From NCBI RefSeq assembly GCF_032921865.1, contig NZ_CP136684.1:3879001-3943000 (forward strand): DNA of 64,000 nt. The letters are read 5' to 3'. This document shows positions 1-64,000 of this stretch, piece by piece. This DNA comes from Thalassospira lucentensis (GTDB lineage Bacteria; Pseudomonadota; Alphaproteobacteria; Rhodospirillales; Thalassospiraceae). Each line of letters starts with the position of its first letter. The first letter of the stretch is position 1. The notes beneath the pieces are model-generated. The model made no database searches and was not told where the DNA came from. It saw only the letters and a program-made list of their open reading frames with translations. Made by a program: the position numbers and the translations under genes.

Positions 1-1708
1 TAAGCGGTATGGCGTGGTCATGTTTGCGATTGCGCGCACGTTCCAGCGGCACGACCTTGCGCGCGGTTTCGACATCTTTCGTGCCCGGGAATACCGCATG
101 AACAATCTCGCGGCCGGTATGGTGCCCTGCCCCGACCGACGCCAGAAGCGTATCGACACTTGGCAGTTTGAAGATCTTCAGGACACCATCGATTGCCTTG
201 TCGGAATAATCGTAGCCTTCCTGCCGGAATGCCTTTTGCAGAATGGCCTTGCCCAGATCCTTGTACTGGTCTTCCTGCTGCTGGCGGATGAAACGGCGGA
301 TACGCGCACGCGCCTTGCCGGTCGCGACAAACCGTTCCCATGTGGGATTCGGTGTCTGCGCCTTCGAGGTTACGATTTCGACCTGATCACCATTATTCAG
401 GGTCGTGCGCAACGGTACCATCGCGCCGTTCACTTTCGCCCCGACACAGGTGTCGCCGATATGGGTATGGATCATATAGGCAAAGTCGACAGGCGTGGCA
501 CCAGCCGGCAATGCAATCACATCGCCTTTCGGGCTGAAACAGAACACCTGATCCTGGAACATCGCAAGCTTGGTATGCTCAAGGAATTCTTCGGGTTCTG
601 AGGCATGTTCAAGGATATCAAGCAGATCGCGCAGCCAGCGATACTGAACGCCTTCCTTGTTTTCATCCCCGTTGCCCTGTTTATAGGCCCAGTGTGCAGC
701 CACACCGTTTTCGTTGACCTCGTGCATCTGCCGGGTGCGTATCTGCACCTCGATACGATGATTTTCCGGGCCAAGTACGGTGGTATGAATGGATCGGTAG
801 CCGTTCGGCTTGGGGGTCGATATGTAATCCTTGAACCGGCCCGGCACGACCTTGTAGTTGGCATGCAGATAACCAAGAACCTCGTAGCATTGCGGCATGT
901 CCTCGACCAGAACACGGAACGCCATGATATCGGACAGTTCACCAAAGGTGATGTTCTTGCGCTGCATCTTCTGCCAGATCGAATAAGGACGCTTTTCACG
1001 CCCGTAAATATCGACCGACAGCCCCTGACGGCTGATGACTTCTTTCAGCTCGCTGACAATCCGGTTGACGACATTGTCGTCCTTCTCGCGCAGGAACTCC
1101 AGACGCGCACGGATCGAATCACGTGCTTCCTGATTGATATGCTGGAAGGCAAGGTCTTCAAGTTCTTCCTTGATGTCGTGCATACCGATGCGTTCAGCAA
1201 GCGGCGCATAAATCTCGAGCGTTTCGGCGGCAATCCGCACCCGTTTTTCCGGCTTCGGGATGTAATGCAGGGTGCGCATGTTGTGCAAACGGTCGGCAAG
1301 CTTCACCAGCAGAACCCGGATGTCCTCGGACATTGCCAGCAACAGTTTGCGGAAATTCTCTGCCTGTTTTGAGTCGGCAGATTTAAGCTCGATCTGGGTC
1401 AGCTTGGTCACACCATCGACCAGCTTCATGATGTTGCTGCCAAACAGCTTGGTAATTTCCTGCGGTGTTGCGTCGGTGTCTTCGATGGTGTCGTGCAACA
1501 GTGCCGTGATGATCGTGTCGCAATCAAGTTTGTAGTTCGTCAGAATACCGGCGACTTCGATCGGATGGGAAAAATACGGGTCCCCATTGGCGCGCTTCTG
1601 CGAACCGTGTTTTTGGGTAGCATAGACATATGCCCGGTTCAGCGACGTTTCGCATGCATCCGGATCATAGGCCTTAACCCGTTCCACAAGTTCGTATTGG
1701 CGCATCAT
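1..1708 (-). CDS. rel: Rel/SpoT-family (p)ppGpp synthetase/hydrolase, C-terminus cut by window edge
   Basis: The frame is open from an ATG at 1708 to the left edge, giving about 569 residues; the family is usually 700-750, so the C-terminal regulatory part (ACT region) lies outside. It makes and degrades the stringent-response alarmone (p)ppGpp. The N-terminal HD hydrolase motif is intact (ALLHDTIEDT, near residue 65), followed by the synthetase region (RPYSIWQKM, then DYISTPKPNGYRSIHT and EVQIRT) and a TGS domain (FCFSPKGDVIALPAGATPVD). Both activities therefore look preserved, as expected for the single bifunctional Rel of alphaproteobacteria. GGAGAA lies about 8 nt before the ATG at 1708; a second ATG follows at 1705. 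It sits downstream of rpoZ, a common pairing, but a terminator separates them. Confidence 0.95.
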   Translation of the reverse strand, partial: MMRQYELVERVKAYDPDACETSLNRAYVYATQKHGSQKRANGDPYFSHPIEVAGILTNYKLDCDTIITALLHDTIEDTDATPQEITKLFGSNIMKLVDGVTKLTQIELKSADSKQAENFRKLLLAMSEDIRVLLVKLADRLHNMRTLHYIPKPEKRVRIAAETLEIYAPLAERIGMHDIKEELEDLAFQHINQEARDSIRARLEFLREKDDNVVNRIVSELKEVISRQGLSVDIYGREKRPYSIWQKMQRKNITFGELSDIMAFRVLVEDMPQCYEVLGYLHANYKVVPGRFKDYISTPKPNGYRSIHTTVLGPENHRIEVQIRTRQMHEVNENGVAAHWAYKQGNGDENKEGVQYRWLRDLLDILEHASEPEEFLEHTKLAMFQDQVFCFSPKGDVIALPAGATPVDFAYMIHTHIGDTCVGAKVNGAMVPLRTTLNNGDQVEIVTSKAQTPNPTWERFVATGKARARIRRFIRQQQEDQYKDLGKAILQKAFRQEGYDYSDKAIDGVLKIFKLPSVDTLLASVGAGHHTGREIVHAVFPGTKDVETARKVVPLERARNRKHDHAIPL

Positions 1709-1784
1709 TCAGTGGCTTCTCCGTATTCGTCTGACGGGGCTAAATCCATACCCCTTCATAAGATAGTACGATTTGGATAAAAAA

Positions 1785-1812
1785 AAGCCACGGAAGATAA
1801 TCACCGTGGCTT
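1785..1812 (-). terminator. Rho-independent terminator after rpoZ
   Basis: A 9-bp perfect stem AAGCCACGG/CCGTGGCTT with a 10-nt loop; on the minus strand it is followed by a run of T residues. It lies between the rpoZ stop and the rel start, so it should end most rpoZ transcripts and means rel probably has its own promoter or depends on readthrough. Confidence 0.85.
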
Positions 1813-1850
1813 TTCTTTTGAAAGCTGTCTCAGAACAAGGTTACTTGACC

Positions 1851-2189
1851 TTATTCGTCTTCGTCAGCGGACGGGATGGTCACGCCAACCGAAGCATCTT
1901 CAATTGCTTCTGCCATCAGCTTCGGACCAAAATCGTCTTCGGCTTCTTCAGGCTCATCGGATTCCACATGCCGCTGCAAGCCGGAAACCATACCATTGCG
2001 CAGATCGTCATAATCAACGGTCTGTTCTGCAATTTCGCGCAGGGCAACAACCGGGTTCTTGTCGTTGTCACGATCAATGGTCAGTTCGGCACCGGCCGAG
2101 ATGTTGCGTGCACGCTGAGCTGCCAGCATCACGAGCTCGAAGCGGTTCGGAATCTTTTCAACGCAATCTTCGACGGTAACGCGCGCCAT
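1851..2189 (-). CDS. rpoZ: DNA-directed RNA polymerase omega subunit
   Basis: Encodes 112 residues. Omega helps assemble the beta-prime subunit into RNA polymerase and is linked to (p)ppGpp response in many proteobacteria. The N-terminus [20 protein letters not shown] and the following [12 protein letters not shown] match the family signature. The frame extends upstream to 2258, but the ATG at 2189 begins exactly at the conserved MARVTVEDC start. After about residue 70 there is a strongly acidic tail rich in Asp and Glu ending ADEDE, longer than the 91-residue E. coli protein and typical of alphaproteobacterial forms. Downstream is a terminator and then rel. Confidence 0.95.
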
Positions 2190-2306
2190 AAATGTCTCCA
2201 GAAATACTTTTGGGGTGTCCAGACCGGACTTTATAGCGTCGCATTTGGATTGTTGCAACAGCGAAGCCGTCCGGATGGGAAGGTTTTTAGCGGTTCTTTA
2301 CGCATA

Positions 2307-2834
2307 TCAGGATTGTTTGCGGATTTCCTGATCCGCCGGAAGCGCCCCGATCAAATCATCAATCGACTGACAAAGCTGCGGATGCTGCCAGTTTGGAACG
2401 ATATCGCGAAGCGGCAGCAGAACGAACGCCCGTTGGTGCATGCGTGGATGGGGCACCTGAATACCACCCTGCTCGATCACCAGATCATCCCCATAGGCAA
2501 TCAGATCAAGATCGATGGCACGCGCCTCGTTTCTTTCGCGCCGAACGCGGCCAAACTCGGCCTCAACCTTGTGTAAACGCGCCAGAAGATCATGCGCGCT
2601 CAAACCGGTTTCAAGCCGGGCGACACCATTGACATACCAGGGCTGATCCGACACGGGAACCGGGGCGGTCTCGTAGAACGGGGATACATTTGCCACAGAA
2701 ATGTCGCCATCCTCCGCCAATCGTTTAAGGGCCGCTTTCAATGTATCGGCAGGCGCCCCATATTCCTCGGTAGGAAGATTGGCGCCAAAGGCGATCAGGA
2801 TCACCCTGTCATTACGGGCAGTGTCGTTGTTCAT
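2307..2834 (-). CDS. folK: 6-hydroxymethyl-7,8-dihydropterin pyrophosphokinase (HPPK)
   Basis: About 175 residues. Transfers pyrophosphate from ATP to 6-hydroxymethyl-dihydropterin in folate synthesis, in the cytoplasm. The family signature is clear: ILIAFGANLP near the N-terminus, ETAPVPVSDQPWYVNGV, and ARAIDLDLIAYG, whose two Asp residues bind magnesium, followed by VPHPRMHQRAFVLLPL. I chose the ATG at 2834; an in-frame GTG at 2849 would add five residues, and neither has a strong ribosome-binding site. It lies upstream of rpoZ on the same strand with a gap of about 117 nt. Confidence 0.95.
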   Translation of the reverse strand: MNNDTARNDRVILIAFGANLPTEEYGAPADTLKAALKRLAEDGDISVANVSPFYETAPVPVSDQPWYVNGVARLETGLSAHDLLARLHKVEAEFGRVRRERNEARAIDLDLIAYGDDLVIEQGGIQVPHPRMHQRAFVLLPLRDIVPNWQHPQLCQSIDDLIGALPADQEIRKQS

Positions 2835-3025
2835 GGTCGGCTTGCTCACGAAACGGGCTGTTGCACATCATTTGCGGGGATGCTGGCGCATAACTACGGA
2901 AGCGATCCCGTTGTGTCCACGATATTTTCGCCCTTTCTTTGTGTGCAGTTGCACGGTAAAAAAGTCGGCGTTTCCCGAATTTTGGAAACGGCATTATTAA
3001 AAAGCTATGTTTGAGGAATTTTCAG

Positions 3026-3634
3026 ATGATTTTTTACCCGCAGGAACGCATCGGGCTGTTCATTGACGGCTCGAACCTCTATGCCGCGGCCAGAGCACTT
3101 GGTTTCGACATAGATTACAAACGCTTGCTGGATCTTTTTGCACAAAAGGGTCAACTGATCCGTGCCTTCTACTACACCGCGCTGATCGAAGATCAGGAAT
3201 ACTCCCCCATCCGTCCGCTGGTCGACTGGCTTGACTATAATGGCTACACCATGGTCACCAAACCGACCAAGGAATTCACCGATGCCGCCGGTCGCCGGAA
3301 AATCAAGGGCAACATGGATATCGAGCTTGCGATCGATGTCATGGAAATGGCCCAGCATCTTGATCATGTTGTCATTTTCTCGGGCGATGGCGATTTCCGA
3401 CGTCTTGTCGACGCGGTTCAGCGCAAAGGTGTTCGTGTTACCGTTGTATCGACCGTCAAATCGAATCCCCCGATGGTTGCCGACGAACTGCGTCGTCAGG
3501 CCGACAACTTTATCGAGTTGACGGAACTGGAAGGCACAATCGCCCGCAAGGTTCAGCAACGTCGCGAAGATGACCATCCGGATTTTGACGATCACCCGCA
3601 ACATCCCGATCTTGAAGAAATTGATTTCGATTAA
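3026..3634 (+). CDS. NYN domain (LabA/DUF88-like) putative ribonuclease
   Basis: 202 residues, a NYN/PIN-like nuclease fold. The acidic residues expected for metal binding are present: LFIDGSNLY (about residue 12), GNMDIELAIDVMEMA in the middle, and FSGDGDFRRLVDAV near residue 118. The C-terminal 30 residues are Asp/Glu/His-rich and probably disordered. Family members are proposed RNases or RNA-binding regulators, but the substrate here is unknown. The ATG at 3026 has GAGG about 9 nt upstream; an in-frame TTG at 3011 is less likely since it would swallow that site. It is followed by uracil-DNA glycosylase and recQ on the same strand. Confidence 0.85.
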   Translation: MIFYPQERIGLFIDGSNLYAAARALGFDIDYKRLLDLFAQKGQLIRAFYYTALIEDQEYSPIRPLVDWLDYNGYTMVTKPTKEFTDAAGRRKIKGNMDIELAIDVMEMAQHLDHVVIFSGDGDFRRLVDAVQRKGVRVTVVSTVKSNPPMVADELRRQADNFIELTELEGTIARKVQQRREDDHPDFDDHPQHPDLEEIDFD

Positions 3635-3658
3635 TCTCCTCTTTTGTTGATCAAATGA

Positions 3659-3684
3659 CCGGGCGCAGAACAAATTGCGCCCGG
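3659..3684 (+). terminator. GC-rich hairpin after the NYN gene
   Basis: Perfect 8-bp stem CCGGGCGC/GCGCCCGG with a 10-nt loop, 25 nt after the NYN stop. There is no T tract on the plus strand, so it may be a weak or Rho-assisted terminator or an mRNA 3'-end stabiliser. Its presence also argues that the next gene starts at 3703 and not at the earlier in-frame ATG at 3655. Confidence 0.5.
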
Positions 3685-3702
3685 CAAACTGTCGGACACG
3701 CC

Positions 3703-4344
3703 ATGACCACCTACCTTCAACCCGACAGGGACTGCCAACTTTGCCCGCGCCTTGTTGATTTTCGTCGTGCCAATCAGGCAAAATTTCCCGATTTCTATAA
3801 CGGTCCGGTCCGCCCTTTTGGGCCCATTGATGCCCGCCTGCTTGTCGTTGGACTTGCACCGGGCTTAAAGGGGGCGAATGCAACCGGTCGCCCGTTTACC
3901 GGCGATTACGCCGGTGATCTTCTTTATGACACGCTCAGGAAATTCGGTTTTGCCAAGGGCACCTATGCAAAACGTCCGGATGACGGACTTGAACTGATTG
4001 ATTGCCGGATCACCAATGCCGTCAAATGCGTGCCGCCGGAAAACAAGCCGACAGGCCCCGAAGCCAATACCTGCCGTCCCTTCCTGATCAGCGAATTTGG
4101 CGCGATGAAAAACCTTTCGGCCATTCTGTGCCTTGGACAGGTTGCCCATCAGGCCATGCTGCGCACCTTTGGCCTGAAGCTTTCATCCCTGAAATTCGGT
4201 CATGGTGCATCCCATCAAATGGAAAATGGCATCACACTGTTTGATAGCTATCACTGTTCGCGCTACAACACCCAGACCTATCGCCTGACGCCGGAGATGT
4301 TTGAAAACGTCTTTGCCGATATCCGCGCACATCTGGACCGTTAA
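3703..4344 (+). CDS. Uracil-DNA glycosylase, family 5 (UDGb type, iron-sulfur)
   Basis: 213 residues. Removes uracil (and in this family other deaminated bases) from DNA to start base excision repair. Motif A reads [19 protein letters not shown], the UDGb form rather than the GEAPG form of family 4. Four cysteines fit a 4Fe-4S cluster: CQLC near the N-terminus and the pair flanking [14 protein letters not shown]. The C-terminal motif [15 protein letters not shown] holds the His of the DNA-intercalation loop. The ATG at 3703 precedes the first Cys motif closely; an upstream ATG at 3655 would include the intergenic hairpin. The next frame, recQ, follows immediately. Confidence 0.92.
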
Positions 4345-4387
4345 ATTGCCTGATACAGCACCACTACCCGACCTGCTCGACCGACCC

Positions 4388-6196
4388 ATGCAACGTCTGC
4401 CGATTGACGTTCTGCGCGAAGTATTCGGCTATGACAGTTTCCGTGGCCAGCAGGCCGAAATCATCGACCATGTGATTGCCGGCAACGATGCACTGGTTCT
4501 GATGCCAACGGGTGGCGGCAAATCCCTGTGTTATCAGATTCCCGCCTTGTGTCGCCCCGGAACCGCCGTTGTTGTGTCACCACTGATTGCGCTGATGAAG
4601 GATCAGGTCGACGCACTAAGCCAGCTTGGCGTCAAGGCGGCCTTTATAAATTCAACACTTACGCCCGAAGCTGCACGCGAAATAGAAACCCGTGCGGTTG
4701 ATGGCGATATTGATCTGCTTTACGTGGCGCCTGAACGGTTTGCGACGGATCGTTTTCTCAACCTGCTTGACCGGATCAGCATATCGTTGTTCGCGATTGA
4801 CGAAGCCCATTGCGTTTCGCAGTGGGGGCATGATTTCCGGCCGGAATATCGCAGGCTTGATCTGCTGCCAACGCGCTTCCCGCATGTGCCGCGTGTTGCC
4901 CTGACCGCAACGGCAGATACCCCGACCCGCAAGGACATTGCCGAAAACCTGCATCTGACGAATGCGCAATGTTTTCTGACCGGTTTTGACCGACCCAATA
5001 TCACCTACCGGATCGAAACAAAGGGCAATTCAAAACAGCGCCTTCTGTCGTTCCTGAACCGGGAACATCCCGAAGATGCCGGCATCGTCTATTGCCTGTC
5101 TCGCCGCAAGACAGAAGACGTTGCCCAATGGCTGACCGATAACGGGCGCCCCGCCTTGCCCTATCACGCCGGACTGACACAGGAAACAAGGCAGCTTCAT
5201 CAGGACAGGTTCCTGCGCGAAGACGGTCTGATCATTTGCGCAACGGTTGCCTTTGGCATGGGGATCGACAAGCCGAATGTCCGCTTTGTCGCCCATCTGA
5301 ACCTGCCCAAAAGCATGGAAGCCTATTATCAGGAAACCGGCCGTGCGGGCCGCGACGGCCTTCCGGCCAATGCATGGATGAATTACGATCTGTCCGATAT
5401 CGTTTCCATCCGCTCCATGCTGGCATCATCTGACGCACCTGACAGTCAGAAGCGCATTGAAAGCCGCAAGCTTGATGCCTTGGTCGGCCTTGCCGAAACC
5501 ACAAAATGCCGTCGCCAGGTCATTTTGTCCTATTTCGGTGAAGAAGACGCAAAACCCTGCGGCAATTGCGATACCTGTCTTGAGCCGGTTGATACCTGGG
5601 ACGCAACAGATGCATCCCGCAAGGCACTCTCAGCGGTCTACCGCACCGGACAGCGGTTCGGTCCGGCCCACATCATCGAAGTCCTGATGGGACGTAAAAC
5701 CGAAAAAATCCGCCAAAACAATCATGACGATCTTTCCGTCTATGGTATCGGCAAGGATGTTTCCCAACCGCAATGGCGATCTGTTTTCCGCCAGTTGCTT
5801 GCCATGGGCTATCTTCAGGTTGATGTCGAAGGCCATGGTGGTGTTTACCTGACCGAGGAATCCCGTCCTGTGCTGCGCGGCGAGAAAGTCGTTGAAATGC
5901 GCAAGGATCCGGGCGAAAGCAAACGTGCCATGACCAAGCGGCTGCGTGATTTCGATACCGAGTTCGAGAGCGAGGAAGACCGCGATCTGTGGGAACGCCT
6001 GCGCAACCTGCGCCGCGAGCTTGCCAGCAGCCAGAATGTCCCGCCCTATGTCATTTTCAGTGACAGAACGCTTTGGGAAATGGTCCGGTTCAAACCGCGG
6101 ACATTGCAGGATATGGCATCGATCAATGGTGTCGGCGTCAAGAAACTGGACCAGTATGGTCTTGTTTTCCTTGATGTCATGGATGGACGGCGCTGA
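4388..6196 (+). CDS. recQ: ATP-dependent DNA helicase RecQ
   Basis: 602 residues from the chosen ATG, close to the 609 of E. coli. A 3'-5' DNA helicase for recombination and stalled-fork repair. Walker A is [15 protein letters not shown] near residue 40, the DEAH box is [20 protein letters not shown] near 137, and motif VI is [12 protein letters not shown]. The zinc-binding RQC cysteines appear in [14 protein letters not shown] and CGNCDTC, and an HRDC domain covers the last 75 residues. The frame is open back to ATG 4301 inside the glycosylase gene, with a TTG at 4346 also possible; I chose 4388 because homology begins at [21 protein letters not shown]. Confidence 0.95.
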
Positions 6197-6208
6197 TCCG
6201 GACCGGCA

Positions 6209-6805
6209 TCAAGCCCCGGCCAGAGCTTCCTTGATTGCGCTCACAACCGCATCATCTTCCGGCTTGATCCGGGTGGCAAAACTGGCAACCAGATTGCCGT
6301 TCGGATCGACCAGATATTTGTGGAAGTTCCATTTCGGGGCCTGATCGCTGCCAAGTTCCGCCTCCGCCCATTTAAAGAACGGATGCGCATCGTCTCCACG
6401 AACAGACTGTTTGGTGGTCACCGGGAAATCGACATCAAAATTGACGGTGCAGAAATCCTTGATTTCACTGTCATCGGCATATTCCTGCCCACCAAAATCA
6501 CCCGATGGAACTCCCAGAACAACCAATCCATCCGCCTGGTATTCCGACCAGAGTGCCTGAAGCCCGGTATATTGCGGTGTATAGCCACACATCGACGCGG
6601 TATTGACGACCAGAACCGCCTTGCCGCGATAATCCGCAAGATTGATTTCTCCCCCGTCAATTGATGGGAATGAAAAATCGTGAGCATTCATCGCTTTATC
6701 GCCAGCCATGGCAGAATTTCCAATCATCAGGCAAATCAGTCCACATAAACCGGACTTCAACAGATTCCGCATTCCGTTTTCGAAAGTTCTGATTTTCCTA
6801 GCCAT
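6209..6805 (-). CDS. Secreted glutathione peroxidase family protein
   Basis: 198 residues of the GPx/thioredoxin-fold family, reducing peroxides with thiol donors. The catalytic Cys is in NTASMCGYTPQY, followed by GVPSGDFGGQE and KWNFHKYLVDPNG with the expected Gln, Trp and Asn. It is the Cys, not selenocysteine, form. Residues about 12-35 form a signal peptide (LLKSGLCGLICLMIGNSAMA), so the enzyme should act in the periplasm. The ATG at 6805 has GGAAGAG 5 nt upstream and overlaps the end of the molybdopterin gene by 8 nt, implying a two-gene transcript. It converges with recQ, leaving only 12 nt between them. Confidence 0.9.
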   Translation of the reverse strand: MARKIRTFENGMRNLLKSGLCGLICLMIGNSAMAGDKAMNAHDFSFPSIDGGEINLADYRGKAVLVVNTASMCGYTPQYTGLQALWSEYQADGLVVLGVPSGDFGGQEYADDSEIKDFCTVNFDVDFPVTTKQSVRGDDAHPFFKWAEAELGSDQAPKWNFHKYLVDPNGNLVASFATRIKPEDDAVVSAIKEALAGA

Positions 6806-7457
6806 ATCGCTCTTCCGTCCATGGATCGGCATTATTGTGATAGCCACGTACTTCCCAAAATCCGGGTTTGTCGGTTTTGGAAAATGTTATCTGCTTCACC
6901 CATTTGGCACTTTTCCAGAAATACAGCTTGGGGATGATCACGCGAACCGGGCCGCCATGTTCCTCGGTCAGTGGCGCATCTTCCCAATGATGGGCAAGTA
7001 AAACATCATCATCGAGAAACTGATCAATCCGCACATTGGTCGTATAACCGTCGTGGGCGGTGAAAAGTACATGACGGGCATCTGATGTCGGCTTTACCAG
7101 ATCGGCAAGCGACAAGGCAGACACACCCTGCCAGTGATTGTCGTAACGCGACCAACTGGTAACACAATGAATATCGTTCTTTGCCATAAAGGGCGGTAGA
7201 TCAAGCAACTGGCTGAAATCAAGCGTGACCGGGTTTTCAACCTCGCCGTCAATCGTCAGGCGAAACTCATCCGTTCCGACATGTGGCGTGATGCCAAGAT
7301 CAAGCACCGGCCAGTCCTTGACCTCGCGCTGGCCGGGTGGCAGGCGGTTTTCATGGGCATGATCGGCCTGCCCCGTCAAAAGACGGCCGTTTTCCGCCCA
7401 TTTCTGTTTCGCTTCGATCAGCTTTTGTTTGATCTTGCCACTGAAACCATCAGCCAT
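6798..7457 (-). CDS. Sulfite oxidase-like molybdopterin-dependent oxidoreductase
   Basis: 219 residues with an oxidoreductase molybdopterin-binding domain (SUOX/YedY/YuiH type). The likely molybdenum-ligating Cys is in NDIHCVTSWSRYDNHWQGV, about residue 98; the C-terminal GFWEVRGYHNNADPW is also characteristic. No signal peptide is visible, so unlike MsrP it should be cytoplasmic; the substrate is unknown. The ATG at 7457 is preceded by GGGAGGATGATGA, a strong ribosome-binding site. It overlaps the secreted glutathione peroxidase by 8 nt. moaC for cofactor synthesis is present elsewhere in the window. Confidence 0.88.
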   Translation of the reverse strand: MADGFSGKIKQKLIEAKQKWAENGRLLTGQADHAHENRLPPGQREVKDWPVLDLGITPHVGTDEFRLTIDGEVENPVTLDFSQLLDLPPFMAKNDIHCVTSWSRYDNHWQGVSALSLADLVKPTSDARHVLFTAHDGYTTNVRIDQFLDDDVLLAHHWEDAPLTEEHGGPVRVIIPKLYFWKSAKWVKQITFSKTDKPGFWEVRGYHNNADPWTEERYG

Positions 7458-7487
7458 TCATCATCCTCCCTGACCACATCATACGAA

Positions 7488-7524
7488 AAATGGCGCAGTC
7501 ATGTTCACCATGTCTGCGCCATTT
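7488..7524 (-). terminator. Rho-independent terminator after smpB
   Basis: An 11-bp stem AAATGGCGCAG/CTGCGCCATTT around a 15-nt loop that can extend the pairing (CATG/CATG). On the minus strand it ends in a T5 tract. It lies between smpB and the molybdopterin oxidoreductase gene and should end the dapA-smpB transcript. Confidence 0.85.
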
Positions 7525-7576
7525 ATGCATTCTATCGCCATTGGCAAGCAATACACATGCTTGCGAGGCAGGAAAG

Positions 7577-8053
7577 TTATCCGAAATCCCGCATGATCCG
7601 GGCCTTGTCACGCTGCCAGTCACGTTCCTTGACCGCTTCACGCTTGTCAGCCTTTTTCTTGCCTTCCGCGATCGCCAGTTCAAGTTTGGCGATGCCGCGG
7701 TCATTGAAATAAAGCTTTACCGGAACAAGGGTGAACCCCTTTTTGTTCAGGGCGTCGCTCATTTTCGTGATTTCACGTTTATGCAAAAGCAGTTTGCGCG
7801 GACGGCGTTCTTCATGGCCGAACGGCATCTTGCTTTGATATTCCGGGATATAGGCATTAATCAGCCAGATCTCGCCGTTCTTTTCTTCGGCATAGGATTC
7901 CTGAATGTTCCCCTTGCCGTCACGAAGCGATTTGACCTCGGTCCCGCGCAGGGCGACCCCGGCTTCAAAAGTTTCCGTCAGGAAAAAATCGAAACGGGCC
8001 CGCCTGTTTTGCGCGACGACCTTGTTATTGCTGTCTTCTTTTTTCGGTGCCAT
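7577..8053 (-). CDS. smpB: SsrA-binding protein SmpB
   Basis: 158 residues. Binds tmRNA and delivers it to stalled ribosomes for trans-translation. The family pattern is plain: [14 protein letters not shown] at the N-terminus, [26 protein letters not shown], and the basic C-terminal tail [21 protein letters not shown] that enters the mRNA channel. It follows dapA by 30 nt on the same strand and probably shares its transcript, a frequent arrangement in alphaproteobacteria. No ssrA gene was seen nearby. Confidence 0.96.
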
Positions 8054-8083
8054 TACAACAACTTGTAGGCCGAAATTAATCCT

Positions 8084-8962
8084 TTAGGACAAAATTCCGG
8101 CAGTGCGCAGCGCGGTTTCGACACGCTGCTTGGATTCTTCGGTAATCTCGACCATCGGCAAACGCATGTGGCTGCCGCAAAGGCCAAGAAGCTCGGCTGC
8201 GTATTTGACCGGCCCCGGGCTGGTTTCGCAGAACATCGCCTTGTGAACCGGCAGAAGCCGATAATTCAACTCCTGAACCTTGGCGATGTTCCCGGCTGCC
8301 CATGCGGTATGCAATTCCGCGCAAAGCTTCGGTGCGATGTTGGACGTGACCGAAATGCAGCCATGACCACCCTGTGCCAGGAACGGAACGATGGTGCCAT
8401 CTTCGCCCGATAGCTGGCAGAAATCCGCCCCTGCTGCCAAACGCGTCAATGCCGGACGTTCCAGATCGCTGGTCGCGTCTTTTACCCCGACGATGCGCGG
8501 CAGCTTCGAAAGCTGCGCCATCGTATCAACAGACATGTCCACGACCGAGCGGCCCGGAATGTTGTAGATCACGATCGGAATGTCGGTCGCGTCATGGATC
8601 GCCTTGTAATGCGCATAAAGACCGCGCTGACCGGGCTTGTTATAATAAGGCGTTACCACAAGTGCCGCATCCGCCCCGGCATTCTGGGCATGACGGGTCA
8701 ACGAAATCGCCTCTGCGGTCGAATTTGAACCGGTTCCGGCAATAACCGGGCCACGGCCCTTGGCAACTTCAAGTGCCAGTTCAACAACGCGGTGGTGTTC
8801 CGCATGGCTCAAAGTCGGCGATTCACCTGTGGTTCCGACCGGCACAACACCGGTCGTGCCCTGTTTAAGCTGCCAATCCACAAACGACTGGAACGCTTTC
8901 TCATCGATTGCACCATCCTGTGTGAACGGTGTAATCAAAGCGGTAATCGAACCCTTAAACAT
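8084..8962 (-). CDS. dapA: 4-hydroxy-tetrahydrodipicolinate synthase
   Basis: 292 residues. Condenses pyruvate with aspartate semialdehyde, the first step toward lysine and meso-diaminopimelate for peptidoglycan. The N-terminus MFKGSITALITPF, the substrate loop GTTGESPTLSHAEH, the Tyr region VVTPYYNKPGQRGLYAHY and the Schiff-base Lys in IVGVKDAT are all present. The ATG at 8962 is chosen over one at 8974 because GGAG lies 7 nt before it and homology begins at MFKGS. First gene of a likely dapA-smpB operon; divergent from the transglycosylase gene with about 210 nt between them. Confidence 0.96.
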   Translation of the reverse strand: MFKGSITALITPFTQDGAIDEKAFQSFVDWQLKQGTTGVVPVGTTGESPTLSHAEHHRVVELALEVAKGRGPVIAGTGSNSTAEAISLTRHAQNAGADAALVVTPYYNKPGQRGLYAHYKAIHDATDIPIVIYNIPGRSVVDMSVDTMAQLSKLPRIVGVKDATSDLERPALTRLAAGADFCQLSGEDGTIVPFLAQGGHGCISVTSNIAPKLCAELHTAWAAGNIAKVQELNYRLLPVHKAMFCETSPGPVKYAAELLGLCGSHMRLPMVEITEESKQRVETALRTAGILS

Positions 8963-9171
8963 CGATATCTCCAAATCTTATCGTGGATTGAAAGCGACGC
9001 GAAAATAGCGGCTGTTAAGGCATCCCGCAAGCGTCTGTATACATTAAAGCGCGCCTGGTTTGATCAAGGTTACTCTTTCCTCTCACGACCGATTGGCAAT
9101 TGGCTGTTTCACTGCCATAATAAGGGTGTCTGGAGCGCATTACCTGCCGCAAGGCAAAAGGGGAAATTTAA

Positions 9172-11214
9172 ATGGCGCATGCGTCTTTCCGTGGTGTTTC
9201 GATCTGCGCATTGGCACTCGGTGTAATCACTTTTCTGGCGCCGATTGGCGATAAGGCATATGCAGCAGGTCAGGATGAAAACATTCTGACAGAACTGCCG
9301 CCGTCACCGGCATTCTCATCTGTCAGCCGTGCGCGGCTTAATGTGTTTCTTGATGCGCTGGAAGACGGCCGCACAAAAACATTCGAAAAACTTCTTCCGA
9401 ACTTTGATGACCCGCTGCTGCAAAAAGCCAGTGAATGGATGTGGCTGATCAGCCCGAATTCCGGTCGCAGCTTCGAAGAAATCACAAATTTCATTGATGC
9501 CAATCCGAAATGGCCCAGTCAGTCCCTGCTGCGACAGCGCGCCGAAGAAGCCATGACAGATGCCGTACCCAACGATGTGGTGCTGGCATGGTTCAAGCGG
9601 TCTGCGCCGGTTACCGCAGACGGTGCCACCCGGCAGATAAAGGCCCTCCTCGCGTCAGGCGAAACCGACGCTGCGACCACTTTGATCCGCAACAGTTGGG
9701 TACACGAGAATTTCGGAACCGGTCAGGAGAAACGTTTTCTGGATCGTTACGGCAAATATATCGATCAGGAAACCCATCAGCAGCGTCTTGACCGCCTTCT
9801 ATGGGAAGGTCGCCTTGGCCCGGCGAGCCGCACTGAAAAATATGTCAGCAAAGATTATCTTTTGCTGGCCAAGGCACGTGCAGCCCTGCGGTCGCTCGAC
9901 CCCGGTGTTGACGGCGCAATCAACCGTGTCCCAAAGAAATACCAGAACGATCCGGGCCTTATCTATGAACGCGTTCGCTGGCGCCGGATCAAGGACCGCG
10001 ATCAGGAAGCACGTGATTTGCTGCTCTCGCAGGCCAATGACCTCGCCTATATATCGATCCGCCCGCAATACTGGTGGATCGAAAAGGCCATTCTGGCCCG
10101 TCGTGCCCTTCAGAAAGGCCACATTACCGATGCCTATCGTCTGGTTGCCAACCATGGCCAAAGCGATGCCGGTGATATTGCCGAAGCCGAATGGTTTGCC
10201 GGCTGGATCGCGCTGGAATTCCTGGGCGATGCGCGCATTGCCCTGACCCATTTCCAGAACCTGTATGACGTGGTGCAATACCCGATCAGCCAGGCGCGCG
10301 GCGCCTATTGGGCGGGTCGCGCCAATGATGCGATTGGTGACAAGGACAAGGCGCGTGAATGGTACAAACTTGCCGCCGACCATGCCCATACTTTCTATGG
10401 TCAGCTGGCAATTGACGCATTGGGCGTCAAACCAAGCTACTCTGTCGAACAACCGATCCCGACAGAACAGCAACGTGCCGATTTCGAATCACAGGAACTG
10501 ACACAGGTAACCCGCAAGCTCGGCGAGATGGGCCTTGGCAATATCATTCGCCCGTTTGTCATGGCACTTGTCTATGCGCATGACGAACCCGAATATCTTG
10601 CAATGGCAACCGATCTTGCGCGCGAATACGGGCGTGCCGACCTTGCGATTATTGCCGCCAAGCGCAGCATCCGTACCGGCAGCGGCTATCTTGACGCAGC
10701 CTACCCCGTTCATGAACAGGTGCCCCTTGGTCATAATCCCGACCCGGCACTGGTTCATGCAATCATGCGTCAGGAAAGCCTGTTTAATCCCGAAGCCGTA
10801 TCGTCTGCCGGGGCACGTGGTCTGATGCAGTTGATGCCAGCAACCGCAGAACGCATGGCCAAGGATCTTAAACTGGATTACGAAACATCACGCCTGACAA
10901 GTGACCCGGGATTTAACATCTCGCTCGGGCGGGAATATCTGACGCGCCTGCTGGACCGTTGGGATGGCGAGGAAATCCTGACCATCGCCAGCTATAACGC
11001 TGGTCCAAGCCGCGTTCGTCAGTGGATTGCCGAATATGGTGATCCGCGGGATGCAGATGTTGATCCCGTCGACTGGATTGAAATGATTCCCTATAGCGAA
11101 ACACGCAATTACGTTCAGCGGGTTATGGAAGGCACCTATGTCTATCGCCGCCGCTTCGCACGTGATGAAATCGCCATGGGTCAACAGGAAGAAGCACCAT
11201 CAGATTCCCAATGA
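9172..11214 (+). CDS. Soluble lytic murein transglycosylase (Slt family)
   Basis: 680 residues. Cleaves peptidoglycan glycan strands to give 1,6-anhydro-muramyl ends in the periplasm. A signal peptide covers roughly residues 1-32 (ending APIGDKAYAAG). A long alpha-helical superhelical region follows, with TPR/Sel1-like segments such as ISQARGAYWAGRANDAIGD. The C-terminal SLT domain has AIMRQESLFNPEAVSSAGA with the catalytic Glu near residue 532, then GLMQLMPATAERMA and SYNAGPSRVRQW. GGGGAAA lies about 6 nt before the ATG. Divergent from dapA, whose product supplies a peptidoglycan precursor. Confidence 0.94.
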   Translation: MAHASFRGVSICALALGVITFLAPIGDKAYAAGQDENILTELPPSPAFSSVSRARLNVFLDALEDGRTKTFEKLLPNFDDPLLQKASEWMWLISPNSGRSFEEITNFIDANPKWPSQSLLRQRAEEAMTDAVPNDVVLAWFKRSAPVTADGATRQIKALLASGETDAATTLIRNSWVHENFGTGQEKRFLDRYGKYIDQETHQQRLDRLLWEGRLGPASRTEKYVSKDYLLLAKARAALRSLDPGVDGAINRVPKKYQNDPGLIYERVRWRRIKDRDQEARDLLLSQANDLAYISIRPQYWWIEKAILARRALQKGHITDAYRLVANHGQSDAGDIAEAEWFAGWIALEFLGDARIALTHFQNLYDVVQYPISQARGAYWAGRANDAIGDKDKAREWYKLAADHAHTFYGQLAIDALGVKPSYSVEQPIPTEQQRADFESQELTQVTRKLGEMGLGNIIRPFVMALVYAHDEPEYLAMATDLAREYGRADLAIIAAKRSIRTGSGYLDAAYPVHEQVPLGHNPDPALVHAIMRQESLFNPEAVSSAGARGLMQLMPATAERMAKDLKLDYETSRLTSDPGFNISLGREYLTRLLDRWDGEEILTIASYNAGPSRVRQWIAEYGDPRDADVDPVDWIEMIPYSETRNYVQRVMEGTYVYRRRFARDEIAMGQQEEAPSDSQ

Positions 11215-11248
11215 TCTTGTGGAACCGACCGCATAGAACGGCGTTAAC

Positions 11249-11276
11249 TTGACGTTTGCGGTTTGGTAAAGATAAC
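11249..11276 (+). promoter_or_regulatory. Candidate sigma70 promoter for the haloacid dehalogenase gene
   Basis: TTGACG at 11249-11254 and GATAAC at 11271-11276 with 16 nt between them, 45 nt before the dehalogenase start. The -35 box is good, the -10 box partial. Inferred from pattern only. Confidence 0.4.
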
Positions 11277-11320
11277 ACCATATTTGATCGAACCCTGTCC
11301 GACAGATGAGGCCAGAGAAA

Positions 11321-12019
11321 ATGTCAGAAAATGCACTTACGTCCTGCCGCGCATTCGTTTTCGATGCCTATGGTACCCTTTTCGATGTTGGATCGGCAGT
11401 GAACCGGTTCAAGGGAACGATTGGCGATGAAGCAGACCGGCTATCAAGCATCTGGCGCCAAAAGCAGCTTGAATATACGTGGTTGCGCAGTCTGATGGGT
11501 GACTTCACCGATTTCTGGAGCGTCACGGGCGACGCCCTTGATTACGCCATGGCAGCAATCGGCAAAAAAGACCCTGCCCTTCGGGCAAAGCTGATGGAAA
11601 CCTATCTGTCGCTTGATACATTCCCCGAAGTCGTCGAAACACTGAAGACGCTTAAATCGCAGGGACATAAACTTGCGATCCTGTCAAATGGTGCCAAACA
11701 TATGCTGATATCGGCGGCCAAATCGTCCGGTATTCTGGCACTGTTTGATCAGATCATCTGTGTCGACGACCTTAAAACCTACAAACCGCACCCCGATGTT
11801 TATCAGCTTGCCGTCGATCAGCTGGAACTTTCCCCGGCTGAAATATCGTTCCAGTCATCGAACGGCTGGGATATTGCCGGTGCCGGGCATTTCGGCTTCC
11901 GCACGGCATGGATCAACCGCACACAGCAACCGATGGAACGCCTGTCGCATAGCGCAGACGTGGTTCTAAAAGGGTTGGACGAATTGTTGCCCCTGGTCGC
12001 ACAACCGGAAAAAGCATAA
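11321..12019 (+). CDS. Haloacid dehalogenase type II (HAD hydrolase)
   Basis: 232 residues of the HAD superfamily, closest in pattern to (S)-2-haloacid dehalogenases. The nucleophile Asp lies in FVFDAYGTLFDV, motif II is LSNGAKHML, motif III Lys is in KTYKPHPDVYQLA, and SSNGWDIAGAGHFGFRTAWINR carries the acidic motif and the SSN feature usual in dehalogenases. It could act on L-2-haloacids or simply be a phosphatase-like relative; the substrate is not proven. The ATG at 11321 has GAGG about 9 nt upstream; an earlier ATG at 11306 is in frame. A terminator follows. Confidence 0.88.
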   Translation: MSENALTSCRAFVFDAYGTLFDVGSAVNRFKGTIGDEADRLSSIWRQKQLEYTWLRSLMGDFTDFWSVTGDALDYAMAAIGKKDPALRAKLMETYLSLDTFPEVVETLKTLKSQGHKLAILSNGAKHMLISAAKSSGILALFDQIICVDDLKTYKPHPDVYQLAVDQLELSPAEISFQSSNGWDIAGAGHFGFRTAWINRTQQPMERLSHSADVVLKGLDELLPLVAQPEKA

Positions 12020-12053
12020 GCACCCGGACATAATCAGGTCGGATAAAGAAAAC

Positions 12054-12087
12054 CCGGAAAAGCGATATACTGCTTTTCCGGTTTTTT
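12054..12087 (+). terminator. Rho-independent terminator after the dehalogenase gene
   Basis: A 10-bp perfect stem CCGGAAAAGC/GCTTTTCCGG with an 8-nt loop and a T6 tract on the plus strand. It lies between converging genes and has an A-rich left flank, so it may act in both directions and also end the M23-bactofilin transcript. Confidence 0.88.
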
Positions 12088-12127
12088 CTTTTTGCTGGCA
12101 TCGGTGAAAGATCACCAGCAGCGATGT

Positions 12128-12586
12128 TTATTGTTTGTGTTCTTTTTTCACGTTCGCCGCAACGATCTGGCCTGCCTGAATGACGGTAAGACCGCCCTCT
12201 TCAACGGCACCTTCGATACGACGGCAATGGCCTTCGATATGGGCGCCCGGCTCAATCGACAGACTTTCATGAAGAATATCACCCAGCATACGGGCTGTTT
12301 CTGCCAGTGAAACATCACGGGCGCGAACCTGGCCGGTGACGGAACCGCAGATACGGACTTTTTCGGCAACGATCTCGCCGCGCACTTCGCCATGCTGGCC
12401 TATAGTTAGATTGCGCGTGCGAATGTCGCCATTCACAAACCCGTCGACCTGAACGTCAGATTCAGAAATCAGGTCGCCAGTAACCCGAAGGTCGGAATTG
12501 ATAATCGACAGGCCGCCTTTTTTCTCGGAAGCCGAATTATGGGAACTATTCGTTCCCTGCTGTGTCTTGCTCGTTTTTGAAAACAT
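12128..12586 (-). CDS. Bactofilin (polymer-forming cytoskeletal protein)
   Basis: 152 residues. Bactofilins form nucleotide-free beta-helical filaments that localise cell-wall enzymes. A short Ser/Lys-rich N-terminal tail precedes a beta-helix of regular hydrophobic/Gly repeats (SDVQVDGFVNGDIRT, LTIGQHGEVRGEIVAE, VRICGSVTGQVRA), followed by a short tail EHKQ. The ATG at 12586 has GAGGCGG upstream; an in-frame start at 12601 is possible. It overlaps the end of the M23 peptidase gene by 41 nt, so the two are translationally linked and probably work together on peptidoglycan shape. Confidence 0.9.
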   Translation of the reverse strand: MFSKTSKTQQGTNSSHNSASEKKGGLSIINSDLRVTGDLISESDVQVDGFVNGDIRTRNLTIGQHGEVRGEIVAEKVRICGSVTGQVRARDVSLAETARMLGDILHESLSIEPGAHIEGHCRRIEGAVEEGGLTVIQAGQIVAANVKKEHKQ

Positions 12587-13892
12587 AATGTCCCGCCTCA
12601 ATGAACTTGATGGGGTCTACCGGCTTGTCGTGAACCAGAACTTCATAGTGCACGTGGCTTCCGGTACTGCGGCCAGTACTTCCCATCAATGCGATTTTGC
12701 CCTTTAAATTCACTTCGTCGCCCTTCTTGACGAGGACCTTGTATAGATGTCCGAAACGGGTTCGAAGGCCGTCACCATGGTCAATTTCAACCATCTTCCC
12801 GTATTTTCCGCTCCATCCGGCGAACACCACCTTTCCGGGGGCCGTCGCGTGGATTGGTGTCTTCATGGGCCCGGCAAGATCAACACCGGAATGAAAAGCC
12901 CATTTGCCGTTGATCGGGTCCTTGCGCTTCCCAAAAGGACTGGAAAGGTAATAGGAATCCGCAGGTTCCCCCAACGGGGTTCTTTTAATTCGGTCATGCA
13001 GACTTACCAGCTGATCCATACGATCCCCGACGGCAAGTGCGGCATTCACAAACTGTTCGTCCTCGGGATGCTCGGGCTCGAACGCCACGAACGGTCCGCC
13101 AACACCACCGGCAACCTCGGCACTTCCCGGCGCCTGCGGCTTCATCGGCGGTGTTATGATCTCGTCAACCGTAAGACCGGTCATCTCAAGAACCGATTCC
13201 AGTTCCAGAATGGTGCTGTCTGCGGTTTCCGCCACGCGCTGCATCGCCTGCTTCTGGATGGTGTGCAGATCGGCAATACGCTGACGTGCTTCACCAAGTT
13301 CCGATTGCAGTTTTTTCGACCGCTGCATGGCCTGGTCACGTTCACGCATCACACGTGACATAACCGTTTCAACCGTTTCCAGTTCATCGCGCAGGGCAAG
13401 ATTGCGGTTGGTAATACCGTCAATCTGGGTCTGCAGCGCGTTCATCTGGTTGTCCATTGATGTCCGCAACGCGGAAATCCGGACTTTTTCCTTTTCACTG
13501 ACAGCCAGCTTCGAGGTGTAATCCTGAACCCGCGCCTGTAGCATCAAATTCTTTTCAGCCATCGACAGAAGATTGCGATGGGTATCTTCCATCTGTGACG
13601 TGATCTCGCCAAAGCGGCGCTGACTCTCCGTCACCCGGGCGATCAGTTGGTTGTAGGAAAGCTCACTACGAAACAGCTGTTCTTCGCGCGCGGCAAGCCG
13701 CTGGTCTAGATACCAGGAATAACCCGATACCCCGACCGACCATGTGATCGCAACCACCCCGATTGATGCCAGCATTAGCTGAGCGTATTTACCGAGACGT
13801 AGCTGGGAAACGGAATCATTGGATCGGATAAGTATCTGCCGATCCGGAAACCATTTTTCCAACAGGCGACGCGCGCGTTCCAACGCCGACAT
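12546..13892 (-). CDS. Membrane-anchored M23 (LytM) peptidoglycan endopeptidase
   Basis: 448 residues. About 37 cytoplasmic residues precede a single membrane segment (near 38-60, AQLMLASIGVVAITWSVGVS). A long coiled coil follows (roughly 75-240), then a linker and a C-terminal M23 domain. Zinc ligands are intact: HSGVDLAG near residue 334 and HVHYEV near 412, giving an active endopeptidase and not a degenerate LytM activator. The bitopic layout with a conserved-looking pre-membrane stretch (FPDRQILIRSND) resembles M23 partners of bactofilins such as LmdC of Hyphomonas. The bactofilin gene overlaps its 3' end. Confidence 0.9.
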   Translation of the reverse strand: MSALERARRLLEKWFPDRQILIRSNDSVSQLRLGKYAQLMLASIGVVAITWSVGVSGYSWYLDQRLAAREEQLFRSELSYNQLIARVTESQRRFGEITSQMEDTHRNLLSMAEKNLMLQARVQDYTSKLAVSEKEKVRISALRTSMDNQMNALQTQIDGITNRNLALRDELETVETVMSRVMRERDQAMQRSKKLQSELGEARQRIADLHTIQKQAMQRVAETADSTILELESVLEMTGLTVDEIITPPMKPQAPGSAEVAGGVGGPFVAFEPEHPEDEQFVNAALAVGDRMDQLVSLHDRIKRTPLGEPADSYYLSSPFGKRKDPINGKWAFHSGVDLAGPMKTPIHATAPGKVVFAGWSGKYGKMVEIDHGDGLRTRFGHLYKVLVKKGDEVNLKGKIALMGSTGRSTGSHVHYEVLVHDKPVDPIKFIEAGHYVFKNEQDTAGNE

Positions 13893-14118
13893 ATTCAGTG
13901 TCTAACCCCTATTTGCCCAAAATTGCCCGTTCGATATGAAATCGACGCACAACCAGTTTTTTTTCAGACCCCGGCTGAATATCTATTTTCTTTACGCTAC
14001 CTGTTAGCGCGAAGACAGGCAAGCACGTTAACACATCCTTAAAGGCAAAAAATTCATCTGCTTTGCACATCAATATGTTACTCAATGGTCTTCCGATACA
14101 ATCACCAGCGTTCAAAAC

Positions 14119-14601
14119 ATGCGTTTATCCCAATTCATGCTGACCTGTGCCGCGACATGGTTTTACAGCGGACGAACCACCAAGGCCCCCGGCACGATGG
14201 GATCACTCGCCGCTGTTCCCGTTGGCTGGGCCATTGCCGTCTTTTTGGGATATCCGGCCCTTTTGGCCGGGATTGTCATTGTCTTTGTCGCCGGGATTCC
14301 GATTGCGCATAAATACAGCGAAATGATCGGTGTTCACGATCCGGGTGAAATTGTTATCGACGAGGTTGCGGGGCAATGGCTTTGCATTCTTGTTGTACCC
14401 CTGGGTAACGGGTTTGCCGATCTTGCCTGGCTTGCCACGGCTTTTGTCATGTTCAGGATTTTCGACATTCTGAAACCCTGGCCGATCCGCTGGATTGACC
14501 GCCGGATCAGTGGCGGTTTTGGCATCATGCTTGATGACATCCTTGCCGGTGTTTTTGGCATGATCATACTGATCGGCATTCGCTACTTCGCGGGAGTTTG
14601 A
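14119..14601 (+). CDS. pgpA: Phosphatidylglycerophosphatase A
   Basis: 160 residues, an inner-membrane enzyme that dephosphorylates phosphatidylglycerol phosphate to phosphatidylglycerol. The signature region HDPGEIVIDEVAGQW with catalytic acidic residues and RIFDILKPWPIRWID are clear, and three or four hydrophobic segments span the rest. No strong ribosome-binding site precedes the ATG at 14119, but homology begins there. The stop lies 5 nt before the cinA start, so the pair is co-transcribed, as in many alphaproteobacteria. Confidence 0.94.
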   Translation: MRLSQFMLTCAATWFYSGRTTKAPGTMGSLAAVPVGWAIAVFLGYPALLAGIVIVFVAGIPIAHKYSEMIGVHDPGEIVIDEVAGQWLCILVVPLGNGFADLAWLATAFVMFRIFDILKPWPIRWIDRRISGGFGIMLDDILAGVFGMIILIGIRYFAGV

Positions 14602-14606
14602 CCCTC

Positions 14607-15110
14607 ATGCAAATCGAACCGGACATACTTTCTGAGGCGGCAAAGCTGATTACCCTTTGCAAGGCAAAAGGCGAAATGATCGCAACCGCAGAATCCTGCA
14701 CCGGTGGTTTGATTGCCGGTGGTTTAACCGCGGTTGATGGAAGTTCGTCGGTGGTTGATTGCGGCTTTGTGACCTATTCGAACGAAGCCAAGCACGGTCT
14801 GATTGGCGTTGCGCAGGAACTTCTGGACAAGCATGGCGCGGTATCGGAACCGGTCGCCATCGCAATGGCCAAAGGTGCTCTGGCCCGCGCACCATTGGCG
14901 ACCATGGCGATTGCTGTTACCGGTATTGCCGGGCCGGGCGGTGGATCGGAAGAAAAACCGGTCGGACTTGTCCATCTTGCCTGTGCGGGGAACGATCGCC
15001 CTGCCCTGCATCGTCGCCGGGTTTATGATGGTGACCGGCATGCGGTGCGCAAGGCAACGATCCTCGAAGCCTATGACATGCTTTCCGAAATGGCCGGCAA
15101 ATCGAAATAG
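14607..15110 (+). CDS. CinA C-terminal domain nicotinamide-nucleotide amidohydrolase
   Basis: 167 residues comprising only the CinA C-terminal (PncC-like) amidase domain that deamidates NMN to nicotinate mononucleotide in NAD salvage. Motifs TAESCTGGLIAGGLT, VDCGFVTYSNEAK and AVTGIAGPGGGSEEKPVGLVH match the family. The N-terminal MoCF-like domain of full CinA is absent, which is usual for this single-domain group. The ATG at 14607 is chosen because GGGAG lies 10 nt before it; a TTG at 14598 would sit on top of that site. It converges with ratA. Confidence 0.92.
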   Translation: MQIEPDILSEAAKLITLCKAKGEMIATAESCTGGLIAGGLTAVDGSSSVVDCGFVTYSNEAKHGLIGVAQELLDKHGAVSEPVAIAMAKGALARAPLATMAIAVTGIAGPGGGSEEKPVGLVHLACAGNDRPALHRRRVYDGDRHAVRKATILEAYDMLSEMAGKSK

Positions 15111-15152
15111 GTCCGTACCGGAAAGTCAATTCCCGACACGAGCGCCATGAAA

Positions 15153-15614
15153 TTACGAACCGGACGGTGTCGAGCTGTTCGGCTCGCCATAAACCTGATG
15201 GGCGCGGGTTTCAAATGCACCGACCATCAGTTTGACGGCCTCGTTGAACACAACCCCGATCATCTTCTGCAACAGGGCAGAACGGAATTCGAAATCGACA
15301 AAGAAGTCGAGCCACGTGCCACCATCCTCTGCCGGTTCAAACACCCAGTGATTGTTAAGGTACTTGAACGGTCCCTGGAGATACTCGACGTCGACCCGAT
15401 CCGGGCGCTGCAGGGTGACTTTTGATGTGTATTTCTCGCGAAACATTTTGAAACCGATCACCAGATCGGCATGCAAGACATCCCCGTTACGCTTGCGCAC
15501 ACGCGATGCCACACACCATGGCAGGAATTCCGAATAGGAATCGATATCCGCGACGAGGTCAAACAGCTGTTCCGGCGTATAGGGCAGTTTCCTGCGCTCC
15601 GCATGCGTCGGCAC
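15153..15614 (-). CDS. RatA/Coq10-type START domain protein
   Basis: 153 residues of the polyketide cyclase/START superfamily (COQ10-like; E. coli RatA). RKLPYTPEQLFDLVADIDSYSEFLPWC is the typical N-terminus, with FVDFEFRSALLQKMIGVVF at the C-terminal helix. It probably binds ubiquinone or another hydrophobic ligand; the RatA toxin function is not assured. The frame is open to 15749 within lipA, but GTG at 15614 has AAAGGAG 6 nt before it and matches the conserved start. It lies 46 nt after lipA, completing the eno-to-lipA neighbourhood common in this class. Confidence 0.9.
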   Translation of the reverse strand: MPTHAERRKLPYTPEQLFDLVADIDSYSEFLPWCVASRVRKRNGDVLHADLVIGFKMFREKYTSKVTLQRPDRVDVEYLQGPFKYLNNHWVFEPAEDGGTWLDFFVDFEFRSALLQKMIGVVFNEAVKLMVGAFETRAHQVYGEPNSSTPSGS

Positions 15615-15660
15615 CCTGATCTCCTTTGTCGTCGCGTGTATCGTCTGAAATGTGGCGGAC

Positions 15661-16656
15661 TTATTGTGCCGCAGCGTTTGCCTGCATTCTGGCTTTGGCT
15701 TCATCCGCCGCAGCAAGCTTTCTTTCGCGTGCCTTACGCAGCTCTTCAAAGTCGCGGTCCGCGTGATAGCTGGAACGTGTCAACGGGGTTGCCGAAACCA
15801 TCAGGAAGCCCTTGCCGCGTGCCATAGATGCATAATCCTTGAACTCGTCCGGGGTCACAAAGCGGTTGACCGGCTCGTGCTTAAGGGTTGGCTGCAAATA
15901 CTGGCCAATCGTTAGAAAATCGACATCGGCAACGCGCAGATCATCCATGACCTGTGCCAGTTCATGGCGTTCCTCACCAAAACCAACCATCAGGCCGGAT
16001 TTCGTAAAGATCGTCGGATCAATCTGTTTGACGCGATCGAGAATGCGCAGCGACTGGTAATAACGCGCGCCCGGACGGATCGAGGTATAAAGCCTGGGAA
16101 CGGTTTCAAGGTTATGGTTGAAAACGTCCGGCCGTGCACGGGCCACAATTTCAACCGCACCGGGTTTATCGCGGAAGTCCGGCGTCAGAATTTCAATGGT
16201 CGTTTCCGGCGATTTATGACGGATCGCTTCGATCACGCGGGCAAAATGCGCTGCCCCGCCATCGGCAAGATCGTCACGGTCAACCGAGGTGATCACGACA
16301 TGCTTAAGCGCCATGTCGGCAACCGCCATCGCAAGGTTTTCCGGCTCGAACGGGTCAAGAGCACCGGGCATCCCGGTCTTGACGTTGCAGAACGAACAGG
16401 CACGCGTGCAGGTATCCCCCATGATCATGAAGGATGCATGTTTCTTCTGCCAGCATTCGCCGATATTCGGGCAGGCTGCTTCTTCGCAGACGGTATGCAG
16501 ATTAAGGCCACGCGCAAGTTCGCGCGTTTCCTGATACCCCTTCGAGGTTGGCGCCTTGACGCGAATCCATTCCGGCTTGCGTCCGGATGGACGATCCGGG
16601 CGTTTCTGCTTTTCCGGGTGACGAAGTGCTTGGGCTTCGTTGCGCGCCGTCGACAT
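15661..16656 (-). CDS. lipA: Lipoyl synthase
   Basis: 331 residues, a radical-SAM enzyme that inserts two sulfurs into octanoyl groups on lipoyl domains. The auxiliary-cluster cysteines are in [13 protein letters not shown] and the radical-SAM motif is [10 protein letters not shown]. The C-terminal RSSYHAD supplies the conserved Ser ligand. The ATG at 16656 follows GGAGG by about 7 nt; an upstream in-frame ATG at 16689 is less likely. Its placement directly after lpdA fits its role: PdhB, PdhC and other lipoyl domains are its targets. Confidence 0.97.
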
Positions 16657-16681
16657 AGAGTTACCTCCGAAGGATTGGACG

Positions 16682-16698
16682 GGCGGCAATGTGCCGCC
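16682..16698 (-). other. Hairpin between lpdA and lipA
   Basis: Perfect 7-bp GC stem GGCGGCA/TGCCGCC with a 3-nt loop in the 118-nt gap between lpdA and lipA. No T tract follows, so it is not a standard terminator. Confidence 0.5.
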
Positions 16699-16774
16699 AC
16701 GTCACGCATTTGTCAAACCGACAATCGTCCAAAACGGTCATACCGGGCATGTTCACCCGGTACGACGCAATATT

Positions 16775-18172
16775 CTAGAAGTGGATCGCACGCCCATAGG
16801 CGTCAAGGACCAACTCATGCATCATTTCCGACAGGGTCGGATGCGGGAACACCGTATGCATCAGATCTTCTTCCGTCGTTTCAAGACCCATGGCCACGAC
16901 AAAGCCCTGAATAAGCTCGGTCACTTCCGCACCAACCATGTGCGCGCCAAGCAATTCACCGGTCTTGGCATCAAAAACGGTTTTGACCAGACCTTCGGCC
17001 TCGCCCAGTGCAACCGCCTTGCCATTTCCGATGAACGGGAATTTACCGACCTTGACGTCGTAACCGGCTTCCTTGGCCTTGGCTTCGGTCAGGCCGACAC
17101 TTGCCACCTGCGGATGGCAATAGGTGCAACCCGGGATCTTGCGCGGATCAAGCGGATGAACGCCTTTGACACCGGCAATCTTTTCAACGCAGATCACACC
17201 TTCATGTTCTGCCTTGTGTGCCAGCATCGGCGGGCCAGCAACGTCACCAATGGCATAGATGCCCGGCTCTGCGGTTGCGGAATATTCATCCGTACCGATC
17301 ACATTGCGATCAACCTTCACCTTGGTGGTTTCAAGGCCAAGATTTTCGGTATTACCGATCACACCAACCGCGGAAATCACCCGATCAACGGTCAATTCCT
17401 GTTTCTTGCCGTCTTTGGTTTCAATCGTAACGACAACATTGTCCGCATTGCGTTTAAGGTTTGCGACCTTGGCTTCGGTCAGGATTTTCATCCCGTCCTT
17501 GGTCATCATCTTCTGCGCAAGGGCGGCAACTTCCTTATCTTCTACAGGCATGATCTGCGACATGATCTCGACCACCGTCACATCCGCACCCATGGTGTGA
17601 TAGAAGCTGGCAAATTCGATACCGATCGCGCCTGAACCAACAACCACAAGGCTTTTGGGCATCTTGTCAGGCGTCATCGCCTTTTTATAGTCCCATACCA
17701 CCTTGCCATCGGCCTCAAGGCCCGGCAGGGACCGCGCCCGCGCACCGGTCGCAATGATATAATTCTTTGCGGTATAGGTACCGGCATCCTTGCCTTCGAC
17801 ATTGATCTTTTTCGGACCGTCGAATTTGGCTTCGCCATTGATCACGGTGACCTTGTTCTTCTTCAGAAGATGGCCGACACCGCCCGAAAGCTGCTTTGAA
17901 ACACCACGCGAACGCTGAATGACCGCATCAATATCAAAAGACGGCTTTTCGCATGACAGACCGAATGACTTGGCATGCTGCATGTTGCGATAGACTTCTG
18001 CCGAACGCAGCAGGGCCTTGGTCGGGATGCAACCCCAGTTCAGACAGATACCGCCGAGATGTTCGCGTTCGACAACTGCGGTTTTCAGGCCGAGCTGTGC
18101 GGCACGAATGGCCGTGACATAGCCACCGGGACCCGCGCCAATAACGATTACGTCGAAATTGTTATCCGCCAT
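16775..18172 (-). CDS. lpdA: Dihydrolipoyl dehydrogenase (E3 of pyruvate dehydrogenase)
   Basis: 465 residues. Reoxidises dihydrolipoyl groups using FAD and NAD. The FAD-binding VIVIGAGPGGYVTAIRAAQLG, the redox disulfide GGICLNWGCIPTKALL and the NAD-binding VVVGSGAIGIEFASFY are present; the C-terminal HPHPTLSEMMHE carries the active-site His-Glu. No N-terminal lipoyl domain is fused. AAGGAGATC lies 6 nt before the ATG. It is the fourth gene in pdhA-pdhB-pdhC-lpdA, so it is the E3 dedicated to this complex. Confidence 0.97.
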   Translation of the reverse strand: MADNNFDVIVIGAGPGGYVTAIRAAQLGLKTAVVEREHLGGICLNWGCIPTKALLRSAEVYRNMQHAKSFGLSCEKPSFDIDAVIQRSRGVSKQLSGGVGHLLKKNKVTVINGEAKFDGPKKINVEGKDAGTYTAKNYIIATGARARSLPGLEADGKVVWDYKKAMTPDKMPKSLVVVGSGAIGIEFASFYHTMGADVTVVEIMSQIMPVEDKEVAALAQKMMTKDGMKILTEAKVANLKRNADNVVVTIETKDGKKQELTVDRVISAVGVIGNTENLGLETTKVKVDRNVIGTDEYSATAEPGIYAIGDVAGPPMLAHKAEHEGVICVEKIAGVKGVHPLDPRKIPGCTYCHPQVASVGLTEAKAKEAGYDVKVGKFPFIGNGKAVALGEAEGLVKTVFDAKTGELLGAHMVGAEVTELIQGFVVAMGLETTEEDLMHTVFPHPTLSEMMHELVLDAYGRAIHF

Positions 18173-18229
18173 CGTAAGATCTCCTTCGCCTGCCCGTTAC
18201 CGGTTACAGGTCTTGAAATTCAAATGCTT

Positions 18230-18253
18230 GCGGGGACTGTTTAAAGTCCCCGC
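18230..18253 (-). other. Strong hairpin between pdhC and lpdA
   Basis: Perfect 9-bp stem GCGGGGACT/AGTCCCCGC with a 6-nt AT-rich loop, 14 nt after the pdhC stop. No T tract, so it more likely stabilises or marks processing of the upstream mRNA segment than terminates. Confidence 0.65.
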
Positions 18254-18267
18254 GCAATTTCCGAACC

Positions 18268-19584
18268 TCAGAGCAACATGCTCAGCGGATCTTCGATCAG
18301 CTTTTTGAATTCAGCCATGAATTCAGCACCGACCGCTCCATCGACCACACGATGGTCGACCGAAAGCGTGCAGCTCATGACGGTGGCGATTGCCAGTGCG
18401 CCGTCCTTGACGACCGCGCGCTGTTCACCGGCACCAACGGCCAGAATGCAGCCCTGCGGCGGGTTGATGATGGCGGAGAATTCCTTGATACCGAACATGC
18501 CAAGGTTGGAGACAGAGAATGTCCCGCCCTGGAATTCTTCCGGTTTCAGCTTGCCTTCGCGTGCCTTGCCAGCCAGCGCCTTCATCTCGGTCGAGATTTC
18601 GGCAAGCCCCTTGCCACCCGCATTGCGGATAACCGGGGTGATCAGGCCGCCATCAATGGCAACAGCAACCGAAATGTCCTGCTGCTTGCACTGCAGGATG
18701 GCTGCGTCGGTCCAGACCGCATTGGCTGCCGGTACGCGTTTCAGCGCAATGGATGCGGCACGAATGACGAAATCATTGACCGATACCTTAACGCCCTCGC
18801 CGGCTTTCTCGTTAAGCTGCTTGCGGGTCGCAAGCAGATTGTCGAGTTCGCAATCGACCGTCAGGTAGAAATGCGGAACCTGCTGTTTGGACTGCGTCAG
18901 GCGACGGGCAATAACCTTGCGCATCGAGCTGTTCGGGATTTCTTCGTATTCCGGAAGGCCGGTCAGATCCGGGTTCCAGCCAGACGCCGCCGGTGCCTGC
19001 GGGGTTGCCGCCGGTTTGTCGGCAGCGGGCGCCGAAGCAGCAGCTTTATCTGCCGGTTTGGACGACATCGCAGCCTCGACATCGCGTTTGACAACACGAC
19101 CACGCGGCCCAGAGCCTTCTACCTTGCCAAGATCAACGCCTTCGTTCGCCGCAATACGCCGTGCAAGTGGGCTTGCCTTGACACGATCACCACCGGAAAC
19201 CGGTGCGGCAGGTGCCTGACCTTTGGCCGGGGCGGCATCAGATTTCGACTCTTCTTCCTGTTTCGGCGCTTCCGCGGCCGGTGCAGCACCGCCAGTAGAG
19301 GCCGCAGACGTATCCGCACCGTCAAGCGCACTTGCATCTTCGCCTTCTTCAAGAAGAAGGGCGATAACCTCGTTCACGGCAACGCCTTCGCTGCCTTCGG
19401 AAACAAGGATTTTGCCGATTTTGCCTTCATCGACGGCTTCAACTTCCATCGTGGCTTTATCGGTTTCGATTTCGGCAATGACGTCACCCGATTCAACGGT
19501 GTCGCCTTCCTTGACAAGCCATTTCGCCAAGGTGCCTTCGGTCATGGTCGGCGACAGCGCCGGCATCAATATTTTAACAGGCAT
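18268..19584 (-). CDS. pdhC: Pyruvate dehydrogenase E2, dihydrolipoamide acetyltransferase
   Basis: 438 residues. Transfers acetyl groups from lipoate to CoA and forms the complex core. One lipoyl domain is at residues 1-80 (modified Lys 43 in [11 protein letters not shown]), then an Ala/Pro-rich linker, a peripheral-subunit-binding domain ([17 protein letters not shown]), a second Ala/Pro linker and the catalytic domain ending with [14 protein letters not shown]. The first 88 residues are nearly the same as those of PdhB next door. GGGAG lies about 8 nt before the ATG. Confidence 0.97.
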
Positions 19585-19604
19585 GAACGCAATCTCCCGG
19601 TAAC

Positions 19605-19635
19605 GGGGCGGCGCGGGTTTGCCGCGCCCTGCCCC
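19605..19635 (-). other. Strong hairpin between pdhB and pdhC
   Basis: A 7-bp stem GGCGCGG/CCGCGCC, extended by GGGGC/GCCCC with a 2-nt bulge, in the 63-nt gap between pdhB and pdhC. No T tract. Similar hairpins lie after pdhC and after lpdA. Confidence 0.6.
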
Positions 19636-19647
19636 TGTCCGTTTTAC

Positions 19648-21081
19648 TTAGCGATAGCAAACGGCCTTGGCCGCATCGACGATGTGTTGCTCCTGCGGAA
19701 GTGCAAGCACTTCGAGGTTGGCAGCATATGGCATCGGAACATCTTCACCGGTAACGCGCGCAACCGGCGCATCCAGATAATCGAACGCATGTTCCATGAT
19801 GACCGATGCGATCTCGGCACCGATACCGGCAAAGTGCCAGCCTTCTTCACAGGTGACGATACGATTGGTTTTCATGACCGAACGAACGATGGTGTTCACA
19901 TCCAGCGGACGAATGGTTCGCAGGTTGATCACCTCGGCCGAAATGCCCTGTTCTGCCAGTTGCTCGGCCGCTTTCAGTGCCTTGCCGACCATGATCGAGA
20001 AGGCAACGATGGTCACATCGGTACCTTCGCGTTCGATCTTTGCCTGGCCAATCGGCAGAACGAAATCATCATCATCAGGCACTTCGAAGCTCTGCCCGTA
20101 AAGAATTTCGTTTTCAAGGAAGACAACCGGGTTCGGGTCGCGGATGGCGGCCTTAAGCAGGCCTTTCGCATCGGCAGCCGACCACGGAGCGATCACCTTA
20201 AGACCCGGGCAATGTGCATACCAGGATGCATAGCACTGCGAGTGCTGTGCACCAACGCGTGCTGCCGCACCATTCGGACCACGGAAGACGATCGGGCAAC
20301 CAAGCTGGCCGCCAGACATGTAAAGCGTCTTGGCCGCCGAGTTGATGATGTGGTCAATCGCCTGCATGGCGAAGTTGAAAGTCATGAATTCGACAACCGG
20401 CTTCAGCCCCATGAAGGCCGCACCCGTTGCCATCCCCGTGAAACCGTATTCGGTGATCGGGGTATCGACGACGCGTCTGTCACCGAATTCGTCAAGCAGT
20501 CCCTGGGTGACTTTATAAGCCCCCTGATACTGCGCGACTTCTTCGCCCATGACATAGACGTTTTCATCCGTGCGCATTTCTTCGGCCATCGCATCACGCA
20601 GGGCTTCACGAACGGTCTGCGTCTTGAACGAGGTATAAGTTTTCTCGTCCTGCGTGGCGTTCATAACGCTCATGGCGCGCGGGTCCTGTTCGGCCCGCTC
20701 AATTGCGCCGCTTGCAGCAACCGGTGCCGCATTTGCGCTGCTGGCCGGTGCCTTTTCTTCTTCCTTGGCTTCGGCCGGTGCGGCTTCGGCTTTCGGCGCA
20801 GAAGATGCCGAAACATTATCAAGGGCAGAAGCATCCTCGTCTTCTTCGAGGATATAGGCGATGACAGCATTCACCGCGACGTTCTCGGTTCCTTCGGCGA
20901 TCACGATCTTGCCAATGGTTCCCTCGTCAACGGCCTCGACTTCCATCGTAGCCTTGTCGGTTTCAATTTCTGCAATCACGTCACCGGACGCGACAGTATC
21001 GCCTTCCTTGACGGTCCATTTGGCAAGAGTGCCTTCTGTCATGGTCGGCGACAGGGCCGGCATCAAAACTTCAATCGGCAT
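19648..21081 (-). CDS. pdhB: Pyruvate dehydrogenase E1 beta subunit with N-terminal lipoyl domain
   Basis: 477 residues, about 140 more than a plain E1-beta. Residues 1-80 are a lipoyl domain (Lys 43 in [11 protein letters not shown]), followed by an Ala/Glu/Pro linker to about 140, then the transketolase pyrimidine-binding domain ([34 protein letters not shown]) and C-terminal transketolase domain. With PdhA it decarboxylates pyruvate using thiamine diphosphate. This lipoylated E1-beta is a known alphaproteobacterial form. GGAGAGAGGGAA precedes the ATG; pdhA ends 53 nt upstream. Confidence 0.97.
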
Positions 21082-21134
21082 TGTTCCCTCTCTCCCGGGA
21101 AATATCGGTCAAAAGCGGTTCGCGGATTTCGCGA

Positions 21135-22148
21135 TCACGCGTCGATCAGAATATCTGTGAACAGTTCGGAAACATCCGGTTCCGGGCTGTTTTGCGCGAA
21201 CTCCGCCGCTTTGGCGACTTCCGCTTTCACGTCTTTATCGATGTCCTTAAGACCTGCCTCGTCGATGATATTGCCATCGATCAGCAGCTTTTTGACCATA
21301 TCGATCGGATCGTGCTCTTTGCGCATTTTGTCGAGCTCGTCCTTGGTACGATATTTCGCCGGGTCAGACATGGAATGACCGCGATAGCGATATGTCTTGA
21401 GCTCAAGGATGTACGGACCCTTGCCTTCGCGGCAATGCGCCACGGCGCGTTCCCCGGCTTCCTTGACCGCAAGAACATCCATACCGTCAACCTGTTCACC
21501 CGGAATGCCATAAGCCGCACCGCGCTGGTACAGATCGGGGCTGGCCGAGTGACGCTGTGCCGAGGTGCCCATGGCGTACTGGTTGTTCTCGATGCAATAG
21601 ACCACCGGAAGCTTCCAGAGTGCCGCCATGTTGAATGACTCATAGACCTGCCCCTGGTTGACGGCACCGTCACCAAGATAGGTCAGGCAAACGCGATCCT
21701 GGCCGCGATATTTGTAGTTAAAGGCAATACCGGTACCAAGCGGCACCTGACCACCAACGATGCCGTGGCCGCCATAGAAATTCTTTTCCTTGGAGAACAT
21801 GTGCATCGAGCCGCCCTTGCCGCGGGAATAACCGCCTTCACGGCCGGTCAGCTCTGCCATAACACCCGCCGGGTCCATGCCACATGCCAGCATGTGGCCG
21901 TGGTCACGGTAACTGGTGATAACACCATCATCACCCGTTACAGCAGCCTGCATGCCGACAACGACAGCTTCCTGCCCGATATAAAGATGGCAGAAGCCAC
22001 CGATAAGACCCATGCCATAAAGCTGACCGGCTTTTTCTTCAAAGCGACGGATCAGCAGCATTTCACGGTAATATTTGAGGAGATCGTCACTGCTCGCCTG
22101 ATTGTCGGCGCGCGTCGTGCCGCGTTTGCGTTTTGGTGTGGTCGCCAT
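21135..22148 (-). CDS. pdhA: Pyruvate dehydrogenase E1 alpha subunit
   Basis: 337 residues. Binds thiamine diphosphate and, with PdhB, decarboxylates pyruvate and reductively acetylates lipoyl groups. The thiamine diphosphate motif is GDGAVNQGQVYESFNMA...ENNQYAMGT; GFCHLYIGQEAV and the phosphorylation-loop-like YRYRGHSMSDPAKYR are conserved. A short basic N-terminal tail (KRKRGTTR) precedes the fold. GGGAGGAAAC lies directly before the ATG. First gene of the pdh cluster, with a 543-nt untranslated gap upstream that must hold its promoter. Confidence 0.97.
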   Translation of the reverse strand: MATTPKRKRGTTRADNQASSDDLLKYYREMLLIRRFEEKAGQLYGMGLIGGFCHLYIGQEAVVVGMQAAVTGDDGVITSYRDHGHMLACGMDPAGVMAELTGREGGYSRGKGGSMHMFSKEKNFYGGHGIVGGQVPLGTGIAFNYKYRGQDRVCLTYLGDGAVNQGQVYESFNMAALWKLPVVYCIENNQYAMGTSAQRHSASPDLYQRGAAYGIPGEQVDGMDVLAVKEAGERAVAHCREGKGPYILELKTYRYRGHSMSDPAKYRTKDELDKMRKEHDPIDMVKKLLIDGNIIDEAGLKDIDKDVKAEVAKAAEFAQNSPEPDVSELFTDILIDA

Positions 22149-22691
22149 GTTTCCTCCCGGTGGATGGCTATCGCTTAAGCATCATGTATGAGTGCTTAAT
22201 TCGGTACTGGACCACCGAAATGACTACCTAAAACCACGTGCAGAGGCAAGCAATCTAACCACCATTAAACTGTTGTTTTGCAACGCACAATCACAAATAA
22301 ACCTGATATTGGTTAATTGATGATTTTTGGCAGATATACATAATTTCAGCATTTCCAGTGACTTGAGGAACCGGCTTCATCCCCGTTCATTCCAGCAGGT
22401 CACAAATGCTATGCTTTCCTGAAAAGAATATCACAGATCCGACACGTTTATTTCGCAACCGCCAGAAGACACAGGGGGTTGCATCTGTTTTATCTCAAGC
22501 TACCAAAAGGCAATACTGAACCAAAAGGCAGTTGAAACAACGTCATAACGGGAACAGAAAATTTTGCCAGAAACAATTTCGACGCGAATACGGGCAATGA
22601 CAAAGCCAAAAGCCGACGCCATGACATTTAGCGCCGACTGCTTTGTCTGCAAAAATGAAACCGGATTCTAAACCGCCTGCCCTGTTGCCGC
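22149..22691 (-). other. 543-nt gene-free region upstream of pdhA
   Basis: No gene is visible here on either strand. The region is richer in A and T than its neighbours and must contain the pdhA promoter, though I cannot pick one -35/-10 pair with confidence. It contains an 11-nt direct repeat (separate entry) and a dyad AACC-N7-GGTT at 22300-22314. It is long for this compact segment and may also hold a small RNA or regulator sites; that is speculation. Confidence 0.6.
22502..22530. repeat. Tandem direct repeat ACCAAAAGGCA x2
   Basis: ACCAAAAGGCA occurs at 22502-22512 and again at 22520-22530, 18 nt from start to start. Spacing near two helical turns would put both copies on one DNA face, so a regulator site is possible. 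It lies about 350 nt upstream of pdhA, far for a promoter element. Confidence 0.5.
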
Positions 22692-23042
22692 TTACTGGCT
22701 GGCAGCGATGGTATCGTCCACAGGATAACCATTGTGATGGAAGATAATCAGGTCATCCGGATGGGCCGCATTCAGCATCGCACGTGCCCGTTCATCCAGA
22801 AGATCCGGATCAAGATGCTTGGGGCGCATCGCGATAACGCGCTGTTCCAGATGCTTTCGTTTTTCCGTGATTTCATCGCGTACTTTGGCAATCTCGGCAA
22901 CGCGGTCCTGCATCGACCAGTAAGCCAGCAATCCACGGTTCCCTTCCACACTATGGAAGATGAAATAGACCATGATGGTAAATGCAATAACCGGTGCAAT
23001 TGCCTGACCAAGTCGGCGAATAACCGGCGATGTTGACGACAT
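22692..23042 (-). CDS. ftsB: FtsB/DivIC-family septum formation initiator
   Basis: 116 residues. A bitopic divisome protein that with FtsL and FtsQ activates septal peptidoglycan synthesis. A short cytoplasmic N-terminus precedes one membrane segment (about residues 14-32, IAPVIAFTIMVYFIFHS), then a coiled coil (MQDRVAEIAKVRDEITEKRK) and the DPDLLDERARAMLN helix with a short C-terminal tail. Position between eno and pdhA matches other alphaproteobacteria. AGGGG precedes the ATG. Confidence 0.88.
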   Translation of the reverse strand: MSSTSPVIRRLGQAIAPVIAFTIMVYFIFHSVEGNRGLLAYWSMQDRVAEIAKVRDEITEKRKHLEQRVIAMRPKHLDPDLLDERARAMLNAAHPDDLIIFHHNGYPVDDTIAASQ

Positions 23043-23276
23043 TTACCCCTGCCCCGTGCGTGCGAGAAAAGAATCAACAGGAAACCTACCATTCCGAACC
23101 CGGAATGGAAAAACTGCGTGCGTTATTTTCCTTTGATCACAAAGGCATAAATATCGCCGCAATAAAAATCCCCGCAAAATTACGCTTAAAGCTAATCACA
23201 ACAGAGTAAAAATAAGCTTAAAACAGCGGCGCTATTATGCTGCCACTACGTTCAATTAGCTGATCCTGAACAACAA

Positions 23277-23306
23277 AAAGCCGCCCTGCAATGGCAGGAC
23301 GGCTTT
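23277..23306 (-). terminator. Rho-independent terminator after eno
   Basis: A 13-bp stem AAAGCCGCCCTGC/GCAGGACGGCTTT with one non-canonical pair and a 4-nt loop, 24 nt past the eno stop; on the minus strand it runs into a T tract. Confidence 0.9.
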
Positions 23307-23330
23307 CAGTATCAACCCGGTTTTCAACCC

Positions 23331-24700
<1,370 letters not shown>

Positions 24701-24706
24701 TGCATA

Positions 24707-25564
24707 TCAATCGTTAAACATGTCCAGACGAACCGGATTGGCTTTTGCCACTTTGTCCAGTTCCATCAAAACCGACAGAACTTCGGGAAGCTTGTTTAAC
24801 GGAATCTGGTTCGGGCCATCGCTGATGGCCGCATCCGGGTTATCGTGGGTTTCGATAAACAGGGCTGCAACACCGACAGATACAGCCGCACGCGCCAATA
24901 CCGGCGCAAATTCGCGCTGACCGCCCGATGTTGTCCCCTGCCCACCCGGTTGCTGAACAGAATGGGTCGCATCAAATACGACCGGATAGCCCTGACGGGC
25001 CATGGTGGGAAGTCCACGGAAATCGGTTACCAGCGTGTTATAGCCAAAGCTGGTTCCACGATCACAAAGCATGATGTTTTCATTGCCGGTCGATGCAATG
25101 TTGTTGGCAACATTGGCCATGTCCCAGGGTGCCAGGAACTGGCCCTTTTTGACATTGACGGCACGTCCGGTTTTACCCGCTGCCTGCAAAAGATCGGCCT
25201 GACGGCACAGGAATGCCGGAATCTGAAGGATGTCGGCAACTTCCGCAACCGCGGCACACTGATCAGGCAGGTGAACGTCGGTAACAATCGGAAGGCCGGT
25301 CTTTTCCTTGACCTCGGCCAGAATGTCGAGCCCTTCGACCAGACCAACCCCACGCCTGGATGTGCTGCTGGTGCGGTTCGCCTTGTCAAACGAGCTTTTG
25401 TAAACAAGCCCGATCCCCATCCCTTCGGACAATTCCTTCAGGGCTGCGGACATTTCCAGTGCATGCTGACGGCTTTCGATCGCGCATGGCCCTGCCAGCA
25501 AGGCAAAAGGCTTGTCATTGGCGAATTCGATCTTGCCGACTTTGACAGTTTTGATTTCCGTCAT
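24707..25564 (-). CDS. kdsA: 3-deoxy-8-phosphooctulonate (KDO-8-P) synthase
   Basis: 285 residues. Condenses phosphoenolpyruvate with arabinose 5-phosphate to make KDO-8-P for the lipopolysaccharide inner core. LLAGPCAIESR, YKSSFDKANRTS, IPAFLCRQ and CDRGTSFGYNTLVTDFRGL are family hallmarks. The ATG at 25564 (GAAAGA upstream) matches the homology start; an in-frame ATG at 25579 is possible. It follows pyrG by about 28 nt and precedes eno, a pyrG-kdsA-eno order widespread in proteobacteria. Confidence 0.96.
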   Translation of the reverse strand: MTEIKTVKVGKIEFANDKPFALLAGPCAIESRQHALEMSAALKELSEGMGIGLVYKSSFDKANRTSSTSRRGVGLVEGLDILAEVKEKTGLPIVTDVHLPDQCAAVAEVADILQIPAFLCRQADLLQAAGKTGRAVNVKKGQFLAPWDMANVANNIASTGNENIMLCDRGTSFGYNTLVTDFRGLPTMARQGYPVVFDATHSVQQPGGQGTTSGGQREFAPVLARAAVSVGVAALFIETHDNPDAAISDGPNQIPLNKLPEVLSVLMELDKVAKANPVRLDMFND

Positions 25565-25592
25565 TTTGCAGTCTTTCATTCAGGCTGTTTGA

Positions 25593-27230
<1,638 letters not shown>

Positions 27231-27305
27231 TCATCTCAAAGCAAAACGCCGCAGTTCGATGCCGCTCAGTGCATCACGAACCGGGGAATACAACAATCAA
27301 AAATT

Positions 27306-27327
27306 GAGGCGGCAAGTTTGCCGCCTC
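27306..27327 (-). terminator. Rho-independent terminator after secG
   Basis: An 8-bp stem GAGGCGGC/GCCGCCTC with a 6-nt loop, 18 nt past the secG stop; the minus strand continues AATTTTTGATTG. Confidence 0.85.
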
Positions 27328-27345
27328 TGGTCGTCGGTTAATTTT

Positions 27346-27678
27346 TTAGCGGGTCGGAGCCGCCGGTCCGGTGTCCTCGGCTGGCTGTTGTTCAGCTGCC
27401 GGGGCCGGTGCCTGGTCCAGTATGGATGTCGGCCGGGTATGAGTGTTGGACAACAATGCCAGGGCGAGGCTTGTGATCATGAATGCCCCGGCAAGAATCG
27501 CGGTGGTACGTGTAAGAAGGTTTGCTGCGCTGCGCGAGCTCATGACGCCGAAGTTACCGCCGCCGCCACCGCCGCTTCCGCCGATACCAAGCCCACCGCC
27601 CTCGCTGCGCTGTACGAGAATGACGGCAATCATGCCAAGCGCAAGAAGAAGGTGAATTACCAGAATGACAGTTTGCAT
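27346..27678 (-). CDS. secG: Preprotein translocase subunit SecG
   Basis: 110 residues. Small inner-membrane partner of SecYE that eases protein translocation. Two membrane segments (about 3-22 and 58-78) flank the conserved QRSEGGGLGIGGSGGGGGG loop and NLLTRTTAILAG. The C-terminal 30 residues are Ala/Pro/Gln-rich and probably disordered. It follows tpiA by about 97 nt; tpiA-secG-pyrG is a frequent order in proteobacteria. Confidence 0.95.
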   Translation of the reverse strand: MQTVILVIHLLLALGMIAVILVQRSEGGGLGIGGSGGGGGGNFGVMSSRSAANLLTRTTAILAGAFMITSLALALLSNTHTRPTSILDQAPAPAAEQQPAEDTGPAAPTR

Positions 27679-27775
27679 GGTCTCGAAACTCTTGTCCTAA
27701 CTTCCGATCCGAACATGATTATGGCCGGATCGGGCAAAAATTTGATGCGTATTTAACGTGTTTTATGACGGTTGG

Positions 27776-28531
27776 CTAGGCGCAACTTTCAATAATTTGC
27801 CAAAAATCGTCAACCTTGAGGCTCGCCCCGCCAACCAGTGCACCATCAACATCAGGTACAGCCAACAATTCAGCCGCATTGGACGGCTTTACCGACCCAC
27901 CATACAGAATTCTGAACTTGTCGCCATCGTCAAATCGTGCCGTCAGCTCTGCACGAATTGCAGCATGGACTTCGGCAACTTCATCAACGCTTGCCGTGCG
28001 ACCAGTGCCAATCGCCCAGACAGGCTCATAGGCAATCACGGTATTTTCCGGCGTCGCATCATCGGGAACCGAAACCGCAATCTGACCATTGACCACCGCA
28101 AGCGTCGCGCCAAGGTCGCGCTCCTGCTCGGTTTCGCCGACACAGACAACCGCAATCAGGCCGGCATCATGGGCCGCCATTGTTTTCTGACGGATCACGG
28201 TCGAACTTTCGCCGTGATCCGCACGACGTTCCGAATGCCCGACAAGAACATAACTTGCGCCGATATCGGCCAGCATAGGCGCGGCGATATCGCCGGTATG
28301 CGCGCCCGAAACGGCAACATGGCAATCCTGTCCACCAACCTTGACCGCGCTGCCATTCGTCACACCGGCAACATCAGAAATCAGGGTTGCCGGCGGACAG
28401 ACCAGAATATCACATGCCAGATCACCCTTGGCTTTCGCGCGATCAGACAGCCCCCGCGCAAGTGCAAGCCCGTCGGTACGCAGGCAGTTCATTTTCCAGT
28501 TTCCGGCGATCAGGGGACGGCGTTGTGACAT
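27776..28531 (-). CDS. tpiA: Triosephosphate isomerase
   Basis: 251 residues. Interconverts dihydroxyacetone phosphate and glyceraldehyde 3-phosphate. The N-terminal AGNWKMN, the electrophilic His region [10 protein letters not shown], catalytic Glu in [11 protein letters not shown] and phosphate-binding [13 protein letters not shown] are present. The frame is open to 28603, but the ATG at 28531 has GAGG about 8 nt upstream and fits the family start. Divergent from ppiD. Confidence 0.97.
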
Positions 28532-28856
28532 ATGGTTATCTACCTCTTGCTGCGACGGGTTGTGGATCGGTATGGCTTTGCCATGTGGGAACCGATCCGA
28601 CACGTATTGTTACAAACACGGCTCGACGCGGGTTTTAACACGCGACTTTGCCCCGGCCAAGCCCCGGAAAACACTGTCAACCGAACTTCGGGCACGGTCA
28701 ATGCAATCGGATGTTGCCGCCCTTACCTCTCGCCATTAAGATGCGCGGCAATTGCGACGGGATTTTATAATATTCCGGCACACAAAAGAAACGCTGCCGA
28801 TGCAATGTCACCTGCATTGCCATTGGCACCAAACCACGAATTGTTAGGCTTATCAT
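28532..28856. other. Divergent promoter region between tpiA and ppiD
   Basis: 325 nt without a gene. It must carry the promoters for tpiA-secG (minus) and ppiD (plus). A TATAAT hexamer is at 28766-28771 but lacks a matching -35 box at the usual spacing on the plus strand, so I do not assign it. Confidence 0.5.
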
Positions 28857-30749
28857 ATGCTTGCTGGCATTCGCTCTTTTTCGAAATCAATCTTCGCCAA
28901 GATCATTCTTGGTGTGATCGCAATCAGCTTCGTCGGATGGGGCCTGAATGCGTCGATGCTCAACCTTGGCACCTCACGCCAGGTTGCTGAAATCGGCAGC
29001 CAAAACATCAGTCCCGCCGAACTGGATCGAGCCTTCCAGCGCAGCATCCAGAATATGCGCAGCGTTTTCGGTCCCAATTTCGACCGTCAGCAAGCCATCC
29101 AGATGGGCCTTTTGAACAATACGGTTCAAAATCTGGTCTCCCAGAAAATCCTGCGTGAAAACGCCAAGGAAATGGGAATTGGCATCAGCAACGAAAAAGT
29201 CCGCGATACGATTTTTGCGTCTCCCGGCTTCCAGAACGAAACCACCGGCCAGTTTGACCGCGAACGTTTCCTTCAGGCGCTGTATTCCAGCGGATATACC
29301 GAACCGGAATTCATCGAAGGCGTGCGTGGTGACATGATGGGCCAGCAGGTTGTCGGAAGCCTTGCCGGTGCCGTCAATGCACCAGACATCATGGCGCAGC
29401 AGATTGCCGCCTACCGCAACGAACAGCGTAGCGGCAGCTTCTTTGCCCTGAACGCATCGCAGTTCGACAATATCGAAACGCCCGATGACGCGGCCCTTCG
29501 TAAATATCACGAAGAAAATGCCCCGCAATTCACCGCACCCGAAAGCCGCAATGTGACTCTGGTCACCCTTTCGGCTGCCGATCTCGCGGCGAACATGGAT
29601 GTCACCGACGACGAAATAAACGAGGCATACAACCATCGCCTGCCGGAATTCCAGACACCGGAAAAACGCGTGGTCGAACAGATCCTGTTTGCTCCCAATG
29701 AAAAGGAAAGCGCACAGGAGGCCTACAAGGCCCTTCAGAACGGTGCCGATTTCATGACGGTCGCGACCGAGGATGCCGGCATGGACCCGTCGATTGTGAA
29801 GCTTGGTGAATTCACCGCCGACAACATCCTGCCCGATCTGCGCGATGCGACCTTTGGTCTTGAAGAAGGCGCGTTTTCCGAACCGGTCGAAACCGCCCTT
29901 GGCTGGCACATCATTCGCGTAACCGCCATTACGCCGGAACGGACCGAAACCCTTGATCAGGTTCGCGACGATGTCGAAGAAGGCGTCAAGCAGTTCAAGG
30001 CAGAAGACGCAATCTATGACCTTGCCGCCAGACTTGACGATGAACTGGGGGCTGGTACCCCGCTTGAAGAAGCCGCAAACGCAGTTGGCGCAAAGACCTA
30101 TAAGCTGAACGATGTTGTTCGTGGCGAAGGCCTTGATGCCGATATCGCCGACAGCGCTGAAATCAACGCCATGATTTTCGAACTCGACAAGGGCGAGGAC
30201 AGCTTCCTTGAAGAAACCTCGACCGGCGTTCGTTACGTCGCGCGCGTTGATGAAGTAACCCCTGCCGCGCTGCGTCCGTTCGAAGAAGTTCGTGACGACG
30301 TTGTCACCGCATGGAAAACCGATGAACGCAATCGCCTGATGCTTGAAAAAGCTGATCAGCTTGCCGCATCGATCAATGACCAGAATGCCGATATCGCATC
30401 ACTCGCAACCAGCGAGAATGCCGAAATCACAGAAAGCGGTCTGACCAAACGTACCGGTCAGGGCCTTGCAGACGGTGTCAGCCCGGCTGTTGCCGCCGCC
30501 CTCTTCACCCTTGACGAAGGCAAGGCAAAGGCAATTCAGTCCGGTGAAAATGTTCTGGTTCTGAAACTTGACGAGATCAAGGCCGCCACCATTGCCGAAG
30601 GCGATGCAGACCCGGTCGTGACCGAACTGAAACAGGCCCTGAACGAAGACATTCTTGCGCAGTATCTCGATTATCTGCAGGACGAGATTTCGGTCAGCGT
30701 CAATAACAGCGTGATCAACGGTCTTTATCCGCAAACCGCGGCAAACTGA
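28857..30749 (+). CDS. ppiD: PpiD-like membrane-anchored peptidyl-prolyl isomerase
   Basis: 630 residues with the SurA_N/parvulin/C-terminal layout of PpiD. One membrane segment near residues 13-30 (IFAKIILGVIAISFVGWGL) anchors it with the bulk in the periplasm. A SurA-like chaperone region runs to about 230, a parvulin domain near 270-365 (FGLEEGAFSEPVETALGWHIIRV preserved in part), then a second helical region. It assists folding of proteins leaving SecYEG. A terminator follows, separating it from trpE. Confidence 0.9.
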   Translation: MLAGIRSFSKSIFAKIILGVIAISFVGWGLNASMLNLGTSRQVAEIGSQNISPAELDRAFQRSIQNMRSVFGPNFDRQQAIQMGLLNNTVQNLVSQKILRENAKEMGIGISNEKVRDTIFASPGFQNETTGQFDRERFLQALYSSGYTEPEFIEGVRGDMMGQQVVGSLAGAVNAPDIMAQQIAAYRNEQRSGSFFALNASQFDNIETPDDAALRKYHEENAPQFTAPESRNVTLVTLSAADLAANMDVTDDEINEAYNHRLPEFQTPEKRVVEQILFAPNEKESAQEAYKALQNGADFMTVATEDAGMDPSIVKLGEFTADNILPDLRDATFGLEEGAFSEPVETALGWHIIRVTAITPERTETLDQVRDDVEEGVKQFKAEDAIYDLAARLDDELGAGTPLEEAANAVGAKTYKLNDVVRGEGLDADIADSAEINAMIFELDKGEDSFLEETSTGVRYVARVDEVTPAALRPFEEVRDDVVTAWKTDERNRLMLEKADQLAASINDQNADIASLATSENAEITESGLTKRTGQGLADGVSPAVAAALFTLDEGKAKAIQSGENVLVLKLDEIKAATIAEGDADPVVTELKQALNEDILAQYLDYLQDEISVSVNNSVINGLYPQTAAN

Positions 30750-30764
30750 TCCCGATCCGGAATG

Positions 30765-30793
30765 GGGCGGCCTTTCATCGGGCCGCCCTTTTT
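30765..30793 (+). terminator. Rho-independent terminator after ppiD
   Basis: A perfect 8-bp stem GGGCGGCC/GGCCGCCC with an 8-nt loop and a T5 tract, 15 nt past the ppiD stop. It leaves under 60 nt before trpE, too little for a classic leader-peptide attenuator. Confidence 0.88.
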
Positions 30794-30851
30794 CGTTAAA
30801 CTCCGCCCTATCCGACATCGCCCACCCAAATCGACCAAAATTGGACAGACC

Positions 30852-32348
30852 ATGGAAATCAAACCGGATTTCAACAGTTTCAAGCAGAACTACAACAATG
30901 GTATTTCACAGGTTCTCTGGACCTCGCTTACGGCGGATCTGGATACACCGGTCTCGGCGTTTCTCAAGATCGCCGAAGGCATGCCCAATACCTATCTGCT
31001 TGAATCTGTCGAAGGTGGTGCCGTTCGTGGACGCTATTCATTCCTTGGCCTGCGCCCCGACCTGATCTGGCGGTGCTTTGGCCAGAAGGCCGAACTGAAC
31101 CGTCGCGCCCTTGCCGATGCCGACGCGTTCGAAGCCGAACCCGATGCTCCGCTTGAAAGCCTGAAAAAGCTGATCGCCGAAAGCCACATCGCCCTGCCCG
31201 ACAACCTTCCCCCCATGAGTGCCGGTCTTGTCGGCTATATGGGCTATGACACGGTCCGTCTGATGGAAAAGCTGCCCGACAGCAATCCAGATGAACTGGG
31301 CGTCCCCGACGGCATCTTTATCCGCCCGACGGTGACGGCAAGCTTCGATACCATCGCTGATACCGTCACCGTGGTAACACCGGTCCGCCCCGAAAACGGG
31401 ATTGATGCCGATGCGGCCTATGATCTTGCCTGCGCGCGCCTGAACGATGTCGTACAGCAGTTTCAGCGCAACCTGTTTCTGGATCGCCGGTCCAAATCGG
31501 TTCCCGCTACCCTGCCCGATCCAAAGGTCAGCGTCGATGAGGCCGGCTTCCATAAAATGGTCGATGAGGCCAAGGAATATATCCGTGCGGGCGATATCTT
31601 TCAGGTCGTCCTGTCACAGCGTTACACGCTGCCCTATCATCTGCCGCCTTTCGCGTTTTACCGTGCCCTTCGCCGGATCAATCCGTCGCCCTTCATGTTC
31701 TATCTGGATATCGGCGGGTTTCAGGTTGTCGGTGCCAGCCCGGAAATCCTTGTGCGTCTGCGCGACGGCGAAGTCACCATTCGCCCGATTGCCGGAACGC
31801 GTCGGCGCGGTCACACGCCCGAAGACGACAAGGTCATGGCCCAGGACCTGCTTGATGATCCAAAGGAACGTTCGGAACATCTGATGCTGCTTGACCTTGG
31901 CCGTAACGATGTCGGCCGTGTTGCCAAACCGGGCACCGTGCGCGTCACCGACCGCGAAACCATCGAATACTATTCCCATGTCATGCATATCGTCTCCAAC
32001 GTCATTGGTCAGATCGACGAAAAATATGACGCAATGGATGCACTCAAGGCCGGTTTCCCCGCCGGGACGGTATCGGGCGCGCCAAAGGTCCGCGCCATGG
32101 AAATCATCGATGAACTGGAATCGGTCCGGCGCGGCATTTATGCCGGTTGTATCGGCTATATCTCGGCCGATGGATCGATGGATACCTGCATCGCGCTTCG
32201 TACTGCCGTTATCAAGGACGAACAGATCCACATTCAGGCAGGCGCCGGGATCGTCGTCGACAGCAAACCGGAACTTGAACACAAGGAATGCCAGAACAAG
32301 GCAGGCGCTCTGATGGCCGCCGCCCGCGAAGCCCATCGCTTCGCCTGA
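30852..32348 (+). CDS. trpE: Anthranilate synthase component I
   Basis: 498 residues. With TrpG makes anthranilate from chorismate, the first step of tryptophan synthesis. The N-terminal YLLESVEGGAVRGRYSF region holds the tryptophan-feedback residues; catalytic motifs GDIFQVVLSQRY, AGTRRRGHTPEDD, LDLGRNDVGRV, FPAGTVSGAPKVRAMEIIDE and YAGCIGYISADG are intact. It is a stand-alone TrpE, not a TrpEG fusion as in rhizobia. The ATG at 30852 is the conserved start; the open frame upstream crosses the ppiD terminator. The partner trpG lies 1.5 kb downstream beyond an opposite-strand gene. Confidence 0.97.
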   Translation: MEIKPDFNSFKQNYNNGISQVLWTSLTADLDTPVSAFLKIAEGMPNTYLLESVEGGAVRGRYSFLGLRPDLIWRCFGQKAELNRRALADADAFEAEPDAPLESLKKLIAESHIALPDNLPPMSAGLVGYMGYDTVRLMEKLPDSNPDELGVPDGIFIRPTVTASFDTIADTVTVVTPVRPENGIDADAAYDLACARLNDVVQQFQRNLFLDRRSKSVPATLPDPKVSVDEAGFHKMVDEAKEYIRAGDIFQVVLSQRYTLPYHLPPFAFYRALRRINPSPFMFYLDIGGFQVVGASPEILVRLRDGEVTIRPIAGTRRRGHTPEDDKVMAQDLLDDPKERSEHLMLLDLGRNDVGRVAKPGTVRVTDRETIEYYSHVMHIVSNVIGQIDEKYDAMDALKAGFPAGTVSGAPKVRAMEIIDELESVRRGIYAGCIGYISADGSMDTCIALRTAVIKDEQIHIQAGAGIVVDSKPELEHKECQNKAGALMAAAREAHRFA

Positions 32349-32372
32349 TGTCGCGCATGTCCGACGCAATAG

Positions 32373-32401
32373 AAAGGGCCCGCATCATCTGCGGGCCTTT
32401 T
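32373..32401 (+). terminator. Bidirectional terminator between trpE and the deacetylase gene
   Basis: Stem GGCCCGCA/TGCGGGCC with a 5-nt loop, extended by A-T pairs and followed by T residues on plus; the A-rich left arm gives a T tract on minus. It serves two converging genes. Confidence 0.88.
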
Positions 32402-32433
32402 CTTTGATCAATCGATGATCAGGCAGGCGGTGA

Positions 32434-33609
32434 TCAACCTGTCGCACTCGGGCTTGTTCGCCGCAGGATGTCAGTCACCGGCACCAAAACAAATCCCTTC
32501 GCCTGAATCGCCGGAATCCATTTATGCAGGGCTTCAAGCGTCAAATCGCGCGGATGGCCAATCGCAATCGCAAATCCCTGATTGGCAGCAACCTTTTCGA
32601 TCCGTGCCAGCATTTCAGCGATCTTTGTGGCATCATCGGCGTCATCAATGAACACGTCCCGTTCAAGCGCCGGAACATCATACTGGCGCGCCATCGAAAA
32701 TCCGACCGACTTCGCACTGGTTTTGGAATCCAGGAACAAAAGCCCGCGTGCTTTCATCACCTCCATCACCACCTGCATGCGTTCCGGGTCGGATGTGAAC
32801 TTGCTGCCCATATGGTTGTTCACCCCGACATAACCGTCAAACTGGTCAAGCATCCATGTCATCTCGTGAAGGATCTTTTCCCGGTCGAAGCTTGCCAGCA
32901 AGGCATGTGGCCCCGGATCAACAGACGCAGAAGACGGCTCCATCGGCATATGAAGCATGACTTCATGACCACGTGCCCGCGCATCCCGCACCTGACGCTG
33001 AAGGTCACGCGCATACGGCAAATAGGAAATCGTCACCGGCCCCGGCAATTCGGTGGTGCGTGCAGTACGCGGCTGATCAAGACCCGCATCATCGATTACA
33101 ATCGCAATAACCGGGGCGGTTCCCGTTTCGGGGCTAAGGGCTGCAAATTTCTGCCATGGCGGCGGCCCGTCTTTATATTCACCGCCCCCGATGTTACCTG
33201 TATTCGGCGGCACGACAGGATCAGGTGACCGCGTTTCCGGTGTCTTTTGCGGTTCGGTCATCGGTGCGGGGGTTTCGCCCGGTGTCCGTTCACCGACCAT
33301 ATATCCGGTCCGGTCGCGATTACCGTTGCTTTCGCTGAAATCATAATTGCGGCTTTCCGGCACGGGGGCCGGTTCGGGCGTATATTCGGGTTCGGCTTTC
33401 GTCACGCGTTCTCCAAGATCACGCGACGCGCGATCAAGCTCAAGCATGCTGCCTGCGGCAATAAACGCAGAAATGGTCCCCGCAACAATCGCGCCGCCCA
33501 GCATCAGACGGCCAATGCCGCCCGATTTCTTCTTCGGTGCAGCCTTGCCACGGCCTCTTTTTCGCGGTGCCACTTTTTTCTTTTTGGCGGGTTGTGCCCG
33601 GCGTGCCAC
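32434..33609 (-). CDS. Divergent polysaccharide deacetylase (YibQ/DUF610 family)
   Basis: 391 residues. A very basic N-terminus (KKKKVAPRKRGRGKAAPKKK) precedes one membrane segment (about 32-53), a Pro/Glu-rich linker to about 160 and a NodB-like divergent deacetylase domain. VIAIVIDDAG carries the Asp pair, GHEVMLHMPMEP the His motif, and GVNNHMGSKFT the N/H motif. Members are thought to act on envelope polysaccharide, substrate unknown. The GTG at 33609 has GGAG 8-9 nt upstream. It lies opposite to and between trpE and trpG. Confidence 0.88.
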   Translation of the reverse strand: MARRAQPAKKKKVAPRKRGRGKAAPKKKSGGIGRLMLGGAIVAGTISAFIAAGSMLELDRASRDLGERVTKAEPEYTPEPAPVPESRNYDFSESNGNRDRTGYMVGERTPGETPAPMTEPQKTPETRSPDPVVPPNTGNIGGGEYKDGPPPWQKFAALSPETGTAPVIAIVIDDAGLDQPRTARTTELPGPVTISYLPYARDLQRQVRDARARGHEVMLHMPMEPSSASVDPGPHALLASFDREKILHEMTWMLDQFDGYVGVNNHMGSKFTSDPERMQVVMEVMKARGLLFLDSKTSAKSVGFSMARQYDVPALERDVFIDDADDATKIAEMLARIEKVAANQGFAIAIGHPRDLTLEALHKWIPAIQAKGFVLVPVTDILRRTSPSATG

Positions 33610-33776
33610 GCTCTGGTCTCCAGTCTCGTTTGCTGGGTCGTGTTACCCATATGGTGATTATATACCGATTATGTCGGCTTGTGTTCGGAAGCTTTTATAC
33701 CCGATCCGGTTAGCACCCTGTTAAAGCCACAACCAAAGGCCCCAACAAAGGCTGGAAAAATGGTTTTTGCAATCGC

Positions 33777-33804
33777 TTGACGTAGCGGTAATGCCGTTTA
33801 TTCT
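33777..33804 (+). promoter_or_regulatory. Candidate sigma70 promoter for trpG
   Basis: TTGACG at 33777-33782 and TATTCT at 33799-33804, 16 nt apart, 35 nt before trpG. Because trpG is cut off from trpE by an opposite-strand gene, a promoter of its own is required here. Confidence 0.6.
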
Positions 33805-33838
33805 CTGCGCGATCTGATATTCACAGCCCGGCGCCACG

Positions 33839-34411
33839 ATGTATCTCCTCATCGATAATTACGACAGCTTCACATTCAATTTGTGGCACTATCTGCGCGA
33901 ACTCGGCCCCGAGGTCGAAGTACGCCGCAATGACGAAATTTCCGTCGATGATGCGCTGGCTTTAAAGCCCGAAGGCATCGTGATCTCGCCCGGTCCATGT
34001 GATCCGGATCGTGCGGGTATCTGTCTTGACCTGATCACGGCATCGGCAGGCAAGGTCAAACTGCTTGGCGTTTGTCTTGGTCATCAGGCCATCGGTCAGG
34101 CCTTCGGCGGCAATGTCGTTCGTGCGCCGGAATGCATGCATGGCAAGACCGATGCAATGGCACACGAAGGCAAAAGCGTTTTCAACGGCCTGCCAAGTCC
34201 GTTTGAAGCCACACGTTACCATTCATTGGTTGTGGATCGCGATACGTTGCCTGATTGCCTTGAAATCACGGCGGAAAACAGGGATGGTCTGATCATGGGG
34301 CTGCGTCACAAACAGCATCAGATCCACGGGGTCCAGTTCCACCCCGAAAGCATCGCATCCGAACACGGCCATGCCCTTTTGAAGAATTTTATAGACTTCC
34401 CCGGCGCATGA
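33839..34411 (+). CDS. trpG: Anthranilate synthase component II (glutamine amidotransferase)
   Basis: 190 residues. Supplies ammonia from glutamine to TrpE; could also serve 4-amino-4-deoxychorismate synthase, as some TrpG proteins do. The start [18 protein letters not shown], oxyanion motif [11 protein letters not shown], nucleophile Cys in [15 protein letters not shown] and the [10 protein letters not shown] His-Glu pair are complete. First gene of trpG-trpD-trpC-moaC, with a candidate promoter 35 nt upstream. Confidence 0.97.
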
Positions 34412-34444
34412 AACCGCACCGGACCGCTAACCGAGGAAACCCGT

Positions 34445-35479
34445 ATGTCGACTGAATATGACCTGAAGCCGATCCTGGCCAAAGTCGCAAATGGCGAAAA
34501 ACTGAACGAGGAACAGGCCGAACAGGCCTTCGACGTTCTGATGTCCGGTCAGGCAACGCCGTCTCAGATGGGGGCTTTCCTTATGGCGCTGCGGCTGCGC
34601 GGGGAAACGGTCGATGAAATCACCGGGGCGGCCCGCGTCATGCGTTCCAAGGCGACCGGCATTATCGCCCCGCCCAATGCGGTTGATACCTGCGGCACCG
34701 GTGGCGATGGCAGCGGCACCTTCAATATCTCGACCGGGGCGGCAATCGTTGCGGCGGCCTGCGGTGCCATCGTTGCCAAGCACGGCAACCGCGCGGCATC
34801 GTCAAAATCCGGATCGGCCGATGTCCTGCTGGCGCTTGGCGTCAATCTTGATGCCGATATGGCGCTTCTCGAAAAGGCGCTAAAGGAAATCAATCTGTGC
34901 TTCATGATGGCAACGCGCCATCACTCGGCGGTGCGTCACGTGATGCCGACCCGCGTTGAAATGGGCACGCGCACGATCTTTAACCTGCTCGGTCCGCTGG
35001 CCAACCCGGCCAAAACCAAACGCCAGGTCATGGGCGTTTTCGCCCGTGAATGGGTCGAACCGATTGCCAATGTGCTGAACCGCCTGGGTTCGGAACATGC
35101 GTGGGTTGTCTATGGTCATAGCGGCCTTGACGAAATTTCGACGACCGGCCCGACCTTTGTCGCCGAAGTCAAAAACGGCAAGGTCACGACCTTCGAAATC
35201 AATCCCGAAGATTACGGTCTTGAAATCGTCACCCTTGATGCGCTTAAAGGGGGCGATGCCCAGACCAACGCGCAGGCCATTCTTGATCTTCTTGCCGGTA
35301 AAAAAAGTGCCTATCGCGATATCGTTCTGCTGAATGCCGCGGCCGCACTTGTCGTTACCGACATCGCAACTGATCTTGCCGATGGCATCGCAAAGGCACG
35401 GGTTGCCATCGATTCCGGCAAAGCCGCAGAAACCCTGCAGGCACTTGTCAGCATTTCCAATCAGGGGACCGCAGCGTGA
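34445..35479 (+). CDS. trpD: Anthranilate phosphoribosyltransferase
   Basis: 344 residues. Transfers phosphoribose from PRPP to anthranilate. The signature [17 protein letters not shown] and [22 protein letters not shown] bind [18 protein letters not shown] is also conserved. CGAGGAAAC precedes the ATG. The stop overlaps the trpC start (GTGA), so the two are translationally coupled. Confidence 0.97.
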
Positions 35480-36273
35480 GCGACGTACTTGAACGCATCT
35501 GTAACGACAAACGCGATCATATCGCTGCCTGCAAGGCGCGCAAATCGCTTGCCGACCTCGAAGCAACCGCCAAATCGCAATCCGCCCCACGTGGCTTTAT
35601 CAAGGCGCTTGAAACATCGGTTGCGGACGGTCGTTACGGCCTGATTGCCGAAATTAAAAAAGCCTCCCCGTCCAAGGGCCTGATCCGACCGGATTTCAAT
35701 CCGCCTGTTCTGGCACAGGCATATAAAGCTGGCGGTGCAAGCTGCCTGTCGGTTCTGACCGACATCCCCTATTTCCAGGGCGATGACAGCTATCTGATCG
35801 CGGCACGTAGCGCGGTTGACCTGCCGGTCCTGCGCAAGGATTTCATGCTTGATCCCTATCAGGTGACCGAAGCCCGGGCGTTGGGTGCCGATTGCATCCT
35901 TCTTATCATGGCCGCCCTTGAAGATGCCCAGGCAGCAGAGCTTGAAGACGCCGCACACAACCTTGGCATGGATGTCCTGATCGAGGTGCACAACGCACCG
36001 GAACTCGAACGCGCACTGAAACTGAAATCAAAGCTGCTTGGCGTGAACAACCGCAACCTGAAAACGCTCGAAGTCTCCCTGACCACGACCGAAGAACTCG
36101 CTGGCATGGTTGATGACAGCCGGATGCTGGTCGCCGAAAGCGGCCTGTTCACACATGATGACCTCGACCGGATGGCAAAGGTCGGGGCGCAATGCTTCCT
36201 GATCGGCGAAAGCCTGATGCGTCAGGACGACGTCACCGCCGCCACCCGTAATATCCTTGGCCTCGCGGCCTGA
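35476..36273 (+). CDS. trpC: Indole-3-glycerol phosphate synthase
   Basis: 265 residues, a TIM-barrel enzyme closing the indole ring from Cd[54 protein letters not shown] and VAESGLF carry the catalytic Lys and Glu residues. It is a stand-alone TrpC with no fused TrpF. It starts with GTG overlapping the trpD stop by 4 nt. trpF, trpB and trpA are not in this window. Confidence 0.97.
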
Positions 36274-36293
36274 TACCGGAACAAGATACAGGC

Positions 36294-36773
36294 ATGGCAG
36301 ACAAACTTTCGCATATCGACGCCGCTGGTAATGCCGTCATGGTCGATATTTCGGCCAAGAGCGATACCGCGCGCATCGCCGTCGCAAAGGGCCGTGTCCT
36401 GATGTCGGCGGAAACGGCCCGGCTGATTGCCGAACACGGCCATAAAAAGGGCGACGTTCTTGGCATCGCCCAGCTTGCAGGAGTCATGGGGGCCAAGAAA
36501 ACCCCCGACCTGATACCGCTATGCCATCCCCTGCCTCTGACCTCGGTCGAAGTCACCTTGGAACTGGCAACCGATACCGACGCAGTCGATATCGTCGCGA
36601 CCTGCAAGACCACAGGCAAAACCGGCGTCGAAATGGAAGCCCTGACCGCCGTTTCCATTACCGCACTGACAGTATTTGACATGTGCAAGGCGGTAGATAA
36701 ATCCATGCGGATTACAGATATCCGCGTCGTCCATAAGGAAGGCGGAAAATCGGGTCTTTTCACCGCCGACTGA
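36294..36773 (+). CDS. moaC: Cyclic pyranopterin monophosphate synthase
   Basis: 159 residues. Makes cyclic pyranopterin monophosphate, an early molybdenum-cofactor intermediate. KGDVLGIAQLAGVMGAKKT, DLIPLCHPLPLTSVEV and KTGVEMEALTAVSITALTVFDM with the catalytic Lys in CKAVDKSM are plain. It follows trpC by 20 nt and is probably in the same transcript. moeA, which follows it in related genomes, is missing; lexA comes next after 147 nt. Confidence 0.97.
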   Translation: MADKLSHIDAAGNAVMVDISAKSDTARIAVAKGRVLMSAETARLIAEHGHKKGDVLGIAQLAGVMGAKKTPDLIPLCHPLPLTSVEVTLELATDTDAVDIVATCKTTGKTGVEMEALTAVSITALTVFDMCKAVDKSMRITDIRVVHKEGGKSGLFTAD

Positions 36774-36847
36774 CCCCCGAAAGTACCGGAATTTCGTTTC
36801 TTGACCGAAAGAATGCCCTTAAACAGCGATTTTTCGGGTTCTGGTGC

Positions 36848-36876
36848 TTGACGAACGGCAAGAACCAAAGTAGAAC
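36848..36876 (+). promoter_or_regulatory. lexA promoter with overlapping LexA box
   Basis: TTGACG at 36848-36853 and TAGAAC at 36871-36876 are 17 nt apart. A direct repeat GAAC-N7-GAAC at 36862-36876 overlaps the -10 box; this is the LexA site described for alphaproteobacteria. A further GAAC at 36853 lies 5 nt upstream. This supports autoregulated SOS control of lexA. Confidence 0.8.
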
Positions 36877-36920
36877 ATTCATGTATTCGGTTTGTTCTTA
36901 TTACTGGTTCGGGAAAAATC

Positions 36921-37628
36921 ATGCTGACGCGCAAGCAATACGAATTGCTGGTCTATATCGATAATTACCTTCGCGATCATGGCATCTCGCCCTCCTTTGA
37001 CGAGATGAAAGAAGCCCTGAACCTGAAATCCAAATCCGGCATTCATCGCCTGATTACCGGGCTTGAGGAACGCGGCTTTATCCGACGCCTCGCCCATCGG
37101 GCCCGCGCGCTCGAAGTTCTGCGTCTTCCCGATAATAACGATGATGACGCGGCTGAAACACCCGCCAATGTGACATCCATCGCAACCGCGCGAAAGGCCG
37201 CCCACCGGCCGGCAACCGTGCCATCGGCCTTCTCGGACTCTGGTGAATCCGTCTCCCTGCCGCTGTTTGGCCGGATCGCGGCCGGTACCCCGATCGAAGC
37301 CCTTCGCGATCAGACCACAATGGTGCAGGTTCCTGCCGCCCTTTTGGGGACCGGCGACCACTATGCGCTTGAGGTTTCCGGTGATTCGATGATTGATGCT
37401 GGCATTCTTGATGGCGATACGGTTCTGATCCAGCGGTGTGAGCAGGCCAATGACGGCACCATTGTTGTCGCATTGGTTGACGACGCCGAAGCCACCCTGA
37501 AACGTCTAAAACGCGGTCGCGGCGAAGTTCTGCTGGAACCGGCCAATGCACGTTATGAAACGCGTGCCCTGTCGCCGGACCGTGTCCGCATTCAGGGACG
37601 CCTGATAGGTCTGCTGCGCCAATACTGA
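36921..37628 (+). CDS. lexA: LexA SOS repressor / self-cleaving peptidase
   Basis: 235 residues. Represses SOS genes and cleaves itself when stimulated by RecA filaments. The N-terminal winged helix begins [17 protein letters not shown] with [20 protein letters not shown] as recognition region; a variable Ala/Thr linker follows; the cleavage Ala-Gly is in [12 protein letters not shown], catalytic Ser in [10 protein letters not shown] and Lys in EATLKRLKR. Length is normal for the alphaproteobacterial group. A box for its own repression overlaps its promoter. Confidence 0.97.
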
Positions 37629-37652
37629 TCAGACAAATACCGGAATATCGAA

Positions 37653-37679
37653 AACGCCGTCAGCCCGTCTGGCGGCGTT
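37653..37679. terminator. Bidirectional terminator between lexA and comEC
   Basis: An 11-bp stem AACGCCGTCAG/CTGGCGGCGTT with one G-T pair and a 5-nt loop; T residues follow on plus and T residues on minus. Its plus-strand T tract runs into the comEC stop codon. Confidence 0.85.
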
Positions 37680-37680
37680 T

Positions 37681-39846
37681 TTATTTGACCACTCTGCCCC
37701 CGATAATAATCCACGGCCAGGTGTCGGACGTTTCACGCACGGTTTCAATCACCGGAGCACTCCCCGGTCGCAGGGAAACCGATACACCGCCCTGCCACCA
37801 CAGCATGTCATCATCAATGACCGTCACATCACGCGCGCAGATATCACGCGGCATATCGCGTTTCAGGCTGATGATCATATCGGCATGGCGGCACGCATAG
37901 AACGGATTGGCAAAATCATTGGCAACAATCACCCGCTGTCCTCCGACACTCACAGAACAAACCGCGGCATCGCATTTCTCGATAATCTGATCGACATCAT
38001 GATCAGCAATGCCAAACCGCGCCATCCAGACCGATTGCTGAAAATCCGATATGCCTTCGGGCAGGATAAGCCTGTTTTGCTCCCGGTCCCGGATGGCCCA
38101 GCTTTCCTGATCCCCGGAAACCAGAATATCCGCCGGGCGATACAGGATTTGCGCCATCATCGCCACGCATAGCGGAATGACAGCCAACCGGGCAATCGCG
38201 TTCCCCCGCCAGACCAGCCACCAGGCAATCGCCATCATGATACCGATGGCAAATACGGCACTGAACTGCTCGACATGCCAAAGCCCCCACGCCTGATCGG
38301 CAGCAAGAGAGGCCGTTTCAATCAGCAGGGTCAAACCCGGCTTCATCAACCACAAGGGCAATGCCCCGGCCCCGAACGGCATCAGAACAAGCGTCGCCAC
38401 AATCAAAGGCATCACCCAAAACGCCATAACCGGAATGGCAATCAGGTTGGACACGATCCCGATCATCGAAATCCGCCCGAAATGAAACCCGATGATCGGG
38501 GCGGTCACTGCGGTTACCAGCAATCCGGTCACCACCAGCCCGGCAAAAAACAGCCAAAGCCGGAAGGCCCATGACCGGTCCCCAGACGCCTCAAACCATC
38601 GCCTGCCCGGCCCATCGTAAAATGCCACCAGCACCGATACCGCGGCAAAGGAAAGCTGAAAGCTTGGCCCCAGCACCGCATCGGGTCGCAATATCAAAAC
38701 AACAAGCGCCGCAATCGCCACCAGCCGAAGCGATATCGCCCGCCGGTCCAGCAACAACGCCGCCCAGACAATCGTCAGGGTGATAAAGGCCCGCTGTGTT
38801 GGCACACTGGCCCCCGACAGGCCAAGATAAATCACGGCGGACACCATCGCCCCGATGGCCGCCCATTTCTTGATCGGAAACCGCAATGCAATGGCCGGAA
38901 TGGCCGCCAGGCCAAACCGCAGGAAAAAGAACACCGTCCCGCTTAAAAGCCCCATATGCAGACCGGAAATCGCCAACAGATGCGCAAGCCCCGATTTGCG
39001 CAGATCATCCGCCGTCTCTTCGCCGACATCACCTCGTTCGCCAACGATCAGCGCCTTGGCAATGCCTGATTCAGGCCACGCAAGAACACGATCAATTTCC
39101 TCCATGATCGCAAGACGCAAATACTCGATCCGTTCCGATAACGGTTGCAGAAAACCCGCATCCGCCGCCGTCACCACACGGTATTGATGGCCAAAAACAA
39201 AACCGGTTGCCCCGATCCCGTCCAGATACAAACCGCGTGAAAAATCCGGATCCCCCGGAACGGACGCCGCACGCAATGGAAACAAACGCGCCTTGGCAGC
39301 AATCCGGTCCCCGACTGCAAGCCCGTCCCCACCCGGCAGGCTCAATCGCACCTTCCAGTCAAATGCCCTGTCCTCAAGCCCCGCGATCCGGATCGGCACC
39401 ACGGTCATGCGCATCCGCCCGCCGCGCGGCTCCAGCAGCGTGATGTCGCCCTCGATCTCTGTCATGTAAAGCGTCTTGGTCAGAAGCCCGGATGGCGCCA
39501 TTTCAAGATGGATGGATGCGATCAGCAACCCGCTGCAAAAGCCGGTCATTAGCAAAATGCCGAAGAATGGCAAAATCCAGCGCCGCGAAATCCACAATCC
39601 CGACAGCAAAAGAATCACTGCAAGCCCGGTTTGCTCGACTGTCAAACGCGCTGGAAGTGAAAAATACGTCCCGCATCCCAACCCGAAGAATATAACCGCA
39701 CACAGGATCCAGGAATTTCTGCGCGCGGCCAACAACAATCCAGTTTGCGAAATTAATTCCGCAACATATTGATTTTTATTAATTCCATTGCGACTTATTC
39801 GACGAATGTACAATAGCCTGCCCGGCACACAGTTTCTATCTATCAT
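37681..39846 (-). CDS. comEC: ComEC/Rec2-family membrane protein
   Basis: 721 residues. ComEC forms the inner-membrane channel for DNA uptake in competent cells. An N-terminal DUF4131-like region is followed by the polytopic competence domain with LAISGLHMGLLSG and GASVPTQRAFITL. The last 150 residues correspond to the metallo-beta-lactamase-like part but lack the HxHxDH metal motif, which is common in this class. No other competence gene is near. It is on the opposite strand to lexA and gltX. The ATG at 39846 has no clear ribosome-binding site, so the start is uncertain. Confidence 0.9.
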   Translation of the reverse strand: MIDRNCVPGRLLYIRRISRNGINKNQYVAELISQTGLLLAARRNSWILCAVIFFGLGCGTYFSLPARLTVEQTGLAVILLLSGLWISRRWILPFFGILLMTGFCSGLLIASIHLEMAPSGLLTKTLYMTEIEGDITLLEPRGGRMRMTVVPIRIAGLEDRAFDWKVRLSLPGGDGLAVGDRIAAKARLFPLRAASVPGDPDFSRGLYLDGIGATGFVFGHQYRVVTAADAGFLQPLSERIEYLRLAIMEEIDRVLAWPESGIAKALIVGERGDVGEETADDLRKSGLAHLLAISGLHMGLLSGTVFFFLRFGLAAIPAIALRFPIKKWAAIGAMVSAVIYLGLSGASVPTQRAFITLTIVWAALLLDRRAISLRLVAIAALVVLILRPDAVLGPSFQLSFAAVSVLVAFYDGPGRRWFEASGDRSWAFRLWLFFAGLVVTGLLVTAVTAPIIGFHFGRISMIGIVSNLIAIPVMAFWVMPLIVATLVLMPFGAGALPLWLMKPGLTLLIETASLAADQAWGLWHVEQFSAVFAIGIMMAIAWWLVWRGNAIARLAVIPLCVAMMAQILYRPADILVSGDQESWAIRDREQNRLILPEGISDFQQSVWMARFGIADHDVDQIIEKCDAAVCSVSVGGQRVIVANDFANPFYACRHADMIISLKRDMPRDICARDVTVIDDDMLWWQGGVSVSLRPGSAPVIETVRETSDTWPWIIIGGRVVK

Positions 39847-39939
39847 CGGCTGTGGTGCAACACCGCCGCATATGTGTTATAGCGTGCACGCCAAAAGTCA
39901 TTACGACAAGCAACAACATCCAGCCAACGGATAGAGTGA

Positions 39940-41349
39940 ATGACGGTTGTTACCCGTTTTGCCCCGTCTCCGACCGGGTTTCTGCATATCGGCGGCGCAC
40001 GCACCGCCCTTTATAACTGGCTTTACGCCAAACACACCGGCGGCAAATTCCTGCTGCGTATCGAAGACACTGACCGGGAACGTTCAACCCCCGAAGCCGT
40101 CGAAGCCATTTTTGACGGACTGAACTGGCTTGGCCTGACCGCAGACGAAGAACCGACCTTCCAGTTCGCCCGTCGCGACCGCCACGCCGAAGTCGCCCAT
40201 GAACTGATCAAGGCCGGCAAAGCCTATTATTGCTATTGCTCGCAGGAAGAACTTCAGGAAATGCGCGAAAAGGCGCGCGCCGAAGGCCGCCCGATGAAAT
40301 ATGACGGTACCTGGCGCGACCGCGATGCCTCCGAAGCCCCGGCTGGCGTCAAGCCCGTCGTGCGCCTCAAGGCGCCGCAGGAAGGCGATGCCGTAATTTC
40401 CGATCAGGTGCAGGGTGATGTTCGCGTTGCCAATGATCAGCTTGACGATTACGTCATTCTGCGGGGCGATGGCACACCGACCTATATGCTGTCGGTCGTG
40501 GTGGATGACCACGACATGGGTATTACCCATGTGATCCGTGGTGATGACCACCTGACGAACGCATTCCGCCAGAAAGCACTTTATGACGCCATGGGTTGGG
40601 ATGTCCCGACATTCGCCCATATTCCGCTGATCCACGGGCCGGATGGCGCCAAGCTGTCCAAACGCCATGGTGCGCTCGGTGTTGACGCCTATCGCGATGA
40701 AATGGGCTTCCTGCCCGAAGCCGTAAACAACTACCTGCTGCGTCTTGGCTGGGGTCACGGTGACGAGGAAATCATTTCCCAGGATCAGGCCATCGAATGG
40801 TTTGACATCAAAGATGTTGGCAAGGGTGCGGCCCGTTTCGACTTCGCCAAGCTTACCAACCTGAATGGCGTTTATCTGCGTCAGGCAGATGATACCCGCC
40901 TTGCAAACGACATTGCACCGCTGATCGCAAAACAGATTGGCGTCGATGCAATTGACGCAGCGCAAAAAGAAATCTTGATCAAAGGCATGTCAGGGCTTAA
41001 AGAAAGAGCCAAGACACTCATCGAGCTCGCCAACTCTTCGGCCTTCTATGTTACAGACGGCGTCACGTCGTTTAACGAGAAAGCTCAGTCCCTGATTGAT
41101 AGCGCCCCCGAAGGCCTGTTTGCCGAACTGGCAAAGGAACTCGACGCGCTTGAAAACTGGACCGAAGAGAACGTTGACGCAAGCGTTCGCAACATTGCCG
41201 AAAAACTCGATCAGAAGCTCGGCAAAGTCGCGCAGCCCTTGCGGGCCGTGCTCACCGGTTCCAACTCATCGCCTGGCATCTTCGAAGTAATGATTGTGCT
41301 TGGCAAATCCCAAACGCTGAAACGCATCCGCAAATTCGATGCTAAATAA
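39940..41349 (+). CDS. gltX: Glutamate--tRNA ligase
   Basis: 469 residues, a class I aminoacyl-tRNA synthetase charging tRNA-Glu and possibly tRNA-Gln, as alphaproteobacteria often use the amidotransferase route. The HIGH motif is [19 protein letters not shown] and KMSKS is [11 protein letters not shown]. The C-terminal anticodon domain spans roughly 330-469. Many alphaproteobacteria have two GltX paralogues; which type this is I cannot tell. Divergent from comEC with 93 nt between. Confidence 0.97.
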
Positions 41350-41380
41350 CGGCGTAGAATAAAAAACTTAAACACTGAAT

Positions 41381-41409
41381 TTGCGCTTTGTGCGCCGCAG
41401 CACTATGCT
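41381..41409 (+). promoter_or_regulatory. Candidate sigma70 promoter for gltA
   Basis: TTGCGC at 41381-41386 and TATGCT at 41404-41409, spaced 17 nt, about 50 nt before the gltA ATG. Pattern-based only. Confidence 0.5.
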
Positions 41410-41459
41410 GCACACAACTTGAAAACCGTGTTCGTTCAAACAGGGAAGGAAAAATAGTC

Positions 41460-42767
41460 ATGGCTCAGAATTCCAAGACTTCCCACACCGTGACACTGAC
41501 CGACAATGCCACTGGCAAGTCGATCGAATTGCCGGTGATCGAGGGTAGCGTTGGTCCGTCTGTAATCGACATTCGGAAACTCTACGCCGATACCGGATAT
41601 TTCACCTATGACCCGGGTTTCACCTCGACCGGCTCCTGCCAGTCCGAGCTGACCTATATTGACGGCGACGTCGGCATTCTGCGTCACCGCGGCTATGCCA
41701 TTGACGAACTTGCCGAACAATCCGATTTCCTCGAAGTTTGCTATTTGCTGATTTACGGCGATCTGCCGAACGCAAAAGACAAGGCGCAATTTGAAAATGA
41801 CATCACCATGCACACCATGGTGCATGAACAGATGCGCAACTTCTATAACGGTTTCCGCCGCGACGCCCACCCGATGGCCATCATGTGCGGTGTGGTTGGC
41901 GCGATGTCTGCTTTCTATCATGACAGCACCGACATCAACGATCCGAACCAGCGTCTGATCTCGGCCTATCGCCTGATCGCGAAAATGCCGACCATCGCAG
42001 CGATGGCGTACAAATACTCGATCGGTCAGCCGTTCCGTTACCCGAACAACAAACTCGGCTATGCAGAAAACTTCCTGCAGATGATGTTCGGCAATCCGTG
42101 CGAAGAATATGAAGTCAATCCGGTTCTTGCACGCGCAATGGATCGTATCCTGATCCTTCATGCCGACCACGAACAGAACGCATCGACCTCGACCGTTCGT
42201 CTGGCCGGTTCTTCGGGTGCAAATCCGTTTGCATGTATCGCTGCCGGTATTGCATCCCTCTGGGGTCCGGCACATGGCGGTGCGAACGAAGCCGTTCTTA
42301 AAATGCTGAACGAAATCGGCGATGTGAAAAACATTCCGGAATTCGTCAACAAGGCAAAAGACAAGAACGATCCGTTCCGTCTGATGGGCTTTGGTCACCG
42401 CGTTTACAAAAACTACGATCCGCGCGCCAAGGTCATGCAGGAAACCTGCCACGAAGTTCTCAAAGAACTCAACGTACAGGACCCGCTACTTGACGTTGCA
42501 CAGGAACTCGAACGCATCGCACGTGAAGACGAGTACTTCATCGAGAAGAAACTCTATCCGAACGTCGATTTCTATTCGGGCATCATCTTCAAGGCGATGG
42601 GCATTCCAGTCAGCATGTTCACCGTGCTGTTCGCAGTCGCCCGTACCGTCGGCTGGATCGCCCAGTGGAAAGAAATGATCGAAGATCCGTCGCAGAAAAT
42701 CGGCCGTCCGCGCCAGCTGTTCACCGGTGTTTCCGAACGTCCGTTCGTTCCGGTCAACAAGCGCTAA
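41460..42767 (+). CDS. gltA: Citrate synthase
   Basis: 435 residues. Condenses oxaloacetate with acetyl-CoA at the entry of the citric acid cycle. The type II proteobacterial form: [56 protein letters not shown] and [16 protein letters not shown] carry the catalytic His residues and Asp follows in [19 protein letters not shown] lies about 9 nt before the ATG at 41460; an earlier ATG at 41388 would lie in the promoter. A strong terminator follows. Confidence 0.98.
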
Positions 42768-42790
42768 TCTGCGCCAATACCGACATAGAA

Positions 42791-42817
42791 AAGGCCCGGA
42801 ATTTTCCGGGCCTTTTT
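42791..42817. terminator. Bidirectional terminator between gltA and gloA
   Basis: Perfect stem AAGGCCCGGA/TCCGGGCCTT with a 4-nt loop and T5 on plus; A-rich left flank gives T residues on minus. It ends gltA and the minus-strand envelope cluster. Confidence 0.9.
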
Positions 42818-42842
42818 GCTTTTTGATCAACCGGTTACGGCA

Positions 42843-43283
42843 TTACCAGGAACCGGTATTTTCCATGCTGGCCCAAGGCTCCGCCGGGGCAAGGCTTTCG
42901 CCCTTTTGCAGGAATTCGATCGAAATCCCGTCCGGCGAACGGACAAACGCCATATGACCATCGCGCGGCGGGCGGTTGATGGTGACACCGGCATCCATCA
43001 GCTTCTGGCAAAGCGCATAAATGTCATCGACCTCATAGGCAAGATGGCCGAAATTGCGCCCGCCGGAATAGCTTTCCGGGTCCCAGTTATAGGTCAGTTC
43101 AAGTTCCGGGGCCTTGTTGGCCTTCGCACTGGCTTCGTCGGCAGGCGGCGCAAGATAAATCAGGGTGAAACGCCCCTTCTCGCTTTCAATGCGCCGGGTT
43201 TCCTTCATGCCAAGCAGATCGCAATAAAAACGCATGGATGCATCAACATCCTCGACACGCACCATGGTGTGCAAATAACGCAT
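42843..43283 (-). CDS. gloA: Lactoylglutathione lyase (glyoxalase I, VOC family)
   Basis: 146 residues. Converts the methylglyoxal-glutathione hemithioacetal to S-lactoylglutathione. Metal ligands expected for the family are visible: His in YLHTMVRVED, Glu in APELELTYNWD, His in NFGHLAYEVDD and Glu in GISIEFLQKG. The ATG at 43283 has GGAG 9 nt upstream; an in-frame start at 43301 is less likely. It is 47 nt after lpxB and may be the last gene of the envelope cluster. Confidence 0.93.
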   Translation of the reverse strand: MRYLHTMVRVEDVDASMRFYCDLLGMKETRRIESEKGRFTLIYLAPPADEASAKANKAPELELTYNWDPESYSGGRNFGHLAYEVDDIYALCQKLMDAGVTINRPPRDGHMAFVRSPDGISIEFLQKGESLAPAEPWASMENTGSW

Positions 43284-43330
43284 TGGAAATGGCTCCGTCA
43301 TTCATTGGGTCAATGAAGCCAAACTATGCG

Positions 43331-44527
43331 TTATTGCCCGCTAATGCCAGCCTTGGCCGATGAATTTTTCTCTATGATTTCAATGATGACATCCGCGGCC
43401 TTCTCGCTTGGTGGACGATCACCAAAGCCAAGCATGGTTGTGGCCGCATCAAACCCATCCAGTTGCGTGGTCCGGCCTGCACCGTCTGCCATCAGCGATT
43501 TCAGAACCGGGATAATTCGGTCCGGTGTGCAATCCTGTTGCAGGAATTCCGGCACAAGCTTCCTTCCCAGCACCAGATTGACAATGGTCACCGTATCAAT
43601 CCGCAACAGTCGCCGCGCGATCCATGCCGTAATCGGACTTAACTTATAGCCGATCACATGCGGCACACCGGTGATCGCCAGTTCAAGCGACACCGTCCCT
43701 GATGCCGCCAGCGCCGCATGGGACGCGGCAAACGCATCCCGCCTGTCCTGATCCCCGGTAACAACAATCGGCTGCAACGGCCAGTCAGAAACGGCATCAC
43801 TCACAACCTGCGCGACCTTACTCACCGTTGGCACAACGATACGGGTATCGGGAAAATCCCCGGCCAGCCGTTCGCATACTTCACGGAAAACCGGCAACAG
43901 GCGGGTGACTTCCGAATTGCGACTGCCCGGAAGAACCGTCAGTATCTTGCAGTCCGGCGCGATGCCGTGCTGATCCCGGAACCGCGCGGCATCGCCGCCA
44001 TGGCGTTCCTCGACCGCGGAATGGCCGATAAAGGTGGTCGGGAGCCCGACCCGCTCGAAATAGGGTGGTTCAAACGGCAGCAACGCCAACAGGTGATCAA
44101 GGAAACCCGCAATTTTCTTCGCCCGTCCCGGTCGCCATGCCCAGACCGATGGCGCCACATAATGCACCAGCGGAATGCCATTTCCTTTCAGCTTCTTGCC
44201 AACGCGAAAACTGAAATCCGGGGCATCAATGGTGATGACCACATCAGGCTGCTGCTCAAGGGCATATTCCGCCGTCTGGCGGATACGTTTCAGCAAATGC
44301 GGGATATGCGGCAGGACCTCGGCAAGGCCCATGACCGACATCTCGTCCATCGGAAACAGGCTATTCAACCCCTCGCCCGTCATGCGCGGTCCGCCTACAC
44401 CAATGAAACGGGCCTCGGGAAGGCGCGCCCTGATCGCGGCCATCAACCGGCCACCAAGCTGATCCCCGGATGCCTCGCCCGCAACCAGCATGATTTTCGG
44501 GCTCTGTAGGATTTCCGACCTAGTCAT
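43331..44527 (-). CDS. lpxB: Lipid-A-disaccharide synthase
   Basis: 398 residues, glycosyltransferase family 19. Joins lipid X and UDP-2,3-diacylglucosamine to give lipid A disaccharide at the inner membrane. IMLVAGEASGDQLGGRLM, FIGVGGPRM, HYVAPSVWAWRPGRAKK and VLPGSRNSEV are family hallmarks. The ATG at 44527 overlaps the lpxI stop by 8 nt; the open frame to 44584 lies in lpxI and lacks homology. Confidence 0.97.
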   Translation of the reverse strand: MTRSEILQSPKIMLVAGEASGDQLGGRLMAAIRARLPEARFIGVGGPRMTGEGLNSLFPMDEMSVMGLAEVLPHIPHLLKRIRQTAEYALEQQPDVVITIDAPDFSFRVGKKLKGNGIPLVHYVAPSVWAWRPGRAKKIAGFLDHLLALLPFEPPYFERVGLPTTFIGHSAVEERHGGDAARFRDQHGIAPDCKILTVLPGSRNSEVTRLLPVFREVCERLAGDFPDTRIVVPTVSKVAQVVSDAVSDWPLQPIVVTGDQDRRDAFAASHAALAASGTVSLELAITGVPHVIGYKLSPITAWIARRLLRIDTVTIVNLVLGRKLVPEFLQQDCTPDRIIPVLKSLMADGAGRTTQLDGFDAATTMLGFGDRPPSEKAADVIIEIIEKNSSAKAGISGQ

Positions 44528-45377
44528 TCTGTGCCGGTTCCTGCACTGAAAGCCCGATAATGAATAATCCAAGTTCGTCGGCACGTTTCACGGTTTTTTC
44601 GCGGTCAATAATCATCGTACCACCGGCAAGCAACGCAATGCCGCGTAATCCGGCATTGTGCGCGTTTTCCACGGTCGAAACACCAATCGCTGGCAGGTCA
44701 AGGCGCCTGTCCTGCTGCGGCTTTGCCGACTTCACCAGAACGCCGCCAACACCCTCTCGACGGTAATCGGCAGACCGGCGGATCATTTCATCCGTGCCTT
44801 CGATGGCTTCAAGTGCCAGAACAAGCCCCTGTTGCACCACACAGCCCTGCCCGACATCAGCCGCCCCCAGAATCCGGGCGACATTCAAGCCGTGCTGCGC
44901 ATCCGAAACGGCCTGATCATCGGGCTTCACCTTGCCAAGAATGCCGTCCTCGACGGCCAGATCACCCAAAATCTCGTGCGCGCCGACCAGACGGAACCCG
45001 TCCCGTTCAAGTTCCCCGGCAACCAGACGCAGCAAACCGTCATCACCAAGAGACTTCATGCCGACTTTCATCAGCAATTTCGCTGCCCGCCAATCGGGCC
45101 GGATCGATGCAAATGACGGGCGCGCCACCTTTCCGGCAAGCACGACATCACGGCATTCTTCGGATTTCAGACGATCTAGGATTTTGGCCGCTGCCCCGAT
45201 GCGAAGCGACGTATGGGGATAGTCGTCAAGTGCAGGATCATCGGCATGGGCATCAAGCTTCACGATAAAAACATCCCGCCCGGCTGCTGTCGCGGCAGCA
45301 GCCAAACGGGCGGGAAGCGCACCACCACCTGCAATGATACCAAGCTTTGCTGCGGGGTTATCCTGCGGAGCTGTCAT
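44520..45377 (-). CDS. lpxI: UDP-2,3-diacylglucosamine pyrophosphatase LpxI
   Basis: 285 residues (DUF1009). Hydrolyses UDP-2,3-diacylglucosamine to lipid X, replacing LpxH in alphaproteobacteria. LGIIAGGGALPARLA at the N-terminus and GQGCVVQQGLVLALEAIEGT near residue 185 match the family. It overlaps lpxA by 20 nt and lpxB by 8 nt, so the three are translated as a coupled set supplying consecutive lipid A steps. Confidence 0.95.
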   Translation of the reverse strand: MTAPQDNPAAKLGIIAGGGALPARLAAAATAAGRDVFIVKLDAHADDPALDDYPHTSLRIGAAAKILDRLKSEECRDVVLAGKVARPSFASIRPDWRAAKLLMKVGMKSLGDDGLLRLVAGELERDGFRLVGAHEILGDLAVEDGILGKVKPDDQAVSDAQHGLNVARILGAADVGQGCVVQQGLVLALEAIEGTDEMIRRSADYRREGVGGVLVKSAKPQQDRRLDLPAIGVSTVENAHNAGLRGIALLAGGTMIIDREKTVKRADELGLFIIGLSVQEPAQND

Positions 45378-46161
45378 ATTTCGGCGTACATACGGAACGC
45401 ATGCTTTCCGCTTTCAGGAAGCTGATGATTTCCATGACCGGGCCGACATTCTCGAAATCCTTGGCAACTTCTTCGACCCGCTCGGCAAGCGTGCCTTCCT
45501 GTGCGAACAAAAGACGATACGCCTTGCGAAGTGCATGGATGGTTTCGCGATCAAACCCGCGGCGCTTCAACCCGACAAGGTTAAGCCCCGAAAGATAGGC
45601 ACGGTTGCCGATCACGGAACCATAAGGAATGATGTCGCTTTCAACCCCGGTCATGCCGCCAATCATGGCATGTCTGCCAATACGGACAAACTGGTGCACT
45701 GCCGAAAGGCCGCCGACAATCGCAAAATCCTCGACCACAACATGGCCAGCAAGCGTCCCGTTATTGACCAGAATGCAATGATTGCCGATATGGCAATCAT
45801 GGCCGACATGCGCGCCCGCCATAAACAGGCAATCATCGCCAATCGTCGTTTCCATCCCGCCGCCTTCGGTGCCGGGATTAAGGGTCGCCCCTTCGCGGAT
45901 CTTGTTGCGTTTGCCGATGATCAAACGCGACGGTTCGTTTTTGAATTTCAAATCCTGCGGCGCATGACCAACCGACGCAAACGGAAAGACCATACTGTCT
46001 TCACCGATTGACGTAATTCCGGCGATCACGACATGGCTATGCAGCTTGACGCGATCACCCAGAACCGCCTGCGGACCGACAACACAGTATGGCCCGATTT
46101 CTACATCCTGGCCAATCTGGGCGCCGTCTTCGACAATGGCGGTTGGATGCACTTTTGACAT
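45358..46161 (-). CDS. lpxA: UDP-N-acetylglucosamine acyltransferase
   Basis: 267 residues. Adds 3-hydroxyacyl chains to UDP-GlcNAc, first step of lipid A synthesis. The left-handed beta-helix of hexapeptide repeats is visible (VHPTAIVEDGAQIGQDVEIG, GDRVKLHSHVVIAG), with the catalytic His in FMAGAHVGHDCHIGNH and a C-terminal helical part. It begins 2 nt after fabZ ends. Confidence 0.97.
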   Translation of the reverse strand: MSKVHPTAIVEDGAQIGQDVEIGPYCVVGPQAVLGDRVKLHSHVVIAGITSIGEDSMVFPFASVGHAPQDLKFKNEPSRLIIGKRNKIREGATLNPGTEGGGMETTIGDDCLFMAGAHVGHDCHIGNHCILVNNGTLAGHVVVEDFAIVGGLSAVHQFVRIGRHAMIGGMTGVESDIIPYGSVIGNRAYLSGLNLVGLKRRGFDRETIHALRKAYRLLFAQEGTLAERVEEVAKDFENVGPVMEIISFLKAESMRSVCTPKYDSSAG

Positions 46162-46163
46162 TA

Positions 46164-46613
46164 TCAGTTGCCCCGGATCATCGCGGCGATGGTAGCCTCT
46201 GCAACGACCTGATCGTTGACGCGAACTTCACTTTCGAATTTCCAGACCGGACCACGGCTCTGTTTTTTCTTCACATGGATATGCATGACGTCACCCGGTA
46301 CGACCGGCTTGCGGAACCGTGCATTGTCGATGCTCATGAAATAAACCAGTTTGCCTTCGGCATCTTCGCCAAGGGTCTGGACAACAAGGATGGCCGCCGT
46401 CTGTGCCATGCTTTCGATGATCAAAACACCGGGCATGATCGGCTGTTCCGGGAAATGGCCGGTAAATTGCGGCTCGTTCATCGTTACATTCTTGATGCCA
46501 ACGGCTGAATCGTCGACGGCAATATCAACAACCTTGTCAATAAGCAGGAATGGATAACGATGCGGAATCATTTCCAGAATGCGCTGAATATCAACACTTA
46601 CCAGTTCGGTCAT
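46164..46613 (-). CDS. fabZ: 3-hydroxyacyl-ACP dehydratase FabZ
   Basis: 149 residues, hot-dog fold. Dehydrates 3-hydroxyacyl-ACP in fatty acid elongation, competing with LpxA/LpxD for substrate. The catalytic His is in [13 protein letters not shown] and the Glu in [17 protein letters not shown]. It lies 11 nt after lpxD and 2 nt before lpxA in the lipid A cluster. Confidence 0.97.
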
Positions 46614-46624
46614 AGGTATTGCCC

Positions 46625-47644
46625 TTATTTCTTTTTCCGTATTAACCGTGACAGGGCCACGGTCTGTTTATGATATTCCATTACCGGCACAGCGGGGCTT
46701 CCGCCAACGGTCTCGCCCGCACCGATATTTTTCATGACACCGGATTGCGCGGCTATTTTTGCGCCATCACCAATCTCAAGATGGCCTGTAATCCCGGCCT
46801 GACCCGCGGCAACAACAAAGTTGCCAAGCTTGGTCGATCCCGAAATCCCGACCTGGGACACGATGACACATCCCATGCCAAGTTCGACGTTATGGCCGAT
46901 CTGGACAAGGTTGTCGATACGGCAACCATTGCCAATCACCGTGTCTGGCCCGGCCCCACGGTCGATTGTCGAATTGGCCCCGATCTCGACATCATTGCCA
47001 ATCACGACGCGGCCAAGCTGCGGCACTTTAAGATGTCCCTGCGGCCCCATGGCAAAGCCGAAACCGTCCTGTCCAATGCGAACACCAGGATAAATCAGAC
47101 ACAGATTGCCGATCAGACAATGGCTGATCGTCGCCCCGGCACTGATCTTGCTTCCGGCCCCAATCACGACACCTTCACCGATCACCGCATTGCTGGCGAT
47201 GATACAGCCATCACCGATCTCGCAATTCTCGCCGATCACAGCACCTGCGTCGATCTGGACACCTTTTCCAATCCTGGCGGTATCGGCAACAACGGCATGC
47301 GGTGAAACAACGCCATTCGCCTCGTCAAACGGATAATAGGCCGTTGCGGCCTTGGCATATGCCCGGTACGGATCGCTCGTCGTAAACAGCACCATATCAG
47401 CCGGTGCACGATCAACAAATTCCGGCCGGACAAAACACCCACCTGCTGAACTGCTGACAAAGGCATCAAGATATTTGCGATTGTCGAAAAAGCTCAGGAT
47501 CGACGCATCGGCATTCTGAAGCGGCGATACATCGTCAAAACGGCGCGACGGATCTGGTGCGTTTACCAGTTCCGCGCCGGTCAGATCGGCAATTTCCTGA
47601 ACGCTGAAAGGTCCCTTGCGTTTAAAAAACCGGGGATCCGCCAT
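46625..47644 (-). CDS. lpxD: UDP-3-O-(3-hydroxyacyl)glucosamine N-acyltransferase
   Basis: 339 residues. Adds the second acyl chain in lipid A synthesis. An N-terminal uridine-binding domain (about 1-105) precedes a hexapeptide-repeat beta-helix ([20 protein letters not shown]) with catalytic His in [13 protein letters not shown] and a C-terminal helix. Its ATG shares one base with the skp stop (TGATG), indicating coupled translation. Confidence 0.97.
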
Positions 47645-48228
47645 CAGGACGCTTCCTTGAACTCGACGCTAAGGGTCGGCATTGCCTTGTTCACGCGGTC
47701 AAACACCTCCTTGGAAGCATCCATGGCATTGGCATGCAGAATGACCTGGCTTTTATGCAGAACCAGTGTTGCCTTGCGCTGCTCGGCAACATCGGCAATC
47801 ACTTCGATCAGCGTTTTCTGGAACTTCACCCGCGATGAATTAAGCGCCTCGTCAAGGATGCGGTTGCGTCCCTGGGCAAACTTCTGAAAATCAGCCACTT
47901 TCTGCTGAAATTCTTTCTGTTTCTGCTGAATGACATCGGCAGACAGAAGGGTTCTCTGTTGGGCGATTTCCTGTTCTTCCTTGCGCAGGGCCTGCTGACG
48001 CTTTTCGATTTCCTGCTGATAAGCTTCCTGACGCGTTTTGATCTGCTTGGTCATGTCCTGCATGGCAGATGCTTCACGCATGATGCCTTCAAAATCGACG
48101 ATCATCACAACAGCAGTCGTGTCCTCCGCCCCGGTATTTTCCTGGGCCGAGGCGACAGTCATGGCACCGACCGCAAATGTCATGGCAATTGCGGCAATGG
48201 CAGTCTGGATAGATTTCATCATTTTCAT
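47644..48228 (-). CDS. OmpH/Skp-family periplasmic chaperone
   Basis: 194 residues. Periplasmic chaperone for outer-membrane proteins on the way to BamA. A signal peptide covers about residues 1-28 (ending ATVASAQE-like TVASAQ). The body is a long charged coiled coil ([20 protein letters not shown] onward), as in Skp trimers. Its ATG overlaps the bamA stop by one base (TGATG), and its stop overlaps lpxD. Sequence conservation in Skp is low, so the assignment rests on layout and position. Confidence 0.9.
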
Positions 48229-50550
48229 CAGAATCTGGTCCCGAAGTTCAATCGGAACACTTCCTCTTTGTCGTAATCTTCTTTGAGAATAGCCTGCGAA
48301 AGGTCAACACCAATCGGGCCAAACGGCGATTCCCAGCCTACCCCAATACCAACAGACGCCCTAAGCGACCCCTCGTCATAAATCTCGCCGGGCCTTGCCC
48401 CATCAACCCCTTCAGAAGAACCGAAATCACTGAAAACACGACCAGTCAGGGCAAATTCGGATGGCAATCCTAACGGGAAGTCCATCTGCACCGTACCAGT
48501 ATAGAAGAATTTGCCACCGACCGCATCGGTTGTCTCAATATCGCGCGGGCCAACACCGGCAGATTCAAAACCGCGAAGGTTCGAACCACCGGTAAAGAAG
48601 CGCTGCGAAATGCGCGTGTCGTCGCCAATACCAAAGATATAACCAGTAGATCCCTTGGTCGACAGCACCCATTCTTTTTCACGATCCAGCGGATAGTAAT
48701 ACCCGCCATTCACACGCGTACGAAGATAGGTTTCCGATCCACCAAGACCGGCGAAATCGTTGGAAAGCTGCATGAAGTAGCCTTCCTTCGGCGAAATCGT
48801 GCTATCACGCTGATCGTATGTCAGCGTCTGGCCAATCGTTGAACTCGGAAAATTCCGGATCTTCTTCACGCAGCAGTCGCGATGCATCGCTATCAATGTC
48901 CGAATATTCGTTAACTTCGAACCCGTAACGCACCGACTGGGACAATGCTTCGGAATAGCGGAAACCGGAACGCAGACCGATACCGGTTTGCTTCTCGTCA
49001 TAAGAACTTTCGTCCTGGTTGTCTTCTTCACGGCGATAGATGTCGAAACCGGCACTCACATCGCGATCAAGGAAGTAAGGCTCGGTAAAGGACAGATCGA
49101 TCTGCTGGCTCGAGGAGCCAAGCGTAAAGCCAAGACGCAAGTCCTGCCCTTTACCCAGCAGGTTGCGTTCACGGATACCGGCCTGACCAAACGCACCGTC
49201 ATCCGTACCGTAACCGGCACCGATGGAAAACTCGCCGGTCGACTTTTCTTCAACATCGACCTCAAGAACCGTCTGATCCGGTGCACTGCCCGGAAGCGTT
49301 TTCACATCAACCGTCTTGAAGAAGTTCAGGTTTTCAACACGCTGGCGCGAACGTTTCAGTTTCGAACTGCTGAATGCGTCGCCTTCGACAAGGCGGAATT
49401 CGCGACGTACAACCTCATCAAGGGTACGGACGTTGCCGACCACATCGATGCGCTCGACATAAACCTTCGGCCCTTCGGCAATCGTAAAGGTGATGTTGAT
49501 GACACCGGTCTCGCGATCGCGTTCGACATTCGGGCGAATATCGATAAACGCATAACCCTGATCACCGATGCTGGTGGTCAGCGCATCAATGGCGTCATCG
49601 ACAAGGTCGGCATTATACCAGTCGCCTTTTTCAATCTCGATCAGCGGCATCAATGTCGCCGGATCGATCTTGTCGATCTGCGATACAACATTGATATCGC
49701 CAAACCGGTAACGCTGGCCTTCACTGACGGTATAGGTGATGAAGAAGTCCGAACGATCCGGGGTCAGTTCGGCAACCGACGACAGAACCTGGAAATCGGC
49801 ATAACCGGCTGAAAGATAGAAACGGCGGAGCAATTCACGGTCAAACGTGACGCGATCCGGATCGTAATTGTCATCCGCCGTCAGGATTTTCCACCAGGCA
49901 CTCTCGGTTGTCCGGACAACTTCGGACAATTCGCCATCATCAAACGCCTTGTTGCCGACAAAGTTGATCTTGCGAACACCGGTCGCTTCACCCTCGTCAA
50001 TTTCAAAGACAAGATCGACACGGTTCTGTTCAAGCTGGATGACTTTGGGTTCGACCGTTGCGGCAAACCGGCCGGAACGGCGATACAGATCAAGAATACG
50101 CTGAACATCAGCCTGCACCTTGGTGCGGGTGTAAACAACGCGCGGACGCAACTGAAGCTCCGCCCCCAACGCATCATCCTTCAGGCGCTCGTTACCTTCA
50201 AAGGCGATCCGGTTGATGATCGGGTTTTCAACGACATTGACCTTCAGCACACCCTGCTCGAAACCGATGGAAACATCGGCAAAAAGTCCGGTCGAAAACA
50301 ACGACTTCAGCGATTCGTTGATTCTTTGCGGATCATAGGGATCGCCTTCTTTTACCGACAGATACGCGTTAACCGTCGCGGCTTCGATACGGTTGTTGCC
50401 GTCTACCCGGATTTCGCGGATAACGCTGCTTCCCTGGGCATAGGCCACCATCGGAATTATGGTTGGCGCGGTTCCACCAAGCAAGACTGCCGCCAAAGCA
50501 GCCGCTTTCACATTACGCAGCAAATTCAACCCCCTGATGCCGTCTATCAT
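48228..50550 (-). CDS. bamA: Outer membrane protein assembly factor BamA, interrupted by a one-base frameshift
   Basis: BamA inserts beta-barrels into the outer membrane. Reading from ATG 50550, the frame gives a signal peptide (ending PMVAYAQG), five POTRA-type repeats to about residue 410 and the first barrel half, then leaves frame after REEDPEF and stops at 48805. The expected continuation (SSTIGQTLTYDQRD through RGFESAGVGPRD to the C-terminal Phe) is in the +1 frame and ends at 48228. Removing one base from the T4 run (A4 at 48849-48852 on plus) joins the halves into about 773 residues. The ATG overlaps the rseP stop (TGATG). Probably functional if the extra base is an error. Confidence 0.93.
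48849..48852 (-). other. Putative frameshift position in bamA (homopolymer run)
   Basis: AAAA on the plus strand (TTTT on the coding strand). With three T the reading is GAA TTT CCG AGT TCA, which restores BamA; with four it becomes GAA TTT TCC GAG and ends soon after. Confidence 0.85.
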
Positions 50551-51653
50551 CAGCCTGCCAGGCCTTTGAAGAAATTCCAGACGCCCAATTGCGTCAGGTC
50601 GTTCCAAGTTGCAAAGATGATTAAGCTGAATACCAAACCTGCCCCGAGACGGAAACCATATTCTTGTGCTTTTGCGCCCAAGGGCTTACCGCGAACCGCC
50701 TCGATGGCATAAAACACCAGATGACCACCATCAAGAACCGGAACAGGCATCAGGTTAATCAACCCAAGGCTGATCGAAAGATACGCCATAAAGAACAGAA
50801 GCGGGCCAATGCCACCCTCGGCAACCTCGCCCGACATCTGTGCGATACGGATCGGGCCGCCAAGCTCGGAACTGTCACGTTCGCCCGAAATCATTTCACC
50901 CAATGCCGACATCGTCTGCGCGATCAGGTTCCATGTCGATGAAAACGCCTTGCCGGTCGCATCGATAATCCCGTCGCGCTGGGTTTCAAAAGCACCGGCG
51001 GTCACGCCAAGGCGGCCGAAACTCTCAACATCATCACCCTCGCCCGATGTCACGGCCTCTGGTGTTACCTGAACCTCGATTTCCTGCCCGTCACGCAGGA
51101 CCGAAAGCGAAACCGGCGTACCGGCATTGGCCCGGATCACATCCGAAAGTTCGCTGAACCAGTCAATCGGCTGCCCGTTGATCGCGCTGATCCGGTCCTG
51201 GGATTGCAATTCCGCAATCGCCGCCGGGCTGCCGTCAACAACCTCCCCCACCACCGGCAGGGCGCGCTGCTGGCCGACTGCCGCAAAAAGAACGGTAAAA
51301 ACAATGATGGCGAACAGGAAATTGGCCAACGGACCGGCAAAAACAATCGCCGCGCGCGCCGCCAGCCCCTTGTGATGAAACGCATGCTTGCGTTCTTCTT
51401 CGTCAAGGTCGTCACGCTGCCCGGCACTTGCCGGGTTCATGTCGCCAAACATTTTGACGTACCCACCAAGCGGCAGCAGGCTGACTTTCCAGCGCGTACC
51501 CTTTTTATCGTACCAGCCAAAAAGCTCTGGCCCGAATCCGATTGAAAACGCTTCAACCTTCACGCCATTCCGGATCGCGACCCAGTAATGCCCGTATTCA
51601 TGGACAAACACCAAAACCGAAAGAACAAATAGAAAGGCAAGAAGGGTTTCCAT
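50550..51653 (-). CDS. rseP: Site-2 intramembrane zinc protease RseP (M50)
   Basis: 367 residues. Cleaves membrane substrates such as anti-sigma factors. The zinc motif HEYGH is in VFVHEYGHYWVA near residue 20 and the third-ligand motif is NLMPVPVLDGGHL near 310. A PDZ domain (about 125-205) lies between the membrane segments (SPAAIAELQSQDRISAINGQ). GGAAC precedes the ATG at 51653. It sits between dxr and bamA and overlaps bamA by one base. Confidence 0.96.
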   Translation of the reverse strand: METLLAFLFVLSVLVFVHEYGHYWVAIRNGVKVEAFSIGFGPELFGWYDKKGTRWKVSLLPLGGYVKMFGDMNPASAGQRDDLDEEERKHAFHHKGLAARAAIVFAGPLANFLFAIIVFTVLFAAVGQQRALPVVGEVVDGSPAAIAELQSQDRISAINGQPIDWFSELSDVIRANAGTPVSLSVLRDGQEIEVQVTPEAVTSGEGDDVESFGRLGVTAGAFETQRDGIIDATGKAFSSTWNLIAQTMSALGEMISGERDSSELGGPIRIAQMSGEVAEGGIGPLLFFMAYLSISLGLINLMPVPVLDGGHLVFYAIEAVRGKPLGAKAQEYGFRLGAGLVFSLIIFATWNDLTQLGVWNFFKGLAG

Positions 51654-51696
51654 AGAAGACGTTCCTTTTTCGGGGCGAACCCCGCATTTTTGGCAC

Positions 51697-52860
51697 TCAA
51701 AGACCGGTTTTGATCATGCCCAGCGTTTCACGACGAATCATATCATCAAGATCAAACATCTGGTCGAGATCGCGTAACGGCGATGCGGCAATCCTGTTCA
51801 TCATGCGCTCGACCGTTTCGGCAATTTGCAGGAAGGTAAGCTTTCCGCCCAGAAATGCACCAACGGCAATCTCGTTTGCAGCATTCAGAACAGTCGGCAC
51901 CGTGCCCCCCGCCCGTAACGCTTCACGCGCCAGACGCAGGGCCGGAAACCGTTTCAGATCCGGCGAGGTAAAGTTCAACTGCCCGATCGTGGCAAAATCA
52001 AGACGCGCTACATCAACCCGTATTCTTTCCGGCCATGAAAGCGCATAGGCAATCGGGGTTCGCATATCGGGCGAGCCAAGCTGGGCAAGCACAGATCCGT
52101 CAGAATATTCCACCATGCTGTGCACGACGGATTGCGGATGCACCACCACCTCGATACGTTCTTCGGGCACGGGGAACAGACGGCATGCCTCGATCAGTTC
52201 AAGGCCCTTATTCATCATGGTTGCCGAATCAATCGAAATCTTCGCCCCCATGTCCCAGTTGGGATGGGCCAGCGCCTGCTTGGGCGAAACCGATTTCATT
52301 TCCTCAAGCGACCATTCCCGGAACGGCCCACCCGATGCCGTCAGAAGAATACGGTCAACCTTGTCGACCGACTTTTGCTCCAGCACCTGGAAAATAGCAC
52401 TGTGTTCGGAATCGACAGGGATCAGCGTCGCATTGTATTTCGCGACTTCCGCCATCATCAGATCACCGGCACAAACCAGCGTTTCCTTGTTGGCAAGTCC
52501 AACCCTTGCCCCGCGGCGAATGGCCGCCAGCGTCGCCCTGAGCCCCGCCGCACCGATAATCGCGGCAATAACGATATCGGAGGGGCGCGATGCGGCCTCG
52601 ACCAGTGCGTCATCACCGGCCGCCACCAGAATATTGGTGCCCGACAACGCTGATTTCAGGTCTTCATAAAGGCTTTCATCGGCAATAACCGCCATGGCTG
52701 CCCCAAGCTCGATGGCGGCCTTTGCCAGCGCCGGCACATTTCGATGGGCGGTAATGGCGTCCACGGCATATTTGTCTGCATGTGCTTTCAGGATATCTAC
52801 CGTGCTGCTGCCAACCGATCCGGTCACGCCAAGCACGCAGACTGATTTCTTAATTGTCAT
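51697..52860 (-). CDS. dxr: 1-deoxy-D-xylulose-5-phosphate reductoisomerase
   Basis: 387 residues. Makes methylerythritol 4-phosphate in the non-mevalonate isoprenoid pathway, feeding undecaprenyl synthesis by UppS nearby. VCVLGVTGSVGSSTVDIL is the NADPH site; LIPVDSEHSAIFQ and LTASGGPFREW are metal and substrate motifs. The ATG at 52860 is chosen; a TTG one codon earlier is unlikely. It follows cdsA by about 42 nt. Confidence 0.97.
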   Translation of the reverse strand: MTIKKSVCVLGVTGSVGSSTVDILKAHADKYAVDAITAHRNVPALAKAAIELGAAMAVIADESLYEDLKSALSGTNILVAAGDDALVEAASRPSDIVIAAIIGAAGLRATLAAIRRGARVGLANKETLVCAGDLMMAEVAKYNATLIPVDSEHSAIFQVLEQKSVDKVDRILLTASGGPFREWSLEEMKSVSPKQALAHPNWDMGAKISIDSATMMNKGLELIEACRLFPVPEERIEVVVHPQSVVHSMVEYSDGSVLAQLGSPDMRTPIAYALSWPERIRVDVARLDFATIGQLNFTSPDLKRFPALRLAREALRAGGTVPTVLNAANEIAVGAFLGGKLTFLQIAETVERMMNRIAASPLRDLDQMFDLDDMIRRETLGMIKTGL

Positions 52861-52902
52861 CAAACACCAGCTTCGCGGATTTCTGCCTCCAGGGTCCAGG
52901 CC

Positions 52903-53721
52903 CTAGCGCAACGACAATCCAATGAAATACACAATAACAAACGCGACAGGAAAAACCGACAACATCCCGTCGGCACGGTCAAGCAACCCGCCATGCCCCG
53001 GAATAAGGTGGCTGCTGTCCTTGACCTTGAAATGGCGTTTAAGCGCAGATTCTCCAAGGTCGCCCACCTGCGCTACAATCGCCAGAACCGCACTTGCCAG
53101 AACAATGGACACCGGGATTTGATTGCTGCTGAAATAGGTGATCAGCCCCCCGATCACCATCGCACACAGCATGCCACCAATCAGGCCAGCCCAGGTTTTC
53201 TTGGGGCTGAAACGCGGGGCCAGTTTCGGACCGCCAATCGCCTTGCCAAAGGCATAGGCCCCGGTATCCGTCGCCCACACCAGAAAGAACAGCCACATGA
53301 TCAGCAACAGGCCATCACCATGCATGCTGCGCAGCCACTGTGCCGCCAGTGCCGCACACGATATATAAACGATGCCAAACGCCGCCAGAAACCGGTCTTT
53401 GCCCGGACGCAGTGCCGCTGTTGCCGCACTGACGAATACCGACAGCAGAACAAACGGATATTCCCCGGTTGTCAGCAAAAGCATGGCAACCGCAAGCGCC
53501 ACCCCCGCAACAATCGAAATCGAATTGACATGACCGGGAACGCACATCCGCGTCCATTCCCACATCATGCCAACTGAAAACAGCAATACGAGAAACTCGA
53601 AATACGGGGAACCGAACCACACTGCCGCAACGGCGATCGGGGTCATGACCAATGCGGAAATAACCCGTGGCTTCAATCCTGAATTTGTATCTTCCTGGCG
53701 TCGGGCTTCAGATGACTGCAC
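52903..53721 (-). CDS. cdsA: Phosphatidate cytidylyltransferase
   Basis: About 272 residues. Makes CDP-diacylglycerol from phosphatidate and CTP at the inner membrane. The CDS signature [20 protein letters not shown] is near the C-terminus, with [28 protein letters not shown] before it, and about eight hydrophobic segments. The frame is open back to a TTG at 53745; GTG at 53721 has GGGAG about 9 nt upstream and is preferred. Either start overlaps the uppS end. Confidence 0.95.
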
Positions 53722-54448
53722 CAAAACGCCGCTCCCGTCCGGCAAAGTTTTCTATCGCTTTTTCAAGATGTTCACGTCCGAAATCGGGCCAAAGAACCTG
53801 ATCGAACACGAACTCCGTATAGGCCGACTGCCAAAGCAGGAAATTGCTGATGCGCTGTTCGCCGCTGGTCCGGATCAGCAGATCCGGATCGGGCATTCCA
53901 ACCGTCGCCAGATGCGCCTCGACCATGTTTTCGTCGATGGCATCAGGCCGAATTTCCCCGGCCGCAACCTTCTGCGCAATCAGCCGTACCGCATCGGTGA
54001 TTTCCGCCCGTGCACCATAACTGAGCGCAATGGTCAGGTTCAAACGGGTATTGCCCTGCGTGCGTTCCTCGGCATTGGCCAAAAGAACACGAATATCGTC
54101 ATCAAAACGTGTGCGGTCCCCGATGATCCGGATACGGACACCGTTTTTGTGCAGGGTTGCCAGTTCGCGTTTGATGAACAGCCGCAACAAGCCCATCAGG
54201 TCGCTGACTTCACTTTCCGGGCGCTTCCAGTTTTCGGTCGAAAACCCGTAAAGGGTCAGATACTTGATGCCGATTTCCGCCGCGGCTTCGACCGTGCGAC
54301 GCACGGCCTCAACCCCCGAACGATGTCCCATCGTGCGGGGCTTGCCACGCAGCTTCGCCCAGCGCCCGTTGCCATCCATGATGATGGCAACATGACGCGG
54401 CACGACCCGCAAATCTGAAGGGTTGGGTTGAGATGCCAGCACCGTCAT
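53708..54448 (-). CDS. uppS: Isoprenyl transferase (undecaprenyl diphosphate synthase)
   Basis: 246 residues. Elongates farnesyl diphosphate to the C55 carrier for peptidoglycan and LPS. The catalytic Asp is in [13 protein letters not shown], with [15 protein letters not shown] and the C-terminal [19 protein letters not shown] motifs. It starts 2 nt after frr ends and overlaps cdsA. Confidence 0.97.
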
Positions 54449-54450
54449 GA

Positions 54451-55014
54451 TCAGACTTGCATGATTTCCTGTTCTTTATGGGCGAGCGCTTCGTCGATCT
54501 CGCCAATGACCTTGTCGGTCAGCTTCTGGATCTCTTTTTCCTCGTTATGGAGGTCATCTTTCGAGATCACGCTGTCCTTTTCCCATTTCTTGATCTGGTC
54601 GATGCCGTCACGGCGGACGTTACGAACAGAAATACGGGCCTGCTCGGCATATTTGCCGGCAACCTTGGACAGTTCCGCACGGCGTTCCTCGTTCAATGCC
54701 GGGATCGGCACGCGAACAAGCGTACCATCAGCCGCCGGGTTCAGGCCAAGACCTGAATCACGGATCGCTTTTTCGACCGATTTAACCATTGATTTGTCCC
54801 AGACCTGAACCGAAAGCATACGCGATTCCGGAACACTGACGGACGCAACCTGGTTAAGCGGGGTCGGTACGCCGTAGGCTTCAACCATGACCGGTTCAAG
54901 AAGGTTTGCACTGGCCCGCCCGGTCCGGAGCCCGGTGAATTCCTTGTGCAAAACTTCGACAGCCCCTTCCATACGGCGGGCAAGGTCTTTTTTCAGGCCA
55001 GCAACGTCAGACAC
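54451..55014 (-). CDS. frr: Ribosome recycling factor
   Basis: 187 residues. With EF-G splits post-termination ribosomes. [40 protein letters not shown] and [16 protein letters not shown] are the family signatures. The GTG at 55014 has GGAG 8 nt upstream and fits the usual start; the frame is open further up into pyrH. It lies 2 nt after the pyrH stop. Confidence 0.97.
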
Positions 55015-55016
55015 CT

Positions 55017-55748
55017 TCAGTCTCCATTCGAAATAATCGTAAACGTACCATTTGCACAAACCACGTCGGCAAATGCGCCCGGATTATGCAGAGAAAATAC
55101 AATAACCGGAATATCATTTTCGCGTGCCAATGAAATAGCCGATGCATCCATAACACGCAAATCTTTGGCAAGAACTTCCATATAGGTCAGCGAATCATAA
55201 CGTTCCGCCGTCGGGTCAACTTTCGGATCGGCGGTGTAAACCCCGTCAACCTGCGTCCCCTTAAGCAATGCGTCGCAGCCCATTTCAACTGCGCGAAGTG
55301 CCGCGGCCGTATCGGTGGTAAAGAACGGGTTGCCCGTACCGGCGGCGAAAATCACCACCCGGCCCTTTTCCATATGGCGTACCGCGCGACGGCGGATATA
55401 GGGCTCACAAACCGATGACATCGGAATGGCGGACTGCACGCGGGTCTGGACCCCGTGGCGCTCAAGCGCGTTCTGAACCGCAAGGGCATTCATGATGGTA
55501 GCCAGCATGCCCATATAATCGGCCGTGGCACGCTCCATGCCCTGGGATGCACCCTTGACCCCGCGGAAGATGTTCCCCCCGCCAATCACCATGCAAACCT
55601 CGGCACCCATGTCATGAACGGCTTTGATTTCGCTTGCGATCCGGTCAACCGTCTCGGGATCAATCCCGTATTGCTGTTTTCCCAGAAGCCCCTCGCCCGA
55701 AAGTTTCAGAAGGACGCGACGAAATTTCAGTTGGCCGTTTTCTGCCAT
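55017..55748 (-). CDS. pyrH: UMP kinase
   Basis: 243 residues. Phosphorylates UMP to [46 protein letters not shown] and [11 protein letters not shown]-like sequence ([14 protein letters not shown]) match the bacterial amino-acid-kinase type. First gene of the minus-strand run pyrH-frr-uppS-cdsA-dxr-rseP-bamA-skp-lpxD-fabZ-lpxA-lpxI-lpxB, so its promoter probably lies in the 70 nt before the tsf terminator. Confidence 0.97.
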
Positions 55749-55820
55749 GTTGGATTGCCTCTTACTGCCGATATTTCAAACTGTCCCGAAACCCGGTTCA
55801 GCAAAATTCAGATATAAAAA

Positions 55821-55866
55821 GACCGGCGAGTAACAGGGCGATTATGCGCTGCCGACCTCGCCGGTC
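55821..55866 (-). terminator. Terminator after tsf
   Basis: A 10-bp stem GACCGGCGAG/CTCGCCGGTC around a 26-nt loop; the minus strand continues TTTTTATATC. It ends the rpsB-tsf transcript before pyrH. Confidence 0.75.
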
Positions 55867-55914
55867 TGGGATCATACACGAAATGACACACGACGCACCA
55901 TTTCGATCAGATGT

Positions 55915-56838
55915 TTATTTCTTCAGCTGCTCAGCAACTTCTGCAGCAAAGTCTTTTTCTTCTTTCTCGATGCCTTCACCGAGTTCGAAGCGGACAAATC
56001 CTTTAAGGGTGATCGGTTTGCCAGCGTCTTTTGCGGCATTTGCGATCACGTCTTTGACTTTGCTTTCGCCGTCAATCACGAAGGTCTGCTCGACCAGAAC
56101 GACCTGCTCGTAATATTTACGGATACGGCCATCAATCATCTTTTCGATGATTTCAGCCGGACGGCCCAATTCTTTGGCCTGTTCGGTCAGAACGGCTTTC
56201 TCGCGCTCGACCAGTTCCGGATCCAGATCGTCAACCGTGGCCGAAGCCGGGTTGGTTGCTGCAATGTGCATTGCGATCTGTTTGCCAAGGCCTTCAAGAA
56301 CGCTCGCATCAGCTTCGGATTCGAGTGCAACCAGAACGCCGATCTTGCCTAGGTTCGGCGCAATCGCGGAATGGATGTAGGACGCAACAGCACCCTTCTC
56401 GACCGAGATACCAGCCGAACGACGCAGGTTCATGTTTTCGCCGATGGTGGCGATCATGTGGGTAACCTGTTCTTCGACGTTACGCGAAGTACCCGGGAAC
56501 GGGGTTGCTTTCAGCGCATCGATATCGCCATTGGCCGAAACGGCCTGGTTTGCGATTTCTGCGACGAATTTCTGGAAGTCTTCGTTACGCGAAACGAAGT
56601 CGGTTTCGGAGTTGAGTTCGACAACGGCACCGGAAGTACCGTTAACAGCAACACCCACCAGACCTTCGGCGGCAACACGACCGGCTTTCTTGGCAGCAGC
56701 AGCAAGACCTTTGGTACGAAGCCAGTCAACGGCAGCTTCAAGATTACCTTCGGTTTCGGACAGCGCCTTTTTGCAATCCATCATGCCAGCGCCGGTGGTT
56801 TCGCGAAGCTCTTTAACCAGAGCAGCGGTAATAGCCAT
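55915..56838 (-). CDS. tsf: Elongation factor Ts
   Basis: 307 residues. Exchanges GDP for GTP on EF-Tu. The N-terminal [20 protein letters not shown] (UBA-like part) and the [14 protein letters not shown] signature are complete. The frame is open to 56871, but the ATG at 56838 with GGGG upstream gives the standard [12 protein letters not shown] start. rpsB lies 86 nt upstream with a hairpin between them. Confidence 0.97.
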
Positions 56839-56877
56839 TTTTAAAGCCCCTATTACGCGATCAGTGAACACCTAAAG

Positions 56878-56903
56878 AAACGGCGGCATGCTAGCCGCCG
56901 TTT
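56878..56903 (-). other. Hairpin between rpsB and tsf
   Basis: A 10-bp stem AAACGGCGGC/GCCGCCGTTT with a 6-nt loop. On minus it is followed by CTTTAGG, only a weak T tract, so it probably acts as a partial attenuator that sets the ratio of S2 to EF-Ts. Confidence 0.65.
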
Positions 56904-56923
56904 CATCAGGTACAAAATGAAAC

Positions 56924-57706
56924 TTATGCGGAAGCTGCTTCCTGAGCGGCTTCTTCAACAGCAGCGGCTTCAGCCGGAACTTCTTCGGATTCACCGAGAT
57001 CCGCGCCAGAAGCAGTCATTTCCTGCTGGATACCGTCCAGAACCGCGCCAACGAACAGGTCGCAATAAAGCTGGATCGCACGGATCGCATCGTCGTTGCC
57101 CGGGATCGGGTAAGCAACGTTTGCCGGATCCGAGTTGGAGTCCAGAATTGCAACAACCGGAATGTTCAGGTTCTTGGCTTCGTGAACAGCAAGTGCTTCC
57201 TTGTTGGTGTCGACCACGACGATGATGTCGGGAAGACCACCCATGTCCTTGATACCACCAAGCGCGCGCTCAAGCTTGTCGCGCGAACGGGTCAGGTTCA
57301 GGATTTCTTTTTTGGTCAGACCTTCTGCACCGGCAGACAGGATCTCGTCCTGTTCTTTCAGGCGTTTGATCGAGTTGGAAACGGTGTTCCAGTTGGTCAG
57401 CATACCGCCGAGCCAGCGATGGTTCACATAGTACTGACCGCAACGCTTTGCAGCTTCCGCGATGACCGGGGATGCCTGACGCTTGGTACCGACGAACAGA
57501 ACACGACCACCACCTGCGGTGACGTCACGAACGGCCTGCATCGCACGATGCAGCATCGGAACGGTTTCCTGAAGGTTCAGGATGTGAATGTCATTGCGTG
57601 CACCAAAGATGAACTGCTTCATCTTCGGGTTCCAGCGGCGGGTGTGGTGACCAAAGTGGACGCCAGCTTCCATCAGCTGACGCATGGTAAAGGTTGGCAA
57701 AGCCAT
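56924..57706 (-). CDS. rpsB: 30S ribosomal protein S2
   Basis: 260 residues. [22 protein letters not shown] at the N-terminus and [36 protein letters not shown] are family hallmarks. A Glu/Ala-rich tail of about 25 residues extends past the E. coli length, common in alphaproteobacteria. AGGTAGGAA precedes the ATG. Followed by tsf. Confidence 0.98.
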
Positions 57707-57751
57707 GATAAATTCCTACCTTTTTCCGGTTAATACCTCCGCGGAAGGGAA

Positions 57752-57773
57752 TTTCACGCCAGCTTGCGTGAAA
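57752..57773 (-). promoter_or_regulatory. Hairpin in the rpsB 5' leader
   Basis: Perfect 8-bp stem TTTCACGC/GCGTGAAA with a 6-nt loop, about 45 nt before the rpsB start and inside the predicted untranslated leader. S2 is known to repress its own operon in other bacteria through leader RNA; whether this hairpin does so is inference. Confidence 0.45.
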
Positions 57774-57840
57774 CACCGGATGGACGAATTTCTGCATAAA
57801 GCATTATTCGCCACGCTCCCGCGTGCGATGTTCGGGGCGG

Positions 57841-57869
57841 GTTTTAGCCCCCTCCTGCAAAGAATGCAA
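57841..57869 (-). promoter_or_regulatory. Candidate sigma70 promoter for rpsB-tsf
   Basis: On minus, TTGCAT (57869-57864) and TAAAAC (57846-57841) are 17 nt apart, with a G-rich spacer. Gives a leader of about 125 nt before rpsB. Confidence 0.5.
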
Positions 57870-57941
57870 GCCTTAAAGTACGCTCAAACCGCCGGAAAGT
57901 GAACCCGAAGCCCGATCACAATTTCCACCTGCCCGCACCAA

Positions 57942-60900
57942 TCAGATTTCCTCGGCCAGTTCGACACCCGGAATGGCCCCGACCGCCCCGATAAGGGACG
58001 GCCCGACCTTATAGGTATCTTCAAGCTCGACCTCGGCAATACGGCCGTCGGCACACACCGTCGAAAGACTGACCAGACCACGCCCTTTCCCCGCTTTTTC
58101 AAGCAGTTCGCGGATTTCCGCCACCGGATCGGGCCGGTTCAGACGAATGCGGATACCCTCGGCAGCCCCTGAAACCGCATGCTCAAGGTCTTCGACCTTC
58201 TGCCCCTGGATGCGAAGCTGCCCCTCGCGCATTTCGGCTGCCACCACCAGCAATACCGGTCGTCCGGCATTGATGATTTCCTTGTAAGCCGCCCATGCCT
58301 CTGCCCAGAACGCGACCTCGAAACTGCCGGTCGGATCGGAAAACATCACAAACGCGAATTTTGATCCGTTTTTCTTGGAAATCATTTCACGCGCATTGAT
58401 CAGCGTCCCGGCAAGCTTGATCGATCCCTTGTTCTGGGCGCGCATGCGGGCCGGAAGTTCCTTGATCGGCGCAATACCGATCCGCTGAAGACTTTTGCCA
58501 AAGGTATCCAGCGGATGAGCCGAAAGATAAAAACCGATGGCCGAAAATTCCTCGGTCAGTTTTTCCATCGGCACCCAGTCGCGTTCATCGGGCAACCGGA
58601 TGGCATCCTTGCCAAAACCGGTATCCTCGCCAAACATCGAAATCTGGTCATTGTTGCGCGCCTGCATTTCACGCTGGGAAACCGCCATCACGCGGTCGAC
58701 ATGCTCAAACATCACCTTGCGGTTCGTCGTCAGACAATCAAGTGCCCCTGCCCGCACAAGGTTTTCAAGCAACCGCTTGTTGACCGCCCGGCTATCGATG
58801 CGCGATGCGAAATCGGTCAGGTCCTTGAACGGACCATTGGCCTCGCGCTCCGCAACAAGGCTTTCCATCGCGGCATCACCAACGTTACGCACCGCTGCCA
58901 GTGCATAACGGATTTTGCGAACCCCATCATAATTTTCCACCGAAAACGCCACTTGCGAATTATTGATGCAGGGCGGCAGGATTTCGATGCCAAGCCGTTC
59001 GACTTCCTGTTTGAAAATCGCCAGCTTTTCGGTGTTGTGCATATCAAGCGTCATCAGCGCGGCCATGAACTCGACCGGATAATTCGCCTTAAGATACGCC
59101 GTCTGATACGCCACCAGCGCATAGGCCGCTGCGTGCGATTTGTTAAAGCCATAGGATGCGAACTTGGCGACCTGATCAAAGATGTCGGATGCCTGCCCGC
59201 GCGGCACCCCGTTCTTTTCCGCCCCGTCAACAAACAGCGACCGCTGCTTTTCCATTTCCTCGGCGATCTTTTTACCCATCGCACGCCGCAACAGGTCCGC
59301 ACCACCAAGCGAATAGCCCGACATCGTCTGGGCTAGCTGCATGACCTGTTCCTGATAGATCATGATGCCATAGGTTTCTTCGAGGATCGGCTGCAACATC
59401 GGGTGCATGTAATCAGGTTCTTCCTGACCATGCTTACGCGCGATGTAATGCGGGATATTATCCATCGGGCCCGGACGATACAGCGCCACCACAGCGATAA
59501 TATCTTCGATCGTATCGGGCTTCAGGCCGCGCAGAACGTCCTGCATGCCCTGCGATTCAAGCTGGAATACACCGACCGTCTCGGCCGCCGAAAGCAGCTT
59601 GAACGCCACCCGGTCATCAAGGGGAATGGCACTGATATCAAAGTCTTGCGGGACGTCTTTGCGAAGCCGCATCAGATTTACGGCCTCGATAATCACCGTC
59701 AGGGTTTTCAAACCGAGGAAGTCGAACTTCACCAGACCGGCATTTTCAACATATTTCATGTTGAACTGGGTCACCGGCATATCGGATCGCGGATCACGAT
59801 AAAGCGGCACAAGCTCATCAAGATCACGGTCGCCGATCACCACCCCGGCGGCATGGGTCGACGAGTTACGATAAAGTCCTTCGATCTGCATTGCGATGGA
59901 CAGCAGCCGGTCAATATCCGGGTCTTCGCGCGCAATCCGGCGCAGATCCGGCTCCATGTCGATGGCTTCCTTAAGCGGGATCGGCTTGGCTGGGTCCCCC
60001 GGAATCATCTTGCAGATTTTGTCGACATAGCCATACGGGATGCTCAGAACACGGCCAACGTCACGCACTGCAGCCTTGGCCTGTAATTTACCGAATGTGA
60101 TGATCTGCGCCACACGGTCATGGCCGTATTTCTGCTGCACATATTCAATCACCTCGCCGCGCCGGTCCTGACAGAAATCGACATCGAAGTCAGGCATGGA
60201 TACGCGTTCCGGGTTCAGGAAGCGTTCAAACAGCAACGAAAAATGCAGCGGATCAAGATCGGTAATCAGCAGGGCATAGGCAACAAGCGACCCCGCACCC
60301 GAACCACGGCCCGGTCCAACCGGGATTTCATGATCCTTGGCCCACTGGATAAAGTCCGCAACGATCAGGAAGTAACCCGGGAACCCCATCTGATTGATGA
60401 TGCCAAGCTCGTATTCAAGGCGCTCCCAATAGGGTTTGGCGATTTCTTCCTTCTGCGCATCCGTCATATCTTCGGTAAAGACATATTTCGCAAGGCGGCC
60501 CTTAAGGCCCTCCTCGGACATATGACGCAGTTCGTCGACCTCGGTGCGGCCTTCGCCGCAATCAAACGGCGGCAGGATCGGATCAATTTTCTCGACATGC
60601 CATGAACACCGCTTGGCAATCGTCAACGTGTTGTCACAGGCCTCGGGAATGTCGGCAAAAAGCTCGCGCATCTCGTCGGCAGTCTTGAACCGGTGCTCCG
60701 GTGTCAGGCGCCAACGGTCTTCCTGCCCGACAACCGCACCCTGCCCGATGCAGATAAACACATCGTGGGCTTCATACATTTCCGCCTTGGGGAAAAAGCA
60801 GTCATTGGTCGCGACCAGCGGGATATTGTGATCATAGGCCAGCTTGATCAGACCTGGCTCGACTTTTTCCTCGATCGGCTCGCCGTGGCGCTGCAATTCG

Positions 60901-61427
60901 ATATAAAGCCGGTTGCCAAATATCCCCGAAAGCTTGTTCAGGCATTCGGTTGCCGCCTCAAGCTGCCCCTCGGCAATCAACCGTGCCAGCGGCCCGGTCG
61001 GCCCGCCAGTCAGGCAGATGATGTCGGAACTGTATTGTTCGATATGATCATAAAGCGCCTTGGGCTCGCTGCCTGCTTCGCTGGTCATGTGTGCCCGCGA
61101 AACGATTTTCAGAAGGTTGAAATACCCCCGCTCATTCTTTGCGATCAGAACCAGCTTGTCCGGGTTGGGTTCACGCGAAATCCTGCCAACAACCGGCTGG
61201 TCGCCAAACCGCTCAACACCGATCTGTACGCCAAGGATCGGCTGCACGCCCGCCCCGCTCATCACACCGGAAAAATCAAGCGCGCCGAACATATTATCGC
61301 TATCGGTCATCGCAACCGCGGGCTGACCATCCGCCTCGCACATCTTTGCCAGTTCCTTCGTCGTGATGGCACCTTCGGCAAGCGAATAGTTGGTGTGAAC
61401 ACGAAGATGGACGAAACCGTTTTCCAT
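57942..61427 (-). CDS. dnaE: DNA polymerase III alpha subunit
   Basis: 1161 residues, the replicative polymerase catalytic subunit. A PHP domain opens the protein (FVHLRVHTNYSLAEGAI), the catalytic acids are in MPDFDVDFCQDRRGEVIEYV, and SYGFNKSHAAAYALVAYQTA is in the fingers. NNDQISMFGED near residue 930 resembles the sliding-clamp binding motif. An OB-fold region follows (IKLAGTLINAREM). The ATG at 61427 begins the family sequence MENGFVHLRVH; the frame is open to 61484. lolD ends 99 nt upstream. Confidence 0.98.
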   Translation of the reverse strand: MENGFVHLRVHTNYSLAEGAITTKELAKMCEADGQPAVAMTDSDNMFGALDFSGVMSGAGVQPILGVQIGVERFGDQPVVGRISREPNPDKLVLIAKNERGYFNLLKIVSRAHMTSEAGSEPKALYDHIEQYSSDIICLTGGPTGPLARLIAEGQLEAATECLNKLSGIFGNRLYIELQRHGEPIEEKVEPGLIKLAYDHNIPLVATNDCFFPKAEMYEAHDVFICIGQGAVVGQEDRWRLTPEHRFKTADEMRELFADIPEACDNTLTIAKRCSWHVEKIDPILPPFDCGEGRTEVDELRHMSEEGLKGRLAKYVFTEDMTDAQKEEIAKPYWERLEYELGIINQMGFPGYFLIVADFIQWAKDHEIPVGPGRGSGAGSLVAYALLITDLDPLHFSLLFERFLNPERVSMPDFDVDFCQDRRGEVIEYVQQKYGHDRVAQIITFGKLQAKAAVRDVGRVLSIPYGYVDKICKMIPGDPAKPIPLKEAIDMEPDLRRIAREDPDIDRLLSIAMQIEGLYRNSSTHAAGVVIGDRDLDELVPLYRDPRSDMPVTQFNMKYVENAGLVKFDFLGLKTLTVIIEAVNLMRLRKDVPQDFDISAIPLDDRVAFKLLSAAETVGVFQLESQGMQDVLRGLKPDTIEDIIAVVALYRPGPMDNIPHYIARKHGQEEPDYMHPMLQPILEETYGIMIYQEQVMQLAQTMSGYSLGGADLLRRAMGKKIAEEMEKQRSLFVDGAEKNGVPRGQASDIFDQVAKFASYGFNKSHAAAYALVAYQTAYLKANYPVEFMAALMTLDMHNTEKLAIFKQEVERLGIEILPPCINNSQVAFSVENYDGVRKIRYALAAVRNVGDAAMESLVAEREANGPFKDLTDFASRIDSRAVNKRLLENLVRAGALDCLTTNRKVMFEHVDRVMAVSQREMQARNNDQISMFGEDTGFGKDAIRLPDERDWVPMEKLTEEFSAIGFYLSAHPLDTFGKSLQRIGIAPIKELPARMRAQNKGSIKLAGTLINAREMISKKNGSKFAFVMFSDPTGSFEVAFWAEAWAAYKEIINAGRPVLLVVAAEMREGQLRIQGQKVEDLEHAVSGAAEGIRIRLNRPDPVAEIRELLEKAGKGRGLVSLSTVCADGRIAEVELEDTYKVGPSLIGAVGAIPGVELAEEI

Positions 61428-61473
61428 TTCAGAAAACCCCGGAACAAGAATGGCAAAGGCAGGAAAACCGCCA

Positions 61474-61491
61474 CCCCGGATCACTCCGGGG
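61474..61491 (-). terminator. Hairpin after lolD
   Basis: Perfect 7-bp stem CCCCGGA/TCCGGGG with a 4-nt loop in the gap between lolD and dnaE. On minus a short T4 run follows about 7 nt later, so it may be a weak terminator. Confidence 0.5.
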
Positions 61492-61526
61492 CGCGGTGCT
61501 CTGCTAACTTAAAGAATTTCGACGGA

Positions 61527-62261
61527 TTACGAAAGGGTATCGGGATCAAGTTCGACCAGATGCCCGTCACGCAGGGTCACAACCCGGTCCATCTGGCGCG
61601 CCAGTTCCGGGTTATGGGTCGCAATCAGCGACGCCAGACCGGTTTCGCGCACCAGCGTCATCAACATCCCGAACACGGTTTCGGCAGTATGCGGGTCAAG
61701 GTTGCCGGTCGGCTCGTCGGCAAACAGCACATCGGGCACATTGGCAAGCGCACGCGCAATTGCCACCCGCTGCTGTTCCCCGCCCGAAAGCCGCGCCGGG
61801 CGATGTTCGGCCCGTTTTTCAAGTCCAAGACAGCGCAGCAGTTCAAGCCCGCGTTCGGTCGCATCCGGCCGTTTCAGGCCATTGATCATCTGCGGGATCA
61901 CGACGTTTTCAATCGCTGAAAATTCCGGCAGCAGATGATGGTACTGATAGACGAACCCGATATGCTTGCGGCGCATTTCGGTGCGCGCCAGATCGGAAAG
62001 GTCCGTGCTGCGTTTCCCGCCAATCGAAACCATGCCACGATCAGGCTTTTCAAGCAGGCCCGCAATCTGAAGCAGGGTCGATTTACCCGCCCCCGATGGC
62101 CCGACAAGGGCGACGATCTCGCCCTGATGGATTTCAAGATCGACGGATTTCAGGATTTCAAGCTGATCGGGGCCCTGATTGAAGACGCGATCAATCTTTT
62201 CAAGCCGCAGGACGACTTTCTGCGCACGTTCCTGCGCGGTTTTCTTGACCATATCACTCAT
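61527..62261 (-). CDS. lolD: Lipoprotein-releasing ABC transporter ATP-binding protein LolD
   Basis: 244 residues. Powers release of lipoproteins from the inner membrane to LolA. Walker [13 protein letters not shown], signature [15 protein letters not shown], Walker [13 protein letters not shown] and the [19 protein letters not shown]-loop region are typical. The ATG at 62261 has GGAGGCG upstream and overlaps the lolC stop by 8 nt; the frame extends to 62297 within lolC. Confidence 0.97.
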
Positions 62262-63504
62262 AGCGCAGCGCCTCCACCGGATCGAGGCGCGATGCACGCC
62301 ATGCCGGATAAACCGTCGCCAGGAACGACAGGGTCAGGGACATCACACAGACCAGAACCACCTCGCTGACATCCATGTCAGCCGGAAGCTGCGACAGGAA
62401 ATAGATTTCCGCATTAAACAGGTCCGCCCCGGTCAGGCTCTGGATGAACTGGCGGATATTTTCGATATTCAGGCAGAACAGAACGCCAAGGATCAGCCCG
62501 CTTAACGTACCGACAACCCCGATGGATGCCCCGGCCAGGAAGAAGATGCGCATCACCGATGACCGTGTGGCCCCCATCGTGCGCAGGATCGCGATATCGC
62601 GGCCCTTGTCCTTCACCAGCATCACCATGCCCGAAATGATATTGAATGCCGCCACCAGAATAATCAGCGTCAGGATCAGGAACATCACATTACGTTCAAC
62701 CTGTAACGCATTGAAAAAGCTGGAATTTGATTGCTGCCAATTCACCAGCCGCAGATGTTCCCCCGACAGGTTCGACAGCAGATCATTCATGCTCGACGAC
62801 AGACGCGACGGGTCTTCAAGCATCACTTCAAAATGGCTAATCTTTTCCGGCAGGCGGAAATAAATCTGGGCGGCATCCAGCGGCATGAAGATAAAGCCGC
62901 TGTCATATTCATACATGCCGATATCAAACAGCCCAACAACCTTATAGGCCCGCACACGCGGTACGGAGCCGAACGCCGTCACATTGCCCTTGGGCGAGAT
63001 CAGATTGACATTGTCACCCACCCCGACGCCAAGCTTCATGGCAAGGCGTGCGCCCATGATCACGGTATCCTCGCCCTTGAAATCGTCCAGCGATCCAAAA
63101 ACGATATTGTCCGCAATCGTCGGACGTTTGGCGAGGTCGGCCGCCCGCACACCGCGCACGATGGCACCGGATGCGCGACCATTGTTCGATGCCATCACCT
63201 GCCCCTCGACCACCGGGGTCACAAGCGTGACATTGCCGGTTTCCGCGATCTTCTTCTCAATCGCATCATAATTGGGCAGACCATCCGGACTTTGCGCATA
63301 AACCGATATATGCCCGTTCAGTCCCAGAATACGTCCAAGCAATTCGGCCCTAAACCCGTTCATGACCGACATGACGATAATCAGGGTCGCAACGCCCAGC
63401 ATGATGCCAAGCAGCGAAAAGATGGCGATGACGGAAACAAAGCCTTCTTGCCGACGGGGACGCAGGTAGCGGAAAGCCACCAGACGTTCGAACGGACTGA
63501 ACAT
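62254..63504 (-). CDS. lolC: Lipoprotein-releasing ABC transporter permease LolC/LolE
   Basis: 416 residues. Inner-membrane MacB/FtsX-type permease with one N-terminal membrane segment (about 20-45, [20 protein letters not shown]), a large periplasmic domain, and three C-terminal segments. Only one such gene is next to lolD, fitting species with a LolC/E hybrid (LolF) homodimer. GAGGATC precedes the ATG at 63504; an earlier in-frame ATG at 63594 is unlikely. It is 100 nt downstream of proS. Confidence 0.94.
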
Positions 63505-63564
63505 GCGCAAATGATCCTCGTGGAAGCGTATGGAAGCGTATCGGAAAGAATTCCGGAAATCAGG

Positions 63565-63588
63565 ACGGGGCAGCCAAGGCTGCCCCGT
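63565..63588 (-). terminator. Hairpin after proS
   Basis: An 11-nt inverted repeat ACGGGGCAGCC/GGCTGCCCCGT separated by 2 nt, 15 nt past the proS stop. No T tract, so termination would be weak or Rho-assisted. Confidence 0.6.
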
Positions 63589-63602
63589 TTGCAAAATCGT
63601 TA

Positions 63603-64000
63603 TCAGGCGCCGATCTGGTTAAGTGCGGCTTCAAGCGTTACTTCTGTCCGCTCGCCGGATTTGCGGTTTTTAAGCTCGACCACACCGGCTTTAAGGCCTT
63701 TCGGGCCAATCACGATCTGCCAAGGCAGACCGATCAAGTCCATATCGGCAAATTTGCCGCCCGCGCGGATGTCGCGGTCATCATAAAGCACCTCAATCCC
63801 GGCGTTATGCAGCTTGGCATAAACGTCTTCGCAGGCCGCGTCACATTCATCATCACCCGTGCGCAGGTTGATCAGGCCAACCTTGTAGGGTGCAACCGAT
63901 TCCGGCCAGATGATGCCGTTCTCGTCGTGCGATGCCTCGATCAGTGCGCCGACAAGGCGCGAAACGCCAATACCGTATGATCCCATCTGGACCGGCACTT
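63603..64000 (-). CDS. proS: Proline--tRNA ligase, C-terminal part only
   Basis: The right edge cuts the gene; about 132 C-terminal residues are visible. It begins in [20 protein letters not shown], the class II motif 3 region with the conserved Gly and Arg, then the anticodon-binding domain ([26 protein letters not shown]). The short C-terminus is the alphaproteobacterial type without the usual insertion-containing bacterial extension, though the rest is not seen. proS-lolC-lolD-dnaE is a common class order. Confidence 0.96.

Follow-up and report, generated by a model that had tools for sequence, protein, structure and literature searches.

Origin of the interrupted bamA frame

BamA is essential in Gram-negative bacteria where this has been tested, and a bamA gene that reads as broken in a deposited genome raises the question of whether the break belongs to the strain or to its sequence. 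We addressed this question in a window of 64,000 nucleotides (the whole stretch of DNA that was analysed) from the chromosome of Thalassospira lucentensis (NZ_CP136684.1, positions 3,879,001 to 3,943,000; the genome is called G000 hereafter). Between positions 46164 and 52863 of the window, the translations suggest the usual order dxr-rseP-bamA-skp-lpxD-fabZ. The bamA gene lies on the minus strand and, with its two frames joined, extends from 50607 to 48228. Instead of a single continuous frame, we found two overlapping minus-strand frames, the first stopping at 48805 and the second ending at 48228. The upstream ORF (48805-50607) encodes the N-terminal region, the POTRA repeats and the beginning of the Omp85 barrel, and the downstream ORF (48228-49055) encodes the remainder of the barrel down to the terminal Phe. 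Profile searches placed the upstream ORF at positions 2-531 of the BamA model TIGR03303 and the downstream ORF at positions 526-741, with Pfam matches to POTRA repeats and Omp85 1-99 for the former and to Omp85 113-325 for the latter. The upstream fragment reached 598 bits and passed the equivalog cut-off of 297, with POTRA and Omp85 domains, and the downstream fragment by itself stayed below the cut-off at 194 bits. After the shift, the upstream ORF is out of frame from about 48842 to 48805; the downstream ORF is in frame from about 48841 and its preceding part is out of frame. These consecutive matches confirm that the two ORFs are parts of one BamA, and they bear out the two frames and end points given by an earlier sequence-only reading of this DNA.

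Position of the extra base

The sequence-only reading had also proposed that removal of one base from an A4 run (48849-48852, plus strand) joins the two halves. As observed with a MAFFT alignment and with BLAST against a strain of the same species (G060, T. lucentensis MCCC 1A02072, NZ_LPVY01000003.1, taken as L049), the window does carry one base more than its relatives, and this part of the proposal holds; the base is however not in the A4 run. The same run is common to close relatives (L049, which is G060, L034 and L066), which rules it out as the site of the error. The surplus base lies in an AA pair at 48842-48843 of the plus strand (a TT pair on the other strand), which in the direction of the gene comes 6 bases after the run. 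Read on the minus strand, the window has GAGTTC here and G060 has GAGTC. BLAST against G060 places the extra base at 48843, and the MAFFT gap is drawn slightly further along. The doublet thus falls inside a GANTC, the motif recognised by CcrM. As read off the alignment, all 13 aligned relatives have a GANTC site here, either GAGTC or GAATC, from a Glu-Ser codon pair, and none of them has the extra base. Because the indel is in 48842-48843, the junction peptide EDPEF/PSSTIGQ deduced from the A4 run is wrong, and the corresponding sequence in G060 is EDPEFSESTIGQ.

We then compared the locus across the genus, as the earlier reading had suggested. In 28 of the 28 other genomes, G060 included, bamA is one open frame of 772-820 aa with no stops, and the split was found in none of them. 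An intact frame in every relative appears to be beyond chance.

A nanopore-only assembly

The G000 assembly has 4,733,519 bases in 2 contigs, with a chromosome of 4,566,725 bases. These are the exact figures given in Table 1 of PMC11008194 for Thalassospira isolate 2D.20.1, and the matching numbers indicate that G000 is the assembly of this isolate, made from Oxford Nanopore (ONT) reads alone. The isolate was obtained from giant kelp gametophytes and its DNA from a 48-h culture; sequencing used V14 chemistry and R10.4.1 flow cells, bases were called with 'ONR-Gyppy' v6.5.7 (so spelled there, and taken to mean Guppy), the assembler was Flye 2.9.1 at 30x, and short-read polishing is nowhere mentioned (PMC11008194).

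A separate observation concerns homopolymers. Among the 1189 AAAAA/TTTTT 5-mers of G060 compared with G000:C2:3553001-3953000, a one-base deletion was counted in 9 and an insertion in 1, from overlapping 5-mers and hence from fewer real events. This pattern fits nanopore under-calling of homopolymers and may also be natural variation.

One-base insertions at GAGTC sites

We compared a 400-kb part of G000 that includes the window (G000:C2:3553001-3953000, the first stretch) with G060, over 396,603 aligned bases. Many of the one-base indels by which ORFs are shortened in G000 fell in GANTC sites. G000 showed a one-base insertion at 6 of the 102 GAGTC sites of G060, the highest rate of one-base indels among 5-mers; five of the six read GAGTTC and one GAAGTC. 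For the other 5-mers, 207 of 396,160 had a one-base indel. The difference gives a Fisher p of 2.9e-11, an approximate value given that 5-mers overlap and do not count independently, and about 1.5e-8 after multiplication by hand by the 512 5-mers. The motif was spotted in the very data where it was first counted. In the reverse direction, the count was 0/76. With substitutions included, GAGTC was changed at 38/102 sites from G060 to G000 and at 12/76 in reverse; this count of all changes was set aside as evidence, its spectrum being mixed and possibly natural.

At five of the six insertions, the G000 ORF is shorter than its G060 counterpart. Besides bamA, these ORFs encode a TolC-family outer membrane protein, an ABC transporter ATPase, an HAD-type hydrolase and a glycosyltransferase-like protein, and the insertions in the four of them are at about 3,568,096 (L131:15096), 3,708,131, 3,761,171 and 3,808,769 of G000:C2. 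At the sixth, the G000 ORF is the longer one (194 vs 179 aa), and further indels are close by. Two genes of the CoA-ligase type also have an indel at or adjoining a GATTC, and one of the two carries an additional indel outside any GANTC. For GATTC/GAATC sites as a whole, an indel was found at 1/349 in the first stretch and 1/363 in the C5 stretch. Several other genes of the deposited genome thus probably appear broken for the same reason as bamA. Within the window, the other indels relative to G060 whose length is not a multiple of three are at 15144, 23168, 32389, 32403 and 37668; those at 15144 and 32389, of one base each, affect G060 ORFs of 190 and 171 aa.

The enrichment at GAGTC did not recur in four other stretches (0/166): the insertions were 0/131 for G060:C5 1-400,000, 0/5 and 0/16 for the two ends of C3 and 0/14 for C21. 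With all GANTC sites pooled, the counts were 7/451 in the first stretch and 1/671 in the four others (Fisher 0.009), and the signal is therefore mainly one of GAGTC. A search with G060:C2 returned short weak matches only. For the control strains G015 and G060, GAGTC indels were 0/34 and 0/27, from too few sites to say much.

We also counted the indels that break an ORF of at least 150 aa, a crude measure in which some indels are near start codons or intergenic and some share one ORF. In the first stretch, 15 such breaks were in G000 and 6 in G060; the corresponding numbers were 6 and 7 for C5, 4 and 0 for C3a, 0 and 0 for C3b, and 13 and 8 for the control pair G015 and G060. This count alone does not tell the strains apart. 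A GANTC was present in the intact strain in 7/15 cases in the first stretch, 0/17 in the other G000 comparisons and 2/21 in the control. Weight was therefore placed on indels inside ORFs with family matches.

A CcrM-like methylase and the proposed origin of the error

CcrM methylates adenine in GANTC (PMC3708114). G000 encodes a CcrM-like protein (G000:C2:2105378-2106376) with N6_N4_Mtase and RAMA domains, which matches CcrMI of PDB 6pbd at E 9.7e-170. The break could then have arisen as follows. Isolate 2D.20.1 was assembled from R10.4.1 reads alone at 30x, and the extra base stands at a site that is GANTC in the relatives, in a genome that encodes such a methylase. As expected from the published behaviour of ONT data, the methylated adenines would shift the current, the basecaller would insert a base in most reads, and Flye would vote the error into the consensus. 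We give a probability of about 0.8 to this reading, in which methylation of the GANTC site by CcrM led to a consensus error in an assembly built from nanopore reads alone, and the living strain has an unbroken bamA.

The two parts of this reading do not have the same strength. That the split is a sequencing or assembly error, whatever its cause, is almost certain; the earlier reading had listed this option, and the intact gene in the relatives, the ONT-only assembly and the lack of decay on both sides of the shift (see below) support it. This verdict is independent of the methylation. That GANTC methylation caused the extra base is likely rather than proven, because the GAGTC enrichment was absent in the other stretches. 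An assembly error of another kind, a random or low-coverage consensus error without GANTC methylation, would agree with this absence and with a coverage of merely 30x (PMC11008194). However, a random error would hardly affect 6 of the 102 GAGTC sites compared in the first stretch, with every one of the six an insertion in G000, and we regard this explanation as unlikely.

Biological explanations of the split

If the frameshift were a real mutation, the isolate would survive without a full BamA. The deposited sequence does read that way, but the essentiality of BamA counts against such a loss, and an Omp85 search of the genome gave no second bamA. Moreover, four more ORFs are shortened by similar GAGTC insertions, and the gene does not show decay on either side of the shift. 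Before it, 14 of 1764 bases differ from L049/G060, with 13 synonymous and 1 nonsynonymous changes in 588 codons; after it, 7 of 615 bases differ, with 4 synonymous and 2 nonsynonymous changes in 204 codons. The true truncation that the sequence-only reading had considered found no support, and a real frameshift is very improbable.

Programmed ribosomal frameshifting, also put forward in that reading, would link both frames, and some joining would indeed be required were the base real, since both halves are conserved. Yet the relatives have neither the split nor the extra base, the stop comes about 36 bases beyond the shift and not at it, and an Rfam search of 48500-49200 gave zero matches up to E 1, so that this search found no RNA element at the shift site that could stimulate it; this mechanism has next to no probability. 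The same holds for a second bamA that would make the split copy dispensable: the only further Omp85 gene found in G000 (G000:C2:4104747-4105628) scores 182 bits to TamA (NF047950) and 168 bits to BamA (TIGR03303), both below the cut-offs, and counterparts, matched by size and score, occur across the genus. Of the 29 genomes (G000 among them), 28 have the gene in one piece of similar size and score, and G022 has two pieces on two contigs, so that this TamA-like gene is rejected as a spare bamA.

Overall, the split bamA is not a biological feature but an ordinary artefact of a known type. The value of this result is practical more than biological, in that a false sign of a broken essential gene is removed.

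Possible clustering near the replication terminus

On the G000 chromosome, the GC skew switches at about 3.8 Mb and about 1.54 Mb, and dnaA is at 1.72 Mb; we read the switch at about 3.8 Mb as the terminus and that at about 1.54 Mb as the origin. The first stretch spans the former and the C5 stretch the latter. GAGTC insertions amounted to 6/102 in the stretch around 3.8 Mb and 0/166 elsewhere (131 of these sites being around 1.54 Mb), with a Fisher p of 0.0028 for a split between terminus and elsewhere that was chosen after the data were seen. It is conceivable, though rather doubtful, that these errors cluster near the terminus. Against this idea, two of the six sites are 220-240 kb from the switch, and three small stretches 160-390 kb away give 0/35. 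In Caulobacter, GANTC is fully methylated near the terminus and long hemimethylated near the origin, as described in PMC3708114, and the same picture is given in PMC4490391. The difference between 6/102 and 0/166 could be explained by fuller methylation at the terminus, by lower read depth there or by chance, and the methylation gradient may be weak in the G000 DNA because it came from a 48-h culture. If the clustering were true, the methylation gradient of the cell cycle would leave its trace in unpolished nanopore assemblies.

Comparison with known systems

Both G000 fragments fit consecutive stretches of the TIGR03303 profile, as known BamA proteins do. Unlike in known BamA, neither fragment is complete alone, and we consider that the assembly is faulty and not the gene. 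With regard to the error itself, GANTC-linked errors in ONT assemblies have been published for agrobacteria (PMC12710330) and Brucella (PMC12392509), and the setting resembles that of G000: an ONT-only alphaproteobacterium, a CcrM-like gene and an error at a GANTC inside a gene. The Brucella source also states that methylated motifs were error-free in most cases and that 6.5% of the errors were ascribed to methylation. The agrobacterial errors described in PMC12710330 are SNPs near GANTC sites, whereas G000 has a one-base insertion within GAGTC. For Neisseria, PMC12506013 gives 77 of the 103 wrong indels in R10 assemblies as being at a methylated base or one base from it; nearly all wrong indels were missed bases there, in contrast to the extra bases of G000.
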